NCBI RefSeq assembly: GCF_038593265.1
Contig: NZ_CP151979.1
Coordinates: forward strand, 3,169,001 to 3,233,000
Reading direction: 5' to 3'
DNA length: 64,000 bases
DNA from: Ureibacillus sp. FSL W7-1570
GTDB lineage: Bacteria; Bacillota; Bacilli; Bacillales_A; Planococcaceae
The position numbers were made by a program, and so were the translations under genes. The notes under the pieces were generated by a model. The model made no database searches. It was given only the letters and a program-made list of their open reading frames with translations, and was not told the DNA's origin. Positions 1 to 64,000 of the stretch are shown in pieces (position 1 is the stretch's first letter; each line of letters begins with the position of its first letter).

Positions 1-843
1 AACGGATGGATGTCTTTCGCCTCGATCAGTGCGGTTACGGTGACGCTCATATTGGTCGGTATTTTCGCATTGGTGATGATGAATTTAAATCATATCGCGG
101 ATAATATCGAAAATGATGTGGAAATCCGCGTTCTAATCGATATTATCAACGATCCGAAAGAAATGAAGGCCGCTGAAGACAAGCTCATGAAACAGGTGGA
201 ACGCTTGCCGGAAGTGGCGGAAGTCAAGTACTCTTCCAAGGAAGATGAATTGAAGATTTTGATCGAAAACTATGGCGAAGATTTCAGTTTATATGAACAA
301 AGCAATCCATTGCGGAACGTTTTATATGTAAAAGCGAAGGATCCGGAGCAGACGGCGGATCTTGCGAAAAAAATTGATAAGCTCGATCATACATATGACG
401 TCATTTATGGGGAAGAAAAAGTTGAAAATCTGTTCAATTTCTTAAATACTGGCCGCAACATTGGCCTGGTTTTAATTTTGGGTCTTTTATTTACGGCGAT
501 TTTCTTAATCTACAATACGATCCGTATTACCATTGTCGCCCGCAAAGACGAGATTGAAATTATGAAACTGGTGGGAGCGACAAGCTCTTTCGTGCGCATT
601 CCTTTCTTATTTGAAGGATTGTGGCTTGGCGTGCTTGGGTCCATCCTTCCGATGATTGTTGTATCGGTCGTTTACTATAATGTGTACAACAAGTTGACTC
701 CAAAAATTCAAGGAAACATGTTGCAGCTGCTTGAAGTGACCCCTCTGGTTTATGAAGTGAACCTGATCGTCTTGGCACTTGGCATTTTCATCGGTGTATG
801 GGGCAGCTTCATGTCGGTTCGGAAATTCTTGAGAGTTTATTAG
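1..843 (+). CDS. ftsX: Cell division protein FtsX, 5' end outside window
   Basis: Membrane subunit of the FtsEX ABC complex, which in Bacillus activates the CwlO-type peptidoglycan hydrolase during elongation. The reading frame is open from base 1 (N-G-W-M-S-F-A-S), the usual FtsX sequence just before the first membrane segment, so the ATG at position 10 is internal and the true start lies upstream. One N-terminal membrane segment, an extracellular domain of about 120 residues, then three C-terminal membrane segments with the FtsX-type motif RKDEIEIMKLVGA can be seen. The next gene is a coiled-coil M23 peptidase of the kind FtsEX controls, only 20 bases downstream. Confidence 0.95.
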   Translation, partial: NGWMSFASISAVTVTLILVGIFALVMMNLNHIADNIENDVEIRVLIDIINDPKEMKAAEDKLMKQVERLPEVAEVKYSSKEDELKILIENYGEDFSLYEQSNPLRNVLYVKAKDPEQTADLAKKIDKLDHTYDVIYGEEKVENLFNFLNTGRNIGLVLILGLLFTAIFLIYNTIRITIVARKDEIEIMKLVGATSSFVRIPFLFEGLWLGVLGSILPMIVVSVVYYNVYNKLTPKIQGNMLQLLEVTPLVYEVNLIVLALGIFIGVWGSFMSVRKFLRVY

Positions 844-863
844 AAACAAGGAGGCACCATTTG

Positions 864-2093
864 ATGGGAAACTTTTTTAAACGCCATTTCAAAATCATTA
901 CGGCGATGATCGCTGTACTGCTTTTCATACAGATACCTGTTACATATGCGGCAAATCTGTCCGATTTAAAAAGCAAACAGCAGCAAGTGGAACAACAGAA
1001 AAAAGAATTGAATAGTCAAATCAATCAAAAATCCAGCGCAATCAAATCCAATGAATCCAAACAGAAACAATTGTTAGCCCAAATTGATAAATTGATAGAC
1101 CAAATTTCAAAAACAAATCAAGAAATTAAACAAGTAGAAAATGAGATTGGACAAGCCAATCAAGAAATTGCCGCTTTAAAAGAAAAAATTGAAGCATTGC
1201 AAAAAAAGATTGATGAACGGAATGCATTGTTGGAAGAACGCGCCCGTGCATTGCAGGCAAACGGTTCGGTTTCATTTTTGGATGTGTTGTTGGGCGCCAA
1301 CAGCTTCGTTGATTTTATTGACCGTTTTTCAGCGGTCAATACGTTGATCGATGCTGACCGCCAAATCATCCGTGAACAAAAAGAAGACCAAAAACAATTG
1401 GAAGACCAAAAAGTGGTATTGGAAAATACAAAAAGAAAACTGGAAGAAAAACAAAACCAACTTAAAAACTTAAAAGCTTCTTTGGATTCCCAAAAACAAG
1501 AAAAAAATAAATTGATTGCCGAACTCGAAAAAGAGCAACAAAAACTATTAAGCGAGAAAAAATTATTGGAGAAACAATATTCCGAGTATCTTGAAATCAG
1601 TCAAGACTTGGAAAACCAAATCGCGGAACTTCAAAGACAACAATTAAGCAAAGCTCAGTCTTCCGGAAATTTACCGGTTTCATCCAGCGGTTTCATGAAA
1701 CCGACAAATGGTGTGTTGACAAGCGGTTATGGTTGGAGAAATTTAGGTTATGGTCCTGAGTTCCACTATGGTGTTGACTTGGCTAACCGTGCAGGAACGC
1801 CAGTCCTAGCCTCAGCAGATGGTGTGGTCACTTATGCATCCGCCCTAAGCACGTACGGAAATGTAATCATGGTTACGCACAATATTAACGGCCAAATCTA
1901 TACAACATTATATGCCCATTTAAGAGCATTTAATGTCGGCGTTGGCGATGTGGTAAAACAAGGCCAACAAATTGGTGAAATGGGAGCCACTGGACGCGCG
2001 ACAGGTCCTCACTTGCATTTCGAAGTGCATATCGGTACATGGCGTGGACAAAAAGCGGGCGTACAAAATCCGTTGAATTATATTTCCCTATAA
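864..2093 (+). CDS. Secreted coiled-coil M23 peptidase (CwlO/EnvC/PcsB-like)
   Basis: 409 residues. A signal peptide (hydrophobic stretch ending near TYAA) is followed by about 250 residues of Gln/Lys/Glu-rich coiled coil and a C-terminal M23 LytM domain. The domain shows the zinc-ligand pattern HYGVDLA and the paired HLHFE motif (PHLHFEVH), so it should be an active peptidoglycan endopeptidase. The start is taken at ATG 864 because AAGGAGG lies at 848-854; a longer frame from 798 would overlap ftsX. Directly behind ftsX, it is the likely hydrolase partner switched on by FtsEX. A terminator follows. Confidence 0.92.
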   Translation: MGNFFKRHFKIITAMIAVLLFIQIPVTYAANLSDLKSKQQQVEQQKKELNSQINQKSSAIKSNESKQKQLLAQIDKLIDQISKTNQEIKQVENEIGQANQEIAALKEKIEALQKKIDERNALLEERARALQANGSVSFLDVLLGANSFVDFIDRFSAVNTLIDADRQIIREQKEDQKQLEDQKVVLENTKRKLEEKQNQLKNLKASLDSQKQEKNKLIAELEKEQQKLLSEKKLLEKQYSEYLEISQDLENQIAELQRQQLSKAQSSGNLPVSSSGFMKPTNGVLTSGYGWRNLGYGPEFHYGVDLANRAGTPVLASADGVVTYASALSTYGNVIMVTHNINGQIYTTLYAHLRAFNVGVGDVVKQGQQIGEMGATGRATGPHLHFEVHIGTWRGQKAGVQNPLNYISL

Positions 2094-2103
2094 TGTAGGA
2101 AAC

Positions 2104-2146
2104 AAGCTGTTTAGAAAGTGAAATTCTTTCTAAACGGCTTTTTTAA
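2104..2146 (+). terminator. Terminator after M23 peptidase gene
   Basis: A 15-base stem (2104-2118 with 2126-2140, one G-T pair) and short loop run into a T tract. It ends the ftsX-peptidase transcript. Confidence 0.85.
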
Positions 2147-2191
2147 TTGAAAAATTTATTTTTCAATCTTGTCAAACATTATCAAAATTCA

Positions 2192-2219
2192 TTGGCCGGA
2201 TTTTATGATATGCTATAAG
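2192..2219 (+). promoter_or_regulatory. Putative sigma-A promoter with extended -10
   Basis: TTGGCC at 2192-2197, 16 bases, then TATAAG at 2214-2219 preceded by TGC (extended -10). It sits 38 bases before the ResA-like gene and after a terminator. Confidence 0.5.
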
Positions 2220-2257
2220 ATAGAATAATTTCAAAGGAAGCAGACTGGAGGGGTTCA

Positions 2258-2845
2258 ATGAGCAACAACATGAAAAAAGCGCTTGGGGCAATTGTGATCA
2301 TCGCTTTGGTCGCGATTGCGGCGGGCATGTTTATCCATGATAAATTGGAAGAAAACAAAAAAAATGCCCTCGATGATGATACACCGGGATATGAAGTGGG
2401 CAAGGGCAGTCCCCAAAGTGTCGGATTAGGAAAGCCGGCGCCGGATTTCACATTAAATACATTGGATGGAAACCCGTTGACCCTTTCCGATTTAAAAGGG
2501 AAGAAAGTGATTTTGAACTTCTGGGCGACATGGTGTCCGCCTTGCAAAGATGAAATGCCGCATTTCCAGGAGTATTACGAAAAGTATGCGGAAGAAGATA
2601 ATGTGGAAATTGTCGCGGTGAATTATACACTCAACGACAAAATGGCAAGTGTTGAGAATTTCGTGAAAAGTTATGATTTAACCTTCCCGGTGCTGTTGAT
2701 GGAGGAAGAAGATGTCAGGGAGACATACAAAGTTTATACGCTGCCATCCACCTTTTTCATCAATTCCAAGGGCGTAATTGAAAAGCAAGTATTGGGACCG
2801 TTGGATTTGGATACATTGCGAAATTATGTGACGGCATTAGAATAA
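2258..2845 (+). CDS. Membrane-anchored TlpA/ResA-like thioredoxin
   Basis: 195 residues. An N-terminal uncleaved membrane anchor (about residues 8-27) is followed by a TlpA-like thioredoxin fold outside the membrane. The active site is WCPPC (in FWATWCPPCKDEMP), the ResA/StoA signature. The family reduces disulfides in apocytochrome c or spore-envelope enzymes; which of these applies here cannot be told from sequence alone. ATG 2258 is preceded by GGAGGGG. It lies 69 bases before ctpB and the two may be co-transcribed through an attenuator-like hairpin (see 2845-2937). Confidence 0.9.
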   Translation: MSNNMKKALGAIVIIALVAIAAGMFIHDKLEENKKNALDDDTPGYEVGKGSPQSVGLGKPAPDFTLNTLDGNPLTLSDLKGKKVILNFWATWCPPCKDEMPHFQEYYEKYAEEDNVEIVAVNYTLNDKMASVENFVKSYDLTFPVLLMEEEDVRETYKVYTLPSTFFINSKGVIEKQVLGPLDLDTLRNYVTALE

Positions 2846-2937
2846 AAAAATCGCTCTTTTGCATGTGTTATTGCTCCTCTTTTCCACATAAATTGAACGA
2901 GAGGAGGATAGTGAGTGCGAAAGAGTCGATTTTTTTT
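2845..2937 (+). other. Long hairpin spanning the ctpB start
   Basis: 2845-2862 pairs with 2917-2935 (18 pairs, one bulge, one G-T), and a run of Ts ends at 2937. The ctpB ribosome site (2899-2908) is in the loop and the GTG start is at the edge of the right arm. It looks like an intrinsic terminator built into the first codons of ctpB. Confidence 0.5.
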
Positions 2938-4354
2938 CATTTTTGCCATCATCTGTGTGTTGTTAGCCATCATTGTGTATTGGAAAAGCGTGACAAAGCA
3001 GGAAACGGATTTGAAAGGAAGCAATATCCCGGTCATTGACCAGGCTTTTACCCTGATCAAAGAGAAATCGGTGTTTGATACGAAAGATGAGGAATTGATT
3101 GAAGGTGCCTTAAGGGGAATGACGGAAGCGATCAAGGATCCATACAGCACCTATTATACGGAAAAGGAAGCGGCCATTCATCGCCAGTCTTTGGCAGGGC
3201 AGCGGGTAGGCATCGGCATTGAAATTACGGAAAAGGATGGGCGATTTATCGTCGTTTCACCTGTGAAATCATCTCCCGCTGAAAAAGCAGGAATCCGTCC
3301 GTTTGATGAAATCGTGGAAGTGGATGGCGTCCGTTTGGAAGGCAAAACCCTTGGGGAGTTGCTGCAATTAATTCAAGGAGAGCCAGGTGAAAAAGTGTCG
3401 CTGGTCATTTATCGTCCAAGCACAGACAGGCATATAAAAATCACGGTGGAGCGGGCGGAAATTGATAACCAGACAGTGAAATGGAAAGTCATTCCAATAG
3501 AAGAATCAAAAATCGGCTATGTTTCCATTTCGATGTTCGGGGAAGACACGGTGGAAGAATGGGTGGAAGCAACGAAACGGCTGTTATCGGAAAAAGTGGA
3601 TGGCATGATAGTTGATTTGCGAGACAATCCTGGAGGTTATTTACATAGCGTCGCGGGCGTCGTAAGTAGCATCGGGAAAGAAGGGGACATTTTCGCATAT
3701 ATGCAAAATGCGGAAGGAACGATGGAAGCAATCAAAACGGCAAAGCTGGATGTGGATGACGATTATTTAAAAAGAATGAAGACGATTCCGTTGGTTGTTC
3801 TCCAAAATGAGGGCAGTGCATCGGCCAGCGAAGTGATGGCGGGAGCGTTAAAAAGTTGGAACCGGGCAATCATTGTAGGACTCAAGAGCTTTGGAAAAGG
3901 AACGGTGCAAGAAACGTACGATTTGGAAAATGGCGGGGAATTGAAATTATCTACAAATAAATGGCTGACTCCTGATCGGGAATGGATACATGGAAAAGGC
4001 ATCGAATCGGACATTGAAGTGGAGCAACATCCATTGTTTGCGATGGAAATCATGCCGCTCCGGGGTGAATTCGCGGAAGGGGATTATAGCGAAGAAGTGG
4101 CCTATGTTCAAAAAGTGTTGAGCGGTTTGGGATACAACTTGTCAAGAACGGACGGGTTTTATGATGAACAAACGGCGGAAGCGGTGGCCTCCTATCGGGA
4201 GAAACACGATCTCGAAAGCGGACGGCATATGGATGATGAATTCTTCGCAAGCATCCGCAATCAAGTGGCTTCATATAAGGAAGACATGGAACATGATGTG
4301 CAGTTGAAAATGGGCTTGAGCGTCATGTTGCACAAAATCAAAGGGAATATATAG
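2915..4354 (+). CDS. ctpB: Carboxy-terminal processing protease CtpB (S41)
   Basis: 479 residues. An N-terminal membrane or signal segment, a PDZ domain (about 95-180), an S41 protease domain and a C-terminal peptidoglycan-binding domain (about 385-445) can be seen. The Ser nucleophile lies in EGSASASEV and the Lys of the Ser-Lys dyad in FGKGTVQ, so it should be active. In B. subtilis CtpB cleaves SpoIVFA in the sigma-K checkpoint of sporulation. The GTG start is supported by GAGAGGAGG. The order ftsX - peptidase - ctpB - minJ matches the B. subtilis division region. Confidence 0.93.
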   Translation: MRKSRFFFIFAIICVLLAIIVYWKSVTKQETDLKGSNIPVIDQAFTLIKEKSVFDTKDEELIEGALRGMTEAIKDPYSTYYTEKEAAIHRQSLAGQRVGIGIEITEKDGRFIVVSPVKSSPAEKAGIRPFDEIVEVDGVRLEGKTLGELLQLIQGEPGEKVSLVIYRPSTDRHIKITVERAEIDNQTVKWKVIPIEESKIGYVSISMFGEDTVEEWVEATKRLLSEKVDGMIVDLRDNPGGYLHSVAGVVSSIGKEGDIFAYMQNAEGTMEAIKTAKLDVDDDYLKRMKTIPLVVLQNEGSASASEVMAGALKSWNRAIIVGLKSFGKGTVQETYDLENGGELKLSTNKWLTPDREWIHGKGIESDIEVEQHPLFAMEIMPLRGEFAEGDYSEEVAYVQKVLSGLGYNLSRTDGFYDEQTAEAVASYREKHDLESGRHMDDEFFASIRNQVASYKEDMEHDVQLKMGLSVMLHKIKGNI

Positions 4355-4369
4355 CGGATTTGTGAGAGA

Positions 4370-4419
4370 AGGGCAAATGGCGGAAACAATGAGGTTTTCC
4401 CATTTGCTCTTTAATGTTT
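4370..4419 (+). terminator. Possible terminator after ctpB
   Basis: AGGGCAAATGG at 4370-4380 pairs imperfectly with CCATTTGCTCT at 4400-4410 and is followed by a T-rich stretch. The remaining bases to 4646 hold no gene that I can support. Confidence 0.5.
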
Positions 4420-4646
4420 GACGGGTTTTTTCAGATCTTTAGGGCGGTGAATGTCTTTATGGATTTTGCCTGGTTGTAAATATATTTTAGTGATGAAATT
4501 ACCTTTGTTTCAAAGAAATCCATAAAACTCCTGTCATTTTCTATATGGAAATCATTTCTGTTAATAAATTCCTGATTTCCCCCTACGCAAATTTTTATTA
4601 CTTTGATACAATGAACAGTAGTTAGTAGGAAACGGCGGTGGGATGA

Positions 4647-5813
4647 GTGATTGAGATTTTATTGGAACTGTTGAAGGCAATTGGCAGAATGTTTATGAAT
4701 CCATTATTATATCTTTCCATATTGATGGCGATTGTACTGGGATACGTCCGTGTCAAAAGGGAAAGAAAGTTCTTTAAAATCCGGATTTTGTGGGGTTGGA
4801 CGGAATTGATCGGCCTCATTAAGGAAGGAATCTGGTTCGCACTTATGATTTCAGTGCTTACCCTGCTTTTCGGATTAACTCAATCCATCGAATTGTTATT
4901 CTTTGTGACGGCCTTCAGTATCCTCGGCCTGCTCCTTTACAATTTCCATCTTCTTTCGCCTATCGTCCTGATGGGATTAAGCCTCGGCTCTTTAATGGTG
5001 ATGTATGATCAACATTGGTCGTTTGAATGGCTGGGGTTGACGATCCAGGGCGTGGACGTGATGGAAGGTGCGGCTGTGACAAGCGCTTTGGTCGCAGGAT
5101 TATTGCTGATTGCGGAAAGCCGTTTAATCAAGAAACATGGCATGAATTACGCATCACCGATGATTGAAAAATCGAAAAGGGGATTGAATGGCGTCGCTTT
5201 CTTTACGAAAAAATTGTGGCTGTTGCCGATTTTTTTCGTTGTGCCCGGACAAGCAATTGATGCTTATTTTCCTTGGTGGCCGCAATTTTCATTGAACCAC
5301 CAGCAATTTTCTTTGGTTTTATTCCCTTTTGTTGTAGGATTCCAACAGTTGACAAGACGTTCCTTGCCGCTATATGTTTATCCTAAATTATCAAGGGCGG
5401 TTCTTATTTTAGGAGAATTGGTTCTCATCGGCGGACTTGTCGGCTATTTTTATCCAATCGCGGCGGTAGTGACGGTGTTTGCAGGGGCATTCTTCCGTTT
5501 ATTGATTTCATATATTTTTAAAGTTCGCGAACGCCGGGATGTGTATGCGGTTTCTGCCCGTCCAAGCGGCGTGATGATTGCAGCGGTATTGCCGGATTCG
5601 CCGGCGGAAAAAATGGGGCTGCAGGCCGGAGAGATTATCCGCAAAGTGAACGGAATGGAAGTGCATAATGAATTGGAGTTGTATAAAGCCCTTCAAATCA
5701 ATGCCGCCTACTGCAAATTGGAAGTGTTGAATCATAAAAATGAACTGCGCTTGACGCAGCATGAAGTATATAGCAAAGACCATTACCGGATCGGTTTGCT
5801 GGTGGTTGAATAG
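4647..5813 (+). CDS. minJ: Multi-pass PDZ membrane protein, MinJ-like
   Basis: 388 residues: about seven to eight membrane segments followed by a cytoplasmic C-terminal PDZ domain (about 300-385, with LPDSPAEKMGLQAGEIIRKV). The architecture and position beside ctpB match MinJ, the bridge between DivIVA and MinD that places the division site. The start is GTG 4647 (V-I-E-I-L-L) after a weak GGCGGTGGG ribosome site. A terminator follows at once. Assignment is by architecture and neighbours. Confidence 0.85.
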   Translation: MIEILLELLKAIGRMFMNPLLYLSILMAIVLGYVRVKRERKFFKIRILWGWTELIGLIKEGIWFALMISVLTLLFGLTQSIELLFFVTAFSILGLLLYNFHLLSPIVLMGLSLGSLMVMYDQHWSFEWLGLTIQGVDVMEGAAVTSALVAGLLLIAESRLIKKHGMNYASPMIEKSKRGLNGVAFFTKKLWLLPIFFVVPGQAIDAYFPWWPQFSLNHQQFSLVLFPFVVGFQQLTRRSLPLYVYPKLSRAVLILGELVLIGGLVGYFYPIAAVVTVFAGAFFRLLISYIFKVRERRDVYAVSARPSGVMIAAVLPDSPAEKMGLQAGEIIRKVNGMEVHNELELYKALQINAAYCKLEVLNHKNELRLTQHEVYSKDHYRIGLLVVE

Positions 5814-5825
5814 AATGTGCAAGAT

Positions 5826-5864
5826 GGCTTAATTCCTGAAGATGGGAATTGAGCCTTTTTTTTT
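5826..5864 (+). terminator. Terminator after minJ
   Basis: GGCTTAATTCC (5826-5836) pairs with the arm at 5844-5855, followed by nine Ts. Confidence 0.9.
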
Positions 5865-5889
5865 ATATAAAATTGGGGTGTTTATGGCA

Positions 5890-5972
5890 TATCTGAGCAA
5901 GAGGATGATTTATCTGAGCAAGGGTGGACCGCAACCGAGCAAGAGCATGGTTTATCCGAGCAAGCGGGCAAC
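5890..5972 (+). repeat. Four-copy 21-nt repeat (Y-L/P-S-K heptads)
   Basis: The core GAGCAAG recurs at 5895, 5916, 5937 and 5958, exactly 21 bases apart. In the + frame it reads as seven-residue units YLSKRMI, YLSKGGP, QPSKSMV, YPSKRAT. An open frame from ATG 5884 runs to 6207 but overlaps the azlD 3' end in antisense and has no clear ribosome site. I report it as a repeat tract, not a gene. Confidence 0.7.
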
Positions 5973-6028
5973 ATATCCATTTAAAAACAAACCCGCCCGC
6001 GCAAGATCGCACACCACAGCCATAAAAA

Positions 6029-6060
6029 CAAAAAAGAGCGAACCTTCTCCATTCGCCCTT
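6029..6060 (-). terminator. Terminator of azlCD
   Basis: AGAGCGAA (6035-6042) pairs with TTCGCCCT (6052-6059, one G-T pair). On the minus strand a T tract follows (As at 6029-6034). Confidence 0.75.
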
Positions 6061-6079
6061 TCCTATCCAATATTCCCTT

Positions 6080-6403
6080 CTAAAAGAAATTCCGCAAAAT
6101 TGCCACCGTCAAAACCCCGACAATCACCGTTTTCGATAAACTCTTCGTCCAAAGGGCAACGAGCAGTGTGGGCACAAAAGCAACCGTGTTTTCCCCATTC
6201 AACGTGACGAATTTGCCTTCCGTATTCAATAATGATTGAAAAACCAGCGCGCTCAGAATGCAAACAGGAATAAATTGCAGCCAGCGCAACACCACTTGCG
6301 GCAATTCAAGATTCCGCACCAAAATAAATGGAATGACGCGGGGCAACCAAGTGACGAGGGCGCATCCCAAAATTAATAAAACCATCAATAACGTTGTCGT
6401 CAT
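6080..6403 (-). CDS. azlD: Branched-chain amino acid exporter subunit AzlD
   Basis: 107 residues with three to four hydrophobic segments and the AzlD-type signature TWLPRVIPFILVRNLELP. It pairs with AzlC to export branched-chain amino acids and analogues such as azaleucine. It is translationally coupled: its ATG overlaps the azlC stop (ATGA at 6400-6403). Confidence 0.9.
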   Translation of the reverse strand: MTTTLLMVLLILGCALVTWLPRVIPFILVRNLELPQVVLRWLQFIPVCILSALVFQSLLNTEGKFVTLNGENTVAFVPTLLVALWTKSLSKTVIVGVLTVAILRNFF

Positions 6404-7134
6404 TTTTCCGTGATCACCCCAATCGTCGCCACGATGACGGTGGATAAAAGCACCGCCAAATGGCTCGGCATGAAATAAGAAAGAATGTACATGGCGCCAA
6501 ACACACAGCCAATCAACTTCAAATAATGCATGAGCTTCCCTCTGCTTGCATTCGCCAAATTCAGTACAAGCAGCGCGATAAACATCGCCACCAAGGCATA
6601 ATCAAGGCCCCATCGATTAGGGTTTGGAATCCAGTTTCCGACAAGCCCCCCAAGAACACAGGCGGCAATCCACGTCAAATAGGCGGTCAAATTTAAACCA
6701 TCCATCCAGCGGCCGCCCAGCTGTTTTTCCCGCCCCATTTTCGTCACTGCAACGCCAAAGGTTTCATCCGTCAGCAAAGAACCGAAACCGACATTGCGCA
6801 ATGCGGAATAGCGGGTGAAGTATGGGGCGACAGTCAGGGACATGAGGAAATGTCTCAAGTTGACGATAAACGTGGTGATGATGATGACGGACATCGGTGC
6901 GCCGGCCACATACAACCCGGCAAAAATGAACTGGGCGCTTCCGGCATACACAAGAGCCGACAGGAGAAAAATCTCCAAAACGGATAATTTTGAAGCAATC
7001 CCTACGACTCCAAAGGCAAAACCGATACTTATGTAACCTAACAATGTGGGAATGCAATCTTTCATTCCCTGGAAGAACGAATCTTCCGTCGCAGTTTTTG
7101 CAATTTCTTTCATTTCTTTGATTTCCGTTGCCAC
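6400..7134 (-). CDS. azlC: Branched-chain amino acid exporter subunit AzlC
   Basis: About 244 residues with several membrane segments. The motifs DCIPTLLGYISIGFAFGV and GSAQFIFAG are typical AzlC. A longer frame starts at ATG 7152, but its own first codons contain AAAGGG placed nine bases before GTG 7134, so the shorter start is preferred. It is divergent from an XRE-cupin regulator, as AzlCD exporters often are, so that regulator is the likely controller (inference). Confidence 0.88.
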   Translation of the reverse strand: MATEIKEMKEIAKTATEDSFFQGMKDCIPTLLGYISIGFAFGVVGIASKLSVLEIFLLSALVYAGSAQFIFAGLYVAGAPMSVIIITTFIVNLRHFLMSLTVAPYFTRYSALRNVGFGSLLTDETFGVAVTKMGREKQLGGRWMDGLNLTAYLTWIAACVLGGLVGNWIPNPNRWGLDYALVAMFIALLVLNLANASRGKLMHYLKLIGCVFGAMYILSYFMPSHLAVLLSTVIVATIGVITEK

Positions 7135-7337
7135 GCCATCCAACCCTTTCATCCGAATTTTCGAGATACATGATCCCCTGTTGCAACTTTATGAACACCG
7201 ATTCGTTACAGTACAATGGGATCCATTTGTGTACTATAATGATGAAGAAAATCGGTCTAAAGTTTACCATTTAATGCTAATTACGTATTATAATTAAATC
7301 GTCAGAATATTCTTCTTTCGTTTTATATAGTATACAT

Positions 7338-7357
7338 TTGTCTTTTAAAATAGACAA
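7338..7357. promoter_or_regulatory. Candidate operator palindrome before regulator gene
   Basis: TTGTCT (7338-7343) and AGACAA (7352-7357) form a perfect dyad between a TATAGT -10-like box (7326-7331) and the ribosome site of the XRE-cupin gene. This fits autorepression by that regulator (inference). A second, imperfect dyad is centred near 7220. Confidence 0.4.
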
Positions 7358-7373
7358 TAGGGTGGAACAAAAA

Positions 7374-7925
7374 ATGGAACAAATGAATCGCTACATTGGC
7401 ATGCAATTAAAAAAAATCCGGAAAGAGCGCAGTTTAAGTTTGGATGATGTGGCAAAAGCTACTGATGTAAGCAAAGCTCAGCTTGCCCAAATTGAAAAAG
7501 GGGAAGCGAATCCGACCGTTTCGACTTTATGGAAAATTGCCGCAGGATTAAAGATTTCTTTTTCATCCCTCCTGCAGCCGCCAAAAACGTTTTTTCAAAA
7601 ATATAGCGTGGATCCAACTACATACGTTTCAGAAGAGGACGGAAAATATCGCGTTTACTCCATCATTCCCTATGACCCGGAAAGGGGATGGGAATTTTAT
7701 AAAATTGAAATGGATCCCGGGGTGACCCATAAAAGTGAACCGCATACGGAAGGGGTGGAGGAAACGGTGACGGTCATTGCAGGACAAGCCGTAGTCCAAT
7801 GCGGGGAAATGCGGGAAAGTTTGACGGAAGGGGAAACCCTCCTTTTCTCCGCCAATCAGCCCCACCAGTATGAAAATCCAACCGATCAAGTGACGGTCTT
7901 GCATTTAATTATTCAGTATCGATAG
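7374..7925 (+). CDS. XRE-family regulator with C-terminal cupin domain
   Basis: 183 residues: an N-terminal HTH (about 8-62, SLSLDDVAKATDVSKAQLAQ) and a C-terminal cupin (about 95-180) that would bind a small effector. Members of this class control neighbouring exporter or catabolic genes. ATG 7374 is preceded by GGTGG; a TTG at 7338 is in frame but sits inside the palindrome. It faces azlCD and is 11 bases from the next gene. Confidence 0.88.
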   Translation: MEQMNRYIGMQLKKIRKERSLSLDDVAKATDVSKAQLAQIEKGEANPTVSTLWKIAAGLKISFSSLLQPPKTFFQKYSVDPTTYVSEEDGKYRVYSIIPYDPERGWEFYKIEMDPGVTHKSEPHTEGVEETVTVIAGQAVVQCGEMRESLTEGETLLFSANQPHQYENPTDQVTVLHLIIQYR

Positions 7926-7936
7926 AGGTGGAACAT

Positions 7937-8584
7937 GTGAGTGATTGGTTTACCATTGAAAACATCGAAGCTTTGGAAGCGCAGTACAGGACCCTGGGAC
8001 CAATTATTGGTTTACTTTTCCCCTTTTTGGAAGCCTTTCTTCCATTCCTGCCTTTGGTGGCGTTTGTCGTGGCAAATGCCAGTTCCCATGGTCTTTGGAT
8101 GGGATTTTTGCTTTCCTGGGTTGGAACCGTATCGGGATCCTATTCGGTCTTTTTGCTTGTCCGGCAATTTGGAAAATATCCGAGAGTGCAAAAATTCATC
8201 AAATATAAGAAAATGCAGAAGCTCATCCGTTGGGTGGATATGAAAGGGATTGCCCCGCTGTTTATCTTGTTGTGTTTTCCCTTCACCCCGTCGGTACTGG
8301 TGAATATTGTCGCGGGACTATCCAATATAAAGAAGAAAATCTATTTGGTTGTATTGTTGACCGGAAAATTTGTCATGATTTTGACCATCAGTTTGCTCGG
8401 GTATGATATTGGGGCATTGTTGCGCAGCCCAATCAAATTGATCCTCGTCATCGTGGCCATTGTCCTGCTGTGGATCATAGGAAAAATCATTGAAAAATAT
8501 TTGAATAAACGCGTTGAACGAGAGCTGAAAGAAGTTTCGAAAATCAGAAAACAAAAGAAGCTGAAAATGACGCCCAAAGAATGA
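7937..8584 (+). CDS. TVP38/TMEM64 (DedA-superfamily, VTT domain) membrane protein
   Basis: 215 residues with about five membrane segments and a VTT-type core (FLEAFLPFLPLVAFV early; FCFPFTPSVLVNIVAGLSN later), plus a basic C-terminal tail rich in Lys and Arg. Family members are implicated in lipid scrambling and membrane homeostasis; the role here is unknown. GTG 7937 is chosen because GAGGTGG lies six bases before it; the GTG at 7928 is inside that site. Probably co-transcribed with the regulator. Confidence 0.85.
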   Translation: MSDWFTIENIEALEAQYRTLGPIIGLLFPFLEAFLPFLPLVAFVVANASSHGLWMGFLLSWVGTVSGSYSVFLLVRQFGKYPRVQKFIKYKKMQKLIRWVDMKGIAPLFILLCFPFTPSVLVNIVAGLSNIKKKIYLVVLLTGKFVMILTISLLGYDIGALLRSPIKLILVIVAIVLLWIIGKIIEKYLNKRVERELKEVSKIRKQKKLKMTPKE

Positions 8585-8610
8585 GCGGTGTGGCAAAATT
8601 TCCGCAATGT

Positions 8611-8642
8611 CCCGAAAATCAGACATTTTCGGGGCTTTTTTC
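8611..8642 (+). terminator. Terminator after VTT protein gene
   Basis: CCCGAAAAT (8611-8619), a five-base loop, ATTTTCGGG (8625-8633), then GCTTTTTTC. Confidence 0.88.
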
Positions 8643-8654
8643 ATTATCGTCAGG

Positions 8655-8684
8655 TGACGAATCGATGAAAAAATATACTATAAT
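8655..8684 (+). promoter_or_regulatory. Putative addBA promoter
   Basis: A perfect TATAAT at 8679-8684 with a weak -35 (TGACGA near 8655), 36 bases before addB and downstream of a terminator. Confidence 0.5.
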
Positions 8685-8719
8685 TATATTACAATTTTCC
8701 ATAAAGAAGGAGGAGCGGC

Positions 8720-11700
8720 ATGTCATTACGAATCATCAGCGGACGGGCCGGGACAGGAAAAACGGCCTTAATACACCGTGAAATTGTGGAAGAAGTGAAA
8801 TCCAATCCTTTTGGTCCCCCCATTTATTTGATCGTTCCGGATCAAATGTCCTTTTCGACGGAATACCAGCTGACGAACCACTATGGGATCGAAGGTTTGA
8901 TTCGGGCCCAGGTCATGACTTTCAAGCGATTATCCTGGCATATATTGCAGGAAACCGGGGGCATCGCCAAAGATAAAGTGGATAAAATCGGCTATCGCAT
9001 GCTCCTGAGACGGCTGCTGGAAGAGAATAAAGACCAATTTGCTTTATTCGGCCAAGCTGCGGACAAACCGGGATTTACGGAAGAAATTGAAAAGATGATC
9101 AGGGAATTTAATCAGTTCAACATCGATAGCCAGGCGTTGAAAGTGGCGATCGGCCAATTTGAACAATCGGAAGCTCCTCATACATTGATTGCGAAAACGA
9201 AGGACTTGCAAATCATTGTTCAAAAATTGGAAGAAATATTGGGAGACAGGTATGTGGAAGGGGACGGACTGTACCCGTTTTTAATCCGGCAAATGAAGAA
9301 CTCCGAAAAATTGAAAGATACCCATGTATACATCGATGGATTCACTTTCTTTACCGTCCGGGAGTTTGAGATCATCAAGCAGCTGTTGGCACTGACCAAA
9401 CGGGTGACGGTGGTTCTTCCATTTGAAGATGAAAAGGATAAAGATGATGAGCAGGCGGTGTTCCATCGCGCGGCGTTGATGTACGACAAATTGCGGCAAG
9501 AAGCGATAAATTTTGGGATTGAAATCGAACCGCGCATACATATGCAAACGGTGCATCGTTATCGAAATAAAGATTTACGGCATGTGGAACAAGAGTTTCA
9601 TGAGCCGGTTCCGGATAAGTTGGAAGCGGAAGGTTTTGTCCAAATCATTGAAGGATCCAACCGCCGGGCAGAAGTTCATGGAATTGCCCGGGAAATAAAA
9701 CGGTTGGTGCAAGAGGAGGGCATTCGTTATCGTGATATAGGGATTATGTATCGGCAAGCGGAAGTGTATGATCCGTTGATTTCGACAATTTTCGCCCAAT
9801 ACGACATTCCTGTTTTTACGAACGAGAAAAAGCCGATGTTGCATCATCCATTAATTGAATTCAGCCGTTCCGTTTTGGAAGTGGTCACATCCCGTTGGAA
9901 ATATGAGCCGATTTTCCGCAGTGTGAAAACGGATTTATTTTTCCCGCTCCATTCCGATGTGAAAGAAATGCGGGAGAAGGCGGATCTATTCGAAAACTTC
10001 GTCATTGCCCAAGGAATTTACGGGGATCGGTGGATGCAGGATGATCGATGGTTTTATAAAAAATACCGCGGTCTGGAGTATGTTTCAAAAAGACAGACCG
10101 ATGAAGAACAGAAGGTCCAAGCGATCATTGATGAAATGAAAGGGTATGTCCGGGAGCCATTGCTGAAATTGGAGCGGGAATTGAAGAAAGCCCGGAACGG
10201 GAAGGAAATCGCCTTTGCTTTATTCTCCTGCATGGATGAATTGCAAGTGTTCGAAAAACTCCAGGCGTTGAAAGATAAAGAGCTGGAAAGCGGCCGTTTG
10301 GAAGAAGCGATGGAACATGACCAGGCTTGGAACCAATGGGTGAATGTGCTTGAACAATTCGTTGTCATGTTTGGTGACCAGCCTTTGACGGTGGAGGAGG
10401 CCGCGAAAATTTTGGATGAAGGTTATAATACCCTCACTTTCTCCAAAATTCCTCCGGCCATCGATGAAGTGACGGTTTCCCAATTGGAGTTTTCCCGCTT
10501 TGACAATATGAAAGTCGTGTTCGTCATCGGCGTGAATGACGGGGTGTATCCGATGCGGATCGACTATGAAGGGCTGATGAACGACTCGGATCGGGAATGG
10601 TTTTCAAGCATTGATATGGAATTGTTCCCAACTTCGAAACACCGTTTAATGGAAGAAAACTTCTACATTTACCGTGCCTTTTCTTCTCCGACGGACCGGT
10701 TGTATGTGACTTATTCAAGCAGCGACGAGGAAAGCAAGGCGCTATTGCCATCCCTATATGTTCAGCGGTTGCTCAATTTGTTTGAAGTGGATGGTGAAAG
10801 CACGCTGCCTCAACAACGGATTTTCGTCGATCCGATTGAAGAGTGGGATCGGTCCCATGTGCTTTCATATTTGCGCCATCCGAGAACTTCCCTTGCCTAC
10901 CTGATGACCCAGTTGAAGCAGGCGGAATCGGAGGAACTGGCACCGGAATGGCAAGCGTTGAAGGCATTTTATGAACGGAGCGAAGAATGGAAACCGGTGC
11001 TTGACCTTGTGATGAAGCCGCTCAAACAGAAAAATGTTTCGGAACCGTTGCAAAAGCCGTTGACGGAAGCATTGTACGGGGATGAATTGACTTCCAGCGT
11101 GTCGCGCATTGAAAAATATTTCAGCTGTCCATTTGCCCATTTTGCAACTTATGGCCTCCGCTTGGAACAGCGGCCGGAGTTCCGGCTGGAAACCTTTGAA
11201 ATGGGGGACTTGTTCCATGAAGCATTGAAATGGATTTCCATGGAAACGAACCGTTTGAATTTGCCATGGAATAAATTGACGCGGGAACAATGCGCATATC
11301 TTGCCCGTGAGGCGGTGGAACGGATTGTGCCGGCCTTCTCCCACCAAATCTTATTAAGCAGTTCCCGTTACCGCTACATTCAGCGGAAACTCATGCGCAT
11401 CATCGAAAAAACGATGGTCGCCTTGACGCATCATGCGAAAAGTTCATTTTTCAAACCGGTTGCCGTGGAAGCTTCTTTTGGTCCGAAAGAACAATTGCCG
11501 CCATTGGAAATTCCGTTAAGAAGCGGACGAAGAATGCAATTGCGCGGCCGCATCGACCGGATTGACTATGCAAAAGTGGGGGACAAAACGTATTTGCGCG
11601 TCATCGATTATAAATCATCGGGCAAAGATTTGGATTTGAATGAAGTGTACTACGGCCTATCTTTGCAATTGTTGACGTATTTGGATGTGGCGGTGGAAAA

Positions 11701-12229
11701 CTCGTTCATCTTGTTGAAAGAATCGGCATTGCCGGCAGGAGTGCTCTACGTCCATGTGCAAAATCCGCTATTAAAAATCGAGAAAGAATTAAATGAAATG
11801 CAGGTCGAAGAAGAACGGCTGAAAATGTTCAAAATGAGAGGGCTGCTGGCGGAAGACCAGGAGGCTGTGATGGCAATGGATGAACGTTTGGAAGAGGATG
11901 GCAAGTCAATCATCATTCCGGTATCCATTACGAAAAAGCAGGAATTTGCCAAAACTTCGAAAGTGGTCCCTCCTGATGCGATGCAGGATTTGCGCCGATT
12001 TGTCCGCAAAAAACACCAGGAAGCGGGGGAATCCATTTTAAGCGGTGACACCTCCATCCGGCCGTTTAAGTTGAAAAACAAAACGGCCTGTGATTATTGC
12101 CAGTTCAAGTCGGTGTGCCAATTCGACCCGACGGAAGGCGAATATCTGCGGTTGCAGGCGGACAAGCTGCCGAACGTGATTGATAAAATTCGAAAGGAGT
12201 TGAATGTTGATGAATCCGATTCCTTCTAA
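8720..12229 (+). CDS. addB: ATP-dependent helicase/deoxyribonuclease subunit B, AddB
   Basis: 1169 residues, normal family length. AddB partners AddA in processing double-strand breaks for RecA and in Chi recognition. Walker A is GRAGTGKT at residues 7-14. The C-terminal RecB-type nuclease motif is VIDYKSS (about 965). Cysteines that bind the 4Fe-4S cluster are visible: one at YFSCPF (about 802) and three in CDYCQFKSVC (about 1123-1132). ATG 8720 follows GGAGGAG. It overlaps addA by 26 bases, so the two are translationally coupled. Confidence 0.97.
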   Translation: MSLRIISGRAGTGKTALIHREIVEEVKSNPFGPPIYLIVPDQMSFSTEYQLTNHYGIEGLIRAQVMTFKRLSWHILQETGGIAKDKVDKIGYRMLLRRLLEENKDQFALFGQAADKPGFTEEIEKMIREFNQFNIDSQALKVAIGQFEQSEAPHTLIAKTKDLQIIVQKLEEILGDRYVEGDGLYPFLIRQMKNSEKLKDTHVYIDGFTFFTVREFEIIKQLLALTKRVTVVLPFEDEKDKDDEQAVFHRAALMYDKLRQEAINFGIEIEPRIHMQTVHRYRNKDLRHVEQEFHEPVPDKLEAEGFVQIIEGSNRRAEVHGIAREIKRLVQEEGIRYRDIGIMYRQAEVYDPLISTIFAQYDIPVFTNEKKPMLHHPLIEFSRSVLEVVTSRWKYEPIFRSVKTDLFFPLHSDVKEMREKADLFENFVIAQGIYGDRWMQDDRWFYKKYRGLEYVSKRQTDEEQKVQAIIDEMKGYVREPLLKLERELKKARNGKEIAFALFSCMDELQVFEKLQALKDKELESGRLEEAMEHDQAWNQWVNVLEQFVVMFGDQPLTVEEAAKILDEGYNTLTFSKIPPAIDEVTVSQLEFSRFDNMKVVFVIGVNDGVYPMRIDYEGLMNDSDREWFSSIDMELFPTSKHRLMEENFYIYRAFSSPTDRLYVTYSSSDEESKALLPSLYVQRLLNLFEVDGESTLPQQRIFVDPIEEWDRSHVLSYLRHPRTSLAYLMTQLKQAESEELAPEWQALKAFYERSEEWKPVLDLVMKPLKQKNVSEPLQKPLTEALYGDELTSSVSRIEKYFSCPFAHFATYGLRLEQRPEFRLETFEMGDLFHEALKWISMETNRLNLPWNKLTREQCAYLAREAVERIVPAFSHQILLSSSRYRYIQRKLMRIIEKTMVALTHHAKSSFFKPVAVEASFGPKEQLPPLEIPLRSGRRMQLRGRIDRIDYAKVGDKTYLRVIDYKSSGKDLDLNEVYYGLSLQLLTYLDVAVENSFILLKESALPAGVLYVHVQNPLLKIEKELNEMQVEEERLKMFKMRGLLAEDQEAVMAMDERLEEDGKSIIIPVSITKKQEFAKTSKVVPPDAMQDLRRFVRKKHQEAGESILSGDTSIRPFKLKNKTACDYCQFKSVCQFDPTEGEYLRLQADKLPNVIDKIRKELNVDESDSF

Positions 12230-15200
12230 ACCAAAGGACGCCACATGGACTGACGAACAATGGAAAGCCATTTGGGCGACGGGGCAGGACATTCTCGTTT
12301 CCGCTGCAGCCGGTTCAGGGAAAACGGCGGTGCTGGTCAACCGGATGATTGAAAAAGTCATCTCGAAGGAAAATCCGATTGATGTGGACGAACTGCTCGT
12401 CGTGACCTTTACAAACGCCGCAGCAGCGGAAATGCGCCATCGACTCGCCGGTGCCTTGGAAAAGGAAATTGCGAAGAATCCGCATAATGCCCATTTGCGG
12501 AAGCAGTTGAGCCTTGTCAATAAAGCGCAAATTTCCACATTGCACTCCTTTTGTTTATCCATCGTTCGGCAATATGCATACATGATTGACATTGATCCGG
12601 GATTCCGCATTGCCAGCGAAGGGGAAATCTCTTTATTGCGGGATGATGTGATAAAAGACGTCATGGAAGAAGCCTACAGTGCGGAAGAGGACTCGGACGT
12701 GAACCGCATTTACCGGTTGGTGGACAGTTTCACCTCCGACCGGGATGACCAGGAAATTGAAAAGCTCATCGAACAGTTGTATGACAATGCAATGGTGCAT
12801 CCGGAACCGAAAAAATGGCTACAATCCCTTGTGGAGCAATACCGGCTTCCGGATTACATCACGGTGGATGAGTTGCCTTTCATCGGACATGTGAAAAATG
12901 CCATTGAATTTCAGTTGGAGGAAGCAAAGTCTCATCTCTTGTCGGTCAGAAAATATGCTTTGATGCCGGATGGTCCGTACCCCTATGGGGCGACGGTGGA
13001 ATTGGATTTGGCGCTCATTCAGGAGGCGTTGCGGCGCATCCGTTCTTCCTGGCAAGAAGCGTACGATTTCTTTACAACGTTGAAATGGGAGACCCTTGCC
13101 CGGGTGGCGAAAGATTCCTGCGATGAGGAATTGAAGAAGAAAGCGCAGGATAAACGGAATAAGGCGAAAGAGGTCGTAAAAAAAATCCAGGAAACGTATT
13201 TTGCAAGAAAGCCGGAGCGGCTCATTGAAGAAATCCGCCTCATGGCACCGGCAATCGAAACATTGGTCGAACTCACTCTGAAATTTGGCGAGAAATTTAA
13301 GCAGGCAAAGCTGGAAAAAGGCATCATGGATTTTTCGGATTTGGAACATTTCGCCCTGGAAATATTGACGGTGGAAGAGGATGGACAGATCAAGCCGTCT
13401 CCTGTCGCGTTGGAATTTCAAAAGCGGTTCAAAGAAGTGCTCGTGGATGAATATCAGGATACGAACATGTTGCAAGAAACGATTTTGCAACTGGTGAAAC
13501 GCGGCGATGAAAGCAATGGCAACATGTTCATGGTCGGGGATGTGAAGCAGTCCATTTACCGTTTCCGTCTGGCGGAACCGATGCTCTTTTTACATAAGTA
13601 TTTAACCTTTGAGGAAGAGCCGAAAACAAGCGGTTTAAAAATCGATTTGAATGCCAACTTCCGCAGCCGGAAGGAAGTCCTCCACGCAACGAACTGCATC
13701 TTTGAGCAGGTGATGGGCGAAAAGGTCGGGGAAATCACTTACGACGAGAAGGCGGCTTTGAAACCGGGCGCGCCGTACAATGAGGAAGAAGTGCCGGTGG
13801 AATTGGCCATCATCCACGAAGAACAGCCCGATGCTTCATCCGGAAGTGACGAGGAAGAGGATTTGGAAGCCATCTTGGAAGAAGAGATGAAAAAATCCCA
13901 GCAGGAAGCCCGCTACATCATTCAGCGCATCAAAGAATTGATGGAGGCCGGGGCGACCGTTTATGATACGAAACAAAAAGACCCGGCGAAAAGAACCCGC
14001 CCGTTGCGTTACAGCGACATCGTCATTTTGATGCGTTCCATGACGTGGTCAAACGATATCATCGAGGAATTCAAGGCGGCCAATATCCCGTTATATGCGG
14101 AAAGCTCGAAAGGGTATTTCGATGCTTTGGAAGTCATGATCATGATGAATTTGTTGAAAGTCATCGACAACCCGTATCAGGATATTCCATTGGCATCGGT
14201 TTTAAGGGCGCCATTTGTGGGGCTTACGGAAAATGAATTGGCGCTGATCCGTTTAACCGAAAAGAACGCGCCTTTTTACGAGGCGGTCAAAAAATTTGTT
14301 GAACAGGGCCATTCAGGACTTGAAGCCCAAACCCAATCCAAACTTGAGAAGTTTCTGCGGCAGCTTGATACGTGGAGGGATATGGCACGGCGAGGCAGCC
14401 TTTCCGATTTGATTTGGAAAATTTATTTGGACACCCATTACTATGAAATGGTTGGCGCCATGTCCAACGGCAAACAGAGACAAGCCAATTTGCGTGCCCT
14501 CCATGACCGGGCATTGACTTTCGAAAAATCTTCTTACCGCGGTTTGTTCCGCTTTTTGCGGTTCATCGACCGAATGAAAGCCCGCGGAGAAGATTTGGGC
14601 ATCGCCAAAGCCATTGGAGAAAAGGATGATGTGGTCCGTTTAGTGACCATCCACTCATCCAAAGGGCTTGAATATCCCGTTGTATTTGTGGCGGGACTGG
14701 GCAACAAATTCAATCTGAAGGATTTCAACGAACCGTATCTATTTGATCAAACTTACGGTCTTGCAGTGAAAGCGATCGACCCGGACAACCGGATCATGTA
14801 CACTTCATTGCCGTTCTTGGCCATGAAGGAAAAGAAAAGATTGGAAATGATTGCTGAGGAAATGCGGATTTTATATGTGGCGATGACCCGGGCGAAAGAG
14901 CGTCTCATTCTCGTCGGCTCCGTGAAAGATTGGGAGAAAACGAAACACAGTTGGTGTGAAATGCAAAGCTTGCCCCACAATGAGATGCTGCCGGACTATG
15001 TAAGGGCGGGAGCAAAAAGTTACCTTGATTGGATCGGTCCAGCCATCAGCAGACATGAGGCTTTTAAAGAATTCAGTGATGAAGAATACATGCCGATACC
15101 GCATCCGTCCACCTGGAAAGTGAGTGTCATCTCCAATGAAACGTTCCTGAAAAAACCGTTGGAAGCGGAAGAGTCGGCAACCAACGGACAAATGGAAGAA

Positions 15201-15944
15201 GTGGATGAACACTTGCTGCAAGAGCTCAACCGCCGATTTACTTACGCATACCCGTTTGAATGGGCGACGAAGAAAAAATCGAAAACAAGCGTATCCGAAA
15301 TGAAGCGCATTGAAAACTTGCGGCAGGATGAAGAGCAGGATGCGGAGATCATGAAGCTCATCTTAAAAAAACGCGGTAAATCCCTTGTGAAGCGGCCATT
15401 GTTTATGGAAGAAAAACAGCTGACGGCGACGGAAATCGGGACAGCGATGCACACGGTGATGCAACATGTGCCGCAGCAAGGGTTTGAAAACATGGAGGAA
15501 GCGCAGCAATTCCTTGATGGGCTTGCCAATAAACAATTGATTACGGAAGAAGAACGGAAAGCAATCGAGCTGGAAAAACTGTTGCATTTCTTCCAGACTC
15601 CAATCGGACAGCGGTTCAGCCATGCGCAAAAATTGTACCGGGAAGTGCCGTTCACATTAAGCGTGAAAGATGCGGACGGCGATTCCCAAATCATTCAGGG
15701 GATTGTCGATTGCCTGATGCTGGATGAGGATGGAAGATGGGTGCTTCTTGATTACAAAACGGATAAAATTTTGCCTTCCTTTGAGGAAGAAAAGGCGCTG
15801 ATCCGTGAAATGACGAAACGCTATGGGGTACAAATCCGACTTTATACGGAAGCGGTCGAAAAGATTCTGCGCATCAAAGTGGATGAAAAGATGCTCTACT
15901 TGTTCGATGCCGGGAAAGAGGTGCAATTGGGGTCGCTGGTTTGA
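12204..15944 (+). CDS. addA: ATP-dependent helicase/nuclease subunit A, AddA
   Basis: 1246 residues. UvrD-type helicase with Walker A AAAGSGKT (about 33-40), a Walker B/DExx motif VDEYQDTN (about 414), helicase motif VTIHSSKGLEYPVVFVAGL, and a C-terminal nuclease with LLDYKTDK (about 1181). It supplies 3'-5' helicase and nuclease activity in AddAB. The start is ATG 12204 (AAAGGAG at 12193-12199), or ATG 12210 two codons on. In B. subtilis sbcDC follows; here a DUF418 gene does. Confidence 0.97.
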   Translation: MLMNPIPSKPKDATWTDEQWKAIWATGQDILVSAAAGSGKTAVLVNRMIEKVISKENPIDVDELLVVTFTNAAAAEMRHRLAGALEKEIAKNPHNAHLRKQLSLVNKAQISTLHSFCLSIVRQYAYMIDIDPGFRIASEGEISLLRDDVIKDVMEEAYSAEEDSDVNRIYRLVDSFTSDRDDQEIEKLIEQLYDNAMVHPEPKKWLQSLVEQYRLPDYITVDELPFIGHVKNAIEFQLEEAKSHLLSVRKYALMPDGPYPYGATVELDLALIQEALRRIRSSWQEAYDFFTTLKWETLARVAKDSCDEELKKKAQDKRNKAKEVVKKIQETYFARKPERLIEEIRLMAPAIETLVELTLKFGEKFKQAKLEKGIMDFSDLEHFALEILTVEEDGQIKPSPVALEFQKRFKEVLVDEYQDTNMLQETILQLVKRGDESNGNMFMVGDVKQSIYRFRLAEPMLFLHKYLTFEEEPKTSGLKIDLNANFRSRKEVLHATNCIFEQVMGEKVGEITYDEKAALKPGAPYNEEEVPVELAIIHEEQPDASSGSDEEEDLEAILEEEMKKSQQEARYIIQRIKELMEAGATVYDTKQKDPAKRTRPLRYSDIVILMRSMTWSNDIIEEFKAANIPLYAESSKGYFDALEVMIMMNLLKVIDNPYQDIPLASVLRAPFVGLTENELALIRLTEKNAPFYEAVKKFVEQGHSGLEAQTQSKLEKFLRQLDTWRDMARRGSLSDLIWKIYLDTHYYEMVGAMSNGKQRQANLRALHDRALTFEKSSYRGLFRFLRFIDRMKARGEDLGIAKAIGEKDDVVRLVTIHSSKGLEYPVVFVAGLGNKFNLKDFNEPYLFDQTYGLAVKAIDPDNRIMYTSLPFLAMKEKKRLEMIAEEMRILYVAMTRAKERLILVGSVKDWEKTKHSWCEMQSLPHNEMLPDYVRAGAKSYLDWIGPAISRHEAFKEFSDEEYMPIPHPSTWKVSVISNETFLKKPLEAEESATNGQMEEVDEHLLQELNRRFTYAYPFEWATKKKSKTSVSEMKRIENLRQDEEQDAEIMKLILKKRGKSLVKRPLFMEEKQLTATEIGTAMHTVMQHVPQQGFENMEEAQQFLDGLANKQLITEEERKAIELEKLLHFFQTPIGQRFSHAQKLYREVPFTLSVKDADGDSQIIQGIVDCLMLDEDGRWVLLDYKTDKILPSFEEEKALIREMTKRYGVQIRLYTEAVEKILRIKVDEKMLYLFDAGKEVQLGSLV

Positions 15945-16019
15945 AACATCATTCGTCAATTTTTCTTGTAAGTTATTTAGGAAAATGGTAGTTTAATTGT
16001 ATTTAGGAGGTCGAATGAA

Positions 16020-17195
16020 ATGTTTCAACCAACGACGTTAAACGAAAGAATCCATACCCTCGATATTATGCGGGGAGTGAGTCTGCTCGGCATTTTGCTT
16101 GTCAACATGTTCGCCTTTTCCCAACCGCTTCCCCATGTCCATGATTTGAACAGTTGGTTCACGGACATTCATGATCAACTGAACTATCAATTGCTTGATA
16201 TATATGTGCAAGGAAGCTTTTATCCTTTGTTTTCCATGCTGTTCGGCTACGGCTTGGCGATGCAGTACATGAAAGCGGAACGGACGGGGACGAATTTTTA
16301 TCCGTTTGCATTGAAGCGCCTCCTTGTGCTGCTCATCATCGGTTTGCTGCATGCCTTTCTCCTTTGGTGGGGCGACATCATTACGATGTATGCGGTTTGC
16401 GGCTTTTTTCTGATTTTGCTGCTGAGATTGAATAGCGGCTGGATGCTTTCCATTGCATTGGTTTTGAATGGACTTTTCCATACATTGATCATTTCCGTTT
16501 ATGCGATGGCGGAGATTGCCAATGATGAGTATGAAACGTTTGTCGATATAAGTGCGATAGAAGATGCCATTACTGCCTACGGAATCGGGACATGGAAAGA
16601 TGCATTCATGCAGCGCCTAAATGATTTGGCGATCCAAATGTCTCCGTCAATGTGGATCAGTGCCATGTTTACAATCCTTCCATATATGTTGGTCGGAGCG
16701 GCAGCGGCAAAATGGCGCCTGGTGGAAAGGGCAAAAGAGTTGAAAGGGAGATGGATTATCCTTGCCATTGTTTGCATTGCGGGGGGGCTGTTTTTAAAAA
16801 GCTATCCATTCCATACAACGCGGACTTACTTATGGGAATATGTCCGGGTTTATATGGGAGGACCGATTGTCGCAATCGGATATGCATCAGCCATTGTGCT
16901 CCTTTGCCTCATCCCATTCCTTCCGAAGCTGTTAAGCCCGATCGCCAAAGCGGGCCGCATGTCCTTGACCCTTTATCTCATGCAGTCCGTCATTTGTACG
17001 TTGTTGTTCTACAATTACGGTTTCGGCCTTTACGGCAAAGTGGATGTCTTGATGGGAATAGTGATTGCCATCAGCATTTATGTGATTCAAGCCGCCTTTG
17101 CCGAGCTATGGTTCATCAAGTTCCGGCAAGGTCCGCTGGAATACCTGGTCAAACGGATGACGTACGGAAAAACGTTAAAGAAAATGGAGCAATAA
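16020..17195 (+). CDS. DUF418 (YeiB-like) membrane protein
   Basis: 391 residues with eight or more membrane segments. It begins with the family motif LDIMRGVSLLGILLVNMFAF and ends with the DUF418 region AGRMSLTLYLMQSVICTLLFYNYGFGLYG. The function is not established; membrane transport or acyl transfer have been suggested for relatives. ATG 16020 follows TAGGAGG (16004-16010). No clear terminator separates it from yisK. Confidence 0.88.
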   Translation: MFQPTTLNERIHTLDIMRGVSLLGILLVNMFAFSQPLPHVHDLNSWFTDIHDQLNYQLLDIYVQGSFYPLFSMLFGYGLAMQYMKAERTGTNFYPFALKRLLVLLIIGLLHAFLLWWGDIITMYAVCGFFLILLLRLNSGWMLSIALVLNGLFHTLIISVYAMAEIANDEYETFVDISAIEDAITAYGIGTWKDAFMQRLNDLAIQMSPSMWISAMFTILPYMLVGAAAAKWRLVERAKELKGRWIILAIVCIAGGLFLKSYPFHTTRTYLWEYVRVYMGGPIVAIGYASAIVLLCLIPFLPKLLSPIAKAGRMSLTLYLMQSVICTLLFYNYGFGLYGKVDVLMGIVIAISIYVIQAAFAELWFIKFRQGPLEYLVKRMTYGKTLKKMEQ

Positions 17196-17265
17196 CGGTT
17201 TTTTTCATGTAATATTGTTATTAATATCAGAAATAATTTGTGAAAATGAAAAGGGGCTATTACTG

Positions 17266-18168
17266 ATGAAGATTCTATCCTTTAAATTCAATAATCAATT
17301 GAAATTTGGTCCAAAAGTAAAAAAAGAAGAAGCCGTTTGGGATGTATTGGCGATCCAGGAATCCCTTGAAGTGTTCCCATCCTTCCCGCAAACGATTATT
17401 GAAGGCGTTGCATTGGGGTATGATTTTGTTGAGAAGATCCGCAGATTGGTGGAAGTAGCGGAAAAATCGGACAAACCGGATAAGTTCAAATTATCTTTCA
17501 GCGAGATTGAATGGTTGTCGCCGATCCCAAGAACCCCAAAAAATATTATTTGTGTGGCGAAAAACTATGATGAACATGCAAAGGAAATGGGAGGAGAAGC
17601 TGCTCCGTCCGATTTGGTCATTTTCACAAAATCTCCGACAGCGATTGCGGCTGACAATCAAGTGCTGTCCATCCATGCGGACAAAACCGACTCCCTTGAC
17701 TACGAAGGGGAGCTGGCGGTGATCATCGGAAAAGTTGGCAGAAACATTCCTGTCAATTTGGCCTATGATTATATTTTCGGCTATACGATCGCCAATGATC
17801 TAACAGCCCGTGATGTTCAAGAGCGCCATCAACAATATTTCTTGGGCAAAAGTTTGGATGCCACTTGTCCGATGGGCCCTTACATTGTGACGAAAGATGA
17901 AATTCCAAATCCTCAAAATTTGACGATCGTGACAAAGGTGAATGGGGAAGTGCGGCAAAACGGAAATACCGCAGATATGATGTTCCCGATCGATCGATTG
18001 ATTTCCATCATCTCCCATCATGTAACGTTGGAGCCCGGCGATGTCATTTTGACGGGAACGCCTAAAGGGGTCGGGAAAGGCATGAATCCTCCACAGTTCT
18101 TAAAATCCGGGGATGTCGTGAGAATCTCCATTGAAGGAATCGGTACATTGACAAACCGTTTTGAATAA
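17266..18168 (+). CDS. yisK: Fumarylacetoacetate hydrolase-family protein YisK
   Basis: 300 residues. An N-terminal domain of about 90 residues precedes a FAH fold (GYTIANDLTARDVQERHQQY; metal-binding acidic residues in LDYEGELAVIIGK). B. subtilis YisK is reported to be an oxaloacetate decarboxylase that also binds the Mbl cytoskeleton. ATG 17266 follows AAAAGGGG and gives the normal length; an in-frame TTG at 17215 has no ribosome site. YisL lies next, as in B. subtilis. Confidence 0.9.
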   Translation: MKILSFKFNNQLKFGPKVKKEEAVWDVLAIQESLEVFPSFPQTIIEGVALGYDFVEKIRRLVEVAEKSDKPDKFKLSFSEIEWLSPIPRTPKNIICVAKNYDEHAKEMGGEAAPSDLVIFTKSPTAIAADNQVLSIHADKTDSLDYEGELAVIIGKVGRNIPVNLAYDYIFGYTIANDLTARDVQERHQQYFLGKSLDATCPMGPYIVTKDEIPNPQNLTIVTKVNGEVRQNGNTADMMFPIDRLISIISHHVTLEPGDVILTGTPKGVGKGMNPPQFLKSGDVVRISIEGIGTLTNRFE

Positions 18169-18198
18169 AAACCTTTGAATTTCGCTAAAATGAATGGA

Positions 18199-18251
18199 AG
18201 AACCCGTAAATATTTGCAATAAAATGCAAAAAACTTGCGGGTTCTTTTTTC
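18199..18251 (+). terminator. Terminator after yisK
   Basis: AGAACCCG... at 18199-18209 pairs with the arm at 18235-18245, followed by a run of Ts. Confidence 0.85.
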
Positions 18252-18360
18252 TATATATTAAAATGACTTCCAAGTAATAAAGGTTATTATATTTGAATTA
18301 AACTAAATCCCATGATAGCATGGACAATGAATGAAAAATGAACAAGAGGTGGGGGAATTA

Positions 18361-18723
18361 ATGGATTTTTTGACTAGCTCGACACATTTACACATTACAA
18401 CATGGTTTATCGGAATCATCTTGTTCCTTATTGGGGCCATCAAACCGAATAAAGGGTTACATATGGCATTGCGTCTATTCTATATTTTAATCATTATCAC
18501 GGGCGGCGCTTTATTTATTGAAGCGATGGATTACGGCCAAGGCATGAACTATGGCATTAAGCTCATTTTGGGCATTTTGGTGATCAGTATGATGGAAATG
18601 GTGCTTGTCCGCCAATCCAAAGGGAAATCAGCGACTGCATTTTGGATTCTGTTTGTCATTTTCTTATTTTTGACATTATTCTACGGATTCAAATTGCCGA
18701 TGGGTATGAACTTCTTAGCTTAA
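18361..18723 (+). CDS. yisL: YisL-family (DUF1516) membrane protein
   Basis: 120 residues with four membrane segments; starts MDFLTSSTHLHITTW, the YisL signature. Function unknown. ATG 18361 follows GAGGTGGGGGAA. Its position after yisK is conserved. Confidence 0.88.
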   Translation: MDFLTSSTHLHITTWFIGIILFLIGAIKPNKGLHMALRLFYILIIITGGALFIEAMDYGQGMNYGIKLILGILVISMMEMVLVRQSKGKSATAFWILFVIFLFLTLFYGFKLPMGMNFLA

Positions 18724-18735
18724 ATGATTGCGATT

Positions 18736-18769
18736 CGCAAAGTACAAGGATTCGTACTTTGCGTTTTTT
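18736..18769 (+). terminator. Terminator after yisL
   Basis: A perfect 10-base stem, CGCAAAGTAC (18736-18745) with GTACTTTGCG (18754-18763), then six Ts. Confidence 0.92.
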
Positions 18770-18871
18770 ATTGGAATCTTTGGTCGTTGCGCAAGAAATG
18801 GAGCGGAAGTAATAGAAATTCTTTCTCAATTCCTCTAAAATGAATTCAACTGAGAAAATGAAGGGGAATGG

Positions 18872-19021
18872 ATGATGATTTCAATTTTCATGCTTGTATT
18901 CACCGCTTGTCTGATGATATTTTTCCTTGTTTTCGCTTTTTTGCAAAACCCGGTGCATACCCGGAAGGAAGAATGGGATGAATTGGAGGAAGAGCAAGGC
19001 GGGCACGGGAAATGGCCGTGA
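18872..19021 (+). CDS. Small single-pass membrane protein, 49 residues
   Basis: Opens MMISIFMLVFTACLMIF and has one strongly hydrophobic helix (about residues 3-24), then a charged tail rich in Glu and Lys. ATG 18872 is preceded by GAAGGGGAATGG. It stands alone between the yisL terminator and the GH13 gene. I do not recognise a family. The Cys after the hydrophobic stretch does not fit a lipobox well. Confidence 0.6.
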   Translation: MMISIFMLVFTACLMIFFLVFAFLQNPVHTRKEEWDELEEEQGGHGKWP

Positions 19022-19143
19022 TTATTTGTCACAATTTCGTCAAATATACAAGCGGAATTGATAAAACTTTTCTTAATTATGGAGAGCAGTGTCCACATTT
19101 TTGGTAAAATGTCGTTGATTGGTTTTAAAGGAGAGGGATTATT

Positions 19144-20607
19144 TTGAAACTCAAGAAATGGATTCAAACGACAGCAATGGCTACATTATTGTCCGCAAGT
19201 TTATTGACGCCAGTAGCAAGCGCGGAAGAGAAGCGCTCAATTGCTGATGAAAGTATATACGATGTATTGGTTGACCGGTATTTTAACGCCACGAACAGCA
19301 ATGATGACAGCTCAAAAACCGATCCGAAAGATGTAGAGAAGTTTGCCGGAGGGGATTTCCAAGGAATCATAGATAAATTTTCCCAAATCAAAGATATGGG
19401 ATTTTCCATCCTTTCCCTTGGACCGGTCTTTGCAACGGAAACTTATAATGGTTCATCAGTGACAAGCTACCGTGAAATAGAGCCAAACTTTGGCACGGAA
19501 GATGAATTCAAGAAGTTGATCCAATTCGTGAAAGACAATGACATGTCCGTCATGGTGGATTTCCCGCTTTCCAATGTGAGCGAAAATCATGAGTGGGCGA
19601 AGGATCCATCCAAAGCTTCCTGGATTTTGGAGAAAGCGGATGGAAAAGTTCGCTGGGATTTGGATAATGAAGAAGTGCAACAGGCATTGATTGATGCGGT
19701 TGTTGATTTCATTTCCACATACGGGTTGGATGGTGTCCGCTTAACCAATATGGAAGATGCGGATACAGACTTTTTGAACGAAATGATTGATGCCATCAAA
19801 TCCATCGATGAGTCGATTTATGTGATTTCCAACAGTGAAAGCGATGCACATTTTGATGCGGAATATTTCAATGAAGTGAGCGATATTTTCCGTTATGCAT
19901 TCAAAAATGTGGATGAAGATACGGCGGATTTAATGAAATATTTCAATGCGTTCGCCAAGGGGGAAACGGACATCCCTGCGCAAATCATGATCGATCATAT
20001 CAATTCGGACCGCTTTTTATATACTGCTGAAATTTATCCTCCGACACGGTTGAAAATGGTATTGGGTGCGGCTTTGCTTTTGCCGGGGGTACCTGTCATG
20101 CAGTATGGTACGGAAATCGCCATGAACGGAAAGGCGGGTCCGGAAGCGCACCAACTTTATAATTTTAAAACGGATACAGAACTGAAAGGTTATATTGAAG
20201 ATATTCAAACATTGAGAAATCAATCGGAAACCCTCCGCAAAGGGGAGTTTAATCTCATTCAGAACGACAGTGGATTAATCGTTTTCCAACGCAAATCCGA
20301 TAAAGAAAATTGGATCGTCGTCATCAACAATACAAGCGAAAGAAAGAAAATTGAAATTCCAAAAGAGCTGGTCGGCGAGAATAAAGAAATCCGAGGAACT
20401 TTGGAAGGTGAAATATTCCGCGAAGGCGATGACGGCATTTTCAGAATTGTCCAGGATCGGGAAGTTGTTGAAATTTATCAAGTGATTGATGAACAAGGCA
20501 TCAATATTTCATATATCATCGCATTGGCATTTGTTTATATTATTTTCATCGCCTTTGTCGTGGCATTGATCAAACGGGGAAAACGTCAACGCTCTAAAGC
20601 GGAATAA
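19144..20607 (+). CDS. Membrane-anchored GH13-like protein lacking catalytic residues
   Basis: 487 residues: signal peptide (cut near VASA), alpha-amylase-type (beta/alpha)8 barrel, C-terminal beta domain, one transmembrane helix (about 458-478) and a basic tail. The layout resembles the membrane-anchored bacillar alpha-amylases I associate with GH13_45. The family motifs are degenerate: the nucleophile Asp region reads GVRLTN (Thr201), the acid/base region reads YVISNSES with no Glu in register, and the usual NHD reads HIN (Asn287). Region I also lacks its His. The fold markers DRYF and QYGTEIAMNG remain. It is probably a non-catalytic glycan-binding or structural protein. The start is TTG 19144 with AAAGGAGAGGG. 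Confidence 0.8.
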   Translation: MKLKKWIQTTAMATLLSASLLTPVASAEEKRSIADESIYDVLVDRYFNATNSNDDSSKTDPKDVEKFAGGDFQGIIDKFSQIKDMGFSILSLGPVFATETYNGSSVTSYREIEPNFGTEDEFKKLIQFVKDNDMSVMVDFPLSNVSENHEWAKDPSKASWILEKADGKVRWDLDNEEVQQALIDAVVDFISTYGLDGVRLTNMEDADTDFLNEMIDAIKSIDESIYVISNSESDAHFDAEYFNEVSDIFRYAFKNVDEDTADLMKYFNAFAKGETDIPAQIMIDHINSDRFLYTAEIYPPTRLKMVLGAALLLPGVPVMQYGTEIAMNGKAGPEAHQLYNFKTDTELKGYIEDIQTLRNQSETLRKGEFNLIQNDSGLIVFQRKSDKENWIVVINNTSERKKIEIPKELVGENKEIRGTLEGEIFREGDDGIFRIVQDREVVEIYQVIDEQGINISYIIALAFVYIIFIAFVVALIKRGKRQRSKAE

Positions 20608-20616
20608 TTGAAATGA

Positions 20617-20660
20617 AATAAAACAGCGAAATCCAAATGGTTGGGTTTTCGCTGTTTTAT
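20617..20660 (+). terminator. Terminator after GH13-like gene
   Basis: ATAAAACAGCGAAA (20617-20631 region) pairs with TTTCGCTGTTTTAT (20647-20660), followed by a T-rich tail. Bases 20661-20824 hold no supported gene; they are the leader of the transporter operon. Confidence 0.85.
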
Positions 20661-20824
20661 TTTTTCCGGAAAAGATGCTTTTGTATTAGGGTGGAAAAAT
20701 CTGGTGTGTTTAGGGGGATGGCCATTCAATTTTCCCCTTGTAACCGGTTGCCCAAGTTAATGATTTTCCACTTCGATTCATACAATTCATTAACATCGAT
20801 TGCAAGGGAAAGGGGAATTTCCCA

Positions 20825-21823
20825 ATGGACTTGTTGGCCGTCCGAAATTTGCATGTCGGATTCCGGATAAATGACGCATTTTACGATGCGGTGGATGGGG
20901 TTTCCTTCACGTTAAAAAACAACGAAATTCTTGCCATCGTCGGGGAGTCTGGCTGCGGGAAAAGCACCCTGGCCACTTCCATCATCGGGCTCCATCACGG
21001 GCGGAATGTGCGGGTGACGGGAGAAATCCTTTACGGGGAGCGCAATCTGTTGGAATTGTCCGAAGAGGAAATGGACCATATCCGTGGGGCGGAAATCGCG
21101 ATGATTTTCCAGGATCCTTTGTCCGCTTTGAATCCGTTGATGCGAATTGGCGATCAAATCGAAGAAGCGTTGACCTATCATACGGAATTGTCAAAAGTGG
21201 AACGGGAAGAGAGAGTTTTGCAATTGTTGAAGCAAGTCGGCATCCATCGGCCGGAACAGACGGCCAGACAATTTCCCCACCAGCTGTCCGGGGGAATGCG
21301 GCAGCGGGTGATGATTGCGATCGCCATCTCTTGCAAACCGAAAATCATCATTGCCGATGAACCGACAACTGCTTTGGATGTCACGATTCAGGCACAAATA
21401 TTGGATTTGTTGAAGGAGCTGCAAAAAGAAACCGGTGCAGGCATTATTTTAATCACCCATGATTTGGGGGTGGTTGCGGAAATGGCCGACCGGGTGATGG
21501 TGATGTATGCGGGAGAAATCATTGAAGAAGCGCCGGTGCAGAAGTTGTTCTCCAATCCGAGACATCCATATACAAGATTATTATTCCACTCCATGCCGCA
21601 ACTTCACTCCACAAAGAAACGCCTCCATGTCATTGAAGGAATCGTACCCTCTTTGATCAATTTGCCGAGAAGCGGATGCAGATTTTCCCATCGCATTCCA
21701 TGGATTCCAAAAGAAGCCCATGAAGAACAGCCGAAGTTTCACAAAATTTCAAAGGACCATTTCGTCAAATGTACGTGCTGGAAGTATTTCCGTTTCCGTG
21801 ATGAAAAGGGGGAAGCTGATTGA
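20825..21823 (+). CDS. Oligopeptide ABC transporter ATPase, AppD/OppD type
   Basis: 332 residues. Walker A GESGCGKST (about 40-48), signature LSGGMRQRV, Walker B KIIIADEPTTALD, and the C-terminal oligopeptide-transporter extension with a Cys pair near the end (KCTCWKYF). It powers uptake by the permeases encoded downstream. First gene of a five-gene operon. The ribosome site GGGGAATTT before ATG 20825 is modest. Its stop overlaps the next start. Confidence 0.93.
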   Translation: MDLLAVRNLHVGFRINDAFYDAVDGVSFTLKNNEILAIVGESGCGKSTLATSIIGLHHGRNVRVTGEILYGERNLLELSEEEMDHIRGAEIAMIFQDPLSALNPLMRIGDQIEEALTYHTELSKVEREERVLQLLKQVGIHRPEQTARQFPHQLSGGMRQRVMIAIAISCKPKIIIADEPTTALDVTIQAQILDLLKELQKETGAGIILITHDLGVVAEMADRVMVMYAGEIIEEAPVQKLFSNPRHPYTRLLFHSMPQLHSTKKRLHVIEGIVPSLINLPRSGCRFSHRIPWIPKEAHEEQPKFHKISKDHFVKCTCWKYFRFRDEKGEAD

Positions 21824-22764
21824 GCTTCATGCAAGTCGTTGATTTAAAAGTGCATTATCCGATCCGTGGGGGATTTTTTAATTCCGTCATCGATTGGGTG
21901 TATGCGGTGGACGGGATTGATATGGAGTTTGAACAGGGAAAAACGTACGGGCTTGTGGGGGAGTCGGGCTGCGGGAAGTCGACGACGGGAAAAGCGCTGA
22001 TCGGCCTTGAGAAAATTACATCAGGAAAAATCCTTTTTGAAGGGGAAGATGTGACGAAGGATCGGAAATCGCGCACCTCCCATTTTCACCGGGAAGTGCA
22101 GATGATTTTCCAGGATTCCCATTCCAGCTTAAATCCGAGAAAACGGATCGCGGATATCCTTGCAGAACCGATCCGGAATTTTTTGCATTTGCCGCCAAGG
22201 GAAGAAATGAAGAAAATCGATGAACTCCTTGAAATTGTGGGGATGCCCGCCGATTCGAAAGAGAAATACCCGCACGAATTTTCAGGAGGGCAAAAGCAGC
22301 GCATCAATATCGCACGGGCCCTTGCCACGAACCCGAAACTGATCATTGCCGATGAGCCGGTTTCCGCCCTTGATCTATCCGTACAAGCACAAGTGTTAAA
22401 TTTTATGAAAGATGTGCAGAAGGAATTCGGATTGACCTATTTGTTCATCTCCCACGATTTAGGGGTCGTAAAGCATATGTGCGACTATATTTACATCATG
22501 TATAAAGGAAGGTTTGTGGAATGCGGCACGAAGGAGGATATATACGAAAATCCGAAACATCTATACACCAAACGGCTACTTTCATCCATACCGGCATCAA
22601 CACCGGTCGGAAGGGAAAAACGGAAATCCGCCCGACAAGCCTTTGAAAAAGTGTATGAAAAGCATATCCATAAAGCCTTTGATGAAAATGGACGAGTGTA
22701 TGACCTGATTCCCCTTTCGGATACCCATTACGTTTCCGCTTCAAGCAAAAAAGAAATTGTATGA
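21820..22764 (+). CDS. Oligopeptide ABC transporter ATPase, AppF/OppF type
   Basis: 314 residues; Walker A GESGCGKST, signature FSGGQKQRI, Walker B KLIIADEPVSALD, C-terminal oligo_HPY extension. TTG 21820 overlaps the previous TGA and follows AAAGGGGGA; ATG 21829 is the alternative. It forms the ATPase heterodimer with the preceding gene product. Confidence 0.93.
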   Translation: MSFMQVVDLKVHYPIRGGFFNSVIDWVYAVDGIDMEFEQGKTYGLVGESGCGKSTTGKALIGLEKITSGKILFEGEDVTKDRKSRTSHFHREVQMIFQDSHSSLNPRKRIADILAEPIRNFLHLPPREEMKKIDELLEIVGMPADSKEKYPHEFSGGQKQRINIARALATNPKLIIADEPVSALDLSVQAQVLNFMKDVQKEFGLTYLFISHDLGVVKHMCDYIYIMYKGRFVECGTKEDIYENPKHLYTKRLLSSIPASTPVGREKRKSARQAFEKVYEKHIHKAFDENGRVYDLIPLSDTHYVSASSKKEIV

Positions 22765-22798
22765 GTATGGAATTTCATATTCAAGGGAGGTCGGGACA

Positions 22799-23761
22799 AT
22801 GTGGAAAACGATTATAAGGCGTCTCCTCCTGATGATTCCCCAATTGATTGCACTGAGCATCCTCGTGTTTGGGATGGCGAAGATGATGCCGGGGGACCCG
22901 TTCACTGGCATGATTACGCCGGAAACGGATCCTGCGCGGATTGAAGAATTGAAGGAAGAATTGGGATTGAACGATCCGTTGCCGGTGCAATACATCCGGT
23001 GGGTGAAAAATGCGCTGCAGGGGGATTTCGGCAAGAGCTACACCTTTCAGCGGGATGTGGCTTCCCTCATTGGAGAGCGGGCGTTGAACACTTTTTGGCT
23101 GTCTTTTGTCAGCGTCATTTTATTGTATCTGATCGCCATTCCATTGGGGATTTTGGCGGGAAGGTACCAACAATCGAGGTTGGATAAAACCATCGTGTTC
23201 TACAGTTTCATCACTTATGCCATTCCGACTTTTGTGCTCTCCTTATTGTTTTTATATATTTTCGGCTACAAATTGCAATGGTTTCCGACGGGCGGAAGCG
23301 TGGACATTGAAGTGGAACCAGGAACCATCCAGTACATATGGAACCGATTCTACCACATCCTTCTGCCGGCAATCACCTATGCCATTTTAGGGACAACCGG
23401 GGTGATCCAGTATTTGCGTTCGGAAATTATCGATGCCAAAACGATGGATTATGTACGAACCGCAAGAAGCAAAGGGGTACCGATGAGAAAAATCTATACG
23501 AAGCATATTTTTAGAAATTCTTTTATTCCGATTGCCGCTTTTTTGGGGTTTACCATCACCGGGCTTTTGGGCGGCTCCATTTTTATTGAAACGATCTTCG
23601 GCTATCCGGGGATGGGACAGTTGTTTGTCAGTTCCATCGCTTCAAGGGATTACAGCGTCATTTGCGCTTTGGTCATGCTCTACGGATTTTTGACTTTGCT
23701 TGGAAGTCTGCTTTCCGACATCATTTTAAGCATTGTGGACCCCCGCATTCGTATTGAATAG
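22799..23761 (+). CDS. Oligopeptide ABC transporter permease, OppB type
   Basis: 320 residues and six membrane segments. The N-terminal motif MIPQLIALSILVFGMAKMMP and the ATPase-docking EAA loop (MDYVRTARSKGVPMRKIYTKH) are typical of OppB/DppB. ATG 22799 follows GGGAGG (22785-22790); an upstream in-frame ATG at 22757 overlaps the ATPase gene. Confidence 0.93.
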   Translation: MWKTIIRRLLLMIPQLIALSILVFGMAKMMPGDPFTGMITPETDPARIEELKEELGLNDPLPVQYIRWVKNALQGDFGKSYTFQRDVASLIGERALNTFWLSFVSVILLYLIAIPLGILAGRYQQSRLDKTIVFYSFITYAIPTFVLSLLFLYIFGYKLQWFPTGGSVDIEVEPGTIQYIWNRFYHILLPAITYAILGTTGVIQYLRSEIIDAKTMDYVRTARSKGVPMRKIYTKHIFRNSFIPIAAFLGFTITGLLGGSIFIETIFGYPGMGQLFVSSIASRDYSVICALVMLYGFLTLLGSLLSDIILSIVDPRIRIE

Positions 23762-23782
23762 AGAGGAGGGGATGGTGGAACA

Positions 23783-24676
23783 ATGAGACGTAAGAAGAAA
23801 CGATATCGCAAAAAAGGGCGCGCCCGAGGCATGCAGGTGGTATTTCGGGAGTTTCAGAAGGATCGTATCGCGATGACTTCATTCATGTTATTAGTATTCT
23901 TCATTCTATTTGTTTTTATTGCCTCTCTCTTCATCGATCAGGAGCAGTTGATGCGCATCAATTTGTATGACCGTTACAGTCCGCCGGGGGAAAAGTATTT
24001 GTTGGGTGCGGACCAGGGCGGCAAAGATATTTTAGGGCAGCTCATCATCGGGGCCAGAAACTCCATTTTCATCGCCCTTGCCATCACGCTGATCACCGGT
24101 TTGATCGGGATTGTTGTGGGGCTCATTTGCGGTTATTTCGGCGGCTGGGTCGATTATATCATCATGAGGATCATCGATTTCTTCGTTACGATTCCTTCAT
24201 TATTGTTCATCATCGTTTTTGTGACCCTTGTGCCAAAGTATTCGGTCACAACGTTCATTTTGATTATGAGCCTGTTTTTATGGACAGGGACGGCGAGGCT
24301 TGTCCGTTCAAAGGCGTTGTCCGAAAGCAAAAGGGATTATGTGAGCGCATCAAAAACGTTGGGAACGGGCGATTTTGCCATCATCCGGAGGGAAGTGGCG
24401 CCAAATTTAAGTTCTTTGTTGATTGTCGAGATGACGTTGAACTTTGCGGGAAACGTGGGGATTGAAACGGGTCTTTCTTATTTGGGATTCGGTCTGCCGC
24501 CAACCACCCCTTCATTGGGCACATTGGTGAGCTATGCGAACAATCCGGCCGTGTTGCAACAATATTGGTGGGTATGGCTTCCGGCATCCCTATTGATATT
24601 ATTCATGATGCTCGCCATCAACTATATCGGCCAAGCATTAAGGAGATCCGTGGATGTGAAGCAGCGGTTGGGCTAA
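23783..24676 (+). CDS. Oligopeptide ABC transporter permease, OppC type
   Basis: 297 residues with a basic N-terminal stretch, six membrane segments and an EAA loop (RDYVSASKTLGTGDFAIIRR). It forms the channel with the preceding permease. Strong ribosome site GAGGAGGGG before ATG 23783. Confidence 0.93.
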   Translation: MRRKKKRYRKKGRARGMQVVFREFQKDRIAMTSFMLLVFFILFVFIASLFIDQEQLMRINLYDRYSPPGEKYLLGADQGGKDILGQLIIGARNSIFIALAITLITGLIGIVVGLICGYFGGWVDYIIMRIIDFFVTIPSLLFIIVFVTLVPKYSVTTFILIMSLFLWTGTARLVRSKALSESKRDYVSASKTLGTGDFAIIRREVAPNLSSLLIVEMTLNFAGNVGIETGLSYLGFGLPPTTPSLGTLVSYANNPAVLQQYWWVWLPASLLILFMMLAINYIGQALRRSVDVKQRLG

Positions 24677-24706
24677 TGGAATATAACAGCATCAAGGGAG
24701 GACATC

Positions 24707-26455
24707 ATGAGACGAATCATTTCACTCTGCATCGCAGTCTTACTGATCACAGCACTGACGGGTTCAAATGCCTTTTCAAAAAACGTGACGCTCCCAACTT
24801 CCGTCACAAATGAAGGGACACCCATCAAAGGAGGCATCTTAAAAGTAGGGATTGTCAAAGATGAACCTTTCCAAGGGGTGTTTTTGGCGGAACTATATGA
24901 AAACCGCTATGATGGCGCGATTATGAGCTATGCCTCAAACGCCATTTTTGAAATGGACGGCGATTTTTTGATCAATGATGAAGGCATCGCTTCCATGGAT
25001 GTGAACCAAAAGGAGAATAAAGTGACCATCACCATCCGGGAAGGTGTCCGGTGGTCCGATGGGGAGCCGCTGAAAATAGAAGATTTGATTCTGCCTTATG
25101 AAATCATTGCCCATCCGGATTATACGGGCGTCCGCTATGATACGGAATTCAAGAATATCATCGGGGTGGAAGAATATCACGAAGGAAAAGCGAAAACCAT
25201 CTCCGGCATCCGGAAAATTGATGAGCGCACATTGGAAATCCGGTTCAAAAAGTTGTCGCCTGCCATATTTTCCGGCGGGGACGGTTTATGGACCTATGCG
25301 GCGCCCAGCCACCAGCTGAAAGGCATTCCTGTAAAGAAGCTGATTGAAAGCGACGCCGTGCGGAAAAACCCCGTGACCCTCGGGCCATTCAAATTTCATA
25401 AAATCGTTCCCGGCGAATCGGTGCAATTCGTGAAAAATCCGTACTATTGGAAAGGCGAACCGAAGCTGGACGGCGTCTTTGTGGAAGTTGTTCCATCCAG
25501 TTCCGTATCTGTCGCGATCGGCTCCGGAAAGTATGATATTGTGTCGGGATTCACCGCAACCAAATGGCCAGAAATCCAAAAATATGACAACATCGAGATT
25601 TTGGGGCGTCCGGAATTATATTATTCTTACCTGGGATTCAAGCTGGGAAAATGGGATCCGAAAAAGCGGGAAGTGGTGACCGATTTAAATTCGACGCCGG
25701 TGGGGGATCAGGCTTTACGGCAGGCGATGGGGTACGCGTTGGACGTGGAAGCGGTTAGCGAAGTGCTTTTTTTCAATTTCAGGCAACGGGCCAATTCATT
25801 GATTCCGCCAGCCTTTAAAACCTACCATGATGCAACCTTGAAAGGATATACGTATAATCCCGAAAAGGCAAAAAAGATTTTGGACAAAGCAGGCTACATC
25901 GATATTGATGGAGACGGTTTCCGGGAAGATCCAAAAGGGAATAAGCTGGAAATCAAATTTGCCACAATGGCGGGGGATACGATCCAGGATGAAATTGCCG
26001 CTTACTATTTGCAAAACTGGCGGGATGTCGGTTTGAACGTCACTTTAACAACAGGAAGGCCGATTGAAGTGAATGCTTTTTACGATAAAGTGGAGGCCGA
26101 TGATCCGGAAATCCATGTCTTTATGGCGGCATGGGGAACGGGGACAAACCCTTCGCCATCCGGATTGTACGGCAAATCCGATGCCTTTAATTTTAGCCGG
26201 TTTACTTCTGAGTTTTTAGAAGAAACGATCCAAAAAATCGATTCACCGGAAGCCTTTGACCAATCTTACCGCGCGGAGCAGTTCCGCATTTGGCAGCAAT
26301 ATATGGCGGAAAAAGCGCCGGTGATTCCCCTTCAGTTCAGCTATGAAATCGTTCCGGTGAACAAGCGGGTGAAAAATTACAGCATCGATTTTGAAAATCC
26401 TACTGAATTGCATGAAATCGAGCTGTTGGCGAAGGAGCCGATCAAGAGTAAATAA
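24707..26455 (+). CDS. Peptide ABC transporter substrate-binding protein (SBP_bac_5)
   Basis: 582 residues; signal peptide then an SBP_bac_5 fold (KVTITIREGVRWSDGEPL; SEVLFFNFRQRANSLIPP). It should bind peptides for the transporter. The lipobox Cys expected of a Gram-positive binding protein is missing: the signal ends ALTGSNAFS with Ser20 where Cys would be. It is therefore either released or held by an uncleaved N-terminal helix. Placed last in the operon, whereas B. subtilis app has the order D-F-A-B-C. Confidence 0.9.
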   Translation: MRRIISLCIAVLLITALTGSNAFSKNVTLPTSVTNEGTPIKGGILKVGIVKDEPFQGVFLAELYENRYDGAIMSYASNAIFEMDGDFLINDEGIASMDVNQKENKVTITIREGVRWSDGEPLKIEDLILPYEIIAHPDYTGVRYDTEFKNIIGVEEYHEGKAKTISGIRKIDERTLEIRFKKLSPAIFSGGDGLWTYAAPSHQLKGIPVKKLIESDAVRKNPVTLGPFKFHKIVPGESVQFVKNPYYWKGEPKLDGVFVEVVPSSSVSVAIGSGKYDIVSGFTATKWPEIQKYDNIEILGRPELYYSYLGFKLGKWDPKKREVVTDLNSTPVGDQALRQAMGYALDVEAVSEVLFFNFRQRANSLIPPAFKTYHDATLKGYTYNPEKAKKILDKAGYIDIDGDGFREDPKGNKLEIKFATMAGDTIQDEIAAYYLQNWRDVGLNVTLTTGRPIEVNAFYDKVEADDPEIHVFMAAWGTGTNPSPSGLYGKSDAFNFSRFTSEFLEETIQKIDSPEAFDQSYRAEQFRIWQQYMAEKAPVIPLQFSYEIVPVNKRVKNYSIDFENPTELHEIELLAKEPIKSK

Positions 26456-26556
26456 TGGACAACGGTCATGATGTCCACAAAATCAGAGGATATTGTCACA
26501 AAAATGGTCGATATGGACACATTCAGCGTGGATATTGTTGAATATAGCACAAAATC

Positions 26557-26591
26557 AAAAGCACCTTCGTCAATCAGGGAAGGTGCTTTAA
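26557..26591. terminator. Bidirectional terminator between transporter and degV gene
   Basis: AAAAGCACCTTC (26557-26568) pairs with GAAGGTGCTTT (26579-26590). The T tract is better on the minus strand, where it ends yitS. I see nothing coding in 26456-26556. Confidence 0.75.
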
Positions 26592-26595
26592 ACAT

Positions 26596-27453
26596 TTATT
26601 CCTGATAATCTTTATCCGTAAAGAAGATCGCCAATGTGCCAGGGCCGGAATGGGAACCAATCACAGCGCCCACCATCGTGACATCAAAGCCTTTCGGACG
26701 GAGCTTGTCTTCAATCAACTTTTTCACTTCTTCCACCGTGTCCAAATCATCCCCGTGGGAGATTCCGACGATTTTATCCGAAAAATCTCCGCCGCGTTCC
26801 GCCATGATGTCAACCATCCGGGCAAGGGCTTTTTTTCTTCCTCTTATTTTTTCAAGGGGAATGAGCTTCCCGTCCTCCACATGCAGGATGGGCTTGATGC
26901 TCAATAAGCCGCCGAAAAACGCGCTTGATTTTGAAATGCGCCCTCCTCTTGCCAAATAATCCAGATTTTCCACGGTGAAAATATGTTGCATATGTTTTGC
27001 GTAATGTTCCACTTTTTCAACGAGCTCATCGAAAGGGACTCCAGCATCTCTCAATTCTACGGCTTTTTTCACAACAAGGCCTTGTCCAAGGGAAGCGCAT
27101 TTCGTATCAATGATTTTTAATTTGAAATCCGGATACTTTTCCTGCAATTGTTCGGCAATCATGACAGCCGTGTTGTAAGTGCCGGACAGTTGGGAAGAAA
27201 AGCTGATATAAACCCCTTCTTCACCGCTTTGGGCGTATTTTTCGAAGGTATTGTAGAACATTTCAGGCGATACTTGTGAAGTTTTTGGTGCAGCGCCTTT
27301 TCTCATTTCATCGTAAACTTCTTTTGGATCAATGCCGATGACATCATCATATTCTGTATCATTGAGGTGGACTCTCAGCGGGAAAAAGACCACATTATGC
27401 TCATCATAATAAGCTTTTGGCAAATCGCTCGCGCTATCTGTGAATAGAATCAT
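26596..27453 (-). CDS. yitS: DegV-family fatty-acid-binding protein
   Basis: 285 residues; begins MILFTDSASDLPKAYYDEH, the DegV signature, and contains KTSQVSPEMF and the GSHSGPGTLAIFF C-terminal motif. DegV proteins bind fatty acids, and in Firmicutes some (FakB) feed fatty-acid kinase; which class this one belongs to is not clear. AAAGGAG precedes ATG 27453. The neighbours yitU-yitV-yitW support the YitS assignment. Confidence 0.9.
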   Translation of the reverse strand: MILFTDSASDLPKAYYDEHNVVFFPLRVHLNDTEYDDVIGIDPKEVYDEMRKGAAPKTSQVSPEMFYNTFEKYAQSGEEGVYISFSSQLSGTYNTAVMIAEQLQEKYPDFKLKIIDTKCASLGQGLVVKKAVELRDAGVPFDELVEKVEHYAKHMQHIFTVENLDYLARGGRISKSSAFFGGLLSIKPILHVEDGKLIPLEKIRGRKKALARMVDIMAERGGDFSDKIVGISHGDDLDTVEEVKKLIEDKLRPKGFDVTMVGAVIGSHSGPGTLAIFFTDKDYQE

Positions 27454-27487
27454 TTTACTCTCCTTTCCATCCTTTATAAAATTATTA

Positions 27488-27518
27488 CACCCTTCTCAAA
27501 AATTGGTAAGGAAGGGTG
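27488..27518 (-). terminator. Weak terminator of yitU
   Basis: CACCCTTC (27488-27495) pairs with GAAGGGTG (27511-27518). The minus-strand tail is A/T-rich but has no long T run. Confidence 0.45.
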
Positions 27519-27536
27519 CCTCATGATGGAATCATG

Positions 27537-28346
27537 TTATGATAATTTTAATCTTTCTGATAAGAAATTTGCAATGCCATCTTCATTGTTTGTTCCGGTC
27601 ACTTCGTTGGCGATGCTTTTTAATTCGTTGATGCCGTTGCCCATTGCAACCCCGATGCCGGCATATTCGATCATTTCCAAGTCGTTGTCTTCATCCCCAA
27701 AGGCGATGATGCGGTCCCTTGGGATGCCCAAATCTTTTGCAATGAGGGAAACGCCGACCGCTTTATTTAATCCTTTCCGCACCACTTCGATAATATTGAA
27801 AGGTGCTCCCCAGCGCCGATGTTCAATGAGTTCCGCATGCACCTCCTGCAAATGCCGGCGGATCAAAGGCACGTTGTTTTCATTGGCGTGGATGAGCAAA
27901 CTTGTTGGATTTTCATTCAAGTTGCCGCGCAAATTTCCGATGGTCACTTTAGGATCCCCCATTTTGAAAATGTTCATCATCGTCGGATCTTCCACATGTA
28001 TATACACATCATCAATGACTTCGGCAATTAAGTTTTCATACTGGTATTTATCCACTGAATCTATGACGTCGTGCACCACCCGCATATCGATGGGGGAGTG
28101 GATGGCCTGCCAAGACGGATTTTTTGGATGATGTATATAAGCTCCGTTGAAATTGACAATCGGAGTGGTTAATCCCAATTCCTGATAATAAATATTGCTC
28201 GCCCGGAATGGTCTTCCTGTGGCGATCATGATTAGATGGCCGGCTTCTTTCGCCTTCATCAAGGTTTGTTTTGTTTTAGGCGAAATGGTATGATTGTCCG
28301 TCAATAGAGTGCCATCCAGGTCCAAAACAATTAGATGTTGTTTCAT
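27537..28346 (-). CDS. yitU: Cof-type HAD hydrolase
   Basis: 269 residues. HAD motif I VLDLDGTLL near the N-terminus, motif II IATGRPFR, and motif IV FGDEDNDLEMIEYAG; Cof-type (C2B) cap. It probably dephosphorylates sugar or nucleotide phosphates, as YitU does in flavin biosynthesis (known of B. subtilis; not proven here). ATG 28346 follows AAAGGGG; the frame remains open to 28433 without a ribosome site. Confidence 0.9.
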   Translation of the reverse strand: MKQHLIVLDLDGTLLTDNHTISPKTKQTLMKAKEAGHLIMIATGRPFRASNIYYQELGLTTPIVNFNGAYIHHPKNPSWQAIHSPIDMRVVHDVIDSVDKYQYENLIAEVIDDVYIHVEDPTMMNIFKMGDPKVTIGNLRGNLNENPTSLLIHANENNVPLIRRHLQEVHAELIEHRRWGAPFNIIEVVRKGLNKAVGVSLIAKDLGIPRDRIIAFGDEDNDLEMIEYAGIGVAMGNGINELKSIANEVTGTNNEDGIANFLSERLKLS

Positions 28347-28470
28347 GGAAAGTCCCCTTTCTGTCTTTACGATTTTATCGCGACGATTGGAGTTCGTCAA
28401 AATTTTGTCACCAGTTATAATTTTTGGTAACATAATTGATTAGAGAGAGTTGTTGAGGAGTGAAGCGTTA

Positions 28471-29247
28471 ATGTTAATAGATGAAGAATTATGGCAGGAT
28501 ATTCCGCTGATTCATTTTTATAATGAAGAAATGAATGAATGTTCACCCGTTCTCATTTTTTTACATGGATTTACAAGTGCGAAAGAACACAACTTACATT
28601 ATGCCTATCAACTAGTGAAAAAAGGGGTTCGCGTGATTTTGCCGGATGCCCTATTGCATGGCGACAGATGCGAGGGATTATCCGAAGAAAAAATGAATTT
28701 GCAATTTTGGAACATCGTATTGAATTCTATACATGAGGTTGGGGAGTTATACAATGAAATCCGGTCCCGTTTCCAACCGAAAAAATTGGGTATTGCAGGA
28801 ACAAGCATGGGCGGAATTACAACATGCGGCTGTTTGAAGAAATATGATTGGATTGATGCGGCCGGCATTTGCATGGGTGCACCGGGATACAACGCCTTTG
28901 CGGATTATCAGCTGGCGGAGTTTGAAAAAGCGGGGATTCCGCTTCCTTTGAGCGATGAGCAAATCGAACAGATACATACCGCTCTTTCTGAATATGATAT
29001 ATCAAAAACGCCGGAACGATTAAACAATCGCCCTGTGATATTCTGGCATGGAAAAAAAGATGTGACCGTTCCTATGGAAAACGCGGTACATTTTTATGAA
29101 CAGGCCCGTCCATACTATCAACAGCCGGAACATTTGCAATTGATCATTGATGAAAACCAGGGGCATAAAGTGAATCGGGAAGGGATGCTGAAAGTGACAG
29201 AATTCCTTGCGAAACATTTGACAGAAGACGAAACTTTTGTATTTTGA
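28471..29247 (+). CDS. yitV: Alpha/beta hydrolase YitV
   Basis: 258 residues. Nucleophile elbow GTSMGG (in GIAGTSMGGITTCG), oxyanion region FLHGFTSAKEH and catalytic His near the C-terminus (ENQGHKVNREG). Predicted esterase; substrate unknown. ATG 28471 follows GAGGAGTG; divergent from yitU. Confidence 0.9.
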   Translation: MLIDEELWQDIPLIHFYNEEMNECSPVLIFLHGFTSAKEHNLHYAYQLVKKGVRVILPDALLHGDRCEGLSEEKMNLQFWNIVLNSIHEVGELYNEIRSRFQPKKLGIAGTSMGGITTCGCLKKYDWIDAAGICMGAPGYNAFADYQLAEFEKAGIPLPLSDEQIEQIHTALSEYDISKTPERLNNRPVIFWHGKKDVTVPMENAVHFYEQARPYYQQPEHLQLIIDENQGHKVNREGMLKVTEFLAKHLTEDETFVF

Positions 29248-29310
29248 TTTTTAGTATAGTATGATGATTGAGAACAGTTATCATTTTCGGATTGAAAGGA
29301 GCGATGGCTG

Positions 29311-29625
29311 ATGGCAATGGATGCGGATATGAAAGAAAGTATTCTTGGTGCTTTGGAAAACGTCATTGACCCTGAATTGGGAATCGATATTGTCAATCTC
29401 GGTTTGGTATATGATGTGGATATGGATGATGAAGGTGTATGCAAAATTACCATGACACTGACTTCATTGGGCTGTCCGCTTGGTCCAATCATTGTGGATC
29501 AAATTAAAACGGTGTTGAGCGAACTTCCGGAAATCAAAGATGTGGATGTCAATATTGTATGGAATCCGCCATGGAATAAAGATATGATGTCCCGCTACGC
29601 AAAAATGGCATTGGGAATCCGATGA
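29311..29625 (+). CDS. yitW: DUF59/MIP18-family iron-sulfur assembly factor YitW
   Basis: 104 residues with the family motifs VIDPELGIDIVNLGL and LTSLGCPLGP; the Cys in the second motif is the conserved SufT/MIP18 cysteine. It likely helps mature Fe-S proteins. AAAGGAG sits nine bases before ATG 29311. It ends at a strong terminator. Confidence 0.92.
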   Translation: MAMDADMKESILGALENVIDPELGIDIVNLGLVYDVDMDDEGVCKITMTLTSLGCPLGPIIVDQIKTVLSELPEIKDVDVNIVWNPPWNKDMMSRYAKMALGIR

Positions 29626-29719
29626 TTGCAGTAATCAAACGGATGTATTGAATCATATAATTTGGTTAAAATATAAGCGCGAAAAAGGCATTTCCGACAC
29701 CTCGTTTGATTGTAAATGC

Positions 29720-29764
29720 AGAGCGAATTGGGAAAACGTTGAGTTTTCCGGTTCGCTCTTTTTG
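29720..29764 (+). terminator. Strong terminator after yitW
   Basis: A 17-18 base stem (29720-29737 with 29743-29759) and T run. A likely promoter for the next operon lies behind it (TATACT at 29874-29879, no clear -35). Confidence 0.9.
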
Positions 29765-29909
29765 TTTGGAATGAAACGGGCATGCAACAAAATTGCCAAT
29801 TTTATTTCTCATTTTTTTAACAGACACTTTCATCTTTTTTCACAACTTCTTAGTAAAGTAATAGGCGTAGAACTTATACTAGTAATATTTTGGAAGGAGT
29901 CTTATCAGA

Positions 29910-30560
29910 ATGAAGAAATTATTGACACTCATGATGTTGCTCGCCTTGTTCACATTGGCTGCTTGTGGACAATCGGATGACGCAAGTAACGATTCAAAAA
30001 ATGCAAATGACGACACAAAACAAACGGAAGTAAGCAAAGACAAACAAGATGAGAAAGTTACCGTATCCAAACCGGATGCACGCCTTGAAGAACCGACTGC
30101 CGATACGAAATGTGAAATGTGTAATATGAAAGTTTATGAAGTGACAGATGATTTAGGAAAATTCAGCGGTCAAGCGATCAAAGAAGATGGCACGATTGCT
30201 TTCTATGATGATATCGGCTGCTTATTGAACGCGGAGTTGGCGCACAATGAAAAGAACCAAAAATATGTGCGTGATTACAATACATTGGAATGGGTACTTG
30301 TGGATGATGCAACGATCGTAAAAACAGATTTAAAATCTCCAATGAACTGGGGTTACGTATTCTTTAAAAACAAAGAAGATGCAGATCAATTCATCGCAGA
30401 TAACCCTAGCTACAAAATCACAGCGCTTGATGTCGTAAAACAAGAAGCAAAAGAAAGACGCGAAGCTAAATTGAAAAAACAAGCGGAACAACAACAACAG
30501 CAACAACAAGGAAATATGCAAAACATGCAAAATATGTCACACGATGGATATAACCATTAA
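29910..30560 (+). CDS. nosL: NosL-family copper lipoprotein with Gln/Met/His tail
   Basis: 216 residues. Lipobox TLAAC (Cys19) gives a membrane-anchored lipoprotein. A charged linker leads to a NosL domain with the copper-binding motif CEMCNMKV (Cys68, Cys71, Met73). The C-terminus carries a poly-Gln run and a Met/Asn/His-rich tail (NMQNMQNMSHDGYNH) that looks like added metal ligands. NosL delivers Cu(I) during nitrous oxide reductase maturation. First of two NosL genes in this cluster. GGAAGGAG precedes ATG 29910. Confidence 0.88.
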   Translation: MKKLLTLMMLLALFTLAACGQSDDASNDSKNANDDTKQTEVSKDKQDEKVTVSKPDARLEEPTADTKCEMCNMKVYEVTDDLGKFSGQAIKEDGTIAFYDDIGCLLNAELAHNEKNQKYVRDYNTLEWVLVDDATIVKTDLKSPMNWGYVFFKNKEDADQFIADNPSYKITALDVVKQEAKERREAKLKKQAEQQQQQQQGNMQNMQNMSHDGYNH

Positions 30561-30660
30561 TGAAATCCATCTTGAAAAATCATTGAAAAAAGAACTAAAG
30601 TAAAAATTGTGAAGGCCGTCTTTAGAGTTTTCTGGAAGGCCCAATACCGTTTGAAAGTAG

Positions 30661-31953
30661 TTGATCAGCGTGCGTTATATAATAAGCCACCTCGTATTCT
30701 TGATTTGCTTTGTAGCCTTTGTCCATGAAGCGGACGCCAACATGGATTTGCAGCAAATCATCGATGATGCCGGGGAAGGGGCAACGATTCATCTTCCGGC
30801 AGGTACATATGAAGGGAATGTATCCATATCCAAGGGGATTACATTGATTGGGGATGAGAAAGTCATCCTTCTTCCCAAAAATCCAGAAGAACCGGTCATT
30901 GCGGTTACGGGGGCAAAGGATGTGTCCATTCAAAATTTGCAATTGCGCACATCCGGAACAGGGATTCTCATTAAAAATTCGGAAAATGTTCAGCTCTCAA
31001 ACGTATCAATGAACCATGTATACAGCGGGGTCGAAATCTACAATTCCAAACAAATCGATATCCGGCAAGTTGCCGTTACGGGTAATGATCAAGATTTTGC
31101 CAATAAACGAAACGGCATCGCCATCTATGACAGTTACGACCTGTCCATCAAACATAATAAAATTTCCAAAGTGCAGGACGGAATTTACATTGAAAACGCA
31201 AAGGGAATCACCGTAAAAGGCAATAGAGTGGAAAACAGCCGGTACGGAACCCATTTTATGTATAGTGAAGATGCTGAAGCATCAGAAAACAAGTTCCGGA
31301 AAAATGTGACAGGTTTTATGATCATGATGACGGAAAATGTAAGCCTATTCAATAACGATATTTCCTATCAAAATGGGTTTAACGGGACGGGAATCACCCT
31401 ATATGAGGTCAAGAATATCGAAATACAAAAACATACCGTTTCAGGAAACCGGGTTGCCCTTTCCATTCAAAAATCCGATGGAGTCACGATTTCCGACAAT
31501 ATTTTTCAAATGAATCAAACGGCGATTGAATCCATTCAATCGGGCACGAACCAGGTTGTCAAAAACTATTTTGTAGGGAATTTGGTGAATGTCCGTTCAG
31601 ATGTGAAAGGCATTCAGCTGCAGGAAAATTATTACGATGACTATGCAGGGATTGATATCGACGATGATGGAATCGGGGACGAGTCCTATGTGGCATTGCA
31701 AAGCTTTGGCCAGTGGATGGTGAGAAAACCGGTGTACCAATATTATGTGGAAGCGCCGAGCGTGGTTTTATTGAATCAAATCGATCAACAAACCAATAAA
31801 ACCGCCAAACAGCTGTTGGTGGATGAAACACCGGCAACCCAATTTGAAAGGGACAAAGCCTTCCATTTTCAATTCCATTTGCCTCAACTCATCATTGGAT
31901 TGATTCTTACAATCGGATGCATCGCTATTTGGAGAAGGAGTGTCCTAATATGA
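30661..31953 (+). CDS. nosD: NosD-like beta-helix copper maturation protein
   Basis: 430 residues: signal peptide, then parallel beta-helix repeats (NosD/PbH1, about 60-330) and a C-terminal membrane anchor (about 405-425). In nos clusters NosD works with the NosFY ABC pump to deliver sulfur or copper species for the Cu sites of N2O reductase. The start is unclear: TTG 30661 or GTG 30670, neither with a good ribosome site. Its TGA overlaps the next ATG. Confidence 0.88.
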   Translation: MISVRYIISHLVFLICFVAFVHEADANMDLQQIIDDAGEGATIHLPAGTYEGNVSISKGITLIGDEKVILLPKNPEEPVIAVTGAKDVSIQNLQLRTSGTGILIKNSENVQLSNVSMNHVYSGVEIYNSKQIDIRQVAVTGNDQDFANKRNGIAIYDSYDLSIKHNKISKVQDGIYIENAKGITVKGNRVENSRYGTHFMYSEDAEASENKFRKNVTGFMIMMTENVSLFNNDISYQNGFNGTGITLYEVKNIEIQKHTVSGNRVALSIQKSDGVTISDNIFQMNQTAIESIQSGTNQVVKNYFVGNLVNVRSDVKGIQLQENYYDDYAGIDIDDDGIGDESYVALQSFGQWMVRKPVYQYYVEAPSVVLLNQIDQQTNKTAKQLLVDETPATQFERDKAFHFQFHLPQLIIGLILTIGCIAIWRRSVLI

Positions 31954-32405
31954 AATGGAAAACGTTTATTTTCATTCTATCATTGAGCTTGTTTTTAGTC
32001 GGCTGCTCGGAAAAAGCCTATGAGCCGAAAGAAATCAATGTGGAAACGGATATTTGCAAAGTGTGCAACATGGGGATTGCCCATGAAGATTATGCGGCGG
32101 AACTGATCTTTAAAAACGGGGATTATGAAGTGTTCGATGATTTGGGATGTTTGGTGGAATTTATGAAAGATGTCGAGGAATCGGAAGTGGGTGCCGCTTA
32201 TATAAAAAGTGCTGACGGCAACGAATGGCTTCCTGTGGAAGATGCAACCTATGTTTATTCCAAAGACTATTGGACACCGATGAATTATGGCGTGCTCGCC
32301 TTCCCTTCCAAAGATGCTGCGGAACAATACATGGAAGAGAACGGTGAAGGCGAAGTGTATTCCTTTGAACAATTGGACGATTTTCAATGGGGAATCCATT
32401 TCTGA
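31950..32405 (+). CDS. nosL: Second NosL-family lipoprotein
   Basis: 151 residues. Lipobox LFLVGC (Cys19) and copper motif CKVCNMGI (Cys36, Cys39, Met41). It lacks the Gln/Met/His tail of the first copy. ATG 31950 overlaps the nosD stop and follows GAGAAGGAG; its own stop overlaps the nosY start (TGATG). Confidence 0.9.
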   Translation: MKWKTFIFILSLSLFLVGCSEKAYEPKEINVETDICKVCNMGIAHEDYAAELIFKNGDYEVFDDLGCLVEFMKDVEESEVGAAYIKSADGNEWLPVEDATYVYSKDYWTPMNYGVLAFPSKDAAEQYMEENGEGEVYSFEQLDDFQWGIHF

Positions 32406-33217
32406 TGCTGGGCAAATTCATTTTATTGGAATGGAAACAAATGCTCCGCAGCAGATGGCTGCAACTGGTGGCCATCCTCTTCATTTTCGTTTTTGTCGCC
32501 ATCGTCATGATTCAGCAGCTGGCACTGCCGGATATTGAAGGATTTACGAGACAAACGGCATCTTTTTTGAATTTGCTATTGTTTTTATTGCCGCTGTTCA
32601 CGCTCACCATTGGAGGAATGAGTGTGGCGGGGGATGTGGAATCCGGCTGGTTTTCTTTATTGAAAACCTATCCGATGAAAATTGTCCAATATGTATTGGG
32701 GAAATTTATTGCGCTGATCGGTTCCTTCATATTTATAGTCCTATTGGCCCTTGGGGTGGTTTTTACCCTTGGAGGGTTATTCGGCGGCGTCAAAGTTCCT
32801 TTTGAATTGTTGATCATCGCTTTCGGTTTGATTTTCATTTTCTCATCGATTGCCATATTGCTCGGAAGTTTGGCGAAAAACCGCCTGCATGCCCTTGCCA
32901 TTTCCCTTGTTGTGTGGGCATTGTTATTATTGCTTCTATCATATTTGGTTATGGCTGTCGGCACGGTTGTTCCTGGACATGTGTTGCAAAAACTCACGAT
33001 TGTCATGCTGCATATCAATCCGGCAGATTGGCTGCGGTTTGGATATTTCCTCCTTTCCCATCAGACGGCGGTTCTTGGTCCGACTTATTATGATTTGATC
33101 GCCTTTTATGAGTCGGCGTTTGGAACAATAGTGTTTGTGGCAGTGACGTTGTTATGGATTGCACTTCCACTCATTGTGGCAACCATCAAATTAAAGAAAC
33201 TTGGTGTTGAAAAATGA
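32405..33217 (+). CDS. nosY: ABC-2 type permease, NosY-like
   Basis: 270 residues, six membrane segments; ABC-2 permease pattern with the early motif GDVESGWFSLLKTYPM. It pairs with the ATPase that overlaps it by four bases. The start ATG 32405 is coupled to the nosL stop; a longer frame from 32387 lies inside nosL. Confidence 0.85.
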   Translation: MLGKFILLEWKQMLRSRWLQLVAILFIFVFVAIVMIQQLALPDIEGFTRQTASFLNLLLFLLPLFTLTIGGMSVAGDVESGWFSLLKTYPMKIVQYVLGKFIALIGSFIFIVLLALGVVFTLGGLFGGVKVPFELLIIAFGLIFIFSSIAILLGSLAKNRLHALAISLVVWALLLLLLSYLVMAVGTVVPGHVLQKLTIVMLHINPADWLRFGYFLLSHQTAVLGPTYYDLIAFYESAFGTIVFVAVTLLWIALPLIVATIKLKKLGVEK

Positions 33218-33891
33218 TCGTTGAAGCGAAAAATTTGCAGAAAATTTATAAGAACAATCGGGGAATCCATGATGCCAATTTCACCATTAGAAAAGGCCGC
33301 ATCGTCGCTCTCGCGGGAGGCAACGGTGCGGGGAAAAGCACGCTGATTCGCCTGCTGACAAAGCAGGAGAAGCCGACGAATGGGGAACTGATTTGGCATC
33401 AGGATGACTTTGTGCGTTATATGCCGGATGATGTGGATTTTCCTTCCACGCTGACGGCGCAAGAAGTGCTGGGACTCCTGGGTTCACTAAAAAAGGTTGG
33501 AAAAGGGGAACAAGATGAAATATTAAAAAAGGTCGGACTTTTTGAAGTGAAAAAGCAGAAAGTCTCTTCCTTTTCAAAGGGAATGCGCCAGCGCCTAAAT
33601 CTGGCCCAGAGTCTCATTGGAGGGGATGGGCTGATCATCATGGATGAGCCTACGAACGGTCTTGATCCCTATTGGATTGCACAATTGAAAGATATGATGG
33701 CCCAAGAACGGAATCGGGGGGCAACGGTATTGTTTTCAACCCATATGTTGGCTTTCGCGGAACAGTTGGCTGATGACGTCATTATTTTGCATGAAGGAAG
33801 AATATTGGCGGCGGGGGAAGTGCAACAATTATTAAGGGATCATTATTGCGGACATTTGGAGGAACTGTGGCTGCAAAAAATTGATTTATAA
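33214..33891 (+). CDS. nosF: ABC transporter ATPase, NosF-like
   Basis: 225 residues. Walker A GGNGAGKST (about 31-39), signature FSKGMRQRL, Walker B LIIMDEPTNGLD. It energises the NosY-like permease. ATGA overlap with the preceding gene. Last gene before the insertion sequence; no nosZ, nosR or cytochrome gene is present in the window. Confidence 0.88.
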   Translation: MIVEAKNLQKIYKNNRGIHDANFTIRKGRIVALAGGNGAGKSTLIRLLTKQEKPTNGELIWHQDDFVRYMPDDVDFPSTLTAQEVLGLLGSLKKVGKGEQDEILKKVGLFEVKKQKVSSFSKGMRQRLNLAQSLIGGDGLIIMDEPTNGLDPYWIAQLKDMMAQERNRGATVLFSTHMLAFAEQLADDVIILHEGRILAAGEVQQLLRDHYCGHLEELWLQKIDL

Positions 33892-33909
33892 AGAAAGGCT
33901 ATAAAAAAA

Positions 33910-35803
33910 GGGGCTGTCCGAAAAGTCGATTGAATCGACCTTCGGCTCAGCCCTTTTTTCTGTTTTTAGGGTACAAAAAAATCGTCCTTTTTTATAGAAT
34001 GAAATTGACCAAAAAACATTCTAAAGAAAGGACGATTTTTTATGAATAATCAAATGACTATTCAAGAAAATTATAACACGCAATTAGAAATGACTCTAGA
34101 GGGTATTCAAAAAATAGAGGTTCAAAAGAACAAGAAACGCAAAAAGCTAGTTTTCCAACCTTATTGCAATCGTCAAGTCATGAGCATTTTAGATATCGAA
34201 ATGTATATTCCTGAAAATCATGTCGCCCGTTTAGTGGATGAAATGGTGGAATCGATTCCGGATGAAGTGTTGTATACTCATTATGTTGGTGGGGGTCGTG
34301 CACCCTATCACCCTAAAATGTTATTGAAAGTGATTTTATATGCGTACACTCAAAACGTTTATTCAAGTCGGAAAATGGCGCAAATGGTGAAAGAAAATCT
34401 TCCGATGATGTGGTTGGCGGGATTGCAAACCCCTGACCATCGCACAATAAATGATTTTCGTAGTGTTCGTATGTCAAACATGATGGATTCTGTATTTGAA
34501 CAATTTGTCCTTCAACTAGTAGAACAAGGATTTATCGACCTCGACCATATTTTTGTGGATGGTACGAAAATAGAAGCGAATGCCAACAAATATACGTTTG
34601 TATGGCGAAAATCCGTAGAAAAATATGATCAGAAACTACGAGCCAAAATTCAATCGTTTCTACAAGAAGCGCACCAAATCGCCTTGGAGGAATTAAAAGA
34701 AGAACAATTAGAAGAAGAATTAGAAAAATCATCGGCACAACTTTCTGAGAGAATAGAAGCTTTGGAAAAAGATTATAAACAGGAAGAAGACAAAGAAAGA
34801 AAAAAAGAACTTCGCTCTAAAAAATCCCAACTCACCAAACAACTGAAAACGATTCAAACGGATTATCTTCCACGATTACGAAAATACAAAGTACAAAAAC
34901 AGATTCTAGGTGAACGAAATAGCTACTCGAAAACCGACCATGAGGCCACTTTTATGCGAATGAAAGAGGACCATATGAAAAACGGCCAACTCAAGGCGGG
35001 TTATAATGTTCAACTCGCCACACAACATCAATTTATCGTGGGATTTGAAATTTATCAAAATCCAGGAGATACTCGCTGTTTCCAACCATTTATGGAAAAG
35101 TTATTGGAATCGATACCGAAGGAAAAGAAACTCAAGTATGTCATTGCCGATGCAGGATATGCGAGTGAAGAAAACTATTTATATGCGATTGGCGAAGAAA
35201 AAGAACCTCGTTTTGAATTATTAGCCCCATACCAAACCTATTTGAAGGAACAAAGTAAAAAGTTTAAAAAGGATTTATCAAAAGTACAAAACTGGAAATA
35301 CATCGAAGAAGACGATTGCTTTATCTGTCCGAACAATCGGAAAGTCGTATTCAAGTATTATCAAAAAAGAAAAAATGCATCTGGATACATACAAGATTTG
35401 AAAGTGTACGAGTGTGAAGATTGTACGGATTGCCCGTTGAAGAATGGGTGTACGAAAGCCAAAGGAAATCGTCGAGTATATTGGAACACGATTTATGAAG
35501 AAATGAAAGCGAAAGCCAAAGCAGCTCTTGGTGACGAACAAAAGGCAGCTCTTTATGCGAAGCGTAAAGTGGATGTCGAAAGTGTGTTCGGGAACATCAA
35601 GGGCAATTTGCGTTTCACTCGATTTCTGTTACGGGGGCTTCATAAAGTCCGAACAGAATTCGGGATTGTGGCAATGGCCCACAACATACTGAAATGGGCC
35701 GCAAATTCCCAAACCAATTTCAAAAATAAGGAAACAGAGCGAATGGAAAAACTCATTGTTTTCTCCATTCGCTCTGTTTTTATGGACTTTTTAGACAAGC
35801 CCC
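33910..35803 (+). mobile_element. IS1182-family insertion sequence
   Basis: Imperfect terminal inverted repeats GGGGCTGTCCGAAAAGTC (33910-33927) and GACTTTTTAGACAAGCCCC (35785-35803). Direct repeats TATAAAAAAA flank it (33900-33909 and 35804-35813), consistent with a 10-base target duplication, although the A-rich target makes the exact length uncertain by a base. A terminator-like hairpin at its left end (33903-33961) would block transcription entering from nosF. One transposase gene, intact, so possibly still mobile. Confidence 0.88.
33976..34041 (+). promoter_or_regulatory. RBS-sequestering hairpin before transposase
   Basis: A perfect 15-base dyad: the arm at 33976-33990 pairs with 34027-34041, which contains the AAAGGA ribosome site and touches ATG 34042. 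In transcripts entering from outside it would hide the ribosome site. Confidence 0.6.
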
Positions 35804-35808
35804 TATAA
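34042..35808 (+). CDS. IS1182-family DDE transposase
   Basis: 588 residues. N-terminal domain with YHPKMLLKVILYAYTQNVYSSRKM, then a DDE core: Asp in FVDGTKIEANANKY (about 172), Asp in VIADAGYASEENY (about 369), Glu in KVDVESVFGNIKGNLRF (about 512). A Lys/Glu coiled coil (about 210-290) interrupts the core. A cysteine cluster (CEDCTDCPLKNGC) precedes the Glu. The reading frame crosses the right inverted repeat, and the last Leu codon and TAA stop use flanking target bases 35804-35808. Confidence 0.93.
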   Translation: MNNQMTIQENYNTQLEMTLEGIQKIEVQKNKKRKKLVFQPYCNRQVMSILDIEMYIPENHVARLVDEMVESIPDEVLYTHYVGGGRAPYHPKMLLKVILYAYTQNVYSSRKMAQMVKENLPMMWLAGLQTPDHRTINDFRSVRMSNMMDSVFEQFVLQLVEQGFIDLDHIFVDGTKIEANANKYTFVWRKSVEKYDQKLRAKIQSFLQEAHQIALEELKEEQLEEELEKSSAQLSERIEALEKDYKQEEDKERKKELRSKKSQLTKQLKTIQTDYLPRLRKYKVQKQILGERNSYSKTDHEATFMRMKEDHMKNGQLKAGYNVQLATQHQFIVGFEIYQNPGDTRCFQPFMEKLLESIPKEKKLKYVIADAGYASEENYLYAIGEEKEPRFELLAPYQTYLKEQSKKFKKDLSKVQNWKYIEEDDCFICPNNRKVVFKYYQKRKNASGYIQDLKVYECEDCTDCPLKNGCTKAKGNRRVYWNTIYEEMKAKAKAALGDEQKAALYAKRKVDVESVFGNIKGNLRFTRFLLRGLHKVRTEFGIVAMAHNILKWAANSQTNFKNKETERMEKLIVFSIRSVFMDFLDKPL

Positions 35809-35840
35809 AAAAAGGGGACTGTAAATGATTACAGTTCCCC
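35807..35840 (-). terminator. Terminator of fnr, T tract adjoining the IS
   Basis: GGGGACTGTAA (35814-35824) pairs with TTACAGTTCCCC (35829-35840). On the minus strand the T run is 35813-35807, which is also the copy of the IS target repeat. Confidence 0.85.
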
Positions 35841-35845
35841 CATGT

Positions 35846-36541
35846 TCAATCGATGCGGCAAATAGTGAGCGGGCATTCTTCGCAACAGATTTCTTTCTTC
35901 AAATAGTCCAAATCGTGGATTTTGATGATGCCTTTATCAAATGAAACAATGCCTTGTTTTTTCAAATCGTTCAACATCCGATTGACCATCTCGCGGCTTG
36001 TGGAGCAAAGGTTGGCAAGATCGGTATTCGTTAAATTGATGTCAATATAGATATCATCATTATCGTCTGATTTGCCGAAAGTATTCGCAAGACGGATGAG
36101 CGTCGAGTAGAGCGCGCCCTTTTTGCCATTCAGCACTAAATCCCGCAAAATGCTTTGGGTTTTCAAATGCTCCGTTTGAAGCCACCGGATATATTCGATC
36201 ATCAATGTTGGCTGCTCGGTCAACAACATTTCCAAATTATCTTTTTTTATCGATAAAAGCTCGGTATTCATCAGAGCTTTTGCTGACATTGTATGGATGG
36301 CGGGCGGTCCAAAGATGGTGCATTCACCGATCATGGAGTTGGGGCCGCAAATTCTGAGTGTCAATTCCTTCCCATTTTCCGTTTCTTTGCTTATTTGGAC
36401 GGATCCTTTCAGAATCAAATAAAGATCATCCGCATTTTCGCCTTCCTGAAAAATGGAATTCCCTTTCTCGATTTTCAACAACAACCCGTGTTCTTCAAAT
36501 AACGTATGAAAATCCATCGGAACCTTTTCCATTAAAACCAT
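35846..36541 (-). CDS. fnr: Bacillus-type FNR, oxygen-sensing CRP/FNR regulator
   Basis: 231 residues: N-terminal cyclic-nucleotide-type beta barrel, dimer helix, and C-terminal winged helix (about 150-215, NLCSTSREMVNRMLNDL as recognition helix). The iron-sulfur ligands are C-terminal, as in B. subtilis Fnr: Cys220-x2-Cys223-x4-Cys228 (in CCEECPLTICRID), unlike the N-terminal ligands of E. coli FNR. It should activate anaerobic respiration genes when oxygen is low. It lies on the far side of the IS from the nos-like genes. Confidence 0.9.
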   Translation of the reverse strand: MVLMEKVPMDFHTLFEEHGLLLKIEKGNSIFQEGENADDLYLILKGSVQISKETENGKELTLRICGPNSMIGECTIFGPPAIHTMSAKALMNTELLSIKKDNLEMLLTEQPTLMIEYIRWLQTEHLKTQSILRDLVLNGKKGALYSTLIRLANTFGKSDDNDDIYIDINLTNTDLANLCSTSREMVNRMLNDLKKQGIVSFDKGIIKIHDLDYLKKEICCEECPLTICRID

Positions 36542-36665
36542 TCATTTATCACATCCTTATAACTGATGTACACTTCCCACGAGGTTCCATTAAACGAACA
36601 AAAAGCCTATAAATATAATACCACATTTCTCCCGTGTAAATATTGAATATTTTTGGAGAGATTTT

Positions 36666-36694
36666 TTGCTTTTTCCGGTTAATAAAATTATAAT
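36666..36694 (+). promoter_or_regulatory. clpB promoter
   Basis: TTGCTT (36666-36671), 17 bases, TATAAT (36689-36694). Confidence 0.8.
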
Positions 36695-36700
36695 CAAGTT

Positions 36701-36717
36701 AGTCAAAAAAGGTCAAA
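36701..36717 (+). promoter_or_regulatory. CtsR operator
   Basis: AGTCAAA-AAA-GGTCAAA matches the CtsR heptad repeat with its three-base spacer and overlaps the expected transcription start of clpB. CtsR represses clp genes and is inactivated by heat. Confidence 0.85.
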
Positions 36718-36739
36718 CCGTTTTGAAGAGGTGGGTTGT

Positions 36740-38878
36740 ATGCAATTACAACAGGAAGATAATCGCAACGCTTTAGAAAAATATGGACGTAATTTAAATG
36801 AAGAAGTGAAAAAAGGAAAAATTGACCCTGTGATCGGTCGTGACGAAGAAATCCGGAATGTGATCCGTATTTTATCCAGAAAGACGAAAAACAATCCGGT
36901 GCTGATTGGGGAACCGGGCGTCGGCAAAACGGCGATTGTTGAAGGGTTGGCGCAACGGATTGTCCGGAAAGACGTGCCGGAAGGATTGAAAGACTGCATC
37001 ATTTGGGAATTGGACATGAGCTCATTAATTGCGGGTGCCAGCTTCCGCGGACAATTTGAAGAGCGGTTAAAAAGCGTATTAAAAGAAATCCGGGAATCGG
37101 AAGGGCGCATCATTTTATTCATCGATGAAATTCATACGATTGTCGGTGCCGGAAGAGCGGAAGGTTCGATGGATGCCGGGAATATTTTAAAACCGATGCT
37201 TGCCCGCGGTGAACTCCATTGCATCGGCGCAACCACATTGGATGAGTACAGAAAGTATATTGAAAAAGATCCCGCTTTAGAACGTAGATTCCAACAAGTG
37301 ATGGTGAGGGAACCGTCCGTTGAAGATACGATTTCGATTTTGCGCGGCTTGAAAGAGCGTTTTGAATTGCATCATGGGGTCAGAATCCATGACCGGGCCA
37401 TTATCGCGGCCGCCCAGCTGTCCAACCGCTATATTACGGACCGCTTTTTGCCGGACAAAGCCATCGATTTGATTGATGAAGCATGTGCGATGATCCGTAC
37501 GGAAATCGATTCCATGCCGCAAGAATTGGATGATGTCACACGCAGAGTTATGCAATTGGAAATCGAGGAACAGGCGTTGATGAAAGAAACGGATGAAGCA
37601 AGCAAAAAACGGTTGGAAGCTCTGAGGGAAGAATTGAAAGAATTGAAAGAAGAACAGGCGGAACTCCAAAAGAAATGGCAGTTTGAAAAAGAAGGATTGG
37701 AACAGCTTCAAAAGAAACGGGAAATATTGGATGAATACCGCCGCCAGTTGGAAGATGCGGAAAGCAAGTACGATTTGAATAAAGCGGCGGAACTTCGCCA
37801 TGGAAAAATCCCGGCTGTGGAAAAGGAAATCAAACAATTGGAAGAAGCGTTGGCGAATGCTTCGGAAAACCGCATTTTACGGGAAGAAGTGACGGCGGAT
37901 GAAATTGCGGCCATCGTTTCCCGTTGGACCGGAATTCCGGTGACGAAATTGATGGAAGGCGAACGGGAAAAACTGTTGCGCTTGAAAGCTACCCTTCATG
38001 AAAGAGTCGTCGGACAGGATGAGGCGGTCAAACTCGTGACAGAAGCGGTATGGCGCGCCCGTTCCGGCATCAAAGATCCAAACAGACCAATCGGTTCCTT
38101 CATTTTCTTGGGTCCGACAGGCGTAGGGAAAACGGAACTCGCCAAAGCGTTGGCAGCCCAATTATTTGATTCGGAAGATCATTTTATCCGGATCGATATG
38201 AGTGAATATATGGAAAAACACAGTGTATCAAGACTTGTCGGCGCCCCTCCTGGATATGTCGGCTATGAAGAAGGCGGCCAATTGACGGAAGCGGTTCGCC
38301 GCAATCCTTATGCCGTCGTCTTATTGGATGAAATCGAAAAAGCCCATCCGGATGTGGCCAACATTTTGCTTCAAATTCTGGATGATGGACGCATCACCGA
38401 CAGCCAGGGACGTCTTGTGAATTTCACCAATACAGTCATCATTATGACATCCAATATCGGTTCCCACTATTTATTGGAAGCCGGTTCCCATTTCAATGAA
38501 GACGTGGAAAAAGTCGTGATGGGAGAACTTCGCAAACATTTCAAACCGGAATTGTTGAACCGCATCGATGACATCATTTTATTCCATGCCTTGACGGACG
38601 AACATTTCAATGCCATCGCCCGAAAATACATCAAACAATTGCAGGAGCGGGTTGCGGAAAATGAAATCACACTCGTTGTGGATGATGAAGTGGTGGATTG
38701 GGTTGTTGAAAATGGCGTCGATCCGCAATTCGGTGCAAGACCTTTGAAACGGTTTGTGCAACGTCATGTGGAAACGGCAGTGGCCAAAGAGTTGTTAAAA
38801 GGGGAAATCCTTCCGGGAGAAACGATGAGAGTGTCATTAAAAGATGGACATTTGGTCGTTGGAAAACCTGCGGCTTGA
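36740..38878 (+). CDS. clpB: ClpB-type disaggregase lacking the N-domain
   Basis: 712 residues, versus about 860 for full ClpB. It opens at the linker ALEKYGRNL and has AAA domain 1 (Walker A GEPGVGKT, about 56), a ClpB-length M-domain coiled coil (about 270-370) and AAA domain 2 (Walker A GPTGVGKT, about 457; [14 protein letters not shown]). The M-domain and the lack of a ClpP-binding loop that I can see favour a disaggregase over a protease partner. No zinc finger (rules out ClpE). The promoter and CtsR site lie directly upstream, so the N-domain is absent, not missed. ATG 36740 follows GAGGTGGG. Confidence 0.9.
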
Positions 38879-38908
38879 GCCGATTGTTCGGCCCGGCCGC
38901 CTTTTTTT
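38870..38908 (+). terminator. Terminator overlapping the clpB stop
   Basis: Nested stems GCGGC/GCCGC (38870-38874 with 38896-38900) and GCCG/CGGC (38879-38882 with 38889-38892), then seven Ts. Confidence 0.7.
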
Positions 38909-38990
38909 ATCCGGAAGCGTTGGCTGGCCGGAATGCCTAGTACCTTTCGGGGAATGGCGGCGATCATTCCGATAATGGCTGAAGAACACA

Positions 38991-39029
38991 AAAAAACCGG
39001 ATGGGCTCCCTTGCCCCATCCGGTTTTTT
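38991..39029. terminator. Bidirectional terminator between clpB and small membrane gene
   Basis: A perfect 15-base stem (38991-39005 with 39015-39029) with A tract on one side and T tract on the other; serves the minus-strand DUF2929 gene. Confidence 0.9.
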
Positions 39030-39043
39030 GCTATGCATCAATA

Positions 39044-39244
39044 TTAATGTTCATCAGATTTAAGTTCTTTTGGAGACTCGCCTGGAATGATTGCAGCTAT
39101 AATCCAAACAAGGATGATAAAGATCACTGCAATAACAGCAGTTGTGACAATATCAAATGTTGTTACGCCCAAAATGGAACCAACCACGTAACTCAACATT
39201 GAAATCAACATGATTCCCCAAACGAATGACATAATATATTGCAT
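39044..39244 (-). CDS. Small two-helix membrane protein, DUF2929 type
   Basis: 66 residues with two hydrophobic helices (about 5-27 and 33-53) and an acidic tail. I recognise it as DUF2929/YjzD-like; function unknown. The ribosome site AGAGGTG precedes ATG 39244. Divergent from fabH, close to where B. subtilis also has small yjz genes. Confidence 0.75.
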   Translation of the reverse strand: MQYIMSFVWGIMLISMLSYVVGSILGVTTFDIVTTAVIAVIFIILVWIIAAIIPGESPKELKSDEH

Positions 39245-39333
39245 TTCGTTTCACCTCTATTGCACTTTAATTACTATTATATACCTTGTTCATCTTTATA
39301 ATCATACCATAGTATGTCAATAATAAACAATAA

Positions 39334-39353
39334 ACTTTTTACCTAGTCAAATT
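39334..39353 (+). promoter_or_regulatory. Possible second FapR half-site
   Basis: The core TACCTAGTC at 39340-39348 matches the centre of the FapR consensus and lies just upstream of the fabH -35 box. Confidence 0.4.
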
Positions 39354-39358
39354 TTATA

Positions 39359-39387
39359 TTGTGGAAAATAAAATTATGGTCTATAAT
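39359..39387 (+). promoter_or_regulatory. fabH promoter
   Basis: TTGTGG (39359-39364), 17 bases, TATAAT (39382-39387). Confidence 0.8.
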
Positions 39388-39404
39388 TAAGACCAACTAC
39401 TAAT
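39385..39404. promoter_or_regulatory. FapR operator
   Basis: Read on the minus strand it is ATTAGTAGTTGGTCTTAATT, close to the FapR consensus, and overlaps the -10 box and start site. FapR represses fatty-acid synthesis genes until malonyl-CoA rises. Confidence 0.8.
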
Positions 39405-39434
39405 CGTAAGTATAAAAATGGGGGTTAAGTGACC

Positions 39435-40373
39435 ATGAATGCTGGAATTCTCGGATTAGGTAAATATGTTCCTGAAAAAGTTGTGACGAATTTGGATTTG
39501 GAAAAAATTTTAGATACAAACGATGAGTGGATCCGCACGCGAACAGGAATCCAGGAAAGAAGAATTGCCCGTGAGGATGAACATTCTTCCGACATGGCCT
39601 ATGAAGCAGCCAAGCAAGCCCTTGAAAACTCCGGAATTTCACCGGAGCAAATCGGATTGATTTTGGTTGCCACGATTACGCCGGATCGTGCCTTCCCAAG
39701 CGTGGCATGCCAACTCCAGGATCGATTGGGGGCCATCAATGCGGCTGCCATGGATGTTTCAGCCGCTTGTTCCGGATTTATTTATGCCCTTGCAACAGCG
39801 AAATTGTATGTTGAAAGCAACACTTATGACTATGTATTAATCGTTGGTGTAGAAAAATTATCGAAAATTACGGATTGGAAAGATCGCAATACGGCGGTTC
39901 TGTTTGGTGATGGCGCAAGCGCTGCGGTTGTCGGCAAAGTGTCGGAAGGACGCGGCATTTTGGCCTTTGAATTAGGGGCGGATGGCACTGGCGGAAAATA
40001 TTTGCATATGAACGATGAAGATTTTATTTATATGAACGGCCGCGAAGTGTTCAAGTTTGCGGTGCGCCAAATGGGGGCGACGGCATTGTCCGTCCTTGAA
40101 AAGGCGGGCCTTTCAAAAGAAGATGTGGATTTCCTTGTGCCGCACCAGGCAAATATCCGCATCATGGAAGCGGCGAGGGAAAGACTGGAACTTTCGGAAG
40201 ATAAATTGTCCAAACGCATCCATAAGTACGGAAACACATCCTCCTCTTCCATCGGCATCGCTTTGAAAGATGAACTGGATGAAGGAAAAATCAAAGATGA
40301 CGATATCGTAGTTCTTGTTGGATTCGGTGGCGGGCTCACTTGGGGCGGCGCTGTCATCCGATGGGGAAAATAA
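39435..40373 (+). CDS. fabH: Beta-ketoacyl-ACP synthase III, FabH
   Basis: 312 residues. It condenses acyl-CoA with malonyl-ACP to start (branched) fatty acids. The catalytic triad is visible: Cys in DVSAACSGF (about 112), His in [11 protein letters not shown] (about 237) and Asn in YGNTSSSS (about 267). ATG 39435 gives the usual N-terminus [12 protein letters not shown] 39429 is two codons upstream and nearer the GGGGG ribosome site. Confidence 0.96.
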
Positions 40374-40441
40374 TAGATTTTCATACCGGTTGTAGTAATT
40401 TATAATGGTGATAGTGATTCGTAAGGGGGTACTAGAGATAT

Positions 40442-41680
40442 ATGAAAAGGAGAGTAGTCGTTACCGGGATCGGCGCGGTTACGCCGCTTGGTAACACAGT
40501 TGATGAAACATGGGCAGCCATCAAAGAAGGGAAATCCGGCATTGGGCCGTTGACAAGGGTGGATGCTGAATTATTCCCTGCGAAAGTTGCTGCGGAAGTA
40601 AAAGATTTTGATATTGAACAATTTATTGAACGAAAAGAAGCAAGAAGAATGGACCGGTTCACTCATTTTGCCCTCGCATCGGCTTTGATGGCGGTGAAAG
40701 ATGCGGATTTGAAAATTACCGATGAAATTGCCGATCGCGTCGGCGTTTGGATCGGCTCCGGAATCGGCGGAATGGAAACCTATGAACAGCAATTTGAAAC
40801 ATTCATGAACCGGGGTCCCCGTCGTGTAAGCCCGTTCTTCGTCCCAATGATGATTCCGGATATGGCGAGCGGACAAGTTTCCATTTATTTGGGAGCCAAA
40901 GGTCCAAATGCATGTACAGTGACTGCATGCGCATCAGGAACAAACTCGATCGGCGATGCGTTTAAAGTGATTCAGCGCGGTGATGCGGATGTGATGATTA
41001 CCGGTGGGACAGAAGCACCGATCGTTAAAATGTCGCTTGCCGGTTTCTGTTCAGCCACGGCTCTTTCATTGAACCCGGATCCAAATACGGCATCCCGTCC
41101 ATTTGATAAAGAACGCGACGGATTTGTCATGGGTGAAGGGGCAGGTATTCTGGTATTGGAAGAGTACGAATTTGCGAAAGCCCGCGGAGCAAAAATTTAT
41201 GCGGAAATCATTGGCTACGGCGCAACAGGTGACGCGTACCATATTACAGCTCCGGCGCCAAATGGGGAAGGTGCCGCCCGCGCGATTAAACGTGCGATTC
41301 ATGATGCGGGAATCGATCCGACAGAAATCGGCTATATCAACGCTCATGGTACAAGTACGCCATACAATGATTTATATGAAACGATGGCGGTGAAAACGGT
41401 ATTTGGCGATTATGCCTACAAGCTTGCCATGAGTTCCACAAAGTCAATGACAGGGCACTTGCTTGGCGCTGCTGGCGGTGTGGAAGCGATCTTTACGGTA
41501 TTGGCATTGAAAGAGGGCATTTTGCCTCCGACAATCAACTTGCAAAATCCGGATCCTGAATGTGATCTTGACTATGTGCCAAATGAGGCCCGCAAAGCGG
41601 ATATTCAATATGCGATGAGCAACTCGCTGGGATTCGGCGGACATAATGCGAGCCTTGTGTTTAAAAAAATCGAAGAATAA
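40442..41680 (+). CDS. fabF: Beta-ketoacyl-ACP synthase II, FabF
   Basis: 412 residues. Elongates acyl-ACP. Catalytic Cys in [10 protein letters not shown] (about 163), His in [11 protein letters not shown] and His in [13 protein letters not shown]. Starts [26 protein letters not shown] lies 12 bases before ATG 40442, a long spacing. Same operon as fabH, under the FapR site; a terminator follows. Confidence 0.96.
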
Positions 41681-41690
41681 ATAGGTAAAT

Positions 41691-41725
41691 AAAAATGCGT
41701 TTAGCCTGGTGCTAAACGCATTTTT
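41691..41725. terminator. Terminator after fabF
   Basis: A perfect 15-base stem (41691-41705 with 41711-41725) with a five-base loop, A tract in front and Ts behind. Confidence 0.93.
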
Positions 41726-41766
41726 ATTTTCATTGATGAATAAAAAGGGTATGAAAGGATGGTGGC

Positions 41767-42949
<1,183 letters not shown>

Positions 42950-42962
42950 CTATTTTTATCCA

Positions 42963-43225
42963 TAAAAAAACATCAAACGGCCAATACAGTTGTATTGGGA
43001 CGAATGATGTGTATCCGCGGTACCACCCAGTTTGCCTAAAGAGGCCACTTGGTTCTTCGTAACGTGAAGTGTACGAGCTTTACTACCTTCATTTTCGCAA
43101 AGCCAACTCGGAAGTCCATTCCATTTGCCCTGTCATCTGTTTGCACCAACCACAGACTCTCTGAACACAGGAATCAAATGTACTACTCTTCGTCATTGTT
43201 GTTTAACTTATGATCGTAGAATTAT
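42963..43225 (-). promoter_or_regulatory. Tryptophan T-box leader with terminator
   Basis: On the minus strand the conserved T-box bulge TGGGTGGTACCGCG maps to 43016-43029. Stem I begins near 43190, and two TGG triplets (43116-43118 and 43121-43123 as CCA on +) are candidate specifier codons. An intrinsic terminator (42963-43005) with seven Ts lies before trpS. Uncharged tRNA-Trp would favour the antiterminator. Confidence 0.93.
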
Positions 43226-43231
43226 GAATGA

Positions 43232-43260
43232 ATTATAAAGTAATTTATGGGAAAAATCAA
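43232..43260 (-). promoter_or_regulatory. trpS promoter
   Basis: On the minus strand TTGATT (43260-43255), 17 bases, TATAAT (43237-43232), just before the T-box leader. Confidence 0.8.
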
Positions 43261-43654
43261 ACGCGAAAATTTTTTCAATTTGGAATGAGATTAAACAGAA
43301 TTGGGTAATACTGTTGTAGGTCATAAAGAATGAAATTTGTCAATAAATTAAGAATATTCTCGGTTATTGTCGTCTAAATGAGAATAAAAAGGGAATGGAA
43401 TAAAGGAGGTATCCCGTTCAGCAAATTTTGGAGGCAAAAGAATTTTTTTATGGTTTTAAGCAAAAATAACGAATTTTTTTAGAAATTCAACATAAAATAT
43501 ATTATTTTTTAAAATATCCTATATTCAAAATGAAAAGAATGGTGTATAATTGATACAGAATTTAAAATAATACTAATTCTAAATTAATAAAATTTGACAT
43601 AGATGCCTATCATGAACATAGACAACACTCATCAAATGGAAGGGAAGTGTAACA
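43261..43654 (+). promoter_or_regulatory. spx upstream region
   Basis: 394 bases, very AT-rich, with no gene I can support. A perfect TATAAT at 43545-43550 has only a poor -35, and an AAAGGAGGT at 43406 has no start codon after it. spx is known to be read from several promoters in B. subtilis; this long region suits that. Confidence 0.4.
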
Positions 43655-44053
43655 ATGATTGTAACATTATATACATCACCAAGCTGTACATCATGCAGAA
43701 AAGCGAAAGCTTGGCTTGAGCAGCATGATATTCCATATAGAGAACGCAACATTTTTTCCGAGCCTCTTACAATCAGTGAAATCAAAGAAATTTTGCGAAT
43801 GACAGAGGATGGAACAGACGAGATCATTTCCACACGCTCAAAAGTGTTCCAAAAGTTGAATGTGGATGTAGAAAGCTTGCCTTTGCAAAAATTATATGAA
43901 TTGATCCAGGAACATCCAGGACTTCTTCGCCGGCCAATTATTTTGGACGAAAAACGTCTACAAGTCGGTTTTAATGAAGATGAAATCCGTCGGTTCCTGC
44001 CACGGAAAGTTCGTGCTTACCAATTGATGGAAGCCCAAAAAATGGTCAATTAA
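43655..44053 (+). CDS. spx: Global redox regulator Spx
   Basis: 132 residues, ArsC-like fold that binds the RNA polymerase alpha C-terminal domain and switches on disulfide-stress genes. The redox pair Cys11-x2-Cys14 (SPSCTSCRK) is intact. The C-terminus is short and ends with KMVN, the kind of tail recognised by SpxH for ClpXP degradation (inference). GAAGGGAAG precedes ATG 43655. A terminator follows. Confidence 0.96.
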
Positions 44054-44071
44054 TCATATAGTTTTCCTTGG

Positions 44072-44120
44072 AAAAAGTGTAAATTCAGTCAACTTTGTTT
44101 GACTTGTTTACGCTTTTTTT
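44072..44120 (+). terminator. Terminator after spx
   Basis: A long imperfect stem (44072-44092 with 44098-44113) ending in seven Ts. Confidence 0.85.
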
Positions 44121-44427
44121 ATTTGCAAAGAAAATTCATCATTTTTCACTTAATACTTGATTTAATTGATGTTGTCATCTACAATTTTGAATAATTCAAA
44201 TAATTTTATTTGAAGGGTGTTTTTCCTTTTCATTTTCTATTAGTTCATCATACAATAGAATCATAGAATAGACATATATATAATAATAAGCGTTTTGTTC
44301 TGTATACCAAGGGAAAGAATAAGGGAAAGGCACTATCGAATTGGAGTGTATTTTGGCTCCGATTCAAACATACTAAGTACACGCTTTCGGGTTTTCAACC
44401 AATGACTGTGAAGGGAGTTGAAGTCTC
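44121..44427 (+). promoter_or_regulatory. mecA leader region
   Basis: 307 bases without a gene. TACAAT near 44252 is a possible -10. A hairpin GAATTGGAG...CTCCGATTC (44338-44365 region) in the leader has no T run, so it is not a simple terminator. Confidence 0.35.
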
Positions 44428-45069
44428 ATGGACATCGAACGCGTAAATGAAAATACAATCAAGCTCTTTATCACATATCGTGATATTGAGGATCGCGGTT
44501 ACAGCCGTGAAGAAATCTGGTATAACAGAGCAAAAGGCGAAGAATTGTTTTGGGATATGATTGGTGAAATCAACACGGAAGAATACTTCGATTTGGACGG
44601 TCCAATTTGGATTCATGTGAACGCCTCTGAACAAGGTTTGGAAGTCATTGTCACACGTGCCAATGTTTCCGATTCAGATCCAGGCTCACTGCTCTCCAGT
44701 TTTGAAGAACACGAAGCAACAATTGGCCATAAAGACCCATTCAATCCCTTCGACGAAGATGATGTGTTAAATCATGAAGGAATTGTCAATATGTCCATAT
44801 ATAAATTCAAAGATATTGATGAAATCGTGCCAGTAGCGAACCGATTAGTCGAGTATGGGTTAAACAGCTCTTTATATAAATATGAAGATTATTACTACAT
44901 TGCCATTGATTTTGCCGGTGTGAATGATAGTGCAACCCGTCAAAATATCCGTTCCATTTTGAATGAGTATTTAACAAGCTCCAAAATGACGATTTATCGT
45001 CTGCAAGAATATGGAACAATCATCATGGAAGAAGATTGCTTCGAAACGATTGTTCATTATTTTGATTAA
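44428..45069 (+). CDS. mecA: ClpCP adaptor protein MecA
   Basis: 213 residues. The N-terminal substrate-binding domain starts MDIERVNENTIKLFITYRDI; an acidic linker (about 90-115) leads to the C-terminal ClpC-binding domain. It targets ComK (competence) and other proteins to ClpCP. GAAGGGAG precedes ATG 44428. It sits between spx and coiA as in B. subtilis. Confidence 0.95.
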   Translation: MDIERVNENTIKLFITYRDIEDRGYSREEIWYNRAKGEELFWDMIGEINTEEYFDLDGPIWIHVNASEQGLEVIVTRANVSDSDPGSLLSSFEEHEATIGHKDPFNPFDEDDVLNHEGIVNMSIYKFKDIDEIVPVANRLVEYGLNSSLYKYEDYYYIAIDFAGVNDSATRQNIRSILNEYLTSSKMTIYRLQEYGTIIMEEDCFETIVHYFD

Positions 45070-45072
45070 CAT

Positions 45073-45097
45073 GTGCCTGAAAGATGGCACTTTTTTT
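45073..45097 (+). terminator. Short terminator after mecA
   Basis: GTGCC (45073-45077) with GGCAC (45086-45090) and seven Ts. Confidence 0.65.
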
Positions 45098-45196
45098 GTT
45101 TTTGCGGCACTTTTTCCGTGCAAATTAAAACTTTCCGGCACCCCCTTGCGAACAAAAAAGTCTTTACAATAAAATGGTTCAAAAAGGGGGTTTTTT

Positions 45197-46333
45197 ATGC
45201 TGGTCGCATGCACGGAAAACAAAGAACCTTTTGTGATCCATTCAAAGATTTCCCATGCAACGTTAAGAAGGATAAAAGAAGAAAAGAATTTTTTTTGTCC
45301 CCAATGTGGAGAAATGGTCCAATTAAAGATCGGGAATATCAAAATCCCTCATTTTGCCCATTATTCCAAAAGCCGTTGTGAATCCCATTTTTCAGAAGGC
45401 GAAACGGTCGAACATCTGTCAGGAAAACAGCAGCTGTTTGAACTGTTCAAATCCCTTCAGCTCCATGCGGAACTCGAGCCCTATCTAAAGGAGTTAAAAC
45501 AGCGCCCGGATTTATTGATTTTCAAGAATGGTTCGGCTTATGCCATCGAGTTTCAATGCAGCCCAATCAATGAGAATCGCTTTTTTGAACGGAACCGGGG
45601 GTACCTTCAAAAAAGGATTGCCCCGATTTGGATTCCGCTGACACCCGGTCAAAAAATAAAAGAAACTCCCCTCCAAAAAATCAACCTTTCCCATCAGCTC
45701 CAACTTTTCATTGCCCATGCCCAAAAGCCCAAATATTTGATGACTTACGACCCTGCCAACAAACAGTTTGTTTATTTGTCCAACCTTATTCATTTCAAGG
45801 GGATCAGTTTTTTCGGAAAGGTGAGCAGACTCCCGCTTTTCAAACAGCATTTCCCGTTTTATATCCCAAAGCCGTTGACCAAAGATGAATTTTCCTTTGT
45901 CTTTAAAGCATATCATCATTTTATAAAGCAATTTTTGAAATCCAGGGTTTTAGTTAGCCGAAAAGGTGTCAATGATTTATTTTTGAGAAGTGTTTATGAA
46001 CTCCGATTGAATCCAGGGCAGCTTCCAACTTTTCTAGGAGTCCCGATCTCAGGGAATGAAGCGCTCCAGGCATGTGCCGTTGAATGGCAAACGGAACTTT
46101 TGTATTTCATCCGGCTGAATGGCATAAAGATACATGCAGTCAATGAACAAGTGATAAAGGATTTTTTTCAATGGTCCGGTCGGGCAGATACGGATGGGGC
46201 GGTTCAAACGGTCTTTCAATATGTGGAACTTCTCAATGAATTGGCCATTGAAGATGAGAAGTGTCCTGTAAAGGAGCGGCATCTGGAAGAGGTGCTTTAC
46301 AGCCAATTTCTTGCAACGACAGGTAAATATTGA
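45197..46333 (+). CDS. coiA: Competence protein CoiA
   Basis: 378 residues. An N-terminal zinc-ribbon-like part (CPQCGEMVQL, HFAHYSKSRC) precedes a nuclease-like core with RPDLLIFKNGSAYAIEFQC, the CoiA signature. It is needed for recombination of incoming DNA during transformation. AAAAAGGGGG precedes ATG 45197. A ComK box is not convincing upstream. Confidence 0.9.
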   Translation: MLVACTENKEPFVIHSKISHATLRRIKEEKNFFCPQCGEMVQLKIGNIKIPHFAHYSKSRCESHFSEGETVEHLSGKQQLFELFKSLQLHAELEPYLKELKQRPDLLIFKNGSAYAIEFQCSPINENRFFERNRGYLQKRIAPIWIPLTPGQKIKETPLQKINLSHQLQLFIAHAQKPKYLMTYDPANKQFVYLSNLIHFKGISFFGKVSRLPLFKQHFPFYIPKPLTKDEFSFVFKAYHHFIKQFLKSRVLVSRKGVNDLFLRSVYELRLNPGQLPTFLGVPISGNEALQACAVEWQTELLYFIRLNGIKIHAVNEQVIKDFFQWSGRADTDGAVQTVFQYVELLNELAIEDEKCPVKERHLEEVLYSQFLATTGKY

Positions 46334-46376
46334 GAAAATAGAATTGACAAAAAATTTTCATTACGGGGGCATTCTT

Positions 46377-48182
46377 ATGGCAAAAAAACTGATGACACGC
46401 GAAGAAGTGCCAGTGGAACTGACTTGGGATTTATCGACGATTTTCCCTTCAGACGAGGCATGGGAACAAGAATTTAAAGAGCTTGAACAACTAATAGGAG
46501 AAGCGGAAAAATATAAGGGCAAAGCGACAAAAAGCGCAAAAAGTTTATATGAAACATTGCAGTTCAGCGACAAAATTTCTGAACGCTTTGGTAAGCTTTA
46601 CGTTTATAGCCATTTAAAACATGACGAAGACACAACGAAAAGCAAATATCAGGGGATGGAAAGCCGCGCTCGTTCTTTAGGCGCAAAAATCAACGCCGCC
46701 TGGTCTTTCTTGACACCGGAAATTTTATCTTTGTCAGAGGAACAAATTCAGCAATATTTGGATGAACATGAACCATTGCGCCTTTATACGCAAATGTTCA
46801 AAGAATTGAACTTGCAGCGTCCGCATGTATTGACGGCGGACAAAGAAGCCATTTTGGCCCAATTTTCCGAAGTGACAAGCTCTCCAGGCACCACTTTCAG
46901 CGCGTTGAACAATGCGGATTTGGAATTTCCGGTCATAAAAAATGATGAAGGCGAAGAAGTGCAGCTCACTCACGGCAATTACATCACGTTTTTGGAAAGC
47001 GAAGACCGTGACGTGAGAAAAAATGCTTTCAAAGCGATGTATGACACGTACGGCAAGTTCATTAACACCTTTGCTTCCACATTGGCGGGCAACGTGAAAG
47101 CGCACAATGTGTATGCGAGAATCCGCAACTACAATTCCGCACGCCATCGCGCACTTGCAAGCAACAACATCCCGGAAAAAGTGTATGATCAATTGATTGA
47201 AACGATCCATGAATATTTGCCTGCTCTGCATCGTTATGTAAAGGTGCGCAAAAAAGCGTTGGAACTCGATGAATTGCACATGTATGACCTGTTCGTTCCC
47301 CTTGTAAAGAAAGTGAAAATCGACATGCCGTATGAAAAGGCGAAAGAGATAATGGTGAAAAGTTTCGCTCCATTGGGGGAAGAATATCAATCCATTGTGC
47401 AGGAAGGGTTGAACAGCCGCTGGGTGGATGTGTTGGAGAATAAAGGAAAACGCAGCGGGGCCTATTCTTCGGGAACCTATGGCACAAATCCGTATGTATT
47501 GATGAACTGGCAAAACAATATCGACAACTTATTCACATTGGCCCATGAATTCGGCCACAGTATGCACAGCTACTATACGAGAAAAAACCAGCCATATCCT
47601 TATGCGGACTACTCCATTTTCGTTGCGGAAGTCGCTTCCACATGCAATGAGGAGCTGTTGTTCGATCATTTATTGAAAACAACCGATGATAAGCAAGTGA
47701 AGCTTTATCTTCTCAACCATTGGCTGGACAGCTTCAGAAGCACGGTTTACCGACAAACGATGTTTGCGGAATTTGAACATATGATCCACGAAATGGACCG
47801 GAACGGGGAAGCCATCACGGCAGAACGGTTGACGGAAATTTATTATGATTTGAATAAACAATACTTTGGCGAAGAAATGACGGTGGATGAAGAAATCGGC
47901 TTGGAATGGGCGAGAATCCCGCACTTCTATTACAATTACTACGTTTATCAATATGCGACAGGTCAAAGTGCGGCAGTCGCTTTGAGCCGTCAAATATTGG
48001 AGGAAGGAAAAACGGCGGTGGACCGTTACATCAACAACTTCCTGAAAGCCGGATGTTCCGATTTCCCAATTGAAGTGCTGAGAAAAGCCGGAGTTGACAT
48101 GGAATCCAGAGAACCGATCGCCCAAGCTTGCAAAGTGTTTGAAGAAAAATTAAATGAATTGGAATCTCTGTTGTTAAAATAG
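46377..48182 (+). CDS. pepF: Oligoendopeptidase F
   Basis: 601 residues, M3 metallopeptidase. The zinc motif is HEFGH (in LAHEFGHSMHS, about 390), with downstream EVASTCNEE supplying the third ligand. Degrades short peptides in the cytoplasm. ATG 46377 follows ACGGGGG; an in-frame ATG at 46311 lies inside coiA. Confidence 0.95.
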   Translation: MAKKLMTREEVPVELTWDLSTIFPSDEAWEQEFKELEQLIGEAEKYKGKATKSAKSLYETLQFSDKISERFGKLYVYSHLKHDEDTTKSKYQGMESRARSLGAKINAAWSFLTPEILSLSEEQIQQYLDEHEPLRLYTQMFKELNLQRPHVLTADKEAILAQFSEVTSSPGTTFSALNNADLEFPVIKNDEGEEVQLTHGNYITFLESEDRDVRKNAFKAMYDTYGKFINTFASTLAGNVKAHNVYARIRNYNSARHRALASNNIPEKVYDQLIETIHEYLPALHRYVKVRKKALELDELHMYDLFVPLVKKVKIDMPYEKAKEIMVKSFAPLGEEYQSIVQEGLNSRWVDVLENKGKRSGAYSSGTYGTNPYVLMNWQNNIDNLFTLAHEFGHSMHSYYTRKNQPYPYADYSIFVAEVASTCNEELLFDHLLKTTDDKQVKLYLLNHWLDSFRSTVYRQTMFAEFEHMIHEMDRNGEAITAERLTEIYYDLNKQYFGEEMTVDEEIGLEWARIPHFYYNYYVYQYATGQSAAVALSRQILEEGKTAVDRYINNFLKAGCSDFPIEVLRKAGVDMESREPIAQACKVFEEKLNELESLLLK

Positions 48183-48221
48183 TGATTTTGCCACAATAAA
48201 CACGCTCAAATTAGTAAAAAT

Positions 48222-48262
48222 GCTTCAAAAGGGAGTTGAATTCTCTTTTGAAGCGTTTTTTT
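48222..48262 (+). terminator. Terminator after pepF
   Basis: GCTTCAAAAG (48222-48231) pairs with CTTTTGAAGC (48245-48254), then a T run. Confidence 0.9.
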
Positions 48263-48479
48263 CTTCTTTCAAAAATTATTCTTATATAACTTTTTTAAGT
48301 GTGTTAGTTTTGTAGAATGTGAACGAATGTTGACGATGGAAATATTCGTTCAATGGGACAATTTTTCTTAATATTTCAATATTTTCCGAAAGTTTTTTGA
48401 AAGTGTTTACAATATGTCGAATTTGTGAAAATCACGTCGTATTTATTGCATTAATTATTATTCCATGATAAATTATAAA

Positions 48480-48495
48480 CGTGAAATAAATCACA
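48480..48495. promoter_or_regulatory. FNR/CRP-like binding site
   Basis: CGTGA-AATAAA-TCACA matches the Bacillus Fnr consensus TGTGA-N6-TCACA at nine of ten fixed bases. It lies just behind a possible promoter (TTGCAT 48446-48451, 17 bases, TAAATT 48469-48474). Confidence 0.5.
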
Positions 48496-48551
48496 TATCA
48501 AACATACACCCCTTTGTTTGAACGTGAACATTTCTCCCATCCCCTTTGTGT

Positions 48552-48587
48552 AAAGAGGCATTTGCGAAAGCAAATGCCTCTTTTACT
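48552..48587 (+). terminator. Isolated terminator hairpin
   Basis: A perfect 13-base stem (48552-48564 with 48571-48583) and four Ts, about 70 bases after the FNR-like site. It could end a short RNA. Confidence 0.6.
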
Positions 48588-48679
48588 TTCATATCCTCTT
48601 CTTTTTCAAAATGCGATCTATTCCCAAAATGAAAAAAATCATTCATCCACAAAACCATCAACCCTGCAAAAAAAGGTGC

Positions 48680-48710
48680 AAAAAAAATGTAGACACCGAA
48701 ATGCCTACAT
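48680..48710 (-). terminator. Terminator of spxH operon
   Basis: ATGTAG (48687-48692) pairs with CTACAT (48705-48710); on the minus strand seven Ts follow (As at 48680-48686). Confidence 0.7.
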
Positions 48711-48747
48711 GTGAAAAAATCTGTGATGATACTATATAAAACAATTG

Positions 48748-49572
48748 CTAGAATGAAAAGGTCGGTTGTTTAAGCCTCCATAATGTCACCGCATCGTTTG
48801 AAATACGCTCGATTTTTTGCTGCAGCATGCGTTTTTTCAATTCCCGCTCCGCATCGCTCACGGAGATGGAATAAATGCTTGCCACTTCATCGGTCGTCAA
48901 ATATTGAAAACGTTGGAACAGTTCTTCGAAGGTTGGCAGCGGTTTTCTGACGATTTCCTCGTCCAACATCTCTTGCAAGATTTGGACATAAATTTCGTAA
49001 GAATACATTCCGCTTACTTTTAACCCTTCGTCTTCGATACATTCATTGAAGAATACGATGCTTGGAACTTCATCGATTTCCATTTCCCGTGTGATGTATA
49101 AATCACATTGGAAGGCCCGCACCGCTTCTTTTGATCCAAAGTCTTTAATGAACTCTTCCTGATCCAACTTCGCTTCCTTGGCAATGTCGATCAAAGACGT
49201 ATAGGAGAGGACGTTTTTCGTTTCCAATAATACGTGTTCCTGCAGCTTCCGGATATAACGGTTCGCCGCTTTTTTTCCTTGCAATTCGGCTGCCTTTATT
49301 GCAAGGGAGGGTAAGGCAGGATGAGTAATATCCACATCAGCACCTGTTAAACACCCTTTGATACGCCGTGTGACACAGTTTAAAGTGGTCAATTCTGTGC
49401 TTAACACGTATCTCCAAGTGAAATAATGTTCATACTCCAATTGGAGCTTTTTTAACATTGACTGCATTTTGAAGGCATTTGGACAAAGCGGGTCAATAAA
49501 AACATATAACTCGATCGGTTTCGTTGTTTTCTCGGATGCAACAGGTTCTGACAACAGTTGGATATTATTCAA
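48748..49572 (-). CDS. spxH: ClpXP adaptor SpxH (YjbH)
   Basis: 274 residues, thioredoxin-like DsbA-family fold. It presents Spx to ClpXP and aggregates under disulfide stress. The N-terminal site reads FIDPLCPNAF, so only Cys30 of the usual Cys motif remains. The start is TTG 49572 overlapping the yjbI stop (TTGA), with GAGGGGGG before it. spx lies about 5 kb upstream on the other strand. Confidence 0.92.
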   Translation of the reverse strand: MNNIQLLSEPVASEKTTKPIELYVFIDPLCPNAFKMQSMLKKLQLEYEHYFTWRYVLSTELTTLNCVTRRIKGCLTGADVDITHPALPSLAIKAAELQGKKAANRYIRKLQEHVLLETKNVLSYTSLIDIAKEAKLDQEEFIKDFGSKEAVRAFQCDLYITREMEIDEVPSIVFFNECIEDEGLKVSGMYSYEIYVQILQEMLDEEIVRKPLPTFEELFQRFQYLTTDEVASIYSISVSDAERELKKRMLQQKIERISNDAVTLWRLKQPTFSF

Positions 49573-49970
49573 TCGAATCCCCCCTCATCCTCGTTCGGCG
49601 CATTGATCATATGATGCGCGGTCAACACAAGACGTTGAAAATATTGTTCGCGTAACGGTCCTTCAAGCCCTACTTCATCCATTGCTTCATTCATGCATTC
49701 CAGCCAAGCCTGGGCATGATCGGGCGTGATTTTAAACCGCATATGCCTTGCTCTCATCATTGGATGGCCATGTTCTTGTGTAAATAAATTGGGGCCGCCT
49801 AAATATTGAGTTTGAAATTGAATTTGTTTGCGAATGGTTTCTTTCAAATCATCCGGAAACAAAGGTCGGAGTAATGGATGCACATCAACCCGTTTATAAA
49901 ATGCATGAATAAGTTCTTTCAACTTTTCAGCACCTATTTCCTCATAAGGAACCTTGTATTTTTCATTCAT
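49569..49970 (-). CDS. yjbI: Group II truncated hemoglobin YjbI
   Basis: 133 residues; starts MNEKYKVPYEEIGAEKLKEL, with the typical FPDDLKETIRKQIQFQTQYLGGP, and proximal His in HPMMRARHMRF. Truncated globins of this type bind O2 or detoxify peroxide; yjbI and yjbH form an operon in B. subtilis. ATG 49970 follows AAAGGAG; the frame extends to 49991. Confidence 0.93.
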   Translation of the reverse strand: MNEKYKVPYEEIGAEKLKELIHAFYKRVDVHPLLRPLFPDDLKETIRKQIQFQTQYLGGPNLFTQEHGHPMMRARHMRFKITPDHAQAWLECMNEAMDEVGLEGPLREQYFQRLVLTAHHMINAPNEDEGGFD

Positions 49971-50134
49971 AGGTGTAACTCCTTTATCCACTTTTCCGCA
50001 TATGCGTAATTGTGACCGAAATATGAAGACCTGCCTTTGATATTATTCATTCTATCAACGACCAGGCATTTTCTCAAACAAATCGCTTACAGCAAGTGTT
50101 GATAAACAAGGAGAAATATAGAAATCATAAGCAT

Positions 50135-50848
50135 TTACATGTTTTTATAGTAGGTTAGCACTTTCTTCACATAGTTTTGAGTTTCTTTGAACGGAGGAAT
50201 GCCCCCGTATTTTTTCACATTTCCAGGTCCCGCATTGTAGGCCGCCAACGCCAATTCAAAATTGTTGTTGAATTGGTCAAGCATTTGGCGCAAATACTTT
50301 GTGCCGCCCATAATGTTTTGCTCAGGGTCCTTTAAGTTGGATACACCCAAATATTTCGCGGTGCCCGGCATGAGTTGCATCAGCCCGGTTGCCCCTGCAG
50401 AGCTCACCGCATTCGGATTGAAATTCGATTCCTGTTTGATCACTGCAAGGATAAGTTTTTCAGGTACCCCAAACCGGGCGGAAGCTTTTTTCACGATATC
50501 CAAATATTTGGCATCCGTTGCCGTTGCCGATGCTCCGACTGATTCGGTTGCGGAACCGGCATTGTTTATGACTTTTTCATACGCTTTCGTTATGTAAGGA
50601 TTGGGATTGGATAATAAGTAATTGGATAAATAGTTCTTCACTTCATCATTTAACCCGTTTTCTTCGGAAAAGTTGTCTATGGCTTTTAAAAGCGCACTTT
50701 CCACATTATCGCTTGCCTGGGTTTGTGCCAATATTTCCGAAAAAATTTCGGCAAACAAGCTGTCTCCATCCGTCGAATTGACGGAAGTGGTGTCCAGCGA
50801 ACGGAGTGCATCGATTTCCAAAATGGTTTTCATCATGGCTGCGTCCAT
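50135..50848 (-). CDS. Lytic transglycosylase, YjbJ/CwlQ-like
   Basis: 237 residues. The C-terminal SLT domain has the catalytic Glu in VIKQESNFNPNAVSSAGATG and the motifs GLMQLMPGTAKYLG and LAAYNAGPGNV. No signal peptide is seen; the N-terminal half is low-homology helical sequence. Cleaves peptidoglycan glycan strands. AAAGGAGGAACA precedes ATG 50848. Confidence 0.9.
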   Translation of the reverse strand: MDAAMMKTILEIDALRSLDTTSVNSTDGDSLFAEIFSEILAQTQASDNVESALLKAIDNFSEENGLNDEVKNYLSNYLLSNPNPYITKAYEKVINNAGSATESVGASATATDAKYLDIVKKASARFGVPEKLILAVIKQESNFNPNAVSSAGATGLMQLMPGTAKYLGVSNLKDPEQNIMGGTKYLRQMLDQFNNNFELALAAYNAGPGNVKKYGGIPPFKETQNYVKKVLTYYKNM

Positions 50849-51442
50849 TCATTGTTCCTCCTTTCTCTCCTGTAAAGCCTTCATGAAGCGGGCAATTTTT
50901 TTGTCGGCTGTTTGAATATTTATTTTACGCTCCCGCAAAAATGTTAAAAACAGTTTTTTTCCGAGTGTGGAATCTTTTGTTTCATATTCTACCTCATAAT
51001 CGTCACAGTGCAAATAGAAGGAGTGGTCAAAAACGAGGATTCCTCCTTCATATGGAACTTCCACCCGATCCGTTGTCAATGTTCCAAAGAGGCGCAATTC
51101 TTCGACCGGCACCCGCAACTCCACCAGTCTTTCCCTGACGGAAGGTGCCGAAAAGCTTTTTCCTTCAAGTATTTCATCCCTTTGCTCTTCCGTTAAAATA
51201 TCCGTTGTTTCCAAGTGGATATGTTCAGCCGTCTGTTCCTTTAAAGTGCATACAATTTTTCCTTTTTGTTCCCGGATGCGGAGGGCGCTTGATAATGTTT
51301 TCAAGTGCCAATGTTTTGTATCAAGGTAATGGTTCACTTGCCGGACGATTTGTTGCGGCTGTATGTTGAATTCTTCCAGTAATTGCTCATATTGTTCTTT
51401 CGTCAAAACATTTTTATATTCAATTTCATATTCCTGGCTCAT
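50849..51442 (-). CDS. yjbK: CYTH-domain phosphatase YjbK
   Basis: 197 residues. Starts MSQEYEIEYKNVLTKEQYEQL; the EIEYK motif is the CYTH (triphosphate tunnel) signature, so it likely hydrolyses or binds triphosphate or polyphosphate. GAAAGGGA precedes ATG 51442. Its stop abuts the ATG of the transglycosylase gene. Confidence 0.9.
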   Translation of the reverse strand: MSQEYEIEYKNVLTKEQYEQLLEEFNIQPQQIVRQVNHYLDTKHWHLKTLSSALRIREQKGKIVCTLKEQTAEHIHLETTDILTEEQRDEILEGKSFSAPSVRERLVELRVPVEELRLFGTLTTDRVEVPYEGGILVFDHSFYLHCDDYEVEYETKDSTLGKKLFLTFLRERKINIQTADKKIARFMKALQERKEEQ

Positions 51443-51543
51443 TTGTTTTTCCCTTTCGTTATGGTTTTTCATAAGCTTTTTATCGAAAATAGTTCCTGCT
51501 GTGTTAAAATATGAGGAGAAATGGTTGGAAGGGATTGTTATAA

Positions 51544-51930
51544 ATGCGCAATGTATATGTCATCGATGATTTTCGTTTTGAAAATGACAACCTTTATTTT
51601 AGTTTAAACGAAAGTCCGTTGAAAATACAAATCGAGCCGGCTGGCCAGGTGTTGACGGATTCGGATGGAATTGCATTTGTATACGTTGTGGATGAAGGCG
51701 ACCATTACAGTTATTTGCAATTTCCGAAAAAAGTCTGGAACGGGCTTGTTTCCGTCTTGGAAACGAAGAAAGATCCACTGTTGGCGATAAATGGTGAAAT
51801 GATTTTATTACATAATTTTGCGAATGAATTGGAAATGCTCGTGTTTAACATCGAAGGCAACGGCAATTATGGCGAAGCCTTTGTACAAGCAGTCGAAGAA
51901 ACTTTCAGTGATATTTTAAAGAAGCAGTAA
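51544..51930 (+). CDS. yjbL: UPF0738-family protein YjbL
   Basis: 128 residues, soluble, function unknown. Begins MRNVYVIDDFRFENDNLYF. GGAAGGGATTG precedes ATG 51544. Divergent from yjbK and first of the yjbL-relQ-nadK-yjbO run. Confidence 0.85.
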   Translation: MRNVYVIDDFRFENDNLYFSLNESPLKIQIEPAGQVLTDSDGIAFVYVVDEGDHYSYLQFPKKVWNGLVSVLETKKDPLLAINGEMILLHNFANELEMLVFNIEGNGNYGEAFVQAVEETFSDILKKQ

Positions 51931-51962
51931 CCGTTTTTGCAGCGAGTATTGGGGGTATGAAT

Positions 51963-52628
51963 ATGGGGCAATGGGAACGTTTTTTGGAGCCTTATAAACA
52001 AGCAGTGGATGAGTTGAAAGTGAAATTCCGGGGGATGCGATCCCAGTTTACGACAGAAGGGTTGACTTCACCCATCGAATTTGTGACCGGCCGGGTAAAA
52101 CCGCTGGCAAGCATATACGACAAAAGCATTGAAAAAGGCGTACCCTTTGAACCTTCCGAACAATTGGCAAGAGAACTGCAAGACATCGCCGGCATCCGCA
52201 TTATGTGCCAGTTTGTGGATGATATATCGACGGTCGTCAATTTAATCCGCGGGCGGGAAGATTTAAAGGTCATTGAGGAAAAGGATTATATTACGAATAA
52301 AAAACCGAGCGGCTACCGTTCCTATCATATGATCGCGGAATATCCGGTGGAAACGGTGAAAGGCAAAAAGACGGTGCTGGTCGAAATACAAATCCGCACG
52401 CTGGCCATGAATTTTTGGGCATCAATCGAACATTCTTTAAATTACAAATATAAAGGCGACTTCCCGGAAGAAATCAAATTGCGCTTGAAGCGCGCAGCTG
52501 AAGCCGCTTTTCGACTGGATGAAGAAATGTCGTCGATCAGACATGAAATCCAGGAGGCCCAGGCTTTTTTCAGCGAAAATAAGGAAGCTCAAAATCCGAA
52601 GATCCGAGAGGAAAAGGAGCGTGAATAG
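51963..52628 (+). CDS. relQ: Small alarmone synthetase RelQ (YjbM)
   Basis: 221 residues, a RelA/SpoT synthetase domain alone, with no hydrolase or ACT domain. Substrate-binding motifs: [38 protein letters not shown] and [24 protein letters not shown]. It makes (p)ppGpp. ATG 51963 is chosen because ATTGGGGGT (51948-51955) is too near ATG 51957. nadK follows after one base. Confidence 0.93.
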
Positions 52629-52629
52629 T

Positions 52630-53424
52630 TTGAAGTTTTCCATTCAATCACGCAATGATTCGCAATCCAATGAATTGAAGGAACTTGCAACGAATTACTT
52701 ACAAGATTTTGGACTAGTATTGGATGAAAAGGAACCGGACATAGTCATTTCCATTGGCGGAGACGGCACCCTTCTCCATGCTTTCCATCATCATATCAAC
52801 CGGTTGGATAAAGTATCCTTTGTAGGGATCCATACAGGGCATTTAGGGTTTTACGCTGACTGGAAACCTTCCGAATTGGAAAAATTGGTGCTATGCATTG
52901 CAAAAAATCAATACCGGGTCGTCGAATATCCATTATTGGAAGTGAGTGTGTGCAACAATCATTCGGAAATCAGCACATATCTTGCCCTGAATGAAGCGAC
53001 GATCAAATCCCCAAGTGTCACGCTCGTGATGGATGTTTATTTGAATGATCGGCATTTTGAACGTTTCCGCGGCGACGGTTTATGCATTTCCACACCATCG
53101 GGCAGTACGGCATACAATAAAGCGTTGGGCGGTGCCATCATCCATCCTACGTTGCAAGCGATCCAAGTGACGGAAATGGCGTCCATCAATAACCGGGTAT
53201 TCCGGACAATCGGCTCCCCTCTCGTCTTGCCGGCTCATCACACATGTAAACTGAAACCGGTAAAAAACCAAACCTTTACGATGACGGTGGACCATCTGCA
53301 ATTGGACCATACGGAATTGGATCATGTCATTTTCAGAGTGGCAAAAGAAAAAGTGCGGTTTGCACGATTCCGACCGTTTCCGTTTTGGGAAAGGGTCCAT
53401 GATTCCTTTATCGCAAGCGAGTGA
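52630..53424 (+). CDS. nadK: NAD kinase
   Basis: 264 residues. GGDGTLL (in [16 protein letters not shown]) is the NAD kinase signature, with [12 protein letters not shown]-type and [14 protein letters not shown] motifs. Makes NADP. The likely start is TTG 52630 ([10 protein letters not shown]), with AAAAGGAGC at 52612-52620; GTG 52621 is too near. The frame remains open upstream inside relQ. Confidence 0.93.
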
Positions 53425-54320
53425 TGTTCATGCCATTTAAAATGCAGTTTCAAGCCACAAAAGATGGAGAATTATTGAGGGATGCGATTCAAAAGCAGGA
53501 AATCTCCAGCAGGGCGTTGACGGATATCAAATATCGCGGCGGCAAGATTTTAGTGAACGGCGAGGAAAGAAATGTCCGTCACATCCTTTCAAAGGGAGAT
53601 GAAATCACCATCATTTTTCCGGAAGAAAAAGCCAGTGATTCCTTGGAGCCCGAACAGGGAGATTTGAATATTATTTATGAGGATGACGCGCTATTAATCA
53701 TTGATAAACCGCCTTATATCAACACAATTCCATCGCGGGAACATCCGGCGGGAAGCATTGCCAATTATGTTTACGGATATTTTCAGGAGCGCGGGATTGA
53801 TTCCACCATCCATGTCGTCACAAGACTCGATCGGGATACTTCGGGCCTTGTTTGCATTGCCAAACACCGCCATATCCACCATTTAATGAGCTTGCAATTG
53901 CAAAAGGGATTGATCCGAAAAGAATATGAAGCCATTGTGCACGGGCATGTGTCATCGGATGTGTCCATCATTCTCCCCATTGGACGGAAAAGCACAAGCA
54001 TTATTGAACGGGAAGTGAGGAAAGACGGCCAATTCGCCCATACGGATGTGAAAGTTTTAAAACATTTCGTCTATCAGCGGGAGCCCCTTTCCCACGTACG
54101 ATTGCGGTTGCATACAGGAAGAACCCACCAAATTCGCGTCCATATGTCCCATATCGGCCATCCCCTTGTCGGAGACGATCTTTATGGCGGAAACCAAGAG
54201 TTCTTCGATCGTCAAGCCCTCCATTGTGTCCAGTTGGAATTCTTTCATCCATTATCCAGGGAAAAATTCATATTTTCCAGCGAAATAGTTGATTCAATGA
54301 AAAAAATAATCCATAATTAG
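53424..54320 (+). CDS. yjbO: RluD-type pseudouridine synthase YjbO
   Basis: About 298 residues. An S4-like N-terminal domain (about 15-75) precedes an RluA/RluD catalytic domain with Asp in VTRLDRDTSGLV and RTHQIRVHMSHIGHPLVGD. Modifies rRNA uridines. ATG 53424 overlaps the nadK stop (TGATG); ATG 53430 is two codons later. Confidence 0.92.
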   Translation: MFMPFKMQFQATKDGELLRDAIQKQEISSRALTDIKYRGGKILVNGEERNVRHILSKGDEITIIFPEEKASDSLEPEQGDLNIIYEDDALLIIDKPPYINTIPSREHPAGSIANYVYGYFQERGIDSTIHVVTRLDRDTSGLVCIAKHRHIHHLMSLQLQKGLIRKEYEAIVHGHVSSDVSIILPIGRKSTSIIEREVRKDGQFAHTDVKVLKHFVYQREPLSHVRLRLHTGRTHQIRVHMSHIGHPLVGDDLYGGNQEFFDRQALHCVQLEFFHPLSREKFIFSSEIVDSMKKIIHN

Positions 54321-54349
54321 ATGTTCGAACATATCGGACATCTTTTTTC
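54319..54349 (+). terminator. Terminator after yjbO
   Basis: GATGT (54319-54324 region) and ACATC flank a short dyad with six Ts. No magnesium-sensing leader fits in the 119 bases before mgtE. Confidence 0.6.
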
Positions 54350-54439
54350 ATTTGATGGGAAAAGAATTCATAAAAAATCTATTGTCGTATGAATCAATGC
54401 AACCTATCATTGAATTGAGGTTGAGAGGAGGGGGACAAA

Positions 54440-55813
54440 ATGATCGAAGAAAAAGATGAAAAACGGGATGTTTCTTATGATGAAAACCAATTGATCCAAT
54501 GGTTGATTGATGGGGATATTGACGAATTCCGTGAACATTTTTTGTCACTGCATGCGTATGATCAAGCCCAATTTTATGAAAAGGTTGGACCTGACATACG
54601 AAAGACGATGTATCATTTTTTGTCTCCCGCAGAGATGGCTGAAATTTATGAAGCCATCGAATTGGACGATGAAGAGATTGAACATTTTATTAAGGAAATG
54701 GATCCGACCTATGCGGCGGAAATGCTGTCTTGCATGTATACCGACGATGTGGTCGATGTTTTGAATGAATTGGATGAAAATGACCGCGATAATTTTCTTG
54801 AACTGATGGATGAGGAAACGGCAGAAGAAATTTCGGAATTGCTCGGGTATGAAAAATATACTGCCGGTTCCCTCATGACAACGGAATACGTATCCATCCA
54901 AGAAAATTCCACGATCCGTTCGGCAATGAATGTGCTCCGAAAAGAGGCGCCGAATGCGGAAACCATTTATTATATTTATGTTGTTGATGAAAATCATCGG
55001 TTAACCGGCGTTTTGTCATTGAGGGAACTCATTCTGGCGGACGAAGATACTTTGCTTCGGGACATTATGAACGATCGGGTGGTCTATGTAAAATTGACAG
55101 ACGACCAGGAAGACATTGCCCAGATTTTCAAAGATTATAATTTTGTGGCTGTTCCGGTAGTCGATGATCAGCAGGTTTTACAAGGGATTATTACGGTCGA
55201 TGATATCATCGATGTCATTGATGAAGAAGCAAGCGACGACTATTCGAAATTGGCAGGGATTTCCGATATAGATGATATCGATGCAAGCCCGTTAAAAGCG
55301 GCCAAACAGCGATTGCCGTGGCTGGTGATGCTGCTGTTTTTGGGCATGATCACCGCGACCTTGATGGGGCAGTTTGAAGCAACCCTTGAAAAGGTGGCAT
55401 TGCTCGCTTTATTTATCCCTCTCATTTCCGGGACAAGCGGCAATAGCGGCACTCAAGCATTGGCCGTTGTTGTGCGCGGGATTGCAACGGGAGAAATTGA
55501 TGAAAAAAGCAAATTGAAAATGATCTTCCGGGAAATGGGTACCGGATTGATCACAGGAATTGCTTGCGGTTTGATTGTTGTTGGCGTGGTGTTTTTATGG
55601 AAGCAGTCTTTGATGATCGGATTGCTTGTTGGAACGGCCATTTGTTGCTCCATTTTTGTAGCGACAATCGCAGGATCTTTCATTCCGCTTCTTATTCATA
55701 AATTGGGCATTGATCCTGCGGTGGCGTCAGGTCCTTTCATCACCACGTTAAATGATATTACCAGTATTTTGATTTATTTGGGCTTGGCGACATTGTTGCT
55801 CGGACAGATCTGA
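54440..55813 (+). CDS. mgtE: Magnesium transporter MgtE
   Basis: 457 residues. N-terminal helical MgtE_N domain (about 30-130), two CBS domains (about 135-255) that gate the pore, then five membrane helices with FIPLISGTSGNSGTQ, the pore signature. Mg2+ (or Co2+) channel. GAGAGGAGGGGG precedes ATG 54440. Confidence 0.95.
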   Translation: MIEEKDEKRDVSYDENQLIQWLIDGDIDEFREHFLSLHAYDQAQFYEKVGPDIRKTMYHFLSPAEMAEIYEAIELDDEEIEHFIKEMDPTYAAEMLSCMYTDDVVDVLNELDENDRDNFLELMDEETAEEISELLGYEKYTAGSLMTTEYVSIQENSTIRSAMNVLRKEAPNAETIYYIYVVDENHRLTGVLSLRELILADEDTLLRDIMNDRVVYVKLTDDQEDIAQIFKDYNFVAVPVVDDQQVLQGIITVDDIIDVIDEEASDDYSKLAGISDIDDIDASPLKAAKQRLPWLVMLLFLGMITATLMGQFEATLEKVALLALFIPLISGTSGNSGTQALAVVVRGIATGEIDEKSKLKMIFREMGTGLITGIACGLIVVGVVFLWKQSLMIGLLVGTAICCSIFVATIAGSFIPLLIHKLGIDPAVASGPFITTLNDITSILIYLGLATLLLGQI

Positions 55814-55823
55814 TGCAAAAAGA

Positions 55824-55868
55824 AAAAAATCTGCCTACATAATGGATAGTGGGCAGATTTTTTTCTTT
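55824..55868. terminator. Terminator between mgtE and cotO
   Basis: AAAAAAATCTGCC (from 55824) pairs with GGGCAGATTTTTTT (55850-55864). Symmetric enough to serve both genes. Confidence 0.85.
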
Positions 55869-55906
55869 TTATTATTGAAATAAGAATGGGGGGAGTGGAC
55901 AAGAAG

Positions 55907-56251
55907 TTATTTTAATCCTTTGGGTGCGATCGAGATGGATTCGATCTCGTTGGCATTGATGGTCTTTGTTTCATTGAGGGTGCGGACTTTGATCAGTATT
56001 CCATCCATTCCTTCTATAAACCCTGTAATTTTTTCTCCATTTGTCAGATGAAAGGTCAAACATCGATTTTTGCGGTTGACAGGTTGTGAAAAATAATGCA
56101 GCTGCCTTGCGATGACCGGATTTTTGATCCGCTCTCTCCGCGAAAGTTCATACACTGAAGTGCTCTCTTCAAGAGAGGCTTCTTCCGTATCTTCATCAAC
56201 CTCGACGTAATAAAAAGGCGGAGTTTGAATAAATAGTAATGGCTCTTCCAA
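55907..56251 (-). CDS. cotO: CotO-like spore coat protein
   Basis: 114 residues. Only the C-terminal half (CLTFHLTNGEKITGFIEGMDG...VRTLNETKTINANEIESI) looks like CotO, which in B. subtilis is about twice as long; the neighbour CotY/Z supports the call. CotO shapes the outer coat. The start is TTG 56251, preceded by AAAGGATG. Read from a sigma-K type promoter. Confidence 0.7.
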   Translation of the reverse strand: MEEPLLFIQTPPFYYVEVDEDTEEASLEESTSVYELSRRERIKNPVIARQLHYFSQPVNRKNRCLTFHLTNGEKITGFIEGMDGILIKVRTLNETKTINANEIESISIAPKGLK

Positions 56252-56272
56252 TGATGCACATCCTTTTTTTCA

Positions 56273-56299
56273 TACAATATGCAACTCATCCATTTTCGT
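56273..56299 (-). promoter_or_regulatory. Sigma-K promoter of cotO
   Basis: On the minus strand AC (56299-56298), 16 bases, CATATTGTA (56281-56273), a full match to the AC-N16-CATANNNTA pattern. Confidence 0.75.
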
Positions 56300-56423
56300 G
56301 ACTGCCGTCCAACCTGATTGGCCCAAGAAAGGCGGTGTCGTTAAATGGTTGGAAGGGCGATAATGGGTAAACTTCGGTTAAGGAAAAACAAATAAAAAGA
56401 AGGAGCGGAAAGGCCCCTTCGGA

Positions 56424-56939
56424 TTATTTCTTATGAATGTGCAAATTTACATCCGCAACGCATTGAATTCCAGTAAAGCGCGATAAATCAACTGTCACGC
56501 ATGTGTCTGTTTTCTTGAAGTGGTAGAAATCCATCATTCCACTGGCATCAAGTTCCCCGTCAACAACAGAGATTGGTTCGTATGCTTCGCTGGTTGGAGC
56601 GATTGCCCGGAGTGTTGCACAGCAATCGCCAAACATGTCTTCCACCCTGAAGAATGGCGTTTTGTACCATCCATACTCTTTGTCATAGAACATGACTTTA
56701 AACGGAGATCCATCTTCTGTCAATAACATAAATACTCTTGTATCCGCATGGTTTCGGCGATGCTTGTTGTTGATTCCTCCAAGCGGTTCCAAAAAGCAGC
56801 TAGTTCCGCAAGTATCGTCATCTTCTTCCACAACATGGTTTTGAAGTTCCAAAATTGTCTCTACTACTTCGCAGATGCATCCTTCATGACGACGACGGCC
56901 AAGAGATGAACTTTCAGAATGTTTTCTTCCACAACCCAT
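56424..56939 (-). CDS. Spore coat/exosporium protein CotY/CotZ family
   Basis: 171 residues, Cys-rich (GCICEVVETI, CGTSCFLEPLGG, GDCCATLRAI), the signature of CotY/CotZ/ExsY, which cross-link into the outermost spore layer by disulfides. AGTGAGGTG precedes ATG 56939. Whether it is CotY or CotZ cannot be told. Confidence 0.92.
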   Translation of the reverse strand: MGCGRKHSESSSLGRRRHEGCICEVVETILELQNHVVEEDDDTCGTSCFLEPLGGINNKHRRNHADTRVFMLLTEDGSPFKVMFYDKEYGWYKTPFFRVEDMFGDCCATLRAIAPTSEAYEPISVVDGELDASGMMDFYHFKKTDTCVTVDLSRFTGIQCVADVNLHIHKK

Positions 56940-56971
56940 TGTCTTTTCACCTCACTTATTTTTGTTCAATC

Positions 56972-56980
56972 TACAATATG
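56972..56980 (-). promoter_or_regulatory. Sigma-K type -10 of cotY/Z
   Basis: The minus strand reads CATATTGTA, identical to the cotO -10, but there is no AC at the right distance. Confidence 0.45.
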
Positions 56981-57040
56981 AAAAAGTGCTCTTGACAATC
57001 GGGCGATAGTCTATGGGCGGAAACGTTAGGTCATTTTTCT

Positions 57041-57070
57041 TGAATAGTTTTTTTTATAAAAACGCATAAT
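57041..57070 (+). promoter_or_regulatory. Sigma-G promoter of the spoVA operon
   Basis: TGAATA (57041-57046), exactly 18 bases, CATAATG from 57065. This is a close sigma-F/sigma-G match and fits forespore expression. Confidence 0.75.
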
Positions 57071-57093
57071 GACATTAAAAAGGGGGATGCAGC

Positions 57094-57489
57094 TTGAAAA
57101 AAATGGCACTTCCCATATGCTTCGCCATTTTATTAATGGGATGCAATGATGAGAAAACGCTGGAAGTCAATAATCTTGGGGGCGAAGAAGCGGAAGAAGT
57201 GAAGGCGATCATGGAAAATGAAGAGTCCATCTACAGCGGAAGAGCAATTTTTGTGGAAGATCAGTTGATGGTTGCAGTCCAGGCAAAACCATGGCTTGAT
57301 TATAAAAAAACAAAAATTGAAAAGAACTTAAAAAAGAAGCTGAAAGAAAGTTTTCCTGAATATGACATCACAGTTTCCTCGGATTACAAACTTTATTGGG
57401 AAGCCCAAAAACTTTTGGATGAAGAAGACAGTGAAAAAGTGAAGGAGAAAGTGGAAAAACTAAAGAAGCTGAAGAAGGAGGAAACGTAA
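57094..57489 (+). CDS. Sporulation lipoprotein, YhcN/YlaJ-like
   Basis: 131 residues. Lipobox ILLMGC (Cys17) and a YhcN/YlaJ-like body (YSGRAIFVEDQLMVAVQAKPW) with a Lys-rich C-terminus. Such lipoproteins belong to the extra spoVA operon type found on mobile elements. The start is TTG 57094, eight bases after AAAAAGGGGGATG. Its stop overlaps the spoVAC start. Confidence 0.75.
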   Translation: MKKMALPICFAILLMGCNDEKTLEVNNLGGEEAEEVKAIMENEESIYSGRAIFVEDQLMVAVQAKPWLDYKKTKIEKNLKKKLKESFPEYDITVSSDYKLYWEAQKLLDEEDSEKVKEKVEKLKKLKKEET

Positions 57490-57944
57490 TGAATCAGGAA
57501 CAATTTGAGCAAATTGAACAGCAGATCACACCCAGCACCCCCTATGTCAAAAATGTGTTGAAAGCATTTTTGGTTGGCGGCCTAATATGCACGATCGGAC
57601 ATGCAATCACATATTTTTATATCATTTTTTTTGATTTTACGGAAAAAACGGTGGGAAACCCGACTGCTGCGACCATGATTTTCCTCTCCATGCTGCTGAC
57701 AGGTTTCGGTTTGTATCAAAAACTCGGCCAATTTGCGGGAGCGGGAAGTGCGGTGCCGGTTTCGGGTTTTGGCAACGCGGTGATTTCGGCAGCCATTGAA
57801 CATAAAACGGAAGGTTTTGTGCTTGGAGTGGGAGGCAATATGTTTAAATTGGCAGGTTCAGTCATTTTATTCGGTGTCGCTTCCGCATTTGTCGTCGCTT
57901 TGATTAAATTAATTCTTGTGACAATGGGTGTTATCGAATGGTGA
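57489..57944 (+). CDS. spoVAC: Stage V sporulation protein AC
   Basis: 151 residues, four to five membrane helices. Mechanosensitive channel subunit for dipicolinic acid uptake into the forespore and release at germination. Motif FAGAGSAVPVSGFGNAVISA is typical. ATG 57489 overlaps the previous stop; AAGGAGGAAACG precedes it. Confidence 0.93.
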   Translation: MNQEQFEQIEQQITPSTPYVKNVLKAFLVGGLICTIGHAITYFYIIFFDFTEKTVGNPTAATMIFLSMLLTGFGLYQKLGQFAGAGSAVPVSGFGNAVISAAIEHKTEGFVLGVGGNMFKLAGSVILFGVASAFVVALIKLILVTMGVIEW

Positions 57945-58933
57945 TCGTGTTTCAGAGCAAACCTTCCATTATTGCAAGCGCGGCTGTCGCAGGGCCGTTG
58001 GAAAGAAAGAGCGTGTTCTATTCCTATTTTGATTCTGTCATGGAGGATGAACGCTGGCACCAGGCGACGAATGAGCAAGGAAATGCAAAGATGATTCAAG
58101 AAGCATGCGAAATCATATTGAAAAAGGCGGACTTGAACCGTTTGGATATCGATTTCTTTTTGGCGGGGGATTTAGTGAACCAAATGACCCCGACGAATTT
58201 TGCCGCCAAGGAGATTGCGGCATCATTTATCGGATTATTTTCAGCCTGTGCAACATCCGTATCTTCCGTCATTATTGCAAGTGTATTGACGGAATTGGGA
58301 GCTTCGAAATATGCCATTGCGGGTGCCTCCAGTCAACATAATTCAGTGGAACGGCAATTCCGGTACCCTGTATATTACGGTGGTCAAAAACCGGCCACTG
58401 CCCAATGGACTGTTACCGCTGCGGGCTTCACTTTGATTGGGGAACACACCCCGAAATGCCCTTCCATTGCAGCGGCGACGGTTGGAAAAGTCATCGACTA
58501 CGGACAAACGGATCCATTCCATATGGGAGCTGCGATGGCGCCGGCTGCATATGATACGATCCAAAGGCATTTGGAAAAACGGAATCAAAAAATAACAGAT
58601 TACGACATGATTATGACAGGAGATTTGGGAAAAATCGGGCTGCAAATCTTGAAACGGATGTTTCAAGAGACAGGTGCAAGTGAAGCGGATTGCAATATTT
58701 TCCGTGACGCCGGGGCAGAATTTTATGGGGAAGATCCATCCTTTTTGGCTGGGGCAAGCGGTGCCGGCTGTTCCGCTTCCGTTTATTTCAGCTATGTATT
58801 ACAGCAATTGAAAGGTGGGCGCTTTAAACGGGTGTTGCTCGTGGCAACCGGCTCCCTCCTCTCCCCATTGACGTTCCAGCAAGGAGAAACGATTCCTTGC
58901 ACTGCCCATGCAATCGAAGTGACGATGGAGTGA
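57938..58933 (+). CDS. spoVAD: Stage V sporulation protein AD
   Basis: 331 residues with a thiolase-like fold; binds dipicolinic acid. Motifs LFSACATSVSS and GASSQHNSVERQFRYP are characteristic. Overlaps spoVAC by seven bases. Confidence 0.95.
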   Translation: MVIVFQSKPSIIASAAVAGPLERKSVFYSYFDSVMEDERWHQATNEQGNAKMIQEACEIILKKADLNRLDIDFFLAGDLVNQMTPTNFAAKEIAASFIGLFSACATSVSSVIIASVLTELGASKYAIAGASSQHNSVERQFRYPVYYGGQKPATAQWTVTAAGFTLIGEHTPKCPSIAAATVGKVIDYGQTDPFHMGAAMAPAAYDTIQRHLEKRNQKITDYDMIMTGDLGKIGLQILKRMFQETGASEADCNIFRDAGAEFYGEDPSFLAGASGAGCSASVYFSYVLQQLKGGRFKRVLLVATGSLLSPLTFQQGETIPCTAHAIEVTME

Positions 58934-58942
58934 GGCCATAAC

Positions 58943-59311
58943 ATGATCATAATGGACTTTATACTTGCATTTATTGTCGGCGGTATCATTTGTGCGATTG
59001 GACAGTTGCTGATGGATGTGGGAAAAATGACTCCCGGAAAAACATTGTCCATCCTTGTTGTTGCAGGTTCCATTGTTTCCGGATTAGGTTGGTATCAACC
59101 ATTGATTGATTTGGCGGGTGGCGGAGCGACAATTCCCATCACTTCTTTCGGCCATTCATTAACCCAAGGGGCGATTTCGGAAGCGGAAAAGCATGGCTGG
59201 GTTGGTGTTTTGACGGGAATGTTCGAAGTGACAAGCTCGGGAATCAGTTCTGCCATCGTCTTCGGGTTTATTGCCGCCCTAGTTTTTAAATCAAAAGGAA
59301 AAGTGAATTAG
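58943..59311 (+). CDS. spoVAE: Stage V sporulation protein AE (AEb-like)
   Basis: 122 residues, four membrane helices, with GGGATIPITSFGHSLTQGAI. The third membrane-channel component. No spoVAA, AB, AEa or AF follow, so the operon is the short lipoprotein-C-D-E form. Confidence 0.92.
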   Translation: MIIMDFILAFIVGGIICAIGQLLMDVGKMTPGKTLSILVVAGSIVSGLGWYQPLIDLAGGGATIPITSFGHSLTQGAISEAEKHGWVGVLTGMFEVTSSGISSAIVFGFIAALVFKSKGKVN

Positions 59312-59318
59312 ACGAATA

Positions 59319-59372
59319 CCCCTCCTTACCGTTGCAGTGATGCATACACTACAACAGTAAAGAAAGGAGGGG
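59319..59372 (+). promoter_or_regulatory. Inverted repeat able to hide the yjcZ-like RBS
   Basis: CCCCTCCTT (59319-59327) is a perfect complement of AAGGAGGGG (59364-59372), the ribosome site of the next gene. The 36-base gap contains CATACACTA (59343-59351), a mother-cell type -10. Confidence 0.55.
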
Positions 59373-59379
59373 AATTTTT

Positions 59380-59589
59380 ATGTGGGATAAATGTGGATGC
59401 CAACAATACAGCCAAATGGGGCCGATGCAAATGGGACCGATGCAAATGAGCCCTGTCGACTATTGCGGACCATCTTATGTAAGTCCGTCATATTATAAAG
59501 GTAAATGTAAATACAACGGTGATCTTTTTGTACTGATCGTTGTATTATTCATTTTATTGATTATCGTGGGCAGCTGTAGCAAGTGGTAA
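59380..59589 (+). CDS. YjcZ-like sporulation membrane peptide
   Basis: 69 residues. Cys, Met, Gln and Tyr-rich head (MWDKCGCQQYSQMGPMQMGP) with two near-identical MQMGPM units, then one membrane helix (FVLIVVLFILLIIVGS), the YjcZ-family signature. Small sporulation proteins of this family have no settled function. AAGGAGGGG precedes ATG 59380. Confidence 0.8.
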   Translation: MWDKCGCQQYSQMGPMQMGPMQMSPVDYCGPSYVSPSYYKGKCKYNGDLFVLIVVLFILLIIVGSCSKW

Positions 59590-59600
59590 GGAGGGGAGCC

Positions 59601-59846
59601 ATGAATCATTTTTTTAAACAAATCGAAAAAAAGACCGGCGTAAGCATGGAAGAAATCTTCGCACTGGCAAACGCAATACAGCATGCAGACTTTACGAATG
59701 AAAAACAGGTAAGGAAAATTGTTCGCCGGGTTAGCCAATTGGCGAACAAACCGATTTCAAAAGATTTGGAAGATCAAATTGTCAATTCAATCCTTCAAAA
59801 CGGAGAATCCATCGATTTAAATAGCATTCAAAGAATGTTGGGCTAA
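59601..59846 (+). CDS. spoVIF: Stage VI sporulation protein F
   Basis: 81 residues; starts MNHFFKQIEKKTGVSMEEIF. SpoVIF (YjcC) is needed for late coat assembly and works with GerE in the mother cell. AAGGAGGGG precedes ATG 59601; probably in one transcript with the YjcZ-like gene, 11 bases upstream. Confidence 0.88.
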   Translation: MNHFFKQIEKKTGVSMEEIFALANAIQHADFTNEKQVRKIVRRVSQLANKPISKDLEDQIVNSILQNGESIDLNSIQRMLG

Positions 59847-60060
59847 AGGATAGCGGGCTGTCTCGCCAAAAATGGGGGCAGCCCTTGCTTAATTGGAAGG
59901 AAAAACGGAAAGCCGGGGGACGGAAATCGCCAACGGGAAAAACTCGGTCAGCGGGCGATGAATCCCCATCCCGGAAAATCGAAAAAAGGCCGGAGAATAA
60001 AAAGAAAAAGCGAATGCTGGTTTCATTCGCTTTTGGATCAAACGGTGCCGAATAAAAACC
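59847..60060. other. Intergenic region with convergent terminators
   Basis: GGGCTG (59855-59860) and CAGCCC (59879-59884) form a hairpin without a good T run after spoVIF. The rest up to 60000 shows no gene. Confidence 0.5.
60001..60034 (-). terminator. Terminator of yjcG
   Basis: AAAAGCGAATG (60006-60016) pairs with CATTCGCTTTT (60024-60034); T-rich tail on the minus strand. Confidence 0.8.
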
Positions 60061-60576
60061 CTACATTTCCCCGGTCAATTTATAGGTTTCATATGTTGTC
60101 CAAGAACCGTCTTCCAATTGATAAATGAGGTGGATACGGTCAATTTCTTCCTTTTCGTTGATCCCGATCATGCGCAGCTGAGGAAAAATGTCATCATGCT
60201 CAGTCGCTGTCAAATCACGGGCGATGGTGATATGGGGAATAAAAACATGTTTCGGGTTTCCGATGTTGATTTCTCGATACAGTTCGTCGTGAATGTTTTG
60301 TAATTGTTCTGTCAGCTCAATCTTGAAATAGATGACGTTCGTTGTAGGAAAAAAGGAACTGATTTTGGATGCGTGTATTTTTAGCGGACCATATTTATTG
60401 GCGATGGATTTGATTTTATGTGAAATGTCTTCGATTTGCGATTCATCCACTTCAAAAGCTTCTTTTATCGTGATATAGGGTGTTATTTTCGTATAGTGGG
60501 AATCATATCGCTTACGATAAGTGTTCGCCAAATCTTGCAGTTTTTTTGATGGGAATGCCACAACACTTAACTTCAT
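60061..60576 (-). CDS. yjcG: 2H phosphoesterase YjcG (2'-5' RNA ligase-like)
   Basis: 171 residues with the two histidine motifs of the 2H fold, HYTKITPYITIK and HVFIPHITIARDL. Likely acts on a cyclic phosphodiester; substrate unknown. AGGGAGGAAAGC precedes ATG 60576. Confidence 0.9.
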   Translation of the reverse strand: MKLSVVAFPSKKLQDLANTYRKRYDSHYTKITPYITIKEAFEVDESQIEDISHKIKSIANKYGPLKIHASKISSFFPTTNVIYFKIELTEQLQNIHDELYREINIGNPKHVFIPHITIARDLTATEHDDIFPQLRMIGINEKEEIDRIHLIYQLEDGSWTTYETYKLTGEM

Positions 60577-60644
60577 CCGCTTTCCTCCCTGAAATGCAAA
60601 TTTTACTTAAGTATAGCAAATTATGCTCGAAAGATACACGATTT

Positions 60645-61370
60645 TTAAATCCCAAAAGTATTGCAAAGGGCTCTTTTCAAATCAGGTTTCCAAGATTTCC
60701 AAGTGTGATTGCCATCCAGTTCATCATAAAACATATGTTGATAATTTTTGGATATTAACAATTGATGCAATTTCCGGTTCGGCGTGAGGAAATCTTTCAC
60801 TTCTTTGTAGAATGTGACAGCTTCCGATTCCTGTTTTCCGACCGTGTGATAAATGGCCAAAGATTCGTGTGTCGGCGCTTCTTCAACCGCCTTTAACACC
60901 GATTCATCCACATAAGGCGATTGCAAAATCACTTTGCCGAAAATAGTCGGATATTTTATTGCGGCAAGAAGGGACACGGTGGCAGCCATAGAATCGCCGA
61001 TCAATCCCCGGCTTGACCCAAGCTCGGTTGTCGAAAATTCGCTGTCGATGAAGGGTACAAGTTCATGGGCCAGAAATTTTAAATAGGCTTCATGCTGCTC
61101 TCCCGATGGTATGTATTTTCTTCTTCGATCCAGTGCATCCTTGTAAGGAACACCTACGATAATCAAGTTCTCAATTTCGTAGTTGTCAATCAATTCATCA
61201 GCAATATGGGAAATTCCACCTAATTGGAAATAGTCTTTCCCATCAGAAGCGATTAAAATGTTATATTTATTAAGTGGAGTATAATTTGCTGGAGTATAAA
61301 TCAGCAATTCGAAATTCTCCTGCAAGGTATTACTGTAAAATGGAATATCTTGTATGGATCCTGTTTCCAC
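60645..61370 (-). CDS. yjcH: Putative esterase YjcH
   Basis: 241 residues, esterase-D-like alpha/beta hydrolase. Nucleophile elbow GLIGDSMAAT and C-terminal His in DGNHTWKSW. It is followed 68 bases on by yjcG in the same direction, as in B. subtilis. AAGGAGGACAAC precedes ATG 61370. Confidence 0.88.
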   Translation of the reverse strand: METGSIQDIPFYSNTLQENFELLIYTPANYTPLNKYNILIASDGKDYFQLGGISHIADELIDNYEIENLIIVGVPYKDALDRRRKYIPSGEQHEAYLKFLAHELVPFIDSEFSTTELGSSRGLIGDSMAATVSLLAAIKYPTIFGKVILQSPYVDESVLKAVEEAPTHESLAIYHTVGKQESEAVTFYKEVKDFLTPNRKLHQLLISKNYQHMFYDELDGNHTWKSWKPDLKRALCNTFGI

Positions 61371-61495
61371 TTGTTGTCCTCCTTAAGTTGTAGTTCATAA
61401 TTGTATCATATAAAAAAAATATCATGTATGATGAAATAAAAGAATATTTTTACATTAGAAATAGAAAAAATCATATAAAAGAGAGAGGATTCACC

Positions 61496-62083
61496 ATGCA
61501 AGAATATAAACGTGTTCATTCAGATGATGTGACAAAAGCGGCCAAGGAAGCATTGAAAAGAAGAGGGGTAAATATAGAGGACATTGCAAAAATTGTGTAT
61601 GAAATGCAATCGCCTTTTAATCATGGATTGACTTTGGAACATTGCATTCAATCGATTGAACGGGTGCTTCTGAAGCGGGAAGTTCAACATGCGGTGCTCG
61701 TGGGCGTGGAATTGGATGAATTGGCAGAGAAAAAAATGCTTTCAGAACCTTTGCAAACGATTGTAGAAAATGATGAGGGGTTATTCGGCGTCGATGAAAC
61801 GATCGCATTGAGCTCTGTCATGACTTATGGCAGCATTGCATTAACGACGTACGGCCATTTGGATAAAAATAAAATCGGCATTATCAAAAAATTGAATACG
61901 AAGAATGGCAAAGATGTCCATACATTTTTGGATGATCTCGTGGCGAGCATCGCGGCATGTGCTGCAAGCCGTATTGCCCATAAAATGCGGGATCTGGAGG
62001 AAGAAGGGGAAACATTCCGAAATGTGCATCCAAAGGAATTGGGTCCGGAAGGTGAAATGCTGCCGGTGGATGATGAGCCATGA
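61496..62083 (+). CDS. Phosphatidylglycerophosphatase A family protein
   Basis: 195 residues, soluble helical PgpA/YutG fold (LSSVMTYGSIALTTYGHLDKNK; AACAASRIAHKMRD). Bacillus relatives carry an extra N-terminal region, as here. Its activity on phosphatidylglycerophosphate is inferred from family. ATG 61496 follows GAGAGAGGAT; the frame opens at 61424. Confidence 0.8.
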   Translation: MQEYKRVHSDDVTKAAKEALKRRGVNIEDIAKIVYEMQSPFNHGLTLEHCIQSIERVLLKREVQHAVLVGVELDELAEKKMLSEPLQTIVENDEGLFGVDETIALSSVMTYGSIALTTYGHLDKNKIGIIKKLNTKNGKDVHTFLDDLVASIAACAASRIAHKMRDLEEEGETFRNVHPKELGPEGEMLPVDDEP

Positions 62084-62089
62084 TAAATA

Positions 62090-62120
62090 AACAGGCTGGG
62101 TTTAAATCGCCCAGCCTGTT
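62090..62120. terminator. Hairpin terminator after pgpA-like gene
   Basis: A perfect 11-base stem, AACAGGCTGGG (62090-62100) with CCCAGCCTGTT (62110-62120). T run is weak on both strands. Confidence 0.7.
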
Positions 62121-62137
62121 GGCATTTATCTCAATGT

Positions 62138-62302
62138 TCAATTTTCTGTCTCCTTATTTGAAGAATCCTCATCTTCATGTGGCAATTGTCCGTTGAAATA
62201 TAAAAATGATTCGTCCTCCAATTGATGAATTTTTTCTTCATTGATCCCTATCGCCAAAGGTCCTGAAAAAATTTCCTCCCACCAATATTCTGTCGAAATC
62301 AT
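62138..62302 (-). CDS. Small acidic protein, 54 residues
   Basis: Starts MISTEYWWEEIFSGP and ends in an acidic tail (HEDEDSSNKETEN). AGAGGGGG precedes ATG 62302; the frame is open to 62350. I recognise no family. Confidence 0.55.
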   Translation of the reverse strand: MISTEYWWEEIFSGPLAIGINEEKIHQLEDESFLYFNGQLPHEDEDSSNKETEN

Positions 62303-62442
62303 ATCATTTGCCCCCTCTTCAATATTTTTGTGAAGACTGCACATTCTCAAACTTTTAATGGTAGTTCTTCAACAAATTGTAGTAATATTACTGTAGTTAG
62401 TATGGGCTGAAAACTATTTTTTATGTACTTTGGGGGGAAAGA

Positions 62443-63831
62443 ATGAAATTACAAGCGCATGAAATTGAAAAGATGATCAACCTGCAAAAAGAATTTTTTT
62501 ATTCCGGTCAAACAAGGGACATCGAGTTTCGGAAAAAACAATTGAAGAAGTTAAGAAGTGCCATAATAAAACATGAAAAAGAAATTTTAAAAGCATTGAA
62601 TCTGGATTTAAGAAAAAGTGAGTTTGAAGCATATTCAAATGAAGTCGGTTTCGTTTTGAACAGCATTCAATATATGCTCAAGTCCATTGATGAATGGGCA
62701 AAACCGGTGGAAGTGAAAACGCCGTTGCATTTTCAACCGGCAAAGAGCTTCATCGTTCGTGAGCCATATGGTTCAGTATTGATCATCGGACCTTTCAATT
62801 ATCCGTTCCAATTGGTGATGGAACCGTTAATCGGTGCGATCATCGGCGGGAATACGGCCATTGTAAAACCTTCCGAGTCTTCCGTCCATACGGCGCAAAT
62901 CATCAGAACAATCATTGAAGAAACGTTTGAACCGCAATTCGTGCGGGTGGTGGAAGGGGAGAAGGAAGAAGTAAACGCCCTTATCCATGCCCCTTTTGAT
63001 TATATTTTCTTTACAGGCAGCGTGTCTGTCGGGAAAATTGTGATGCGCGCCGCGGCGGAAAGGCTTACCCCAATCACCCTTGAGCTGGGAGGGAAAAGCC
63101 CCGTCATTGTCGATGAAAGCGCCAATCTTGATGTCGCTGTTAAACGGATAGCATGGGGGAAATTCAACAATGTCGGACAAACTTGTGTGGCACCGGATTA
63201 TGTCTTGGTCCATTCCTCCATCTATGAACGGTTTATCAAAAAATTGAAGAAAACGATTGTCCAATTTTATGGAAAGGATCCCCAAGCCAGCAGGGATTAC
63301 GGACGAATCATCAATGAACGCCATTTTGATCGCCTGGCCAAACTGCTGCAAGCGGAAAAGGACAACATCACTTTCGGTGGAAGAGCGGACAGAAAAGATT
63401 TATATATCGGACCTACGATTTTCGAAAATGTCAGCTGGGAGAGTCCGATTATGGAAGATGAAATTTTTGGGCCATTGCTTCCAATCATCAAATACGAAAA
63501 TCTCGCTTCGGCCTTTGATCAAATACGCAAGCTTCCAAAGCCGTTAGCCGCTTACTTCTTCTCGGAAAACGAGAAACATATCGATGCTTTTTTACAGGAG
63601 ATCCCATTTGGCGGAGGATGCATCAACGATACGGTGACCCATGTAGCCAATCATTATTTGCCATTTGGCGGCGTCGGGCCTTCCGGAATGAACAGCTATC
63701 ACGGCAAAGCGAGCTTCGAAACCTTCACCCATGCGAAATCCATCATGAAGCGATCTTCAAAATTGGCCAATAATTTATTATATCCACCATATAAACAAAA
63801 GGTGAAATTGGTGCGAAAAGTGTTGAGATAA
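62443..63831 (+). CDS. Aldehyde dehydrogenase, class 3-like
   Basis: 462 residues, NAD(P)-dependent ALDH. Glu in LELGGKSPVIVDESA (about 210), catalytic Cys in NNVGQTCVAPDYVL (about 245), and nucleotide-binding IIGPFNYPFQLVMEPL. The C-terminus carries a basic amphipathic stretch (RSSKLANNLLYPPYK), which is typical of membrane-associated fatty-aldehyde enzymes such as YwdH. GGGGGGAAAG precedes ATG 62443. Confidence 0.93.
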   Translation: MKLQAHEIEKMINLQKEFFYSGQTRDIEFRKKQLKKLRSAIIKHEKEILKALNLDLRKSEFEAYSNEVGFVLNSIQYMLKSIDEWAKPVEVKTPLHFQPAKSFIVREPYGSVLIIGPFNYPFQLVMEPLIGAIIGGNTAIVKPSESSVHTAQIIRTIIEETFEPQFVRVVEGEKEEVNALIHAPFDYIFFTGSVSVGKIVMRAAAERLTPITLELGGKSPVIVDESANLDVAVKRIAWGKFNNVGQTCVAPDYVLVHSSIYERFIKKLKKTIVQFYGKDPQASRDYGRIINERHFDRLAKLLQAEKDNITFGGRADRKDLYIGPTIFENVSWESPIMEDEIFGPLLPIIKYENLASAFDQIRKLPKPLAAYFFSENEKHIDAFLQEIPFGGGCINDTVTHVANHYLPFGGVGPSGMNSYHGKASFETFTHAKSIMKRSSKLANNLLYPPYKQKVKLVRKVLR

Positions 63832-63966
63832 TTTGAAATATTGAATAGATGTTGTGATCGGGAACGATATATAATAAAATACTTTGATTGAAAATTCTAA
63901 AAAAATGAACTCATGTCGGCAAAATTCGACATAACGAAAAAAGTTCGTTTTTTCTACGAATCCTCT

Positions 63967-63996
63967 TTGTCGAAATTTATCTATTTTTGATATGAT
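63967..63996 (+). promoter_or_regulatory. Promoter at the window end
   Basis: TTGTCG (63967-63972), 18 bases, TATGAT (63991-63996) with TG extension at 63988. A small dyad AACGAA...TTCGTT with Ts near 63934-63955 may end the dehydrogenase transcript. Confidence 0.5.
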
Positions 63997-64000
63997 TGAT

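Follow-up and report, generated by a model that had tools for sequence, protein, structure and literature searches.

The window analysed here, a stretch of 64,000 nucleotides from Ureibacillus sp. FSL W7-1570 (genome of 3.28 Mb, one contig), carries an open reading frame that starts with TTG at position 19144, has no internal stops and encodes a protein of 487 aa, hereafter P0001. Its closest named relatives are found in Ureibacillus terrenus (81% identity) and U. thermosphaericus (76% identity). The gene is preceded by those for a DUF418 membrane protein, an FAH-family protein and YisL (Table 1). Among 108 homologous genes, the called start was TTG in 51, GTG in 30 and ATG in 27, with a strong RBS ahead of most of them. 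Upstream of the start we noted a candidate extended -10 element, TGGTAAAAT, which may belong to the gene's own promoter; it was not singled out by the signal scan of the region. Some 60-75 bases further upstream lies the block TTGTCACAATTTCGTCAAA (positions 19026-19046), which is conserved in four Ureibacillus-type loci and is possibly a regulator site. A terminator-like hairpin with a conserved stem (18736-18763) follows yisL, so that the pseudo-amylase gene probably forms a transcription unit of its own, as the hairpins on both sides and the conserved block containing TGGTAAAAT also suggest. Between the two genes there is also a small open reading frame on the same strand (18873-19022, MISIFMLVFTACLMIFFLVFAFLQNPVHTRKEEWDELEEEQGGHGKWP), whose product would have one likely transmembrane helix and an acidic tail. 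It is preceded by an RBS-like GAAGGGG, and three Ureibacillus-type loci can be aligned to its region, L006 most closely. An Rfam search of positions 16000-24000 gave no matches.

Table 1. Features of the pseudo-amylase locus, in window coordinates
Feature	Positions	Strand	Basis
DUF418 polytopic membrane protein, conserved neighbour	16020..17195	+	Pfam, synteny
FAH-family gene in the yisK position, conserved neighbour	17215..18168	+	Pfam, synteny
yisL (DUF1516), conserved upstream neighbour	18331..18723	+	Pfam, synteny
Terminator-like hairpin 3' of yisL, stem conserved	18736..18763	+	scan and locus alignment
Candidate extended -10 TGGTAAAAT, P0001's own promoter	19102..19110	+	inferred; inside a block conserved in four Ureibacillus-type loci
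RBS AAAGGAGAGGG and TTG start codon of P0001	19127..19146	+	sequence; TTG or GTG called in 81/108 homologous starts
Membrane-anchored GH13 pseudoenzyme P0001, 487 aa	19144..20607	+	ORF, Pfam, alignment, AlphaFold, Foldseek
Signal peptide, residues 1-27 (VASA/EEK)	19144..19224	+	sequence
(beta/alpha)8 barrel with shortened domain B, residues 30-366	19231..20241	+	model, Foldseek, alignment
Calcium-site-like motif D44-N48-N53-D54...G69-D71	19273..19356	+	complete in 87/93 orthologues
N144 replacing region I His (TAA His122)	19573..19575	+	alignment
T201 replacing nucleophile Asp (TAA Asp206; GVRLTN)	19744..19746	+	alignment
N230 replacing acid/base Glu (TAA Glu230)	19831..19833	+	alignment
N287 replacing transition-state Asp (TAA Asp297; NHD to HIN)	20002..20004	+	alignment
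C-domain Alpha-amylase_C_2, residues 367-450	20242..20493	+	Pfam, model, selection analysis
C-terminal transmembrane helix and basic tail KRGKRQR	20506..20604	+	TM-like stretch in 93/93 orthologues
Inverted repeat then T-run, likely P0001 terminator	20620..20665	+	by inspection; absent from scan list

Pfam assigned the alpha-amylase catalytic domain to P0001 with 84 bits (cut-off 22), and Alpha-amylase_C_2 was also above its cut-off. The AlphaFold model, computed from 60 aligned sequences, reached a pLDDT of 88.3 and a pTM of 0.83, and its top ranks in Foldseek were 5a2c, 5a2a and 4e2o (TM 0.80-0.88, with 28-33% sequence identity in these matches). Pfam, the model and the Foldseek search thus all indicated a GH13 barrel followed by an alpha-amylase-type C-domain. 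The nearest solved structures are the GH13_45 amylases 5A2B and 5A2A from Anoxybacillus and 4E2O (GTA) from Geobacillus. With this group, which also includes 5A2C and BaqA, P0001 has in common the fold, the domain order, the signal peptide and a C-terminal transmembrane helix; residues 455-486 form one long helix in the model, hydrophobic to about residue 476 and basic after it, and the C-terminal aromatic region follows the shared consensus G.N..Y...VY..F..F. The N-terminal motif D44-N48-N53-D54...G69-D71 resembles the calcium site of related enzymes, and by homology P0001 may bind calcium.

The catalytic positions were placed by alignment to 5A2B and 4E2O, and the preliminary description was right that the four GH13 motifs are in place but changed: P0001 has T201, N230, N287 and N144 there. 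This placement goes beyond the alignment because the strand ends of the model and its superposition on 5a2a and 4e2o agree with it, the four residues sitting at the ends of strands beta4, beta5, beta7 and beta3, respectively, in blocks with a pLDDT of roughly 86-98. The Asp-Glu-Asp triad was complete in none of 93 orthologues, as against all 21 intact control relatives. No orthologue had a carboxylate at the nucleophile position (Thr in 76/93) or Glu at the acid/base position (Asn in 57/93), and the stabiliser position varied freely. The control set excludes L091 (genome G338 of family f33); this GH13_45 relative has His at the nucleophile (GYRLHAVNHA) but is intact otherwise, with Glu and Asp kept. 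Judged by its sequence, it is possibly a separate loss of catalysis. The earlier reading that everything else was intact proved too generous. The signal peptide, barrel, C-domain and C-terminal helix are indeed present; however, domain B lacks about 16 residues relative to GH13_45 enzymes, the signature LPDLx (CSR-V) is replaced by GKVRWD, and the Trp pair in helix alpha3 (WW in 18/21 intact relatives) has become DF and similar in the pseudoenzymes. The protein had also been called GH13_45-like, and this holds for its fold and nearest relatives but not for the signatures that define the subfamily.

The loss extends into the substrate cleft. Of the eleven residues that we take, from general knowledge of Taka-amylase (TAA), to make up subsites -1 and -2, ten are changed in P0001: His80 to N (D in most of the family), Tyr82 to S, Trp83 to S, His122 to N, Asp206 to T, Glu230 to N, His296 to I, Asp297 to N, Asp340 to G and Arg344 to H. 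Only TAA Arg204 (R199) is kept. The mean conservation percentile of the eleven positions was 55 in the pseudoenzymes vs 89 in the enzymes, and several of them drift (percentiles 8-38). A different set of residues has become fixed. D40, S91, G93, P141 and H336, new in P0001, are 98-100% fixed in the orthologues; position 102 is D in 95% of them and N in P0001; Tyr101 is kept in 99%, and Arg199 is Arg in 90% and otherwise Lys.

These data bear on the suggestion of the preliminary description that the protein binds sugar at the surface or serves a structural role. Binding of alpha-glucan by the old cleft is not supported, since His80, Tyr82, Trp83, His122, His296, Asp340 and Arg344 are all replaced and several of these positions drift freely; starch binding there appears unlikely from the sequence, and the structural or partner-binding half of the suggestion is the better one. 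A broader version, in which a remodelled cleft would bind but not cleave a polysaccharide of the wall or surface, draws on the retained barrel fold, on Tyr101 and Arg199 and on the fixed D40, S91, G93, P141 and H336 with a position 102 that is mostly D. It is doubtful all the same, because the -1/-2 platforms and their polar partners are gone, the drift just described affects several positions, and the pseudoenzyme is the sole GH13 in more than half of the genomes searched. The fixed residues could instead belong to a new catalytic activity rebuilt in the old pocket. In the model, D40, S91, G93, D139, P141 and D284, all nearly fixed, would lie at the pocket ends of beta1, beta2, beta3 and beta7, with H336 and usually D102, likewise nearly fixed, in the loops after those strands; D40 and D102 are carboxylates new relative to the enzymes. 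However, P0001 itself has N102, several of the conserved positions are within strands and may serve folding, and the neighbouring genes link no product or pathway, so that we regard such an activity as improbable. A wider proposal is that the old active-site end carries a new nearly fixed set (D40, S91, G93, usually D102, P141, R199, D284 and H336) that would bind a new ligand or catalyse a reaction unrelated to starch, the protein being a family-wide core envelope factor; this is rather unlikely in our judgement, though less so than a rebuilt enzyme.

The loss of catalytic residues is not confined to the genome of P0001 but is found across the Planococcaceae sample, a larger phenomenon than the preliminary description saw. 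Matches to P0001 were obtained in 197 of 200 sampled genomes of Planococcaceae. As the matches in G045, G080 and G107 are intact paralogues, the orthologue is present in about 194/200 genomes from 19 genera, a count made by match strength and not by reading each triad. Two genomes, G180 (its contig stops after yisL) and G107 (81% complete), were not scored as losses. Among the orthologues listed, only one had a stop within the match. The gene order addA-DUF418-yisK-yisL-pseudoGH13 was found in nearly all loci inspected, and this locus differs from that of the GH13_45 amylases. DUF418 was found in 194/200 sampled genomes. In four genomes of genus g10 (L156-L159: G070, G080, G045 and G028), both DUF418 and the pseudo-amylase were lost while the FAH gene and yisL between them were kept. 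A strict link to DUF418 was considered on account of this co-loss and rejected, for G027 retains a diverged pseudo-amylase copy without DUF418; since G100 in turn retains the pseudo-amylase without the FAH gene, no neighbour is strictly coupled to it. Nor did a link to the downstream Opp transporter stand, opp genes being next to the gene in some genera only. Second pseudo-amylase copies away from the usual locus were seen at L094 (G088) and L098 (G160). When 81 genomes were searched with PF00128, exactly one match was found in 44 of them (P0001's genome and 43 others), as counted by hand from the match table; all were weak, as expected of a pseudoenzyme. Being the sole GH13 in these 44, the protein there is no accessory to an active GH13.

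Family f29 of the same class is informative on the ancestry of the lineage. Its three members (L076, L077 and L081) have a triad of S/E/K or S/E/L and occupy the same DUF418-yisK-yisL neighbourhood as in Planococcaceae (addA was seen only in the L076 locus), and P141, S146 and H336 are common to both groups. At one of the f29 loci, L210 (G470), yisL and the pseudo-amylase are separated by two desaturase-like genes and one squalene/phytoene-synthase-like gene, judged by eye to be of carotenoid type. In a tree built with the catalytic and subsite columns removed, the f29 and Planococcaceae pseudoenzymes grouped together with 100/100 support, their clade lying within the intact GH13_45-type enzymes, which indicates descent from the GH13_45 clade, given a root that is approximate and depends on the choice of outgroup. 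Intact paralogues within Planococcaceae (L127 and L135) grouped with the enzymes. As this sister family encodes partly dead proteins at the corresponding locus, the loss of catalysis is ancestral: most likely it happened once, before f29 and Planococcaceae split, and the Planococcaceae line most likely lost the acid/base residue later, along its long stem (about 1 change per site).

Pairwise dN/dS, which had been proposed as a check, was 0.05-0.17 for the pseudoenzymes (24 pairs) and 0.03-0.07 for the intact enzymes (six pairs), and the gene is under purifying selection. With the dN of each domain divided by the dS of the gene (only five intact pairs), the barrel ratio was 0.088 in pseudoenzymes vs 0.032 in enzymes, the C-domain ratio was 0.082 in both, and that of the TM helix was 0.063 vs 0.059. 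The loss of catalysis has therefore relaxed the constraint on the barrel about 2.7-fold, still far from neutral, while the C-domain and anchor remain at the enzyme level. We had considered the relatively higher conservation of the TM helix and C-domain as a sign of a membrane partner and gave this up, as scaling dN by dS shows a relaxed barrel and a TM helix and C-domain that are unchanged. That the gene is a functionless relic in slow decay might be argued from the faster evolution of its barrel and its loss in the g10 genomes, but it is hardly credible for a gene that is held across 19 genera with an internal stop in a single listed orthologue, has its own RBS and a conserved upstream block, and shows a dN/dS around 0.09, well below 1 in every sampled pair. 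The earlier view that this is a pseudoenzyme rather than random decay is thus strongly supported by the family-wide fixation, the dN/dS values, the conserved locus and the confident fold. With its cleaving residues long gone, the protein almost certainly has some role at the cell surface other than that of an amylase.

Our preferred interpretation, to which we give a probability of about 0.6, is that P0001 derives from a GH13_45 amylase whose catalysis was lost ahead of the diversification of the Planococcaceae, and that it has been retained in the envelope as a scaffold or partner-binding protein without catalytic function. Its ancestor would have been a secreted, membrane-anchored GH13_45 alpha-amylase. 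P0001 itself would be exported by the signal peptide and anchored in the membrane by the C-terminal helix, so that the barrel and C-domain would face the cell wall, with bound calcium presumably keeping the barrel rigid; it would then bind a partner, either a protein of the membrane or wall or a polymer of the wall, and would not cut glucan. Partner binding of this kind would make it an assembly factor or scaffold, a role suggested by analogy to 4F2hc and rBAT, whose ectodomains also have the GH13 fold. We favour a scaffold over a lectin, a new enzyme or a weak amylase because the subsites are stripped and partly drifting and the C-domain and anchor are fully constrained. The anchor of 4F2hc and rBAT, the heavy chains of heteromeric amino-acid transporters, is of type II. 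As predicted for P0001, these transporter subunits have a membrane-anchored extracellular GH13-fold domain, and that of 4F2hc is without a catalytic site; they show that a barrel of this kind can work as part of a transporter (PMC8537225). However, they are animal proteins of unrelated origin with an N-terminal anchor instead of a signal peptide and a C-terminal anchor, and the likeness is one of analogy only.

Our search of one literature library found nothing on this protein, and no paper describing that the loss is fixed across the family, that the gene keeps a common locus, that a sister family is half dead or how selection acts on the domains. A related published case is BmaN1 from Bacillus megaterium, an amylase with an aberrant triad that was reported to be active (Sarian et al., 2017; PMC5347038). 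The BmaN1 group resembles P0001 in being related to GH13_45, in its aberrant triad and in having a TM helix at the C-terminus. However, BmaN1 keeps the acid/base Glu, carries Asp one residue past the nucleophile and has His in the stabiliser position, where P0001 has T-N, N and N; this Lys-Asp, Glu, His pattern, taken from the same source (PMC5347038) and outside our alignment, is absent from P0001. BmaN1 (K202-D203, E231, H294), for which displaced catalytic acids have been proposed, nevertheless makes one ask whether P0001 could likewise be a weak amylase with such acids (PMC5347038), the more so as an acid occurs at positions 229-232 in 91/93 orthologues (E232 in P0001) and next to the nucleophile position in 13/93. 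Against this, T201-N202 and N287 leave P0001 with neither an acid close to the nucleophile nor one at the stabiliser, the acid/base Glu is lost in 93/93 and the subsite histidines are gone as well, which makes residual amylase activity very improbable. A non-enzymatic function cannot be proven from sequence, as the reported activity of BmaN1 illustrates (PMC5347038). Sarian et al. (2017; PMC5347038) also mention seven relatives, 'Nos 28-34', with irregular substitution of the whole triad, nearer BaqA than BmaN1 and treated as intermediates. P0001, in which the whole triad is likewise substituted, probably belongs to their lineage, matched by description; the passages on them that we could consult give no organisms, locus, distribution, selection or ancestry (PMC5347038). 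P0001 is thus GH13 by fold and descent and not by chemistry, GH13_45 by descent and not by signatures, and not of BmaN1 type.

Bacterial GH13 pseudoenzymes have hardly been studied, and annotation pipelines likely label proteins such as P0001 as alpha-amylase in many genomes without any other GH13. The lineage offers a transition from enzyme to scaffold in which a half-way sister (triad S/E/K or L) is available for comparison. A protein that has lost its active site but keeps its anchor, calcium-site motif and C-domain, and whose gene stays at one locus throughout the family, suggests that common environmental bacteria have a surface function not yet recognised.
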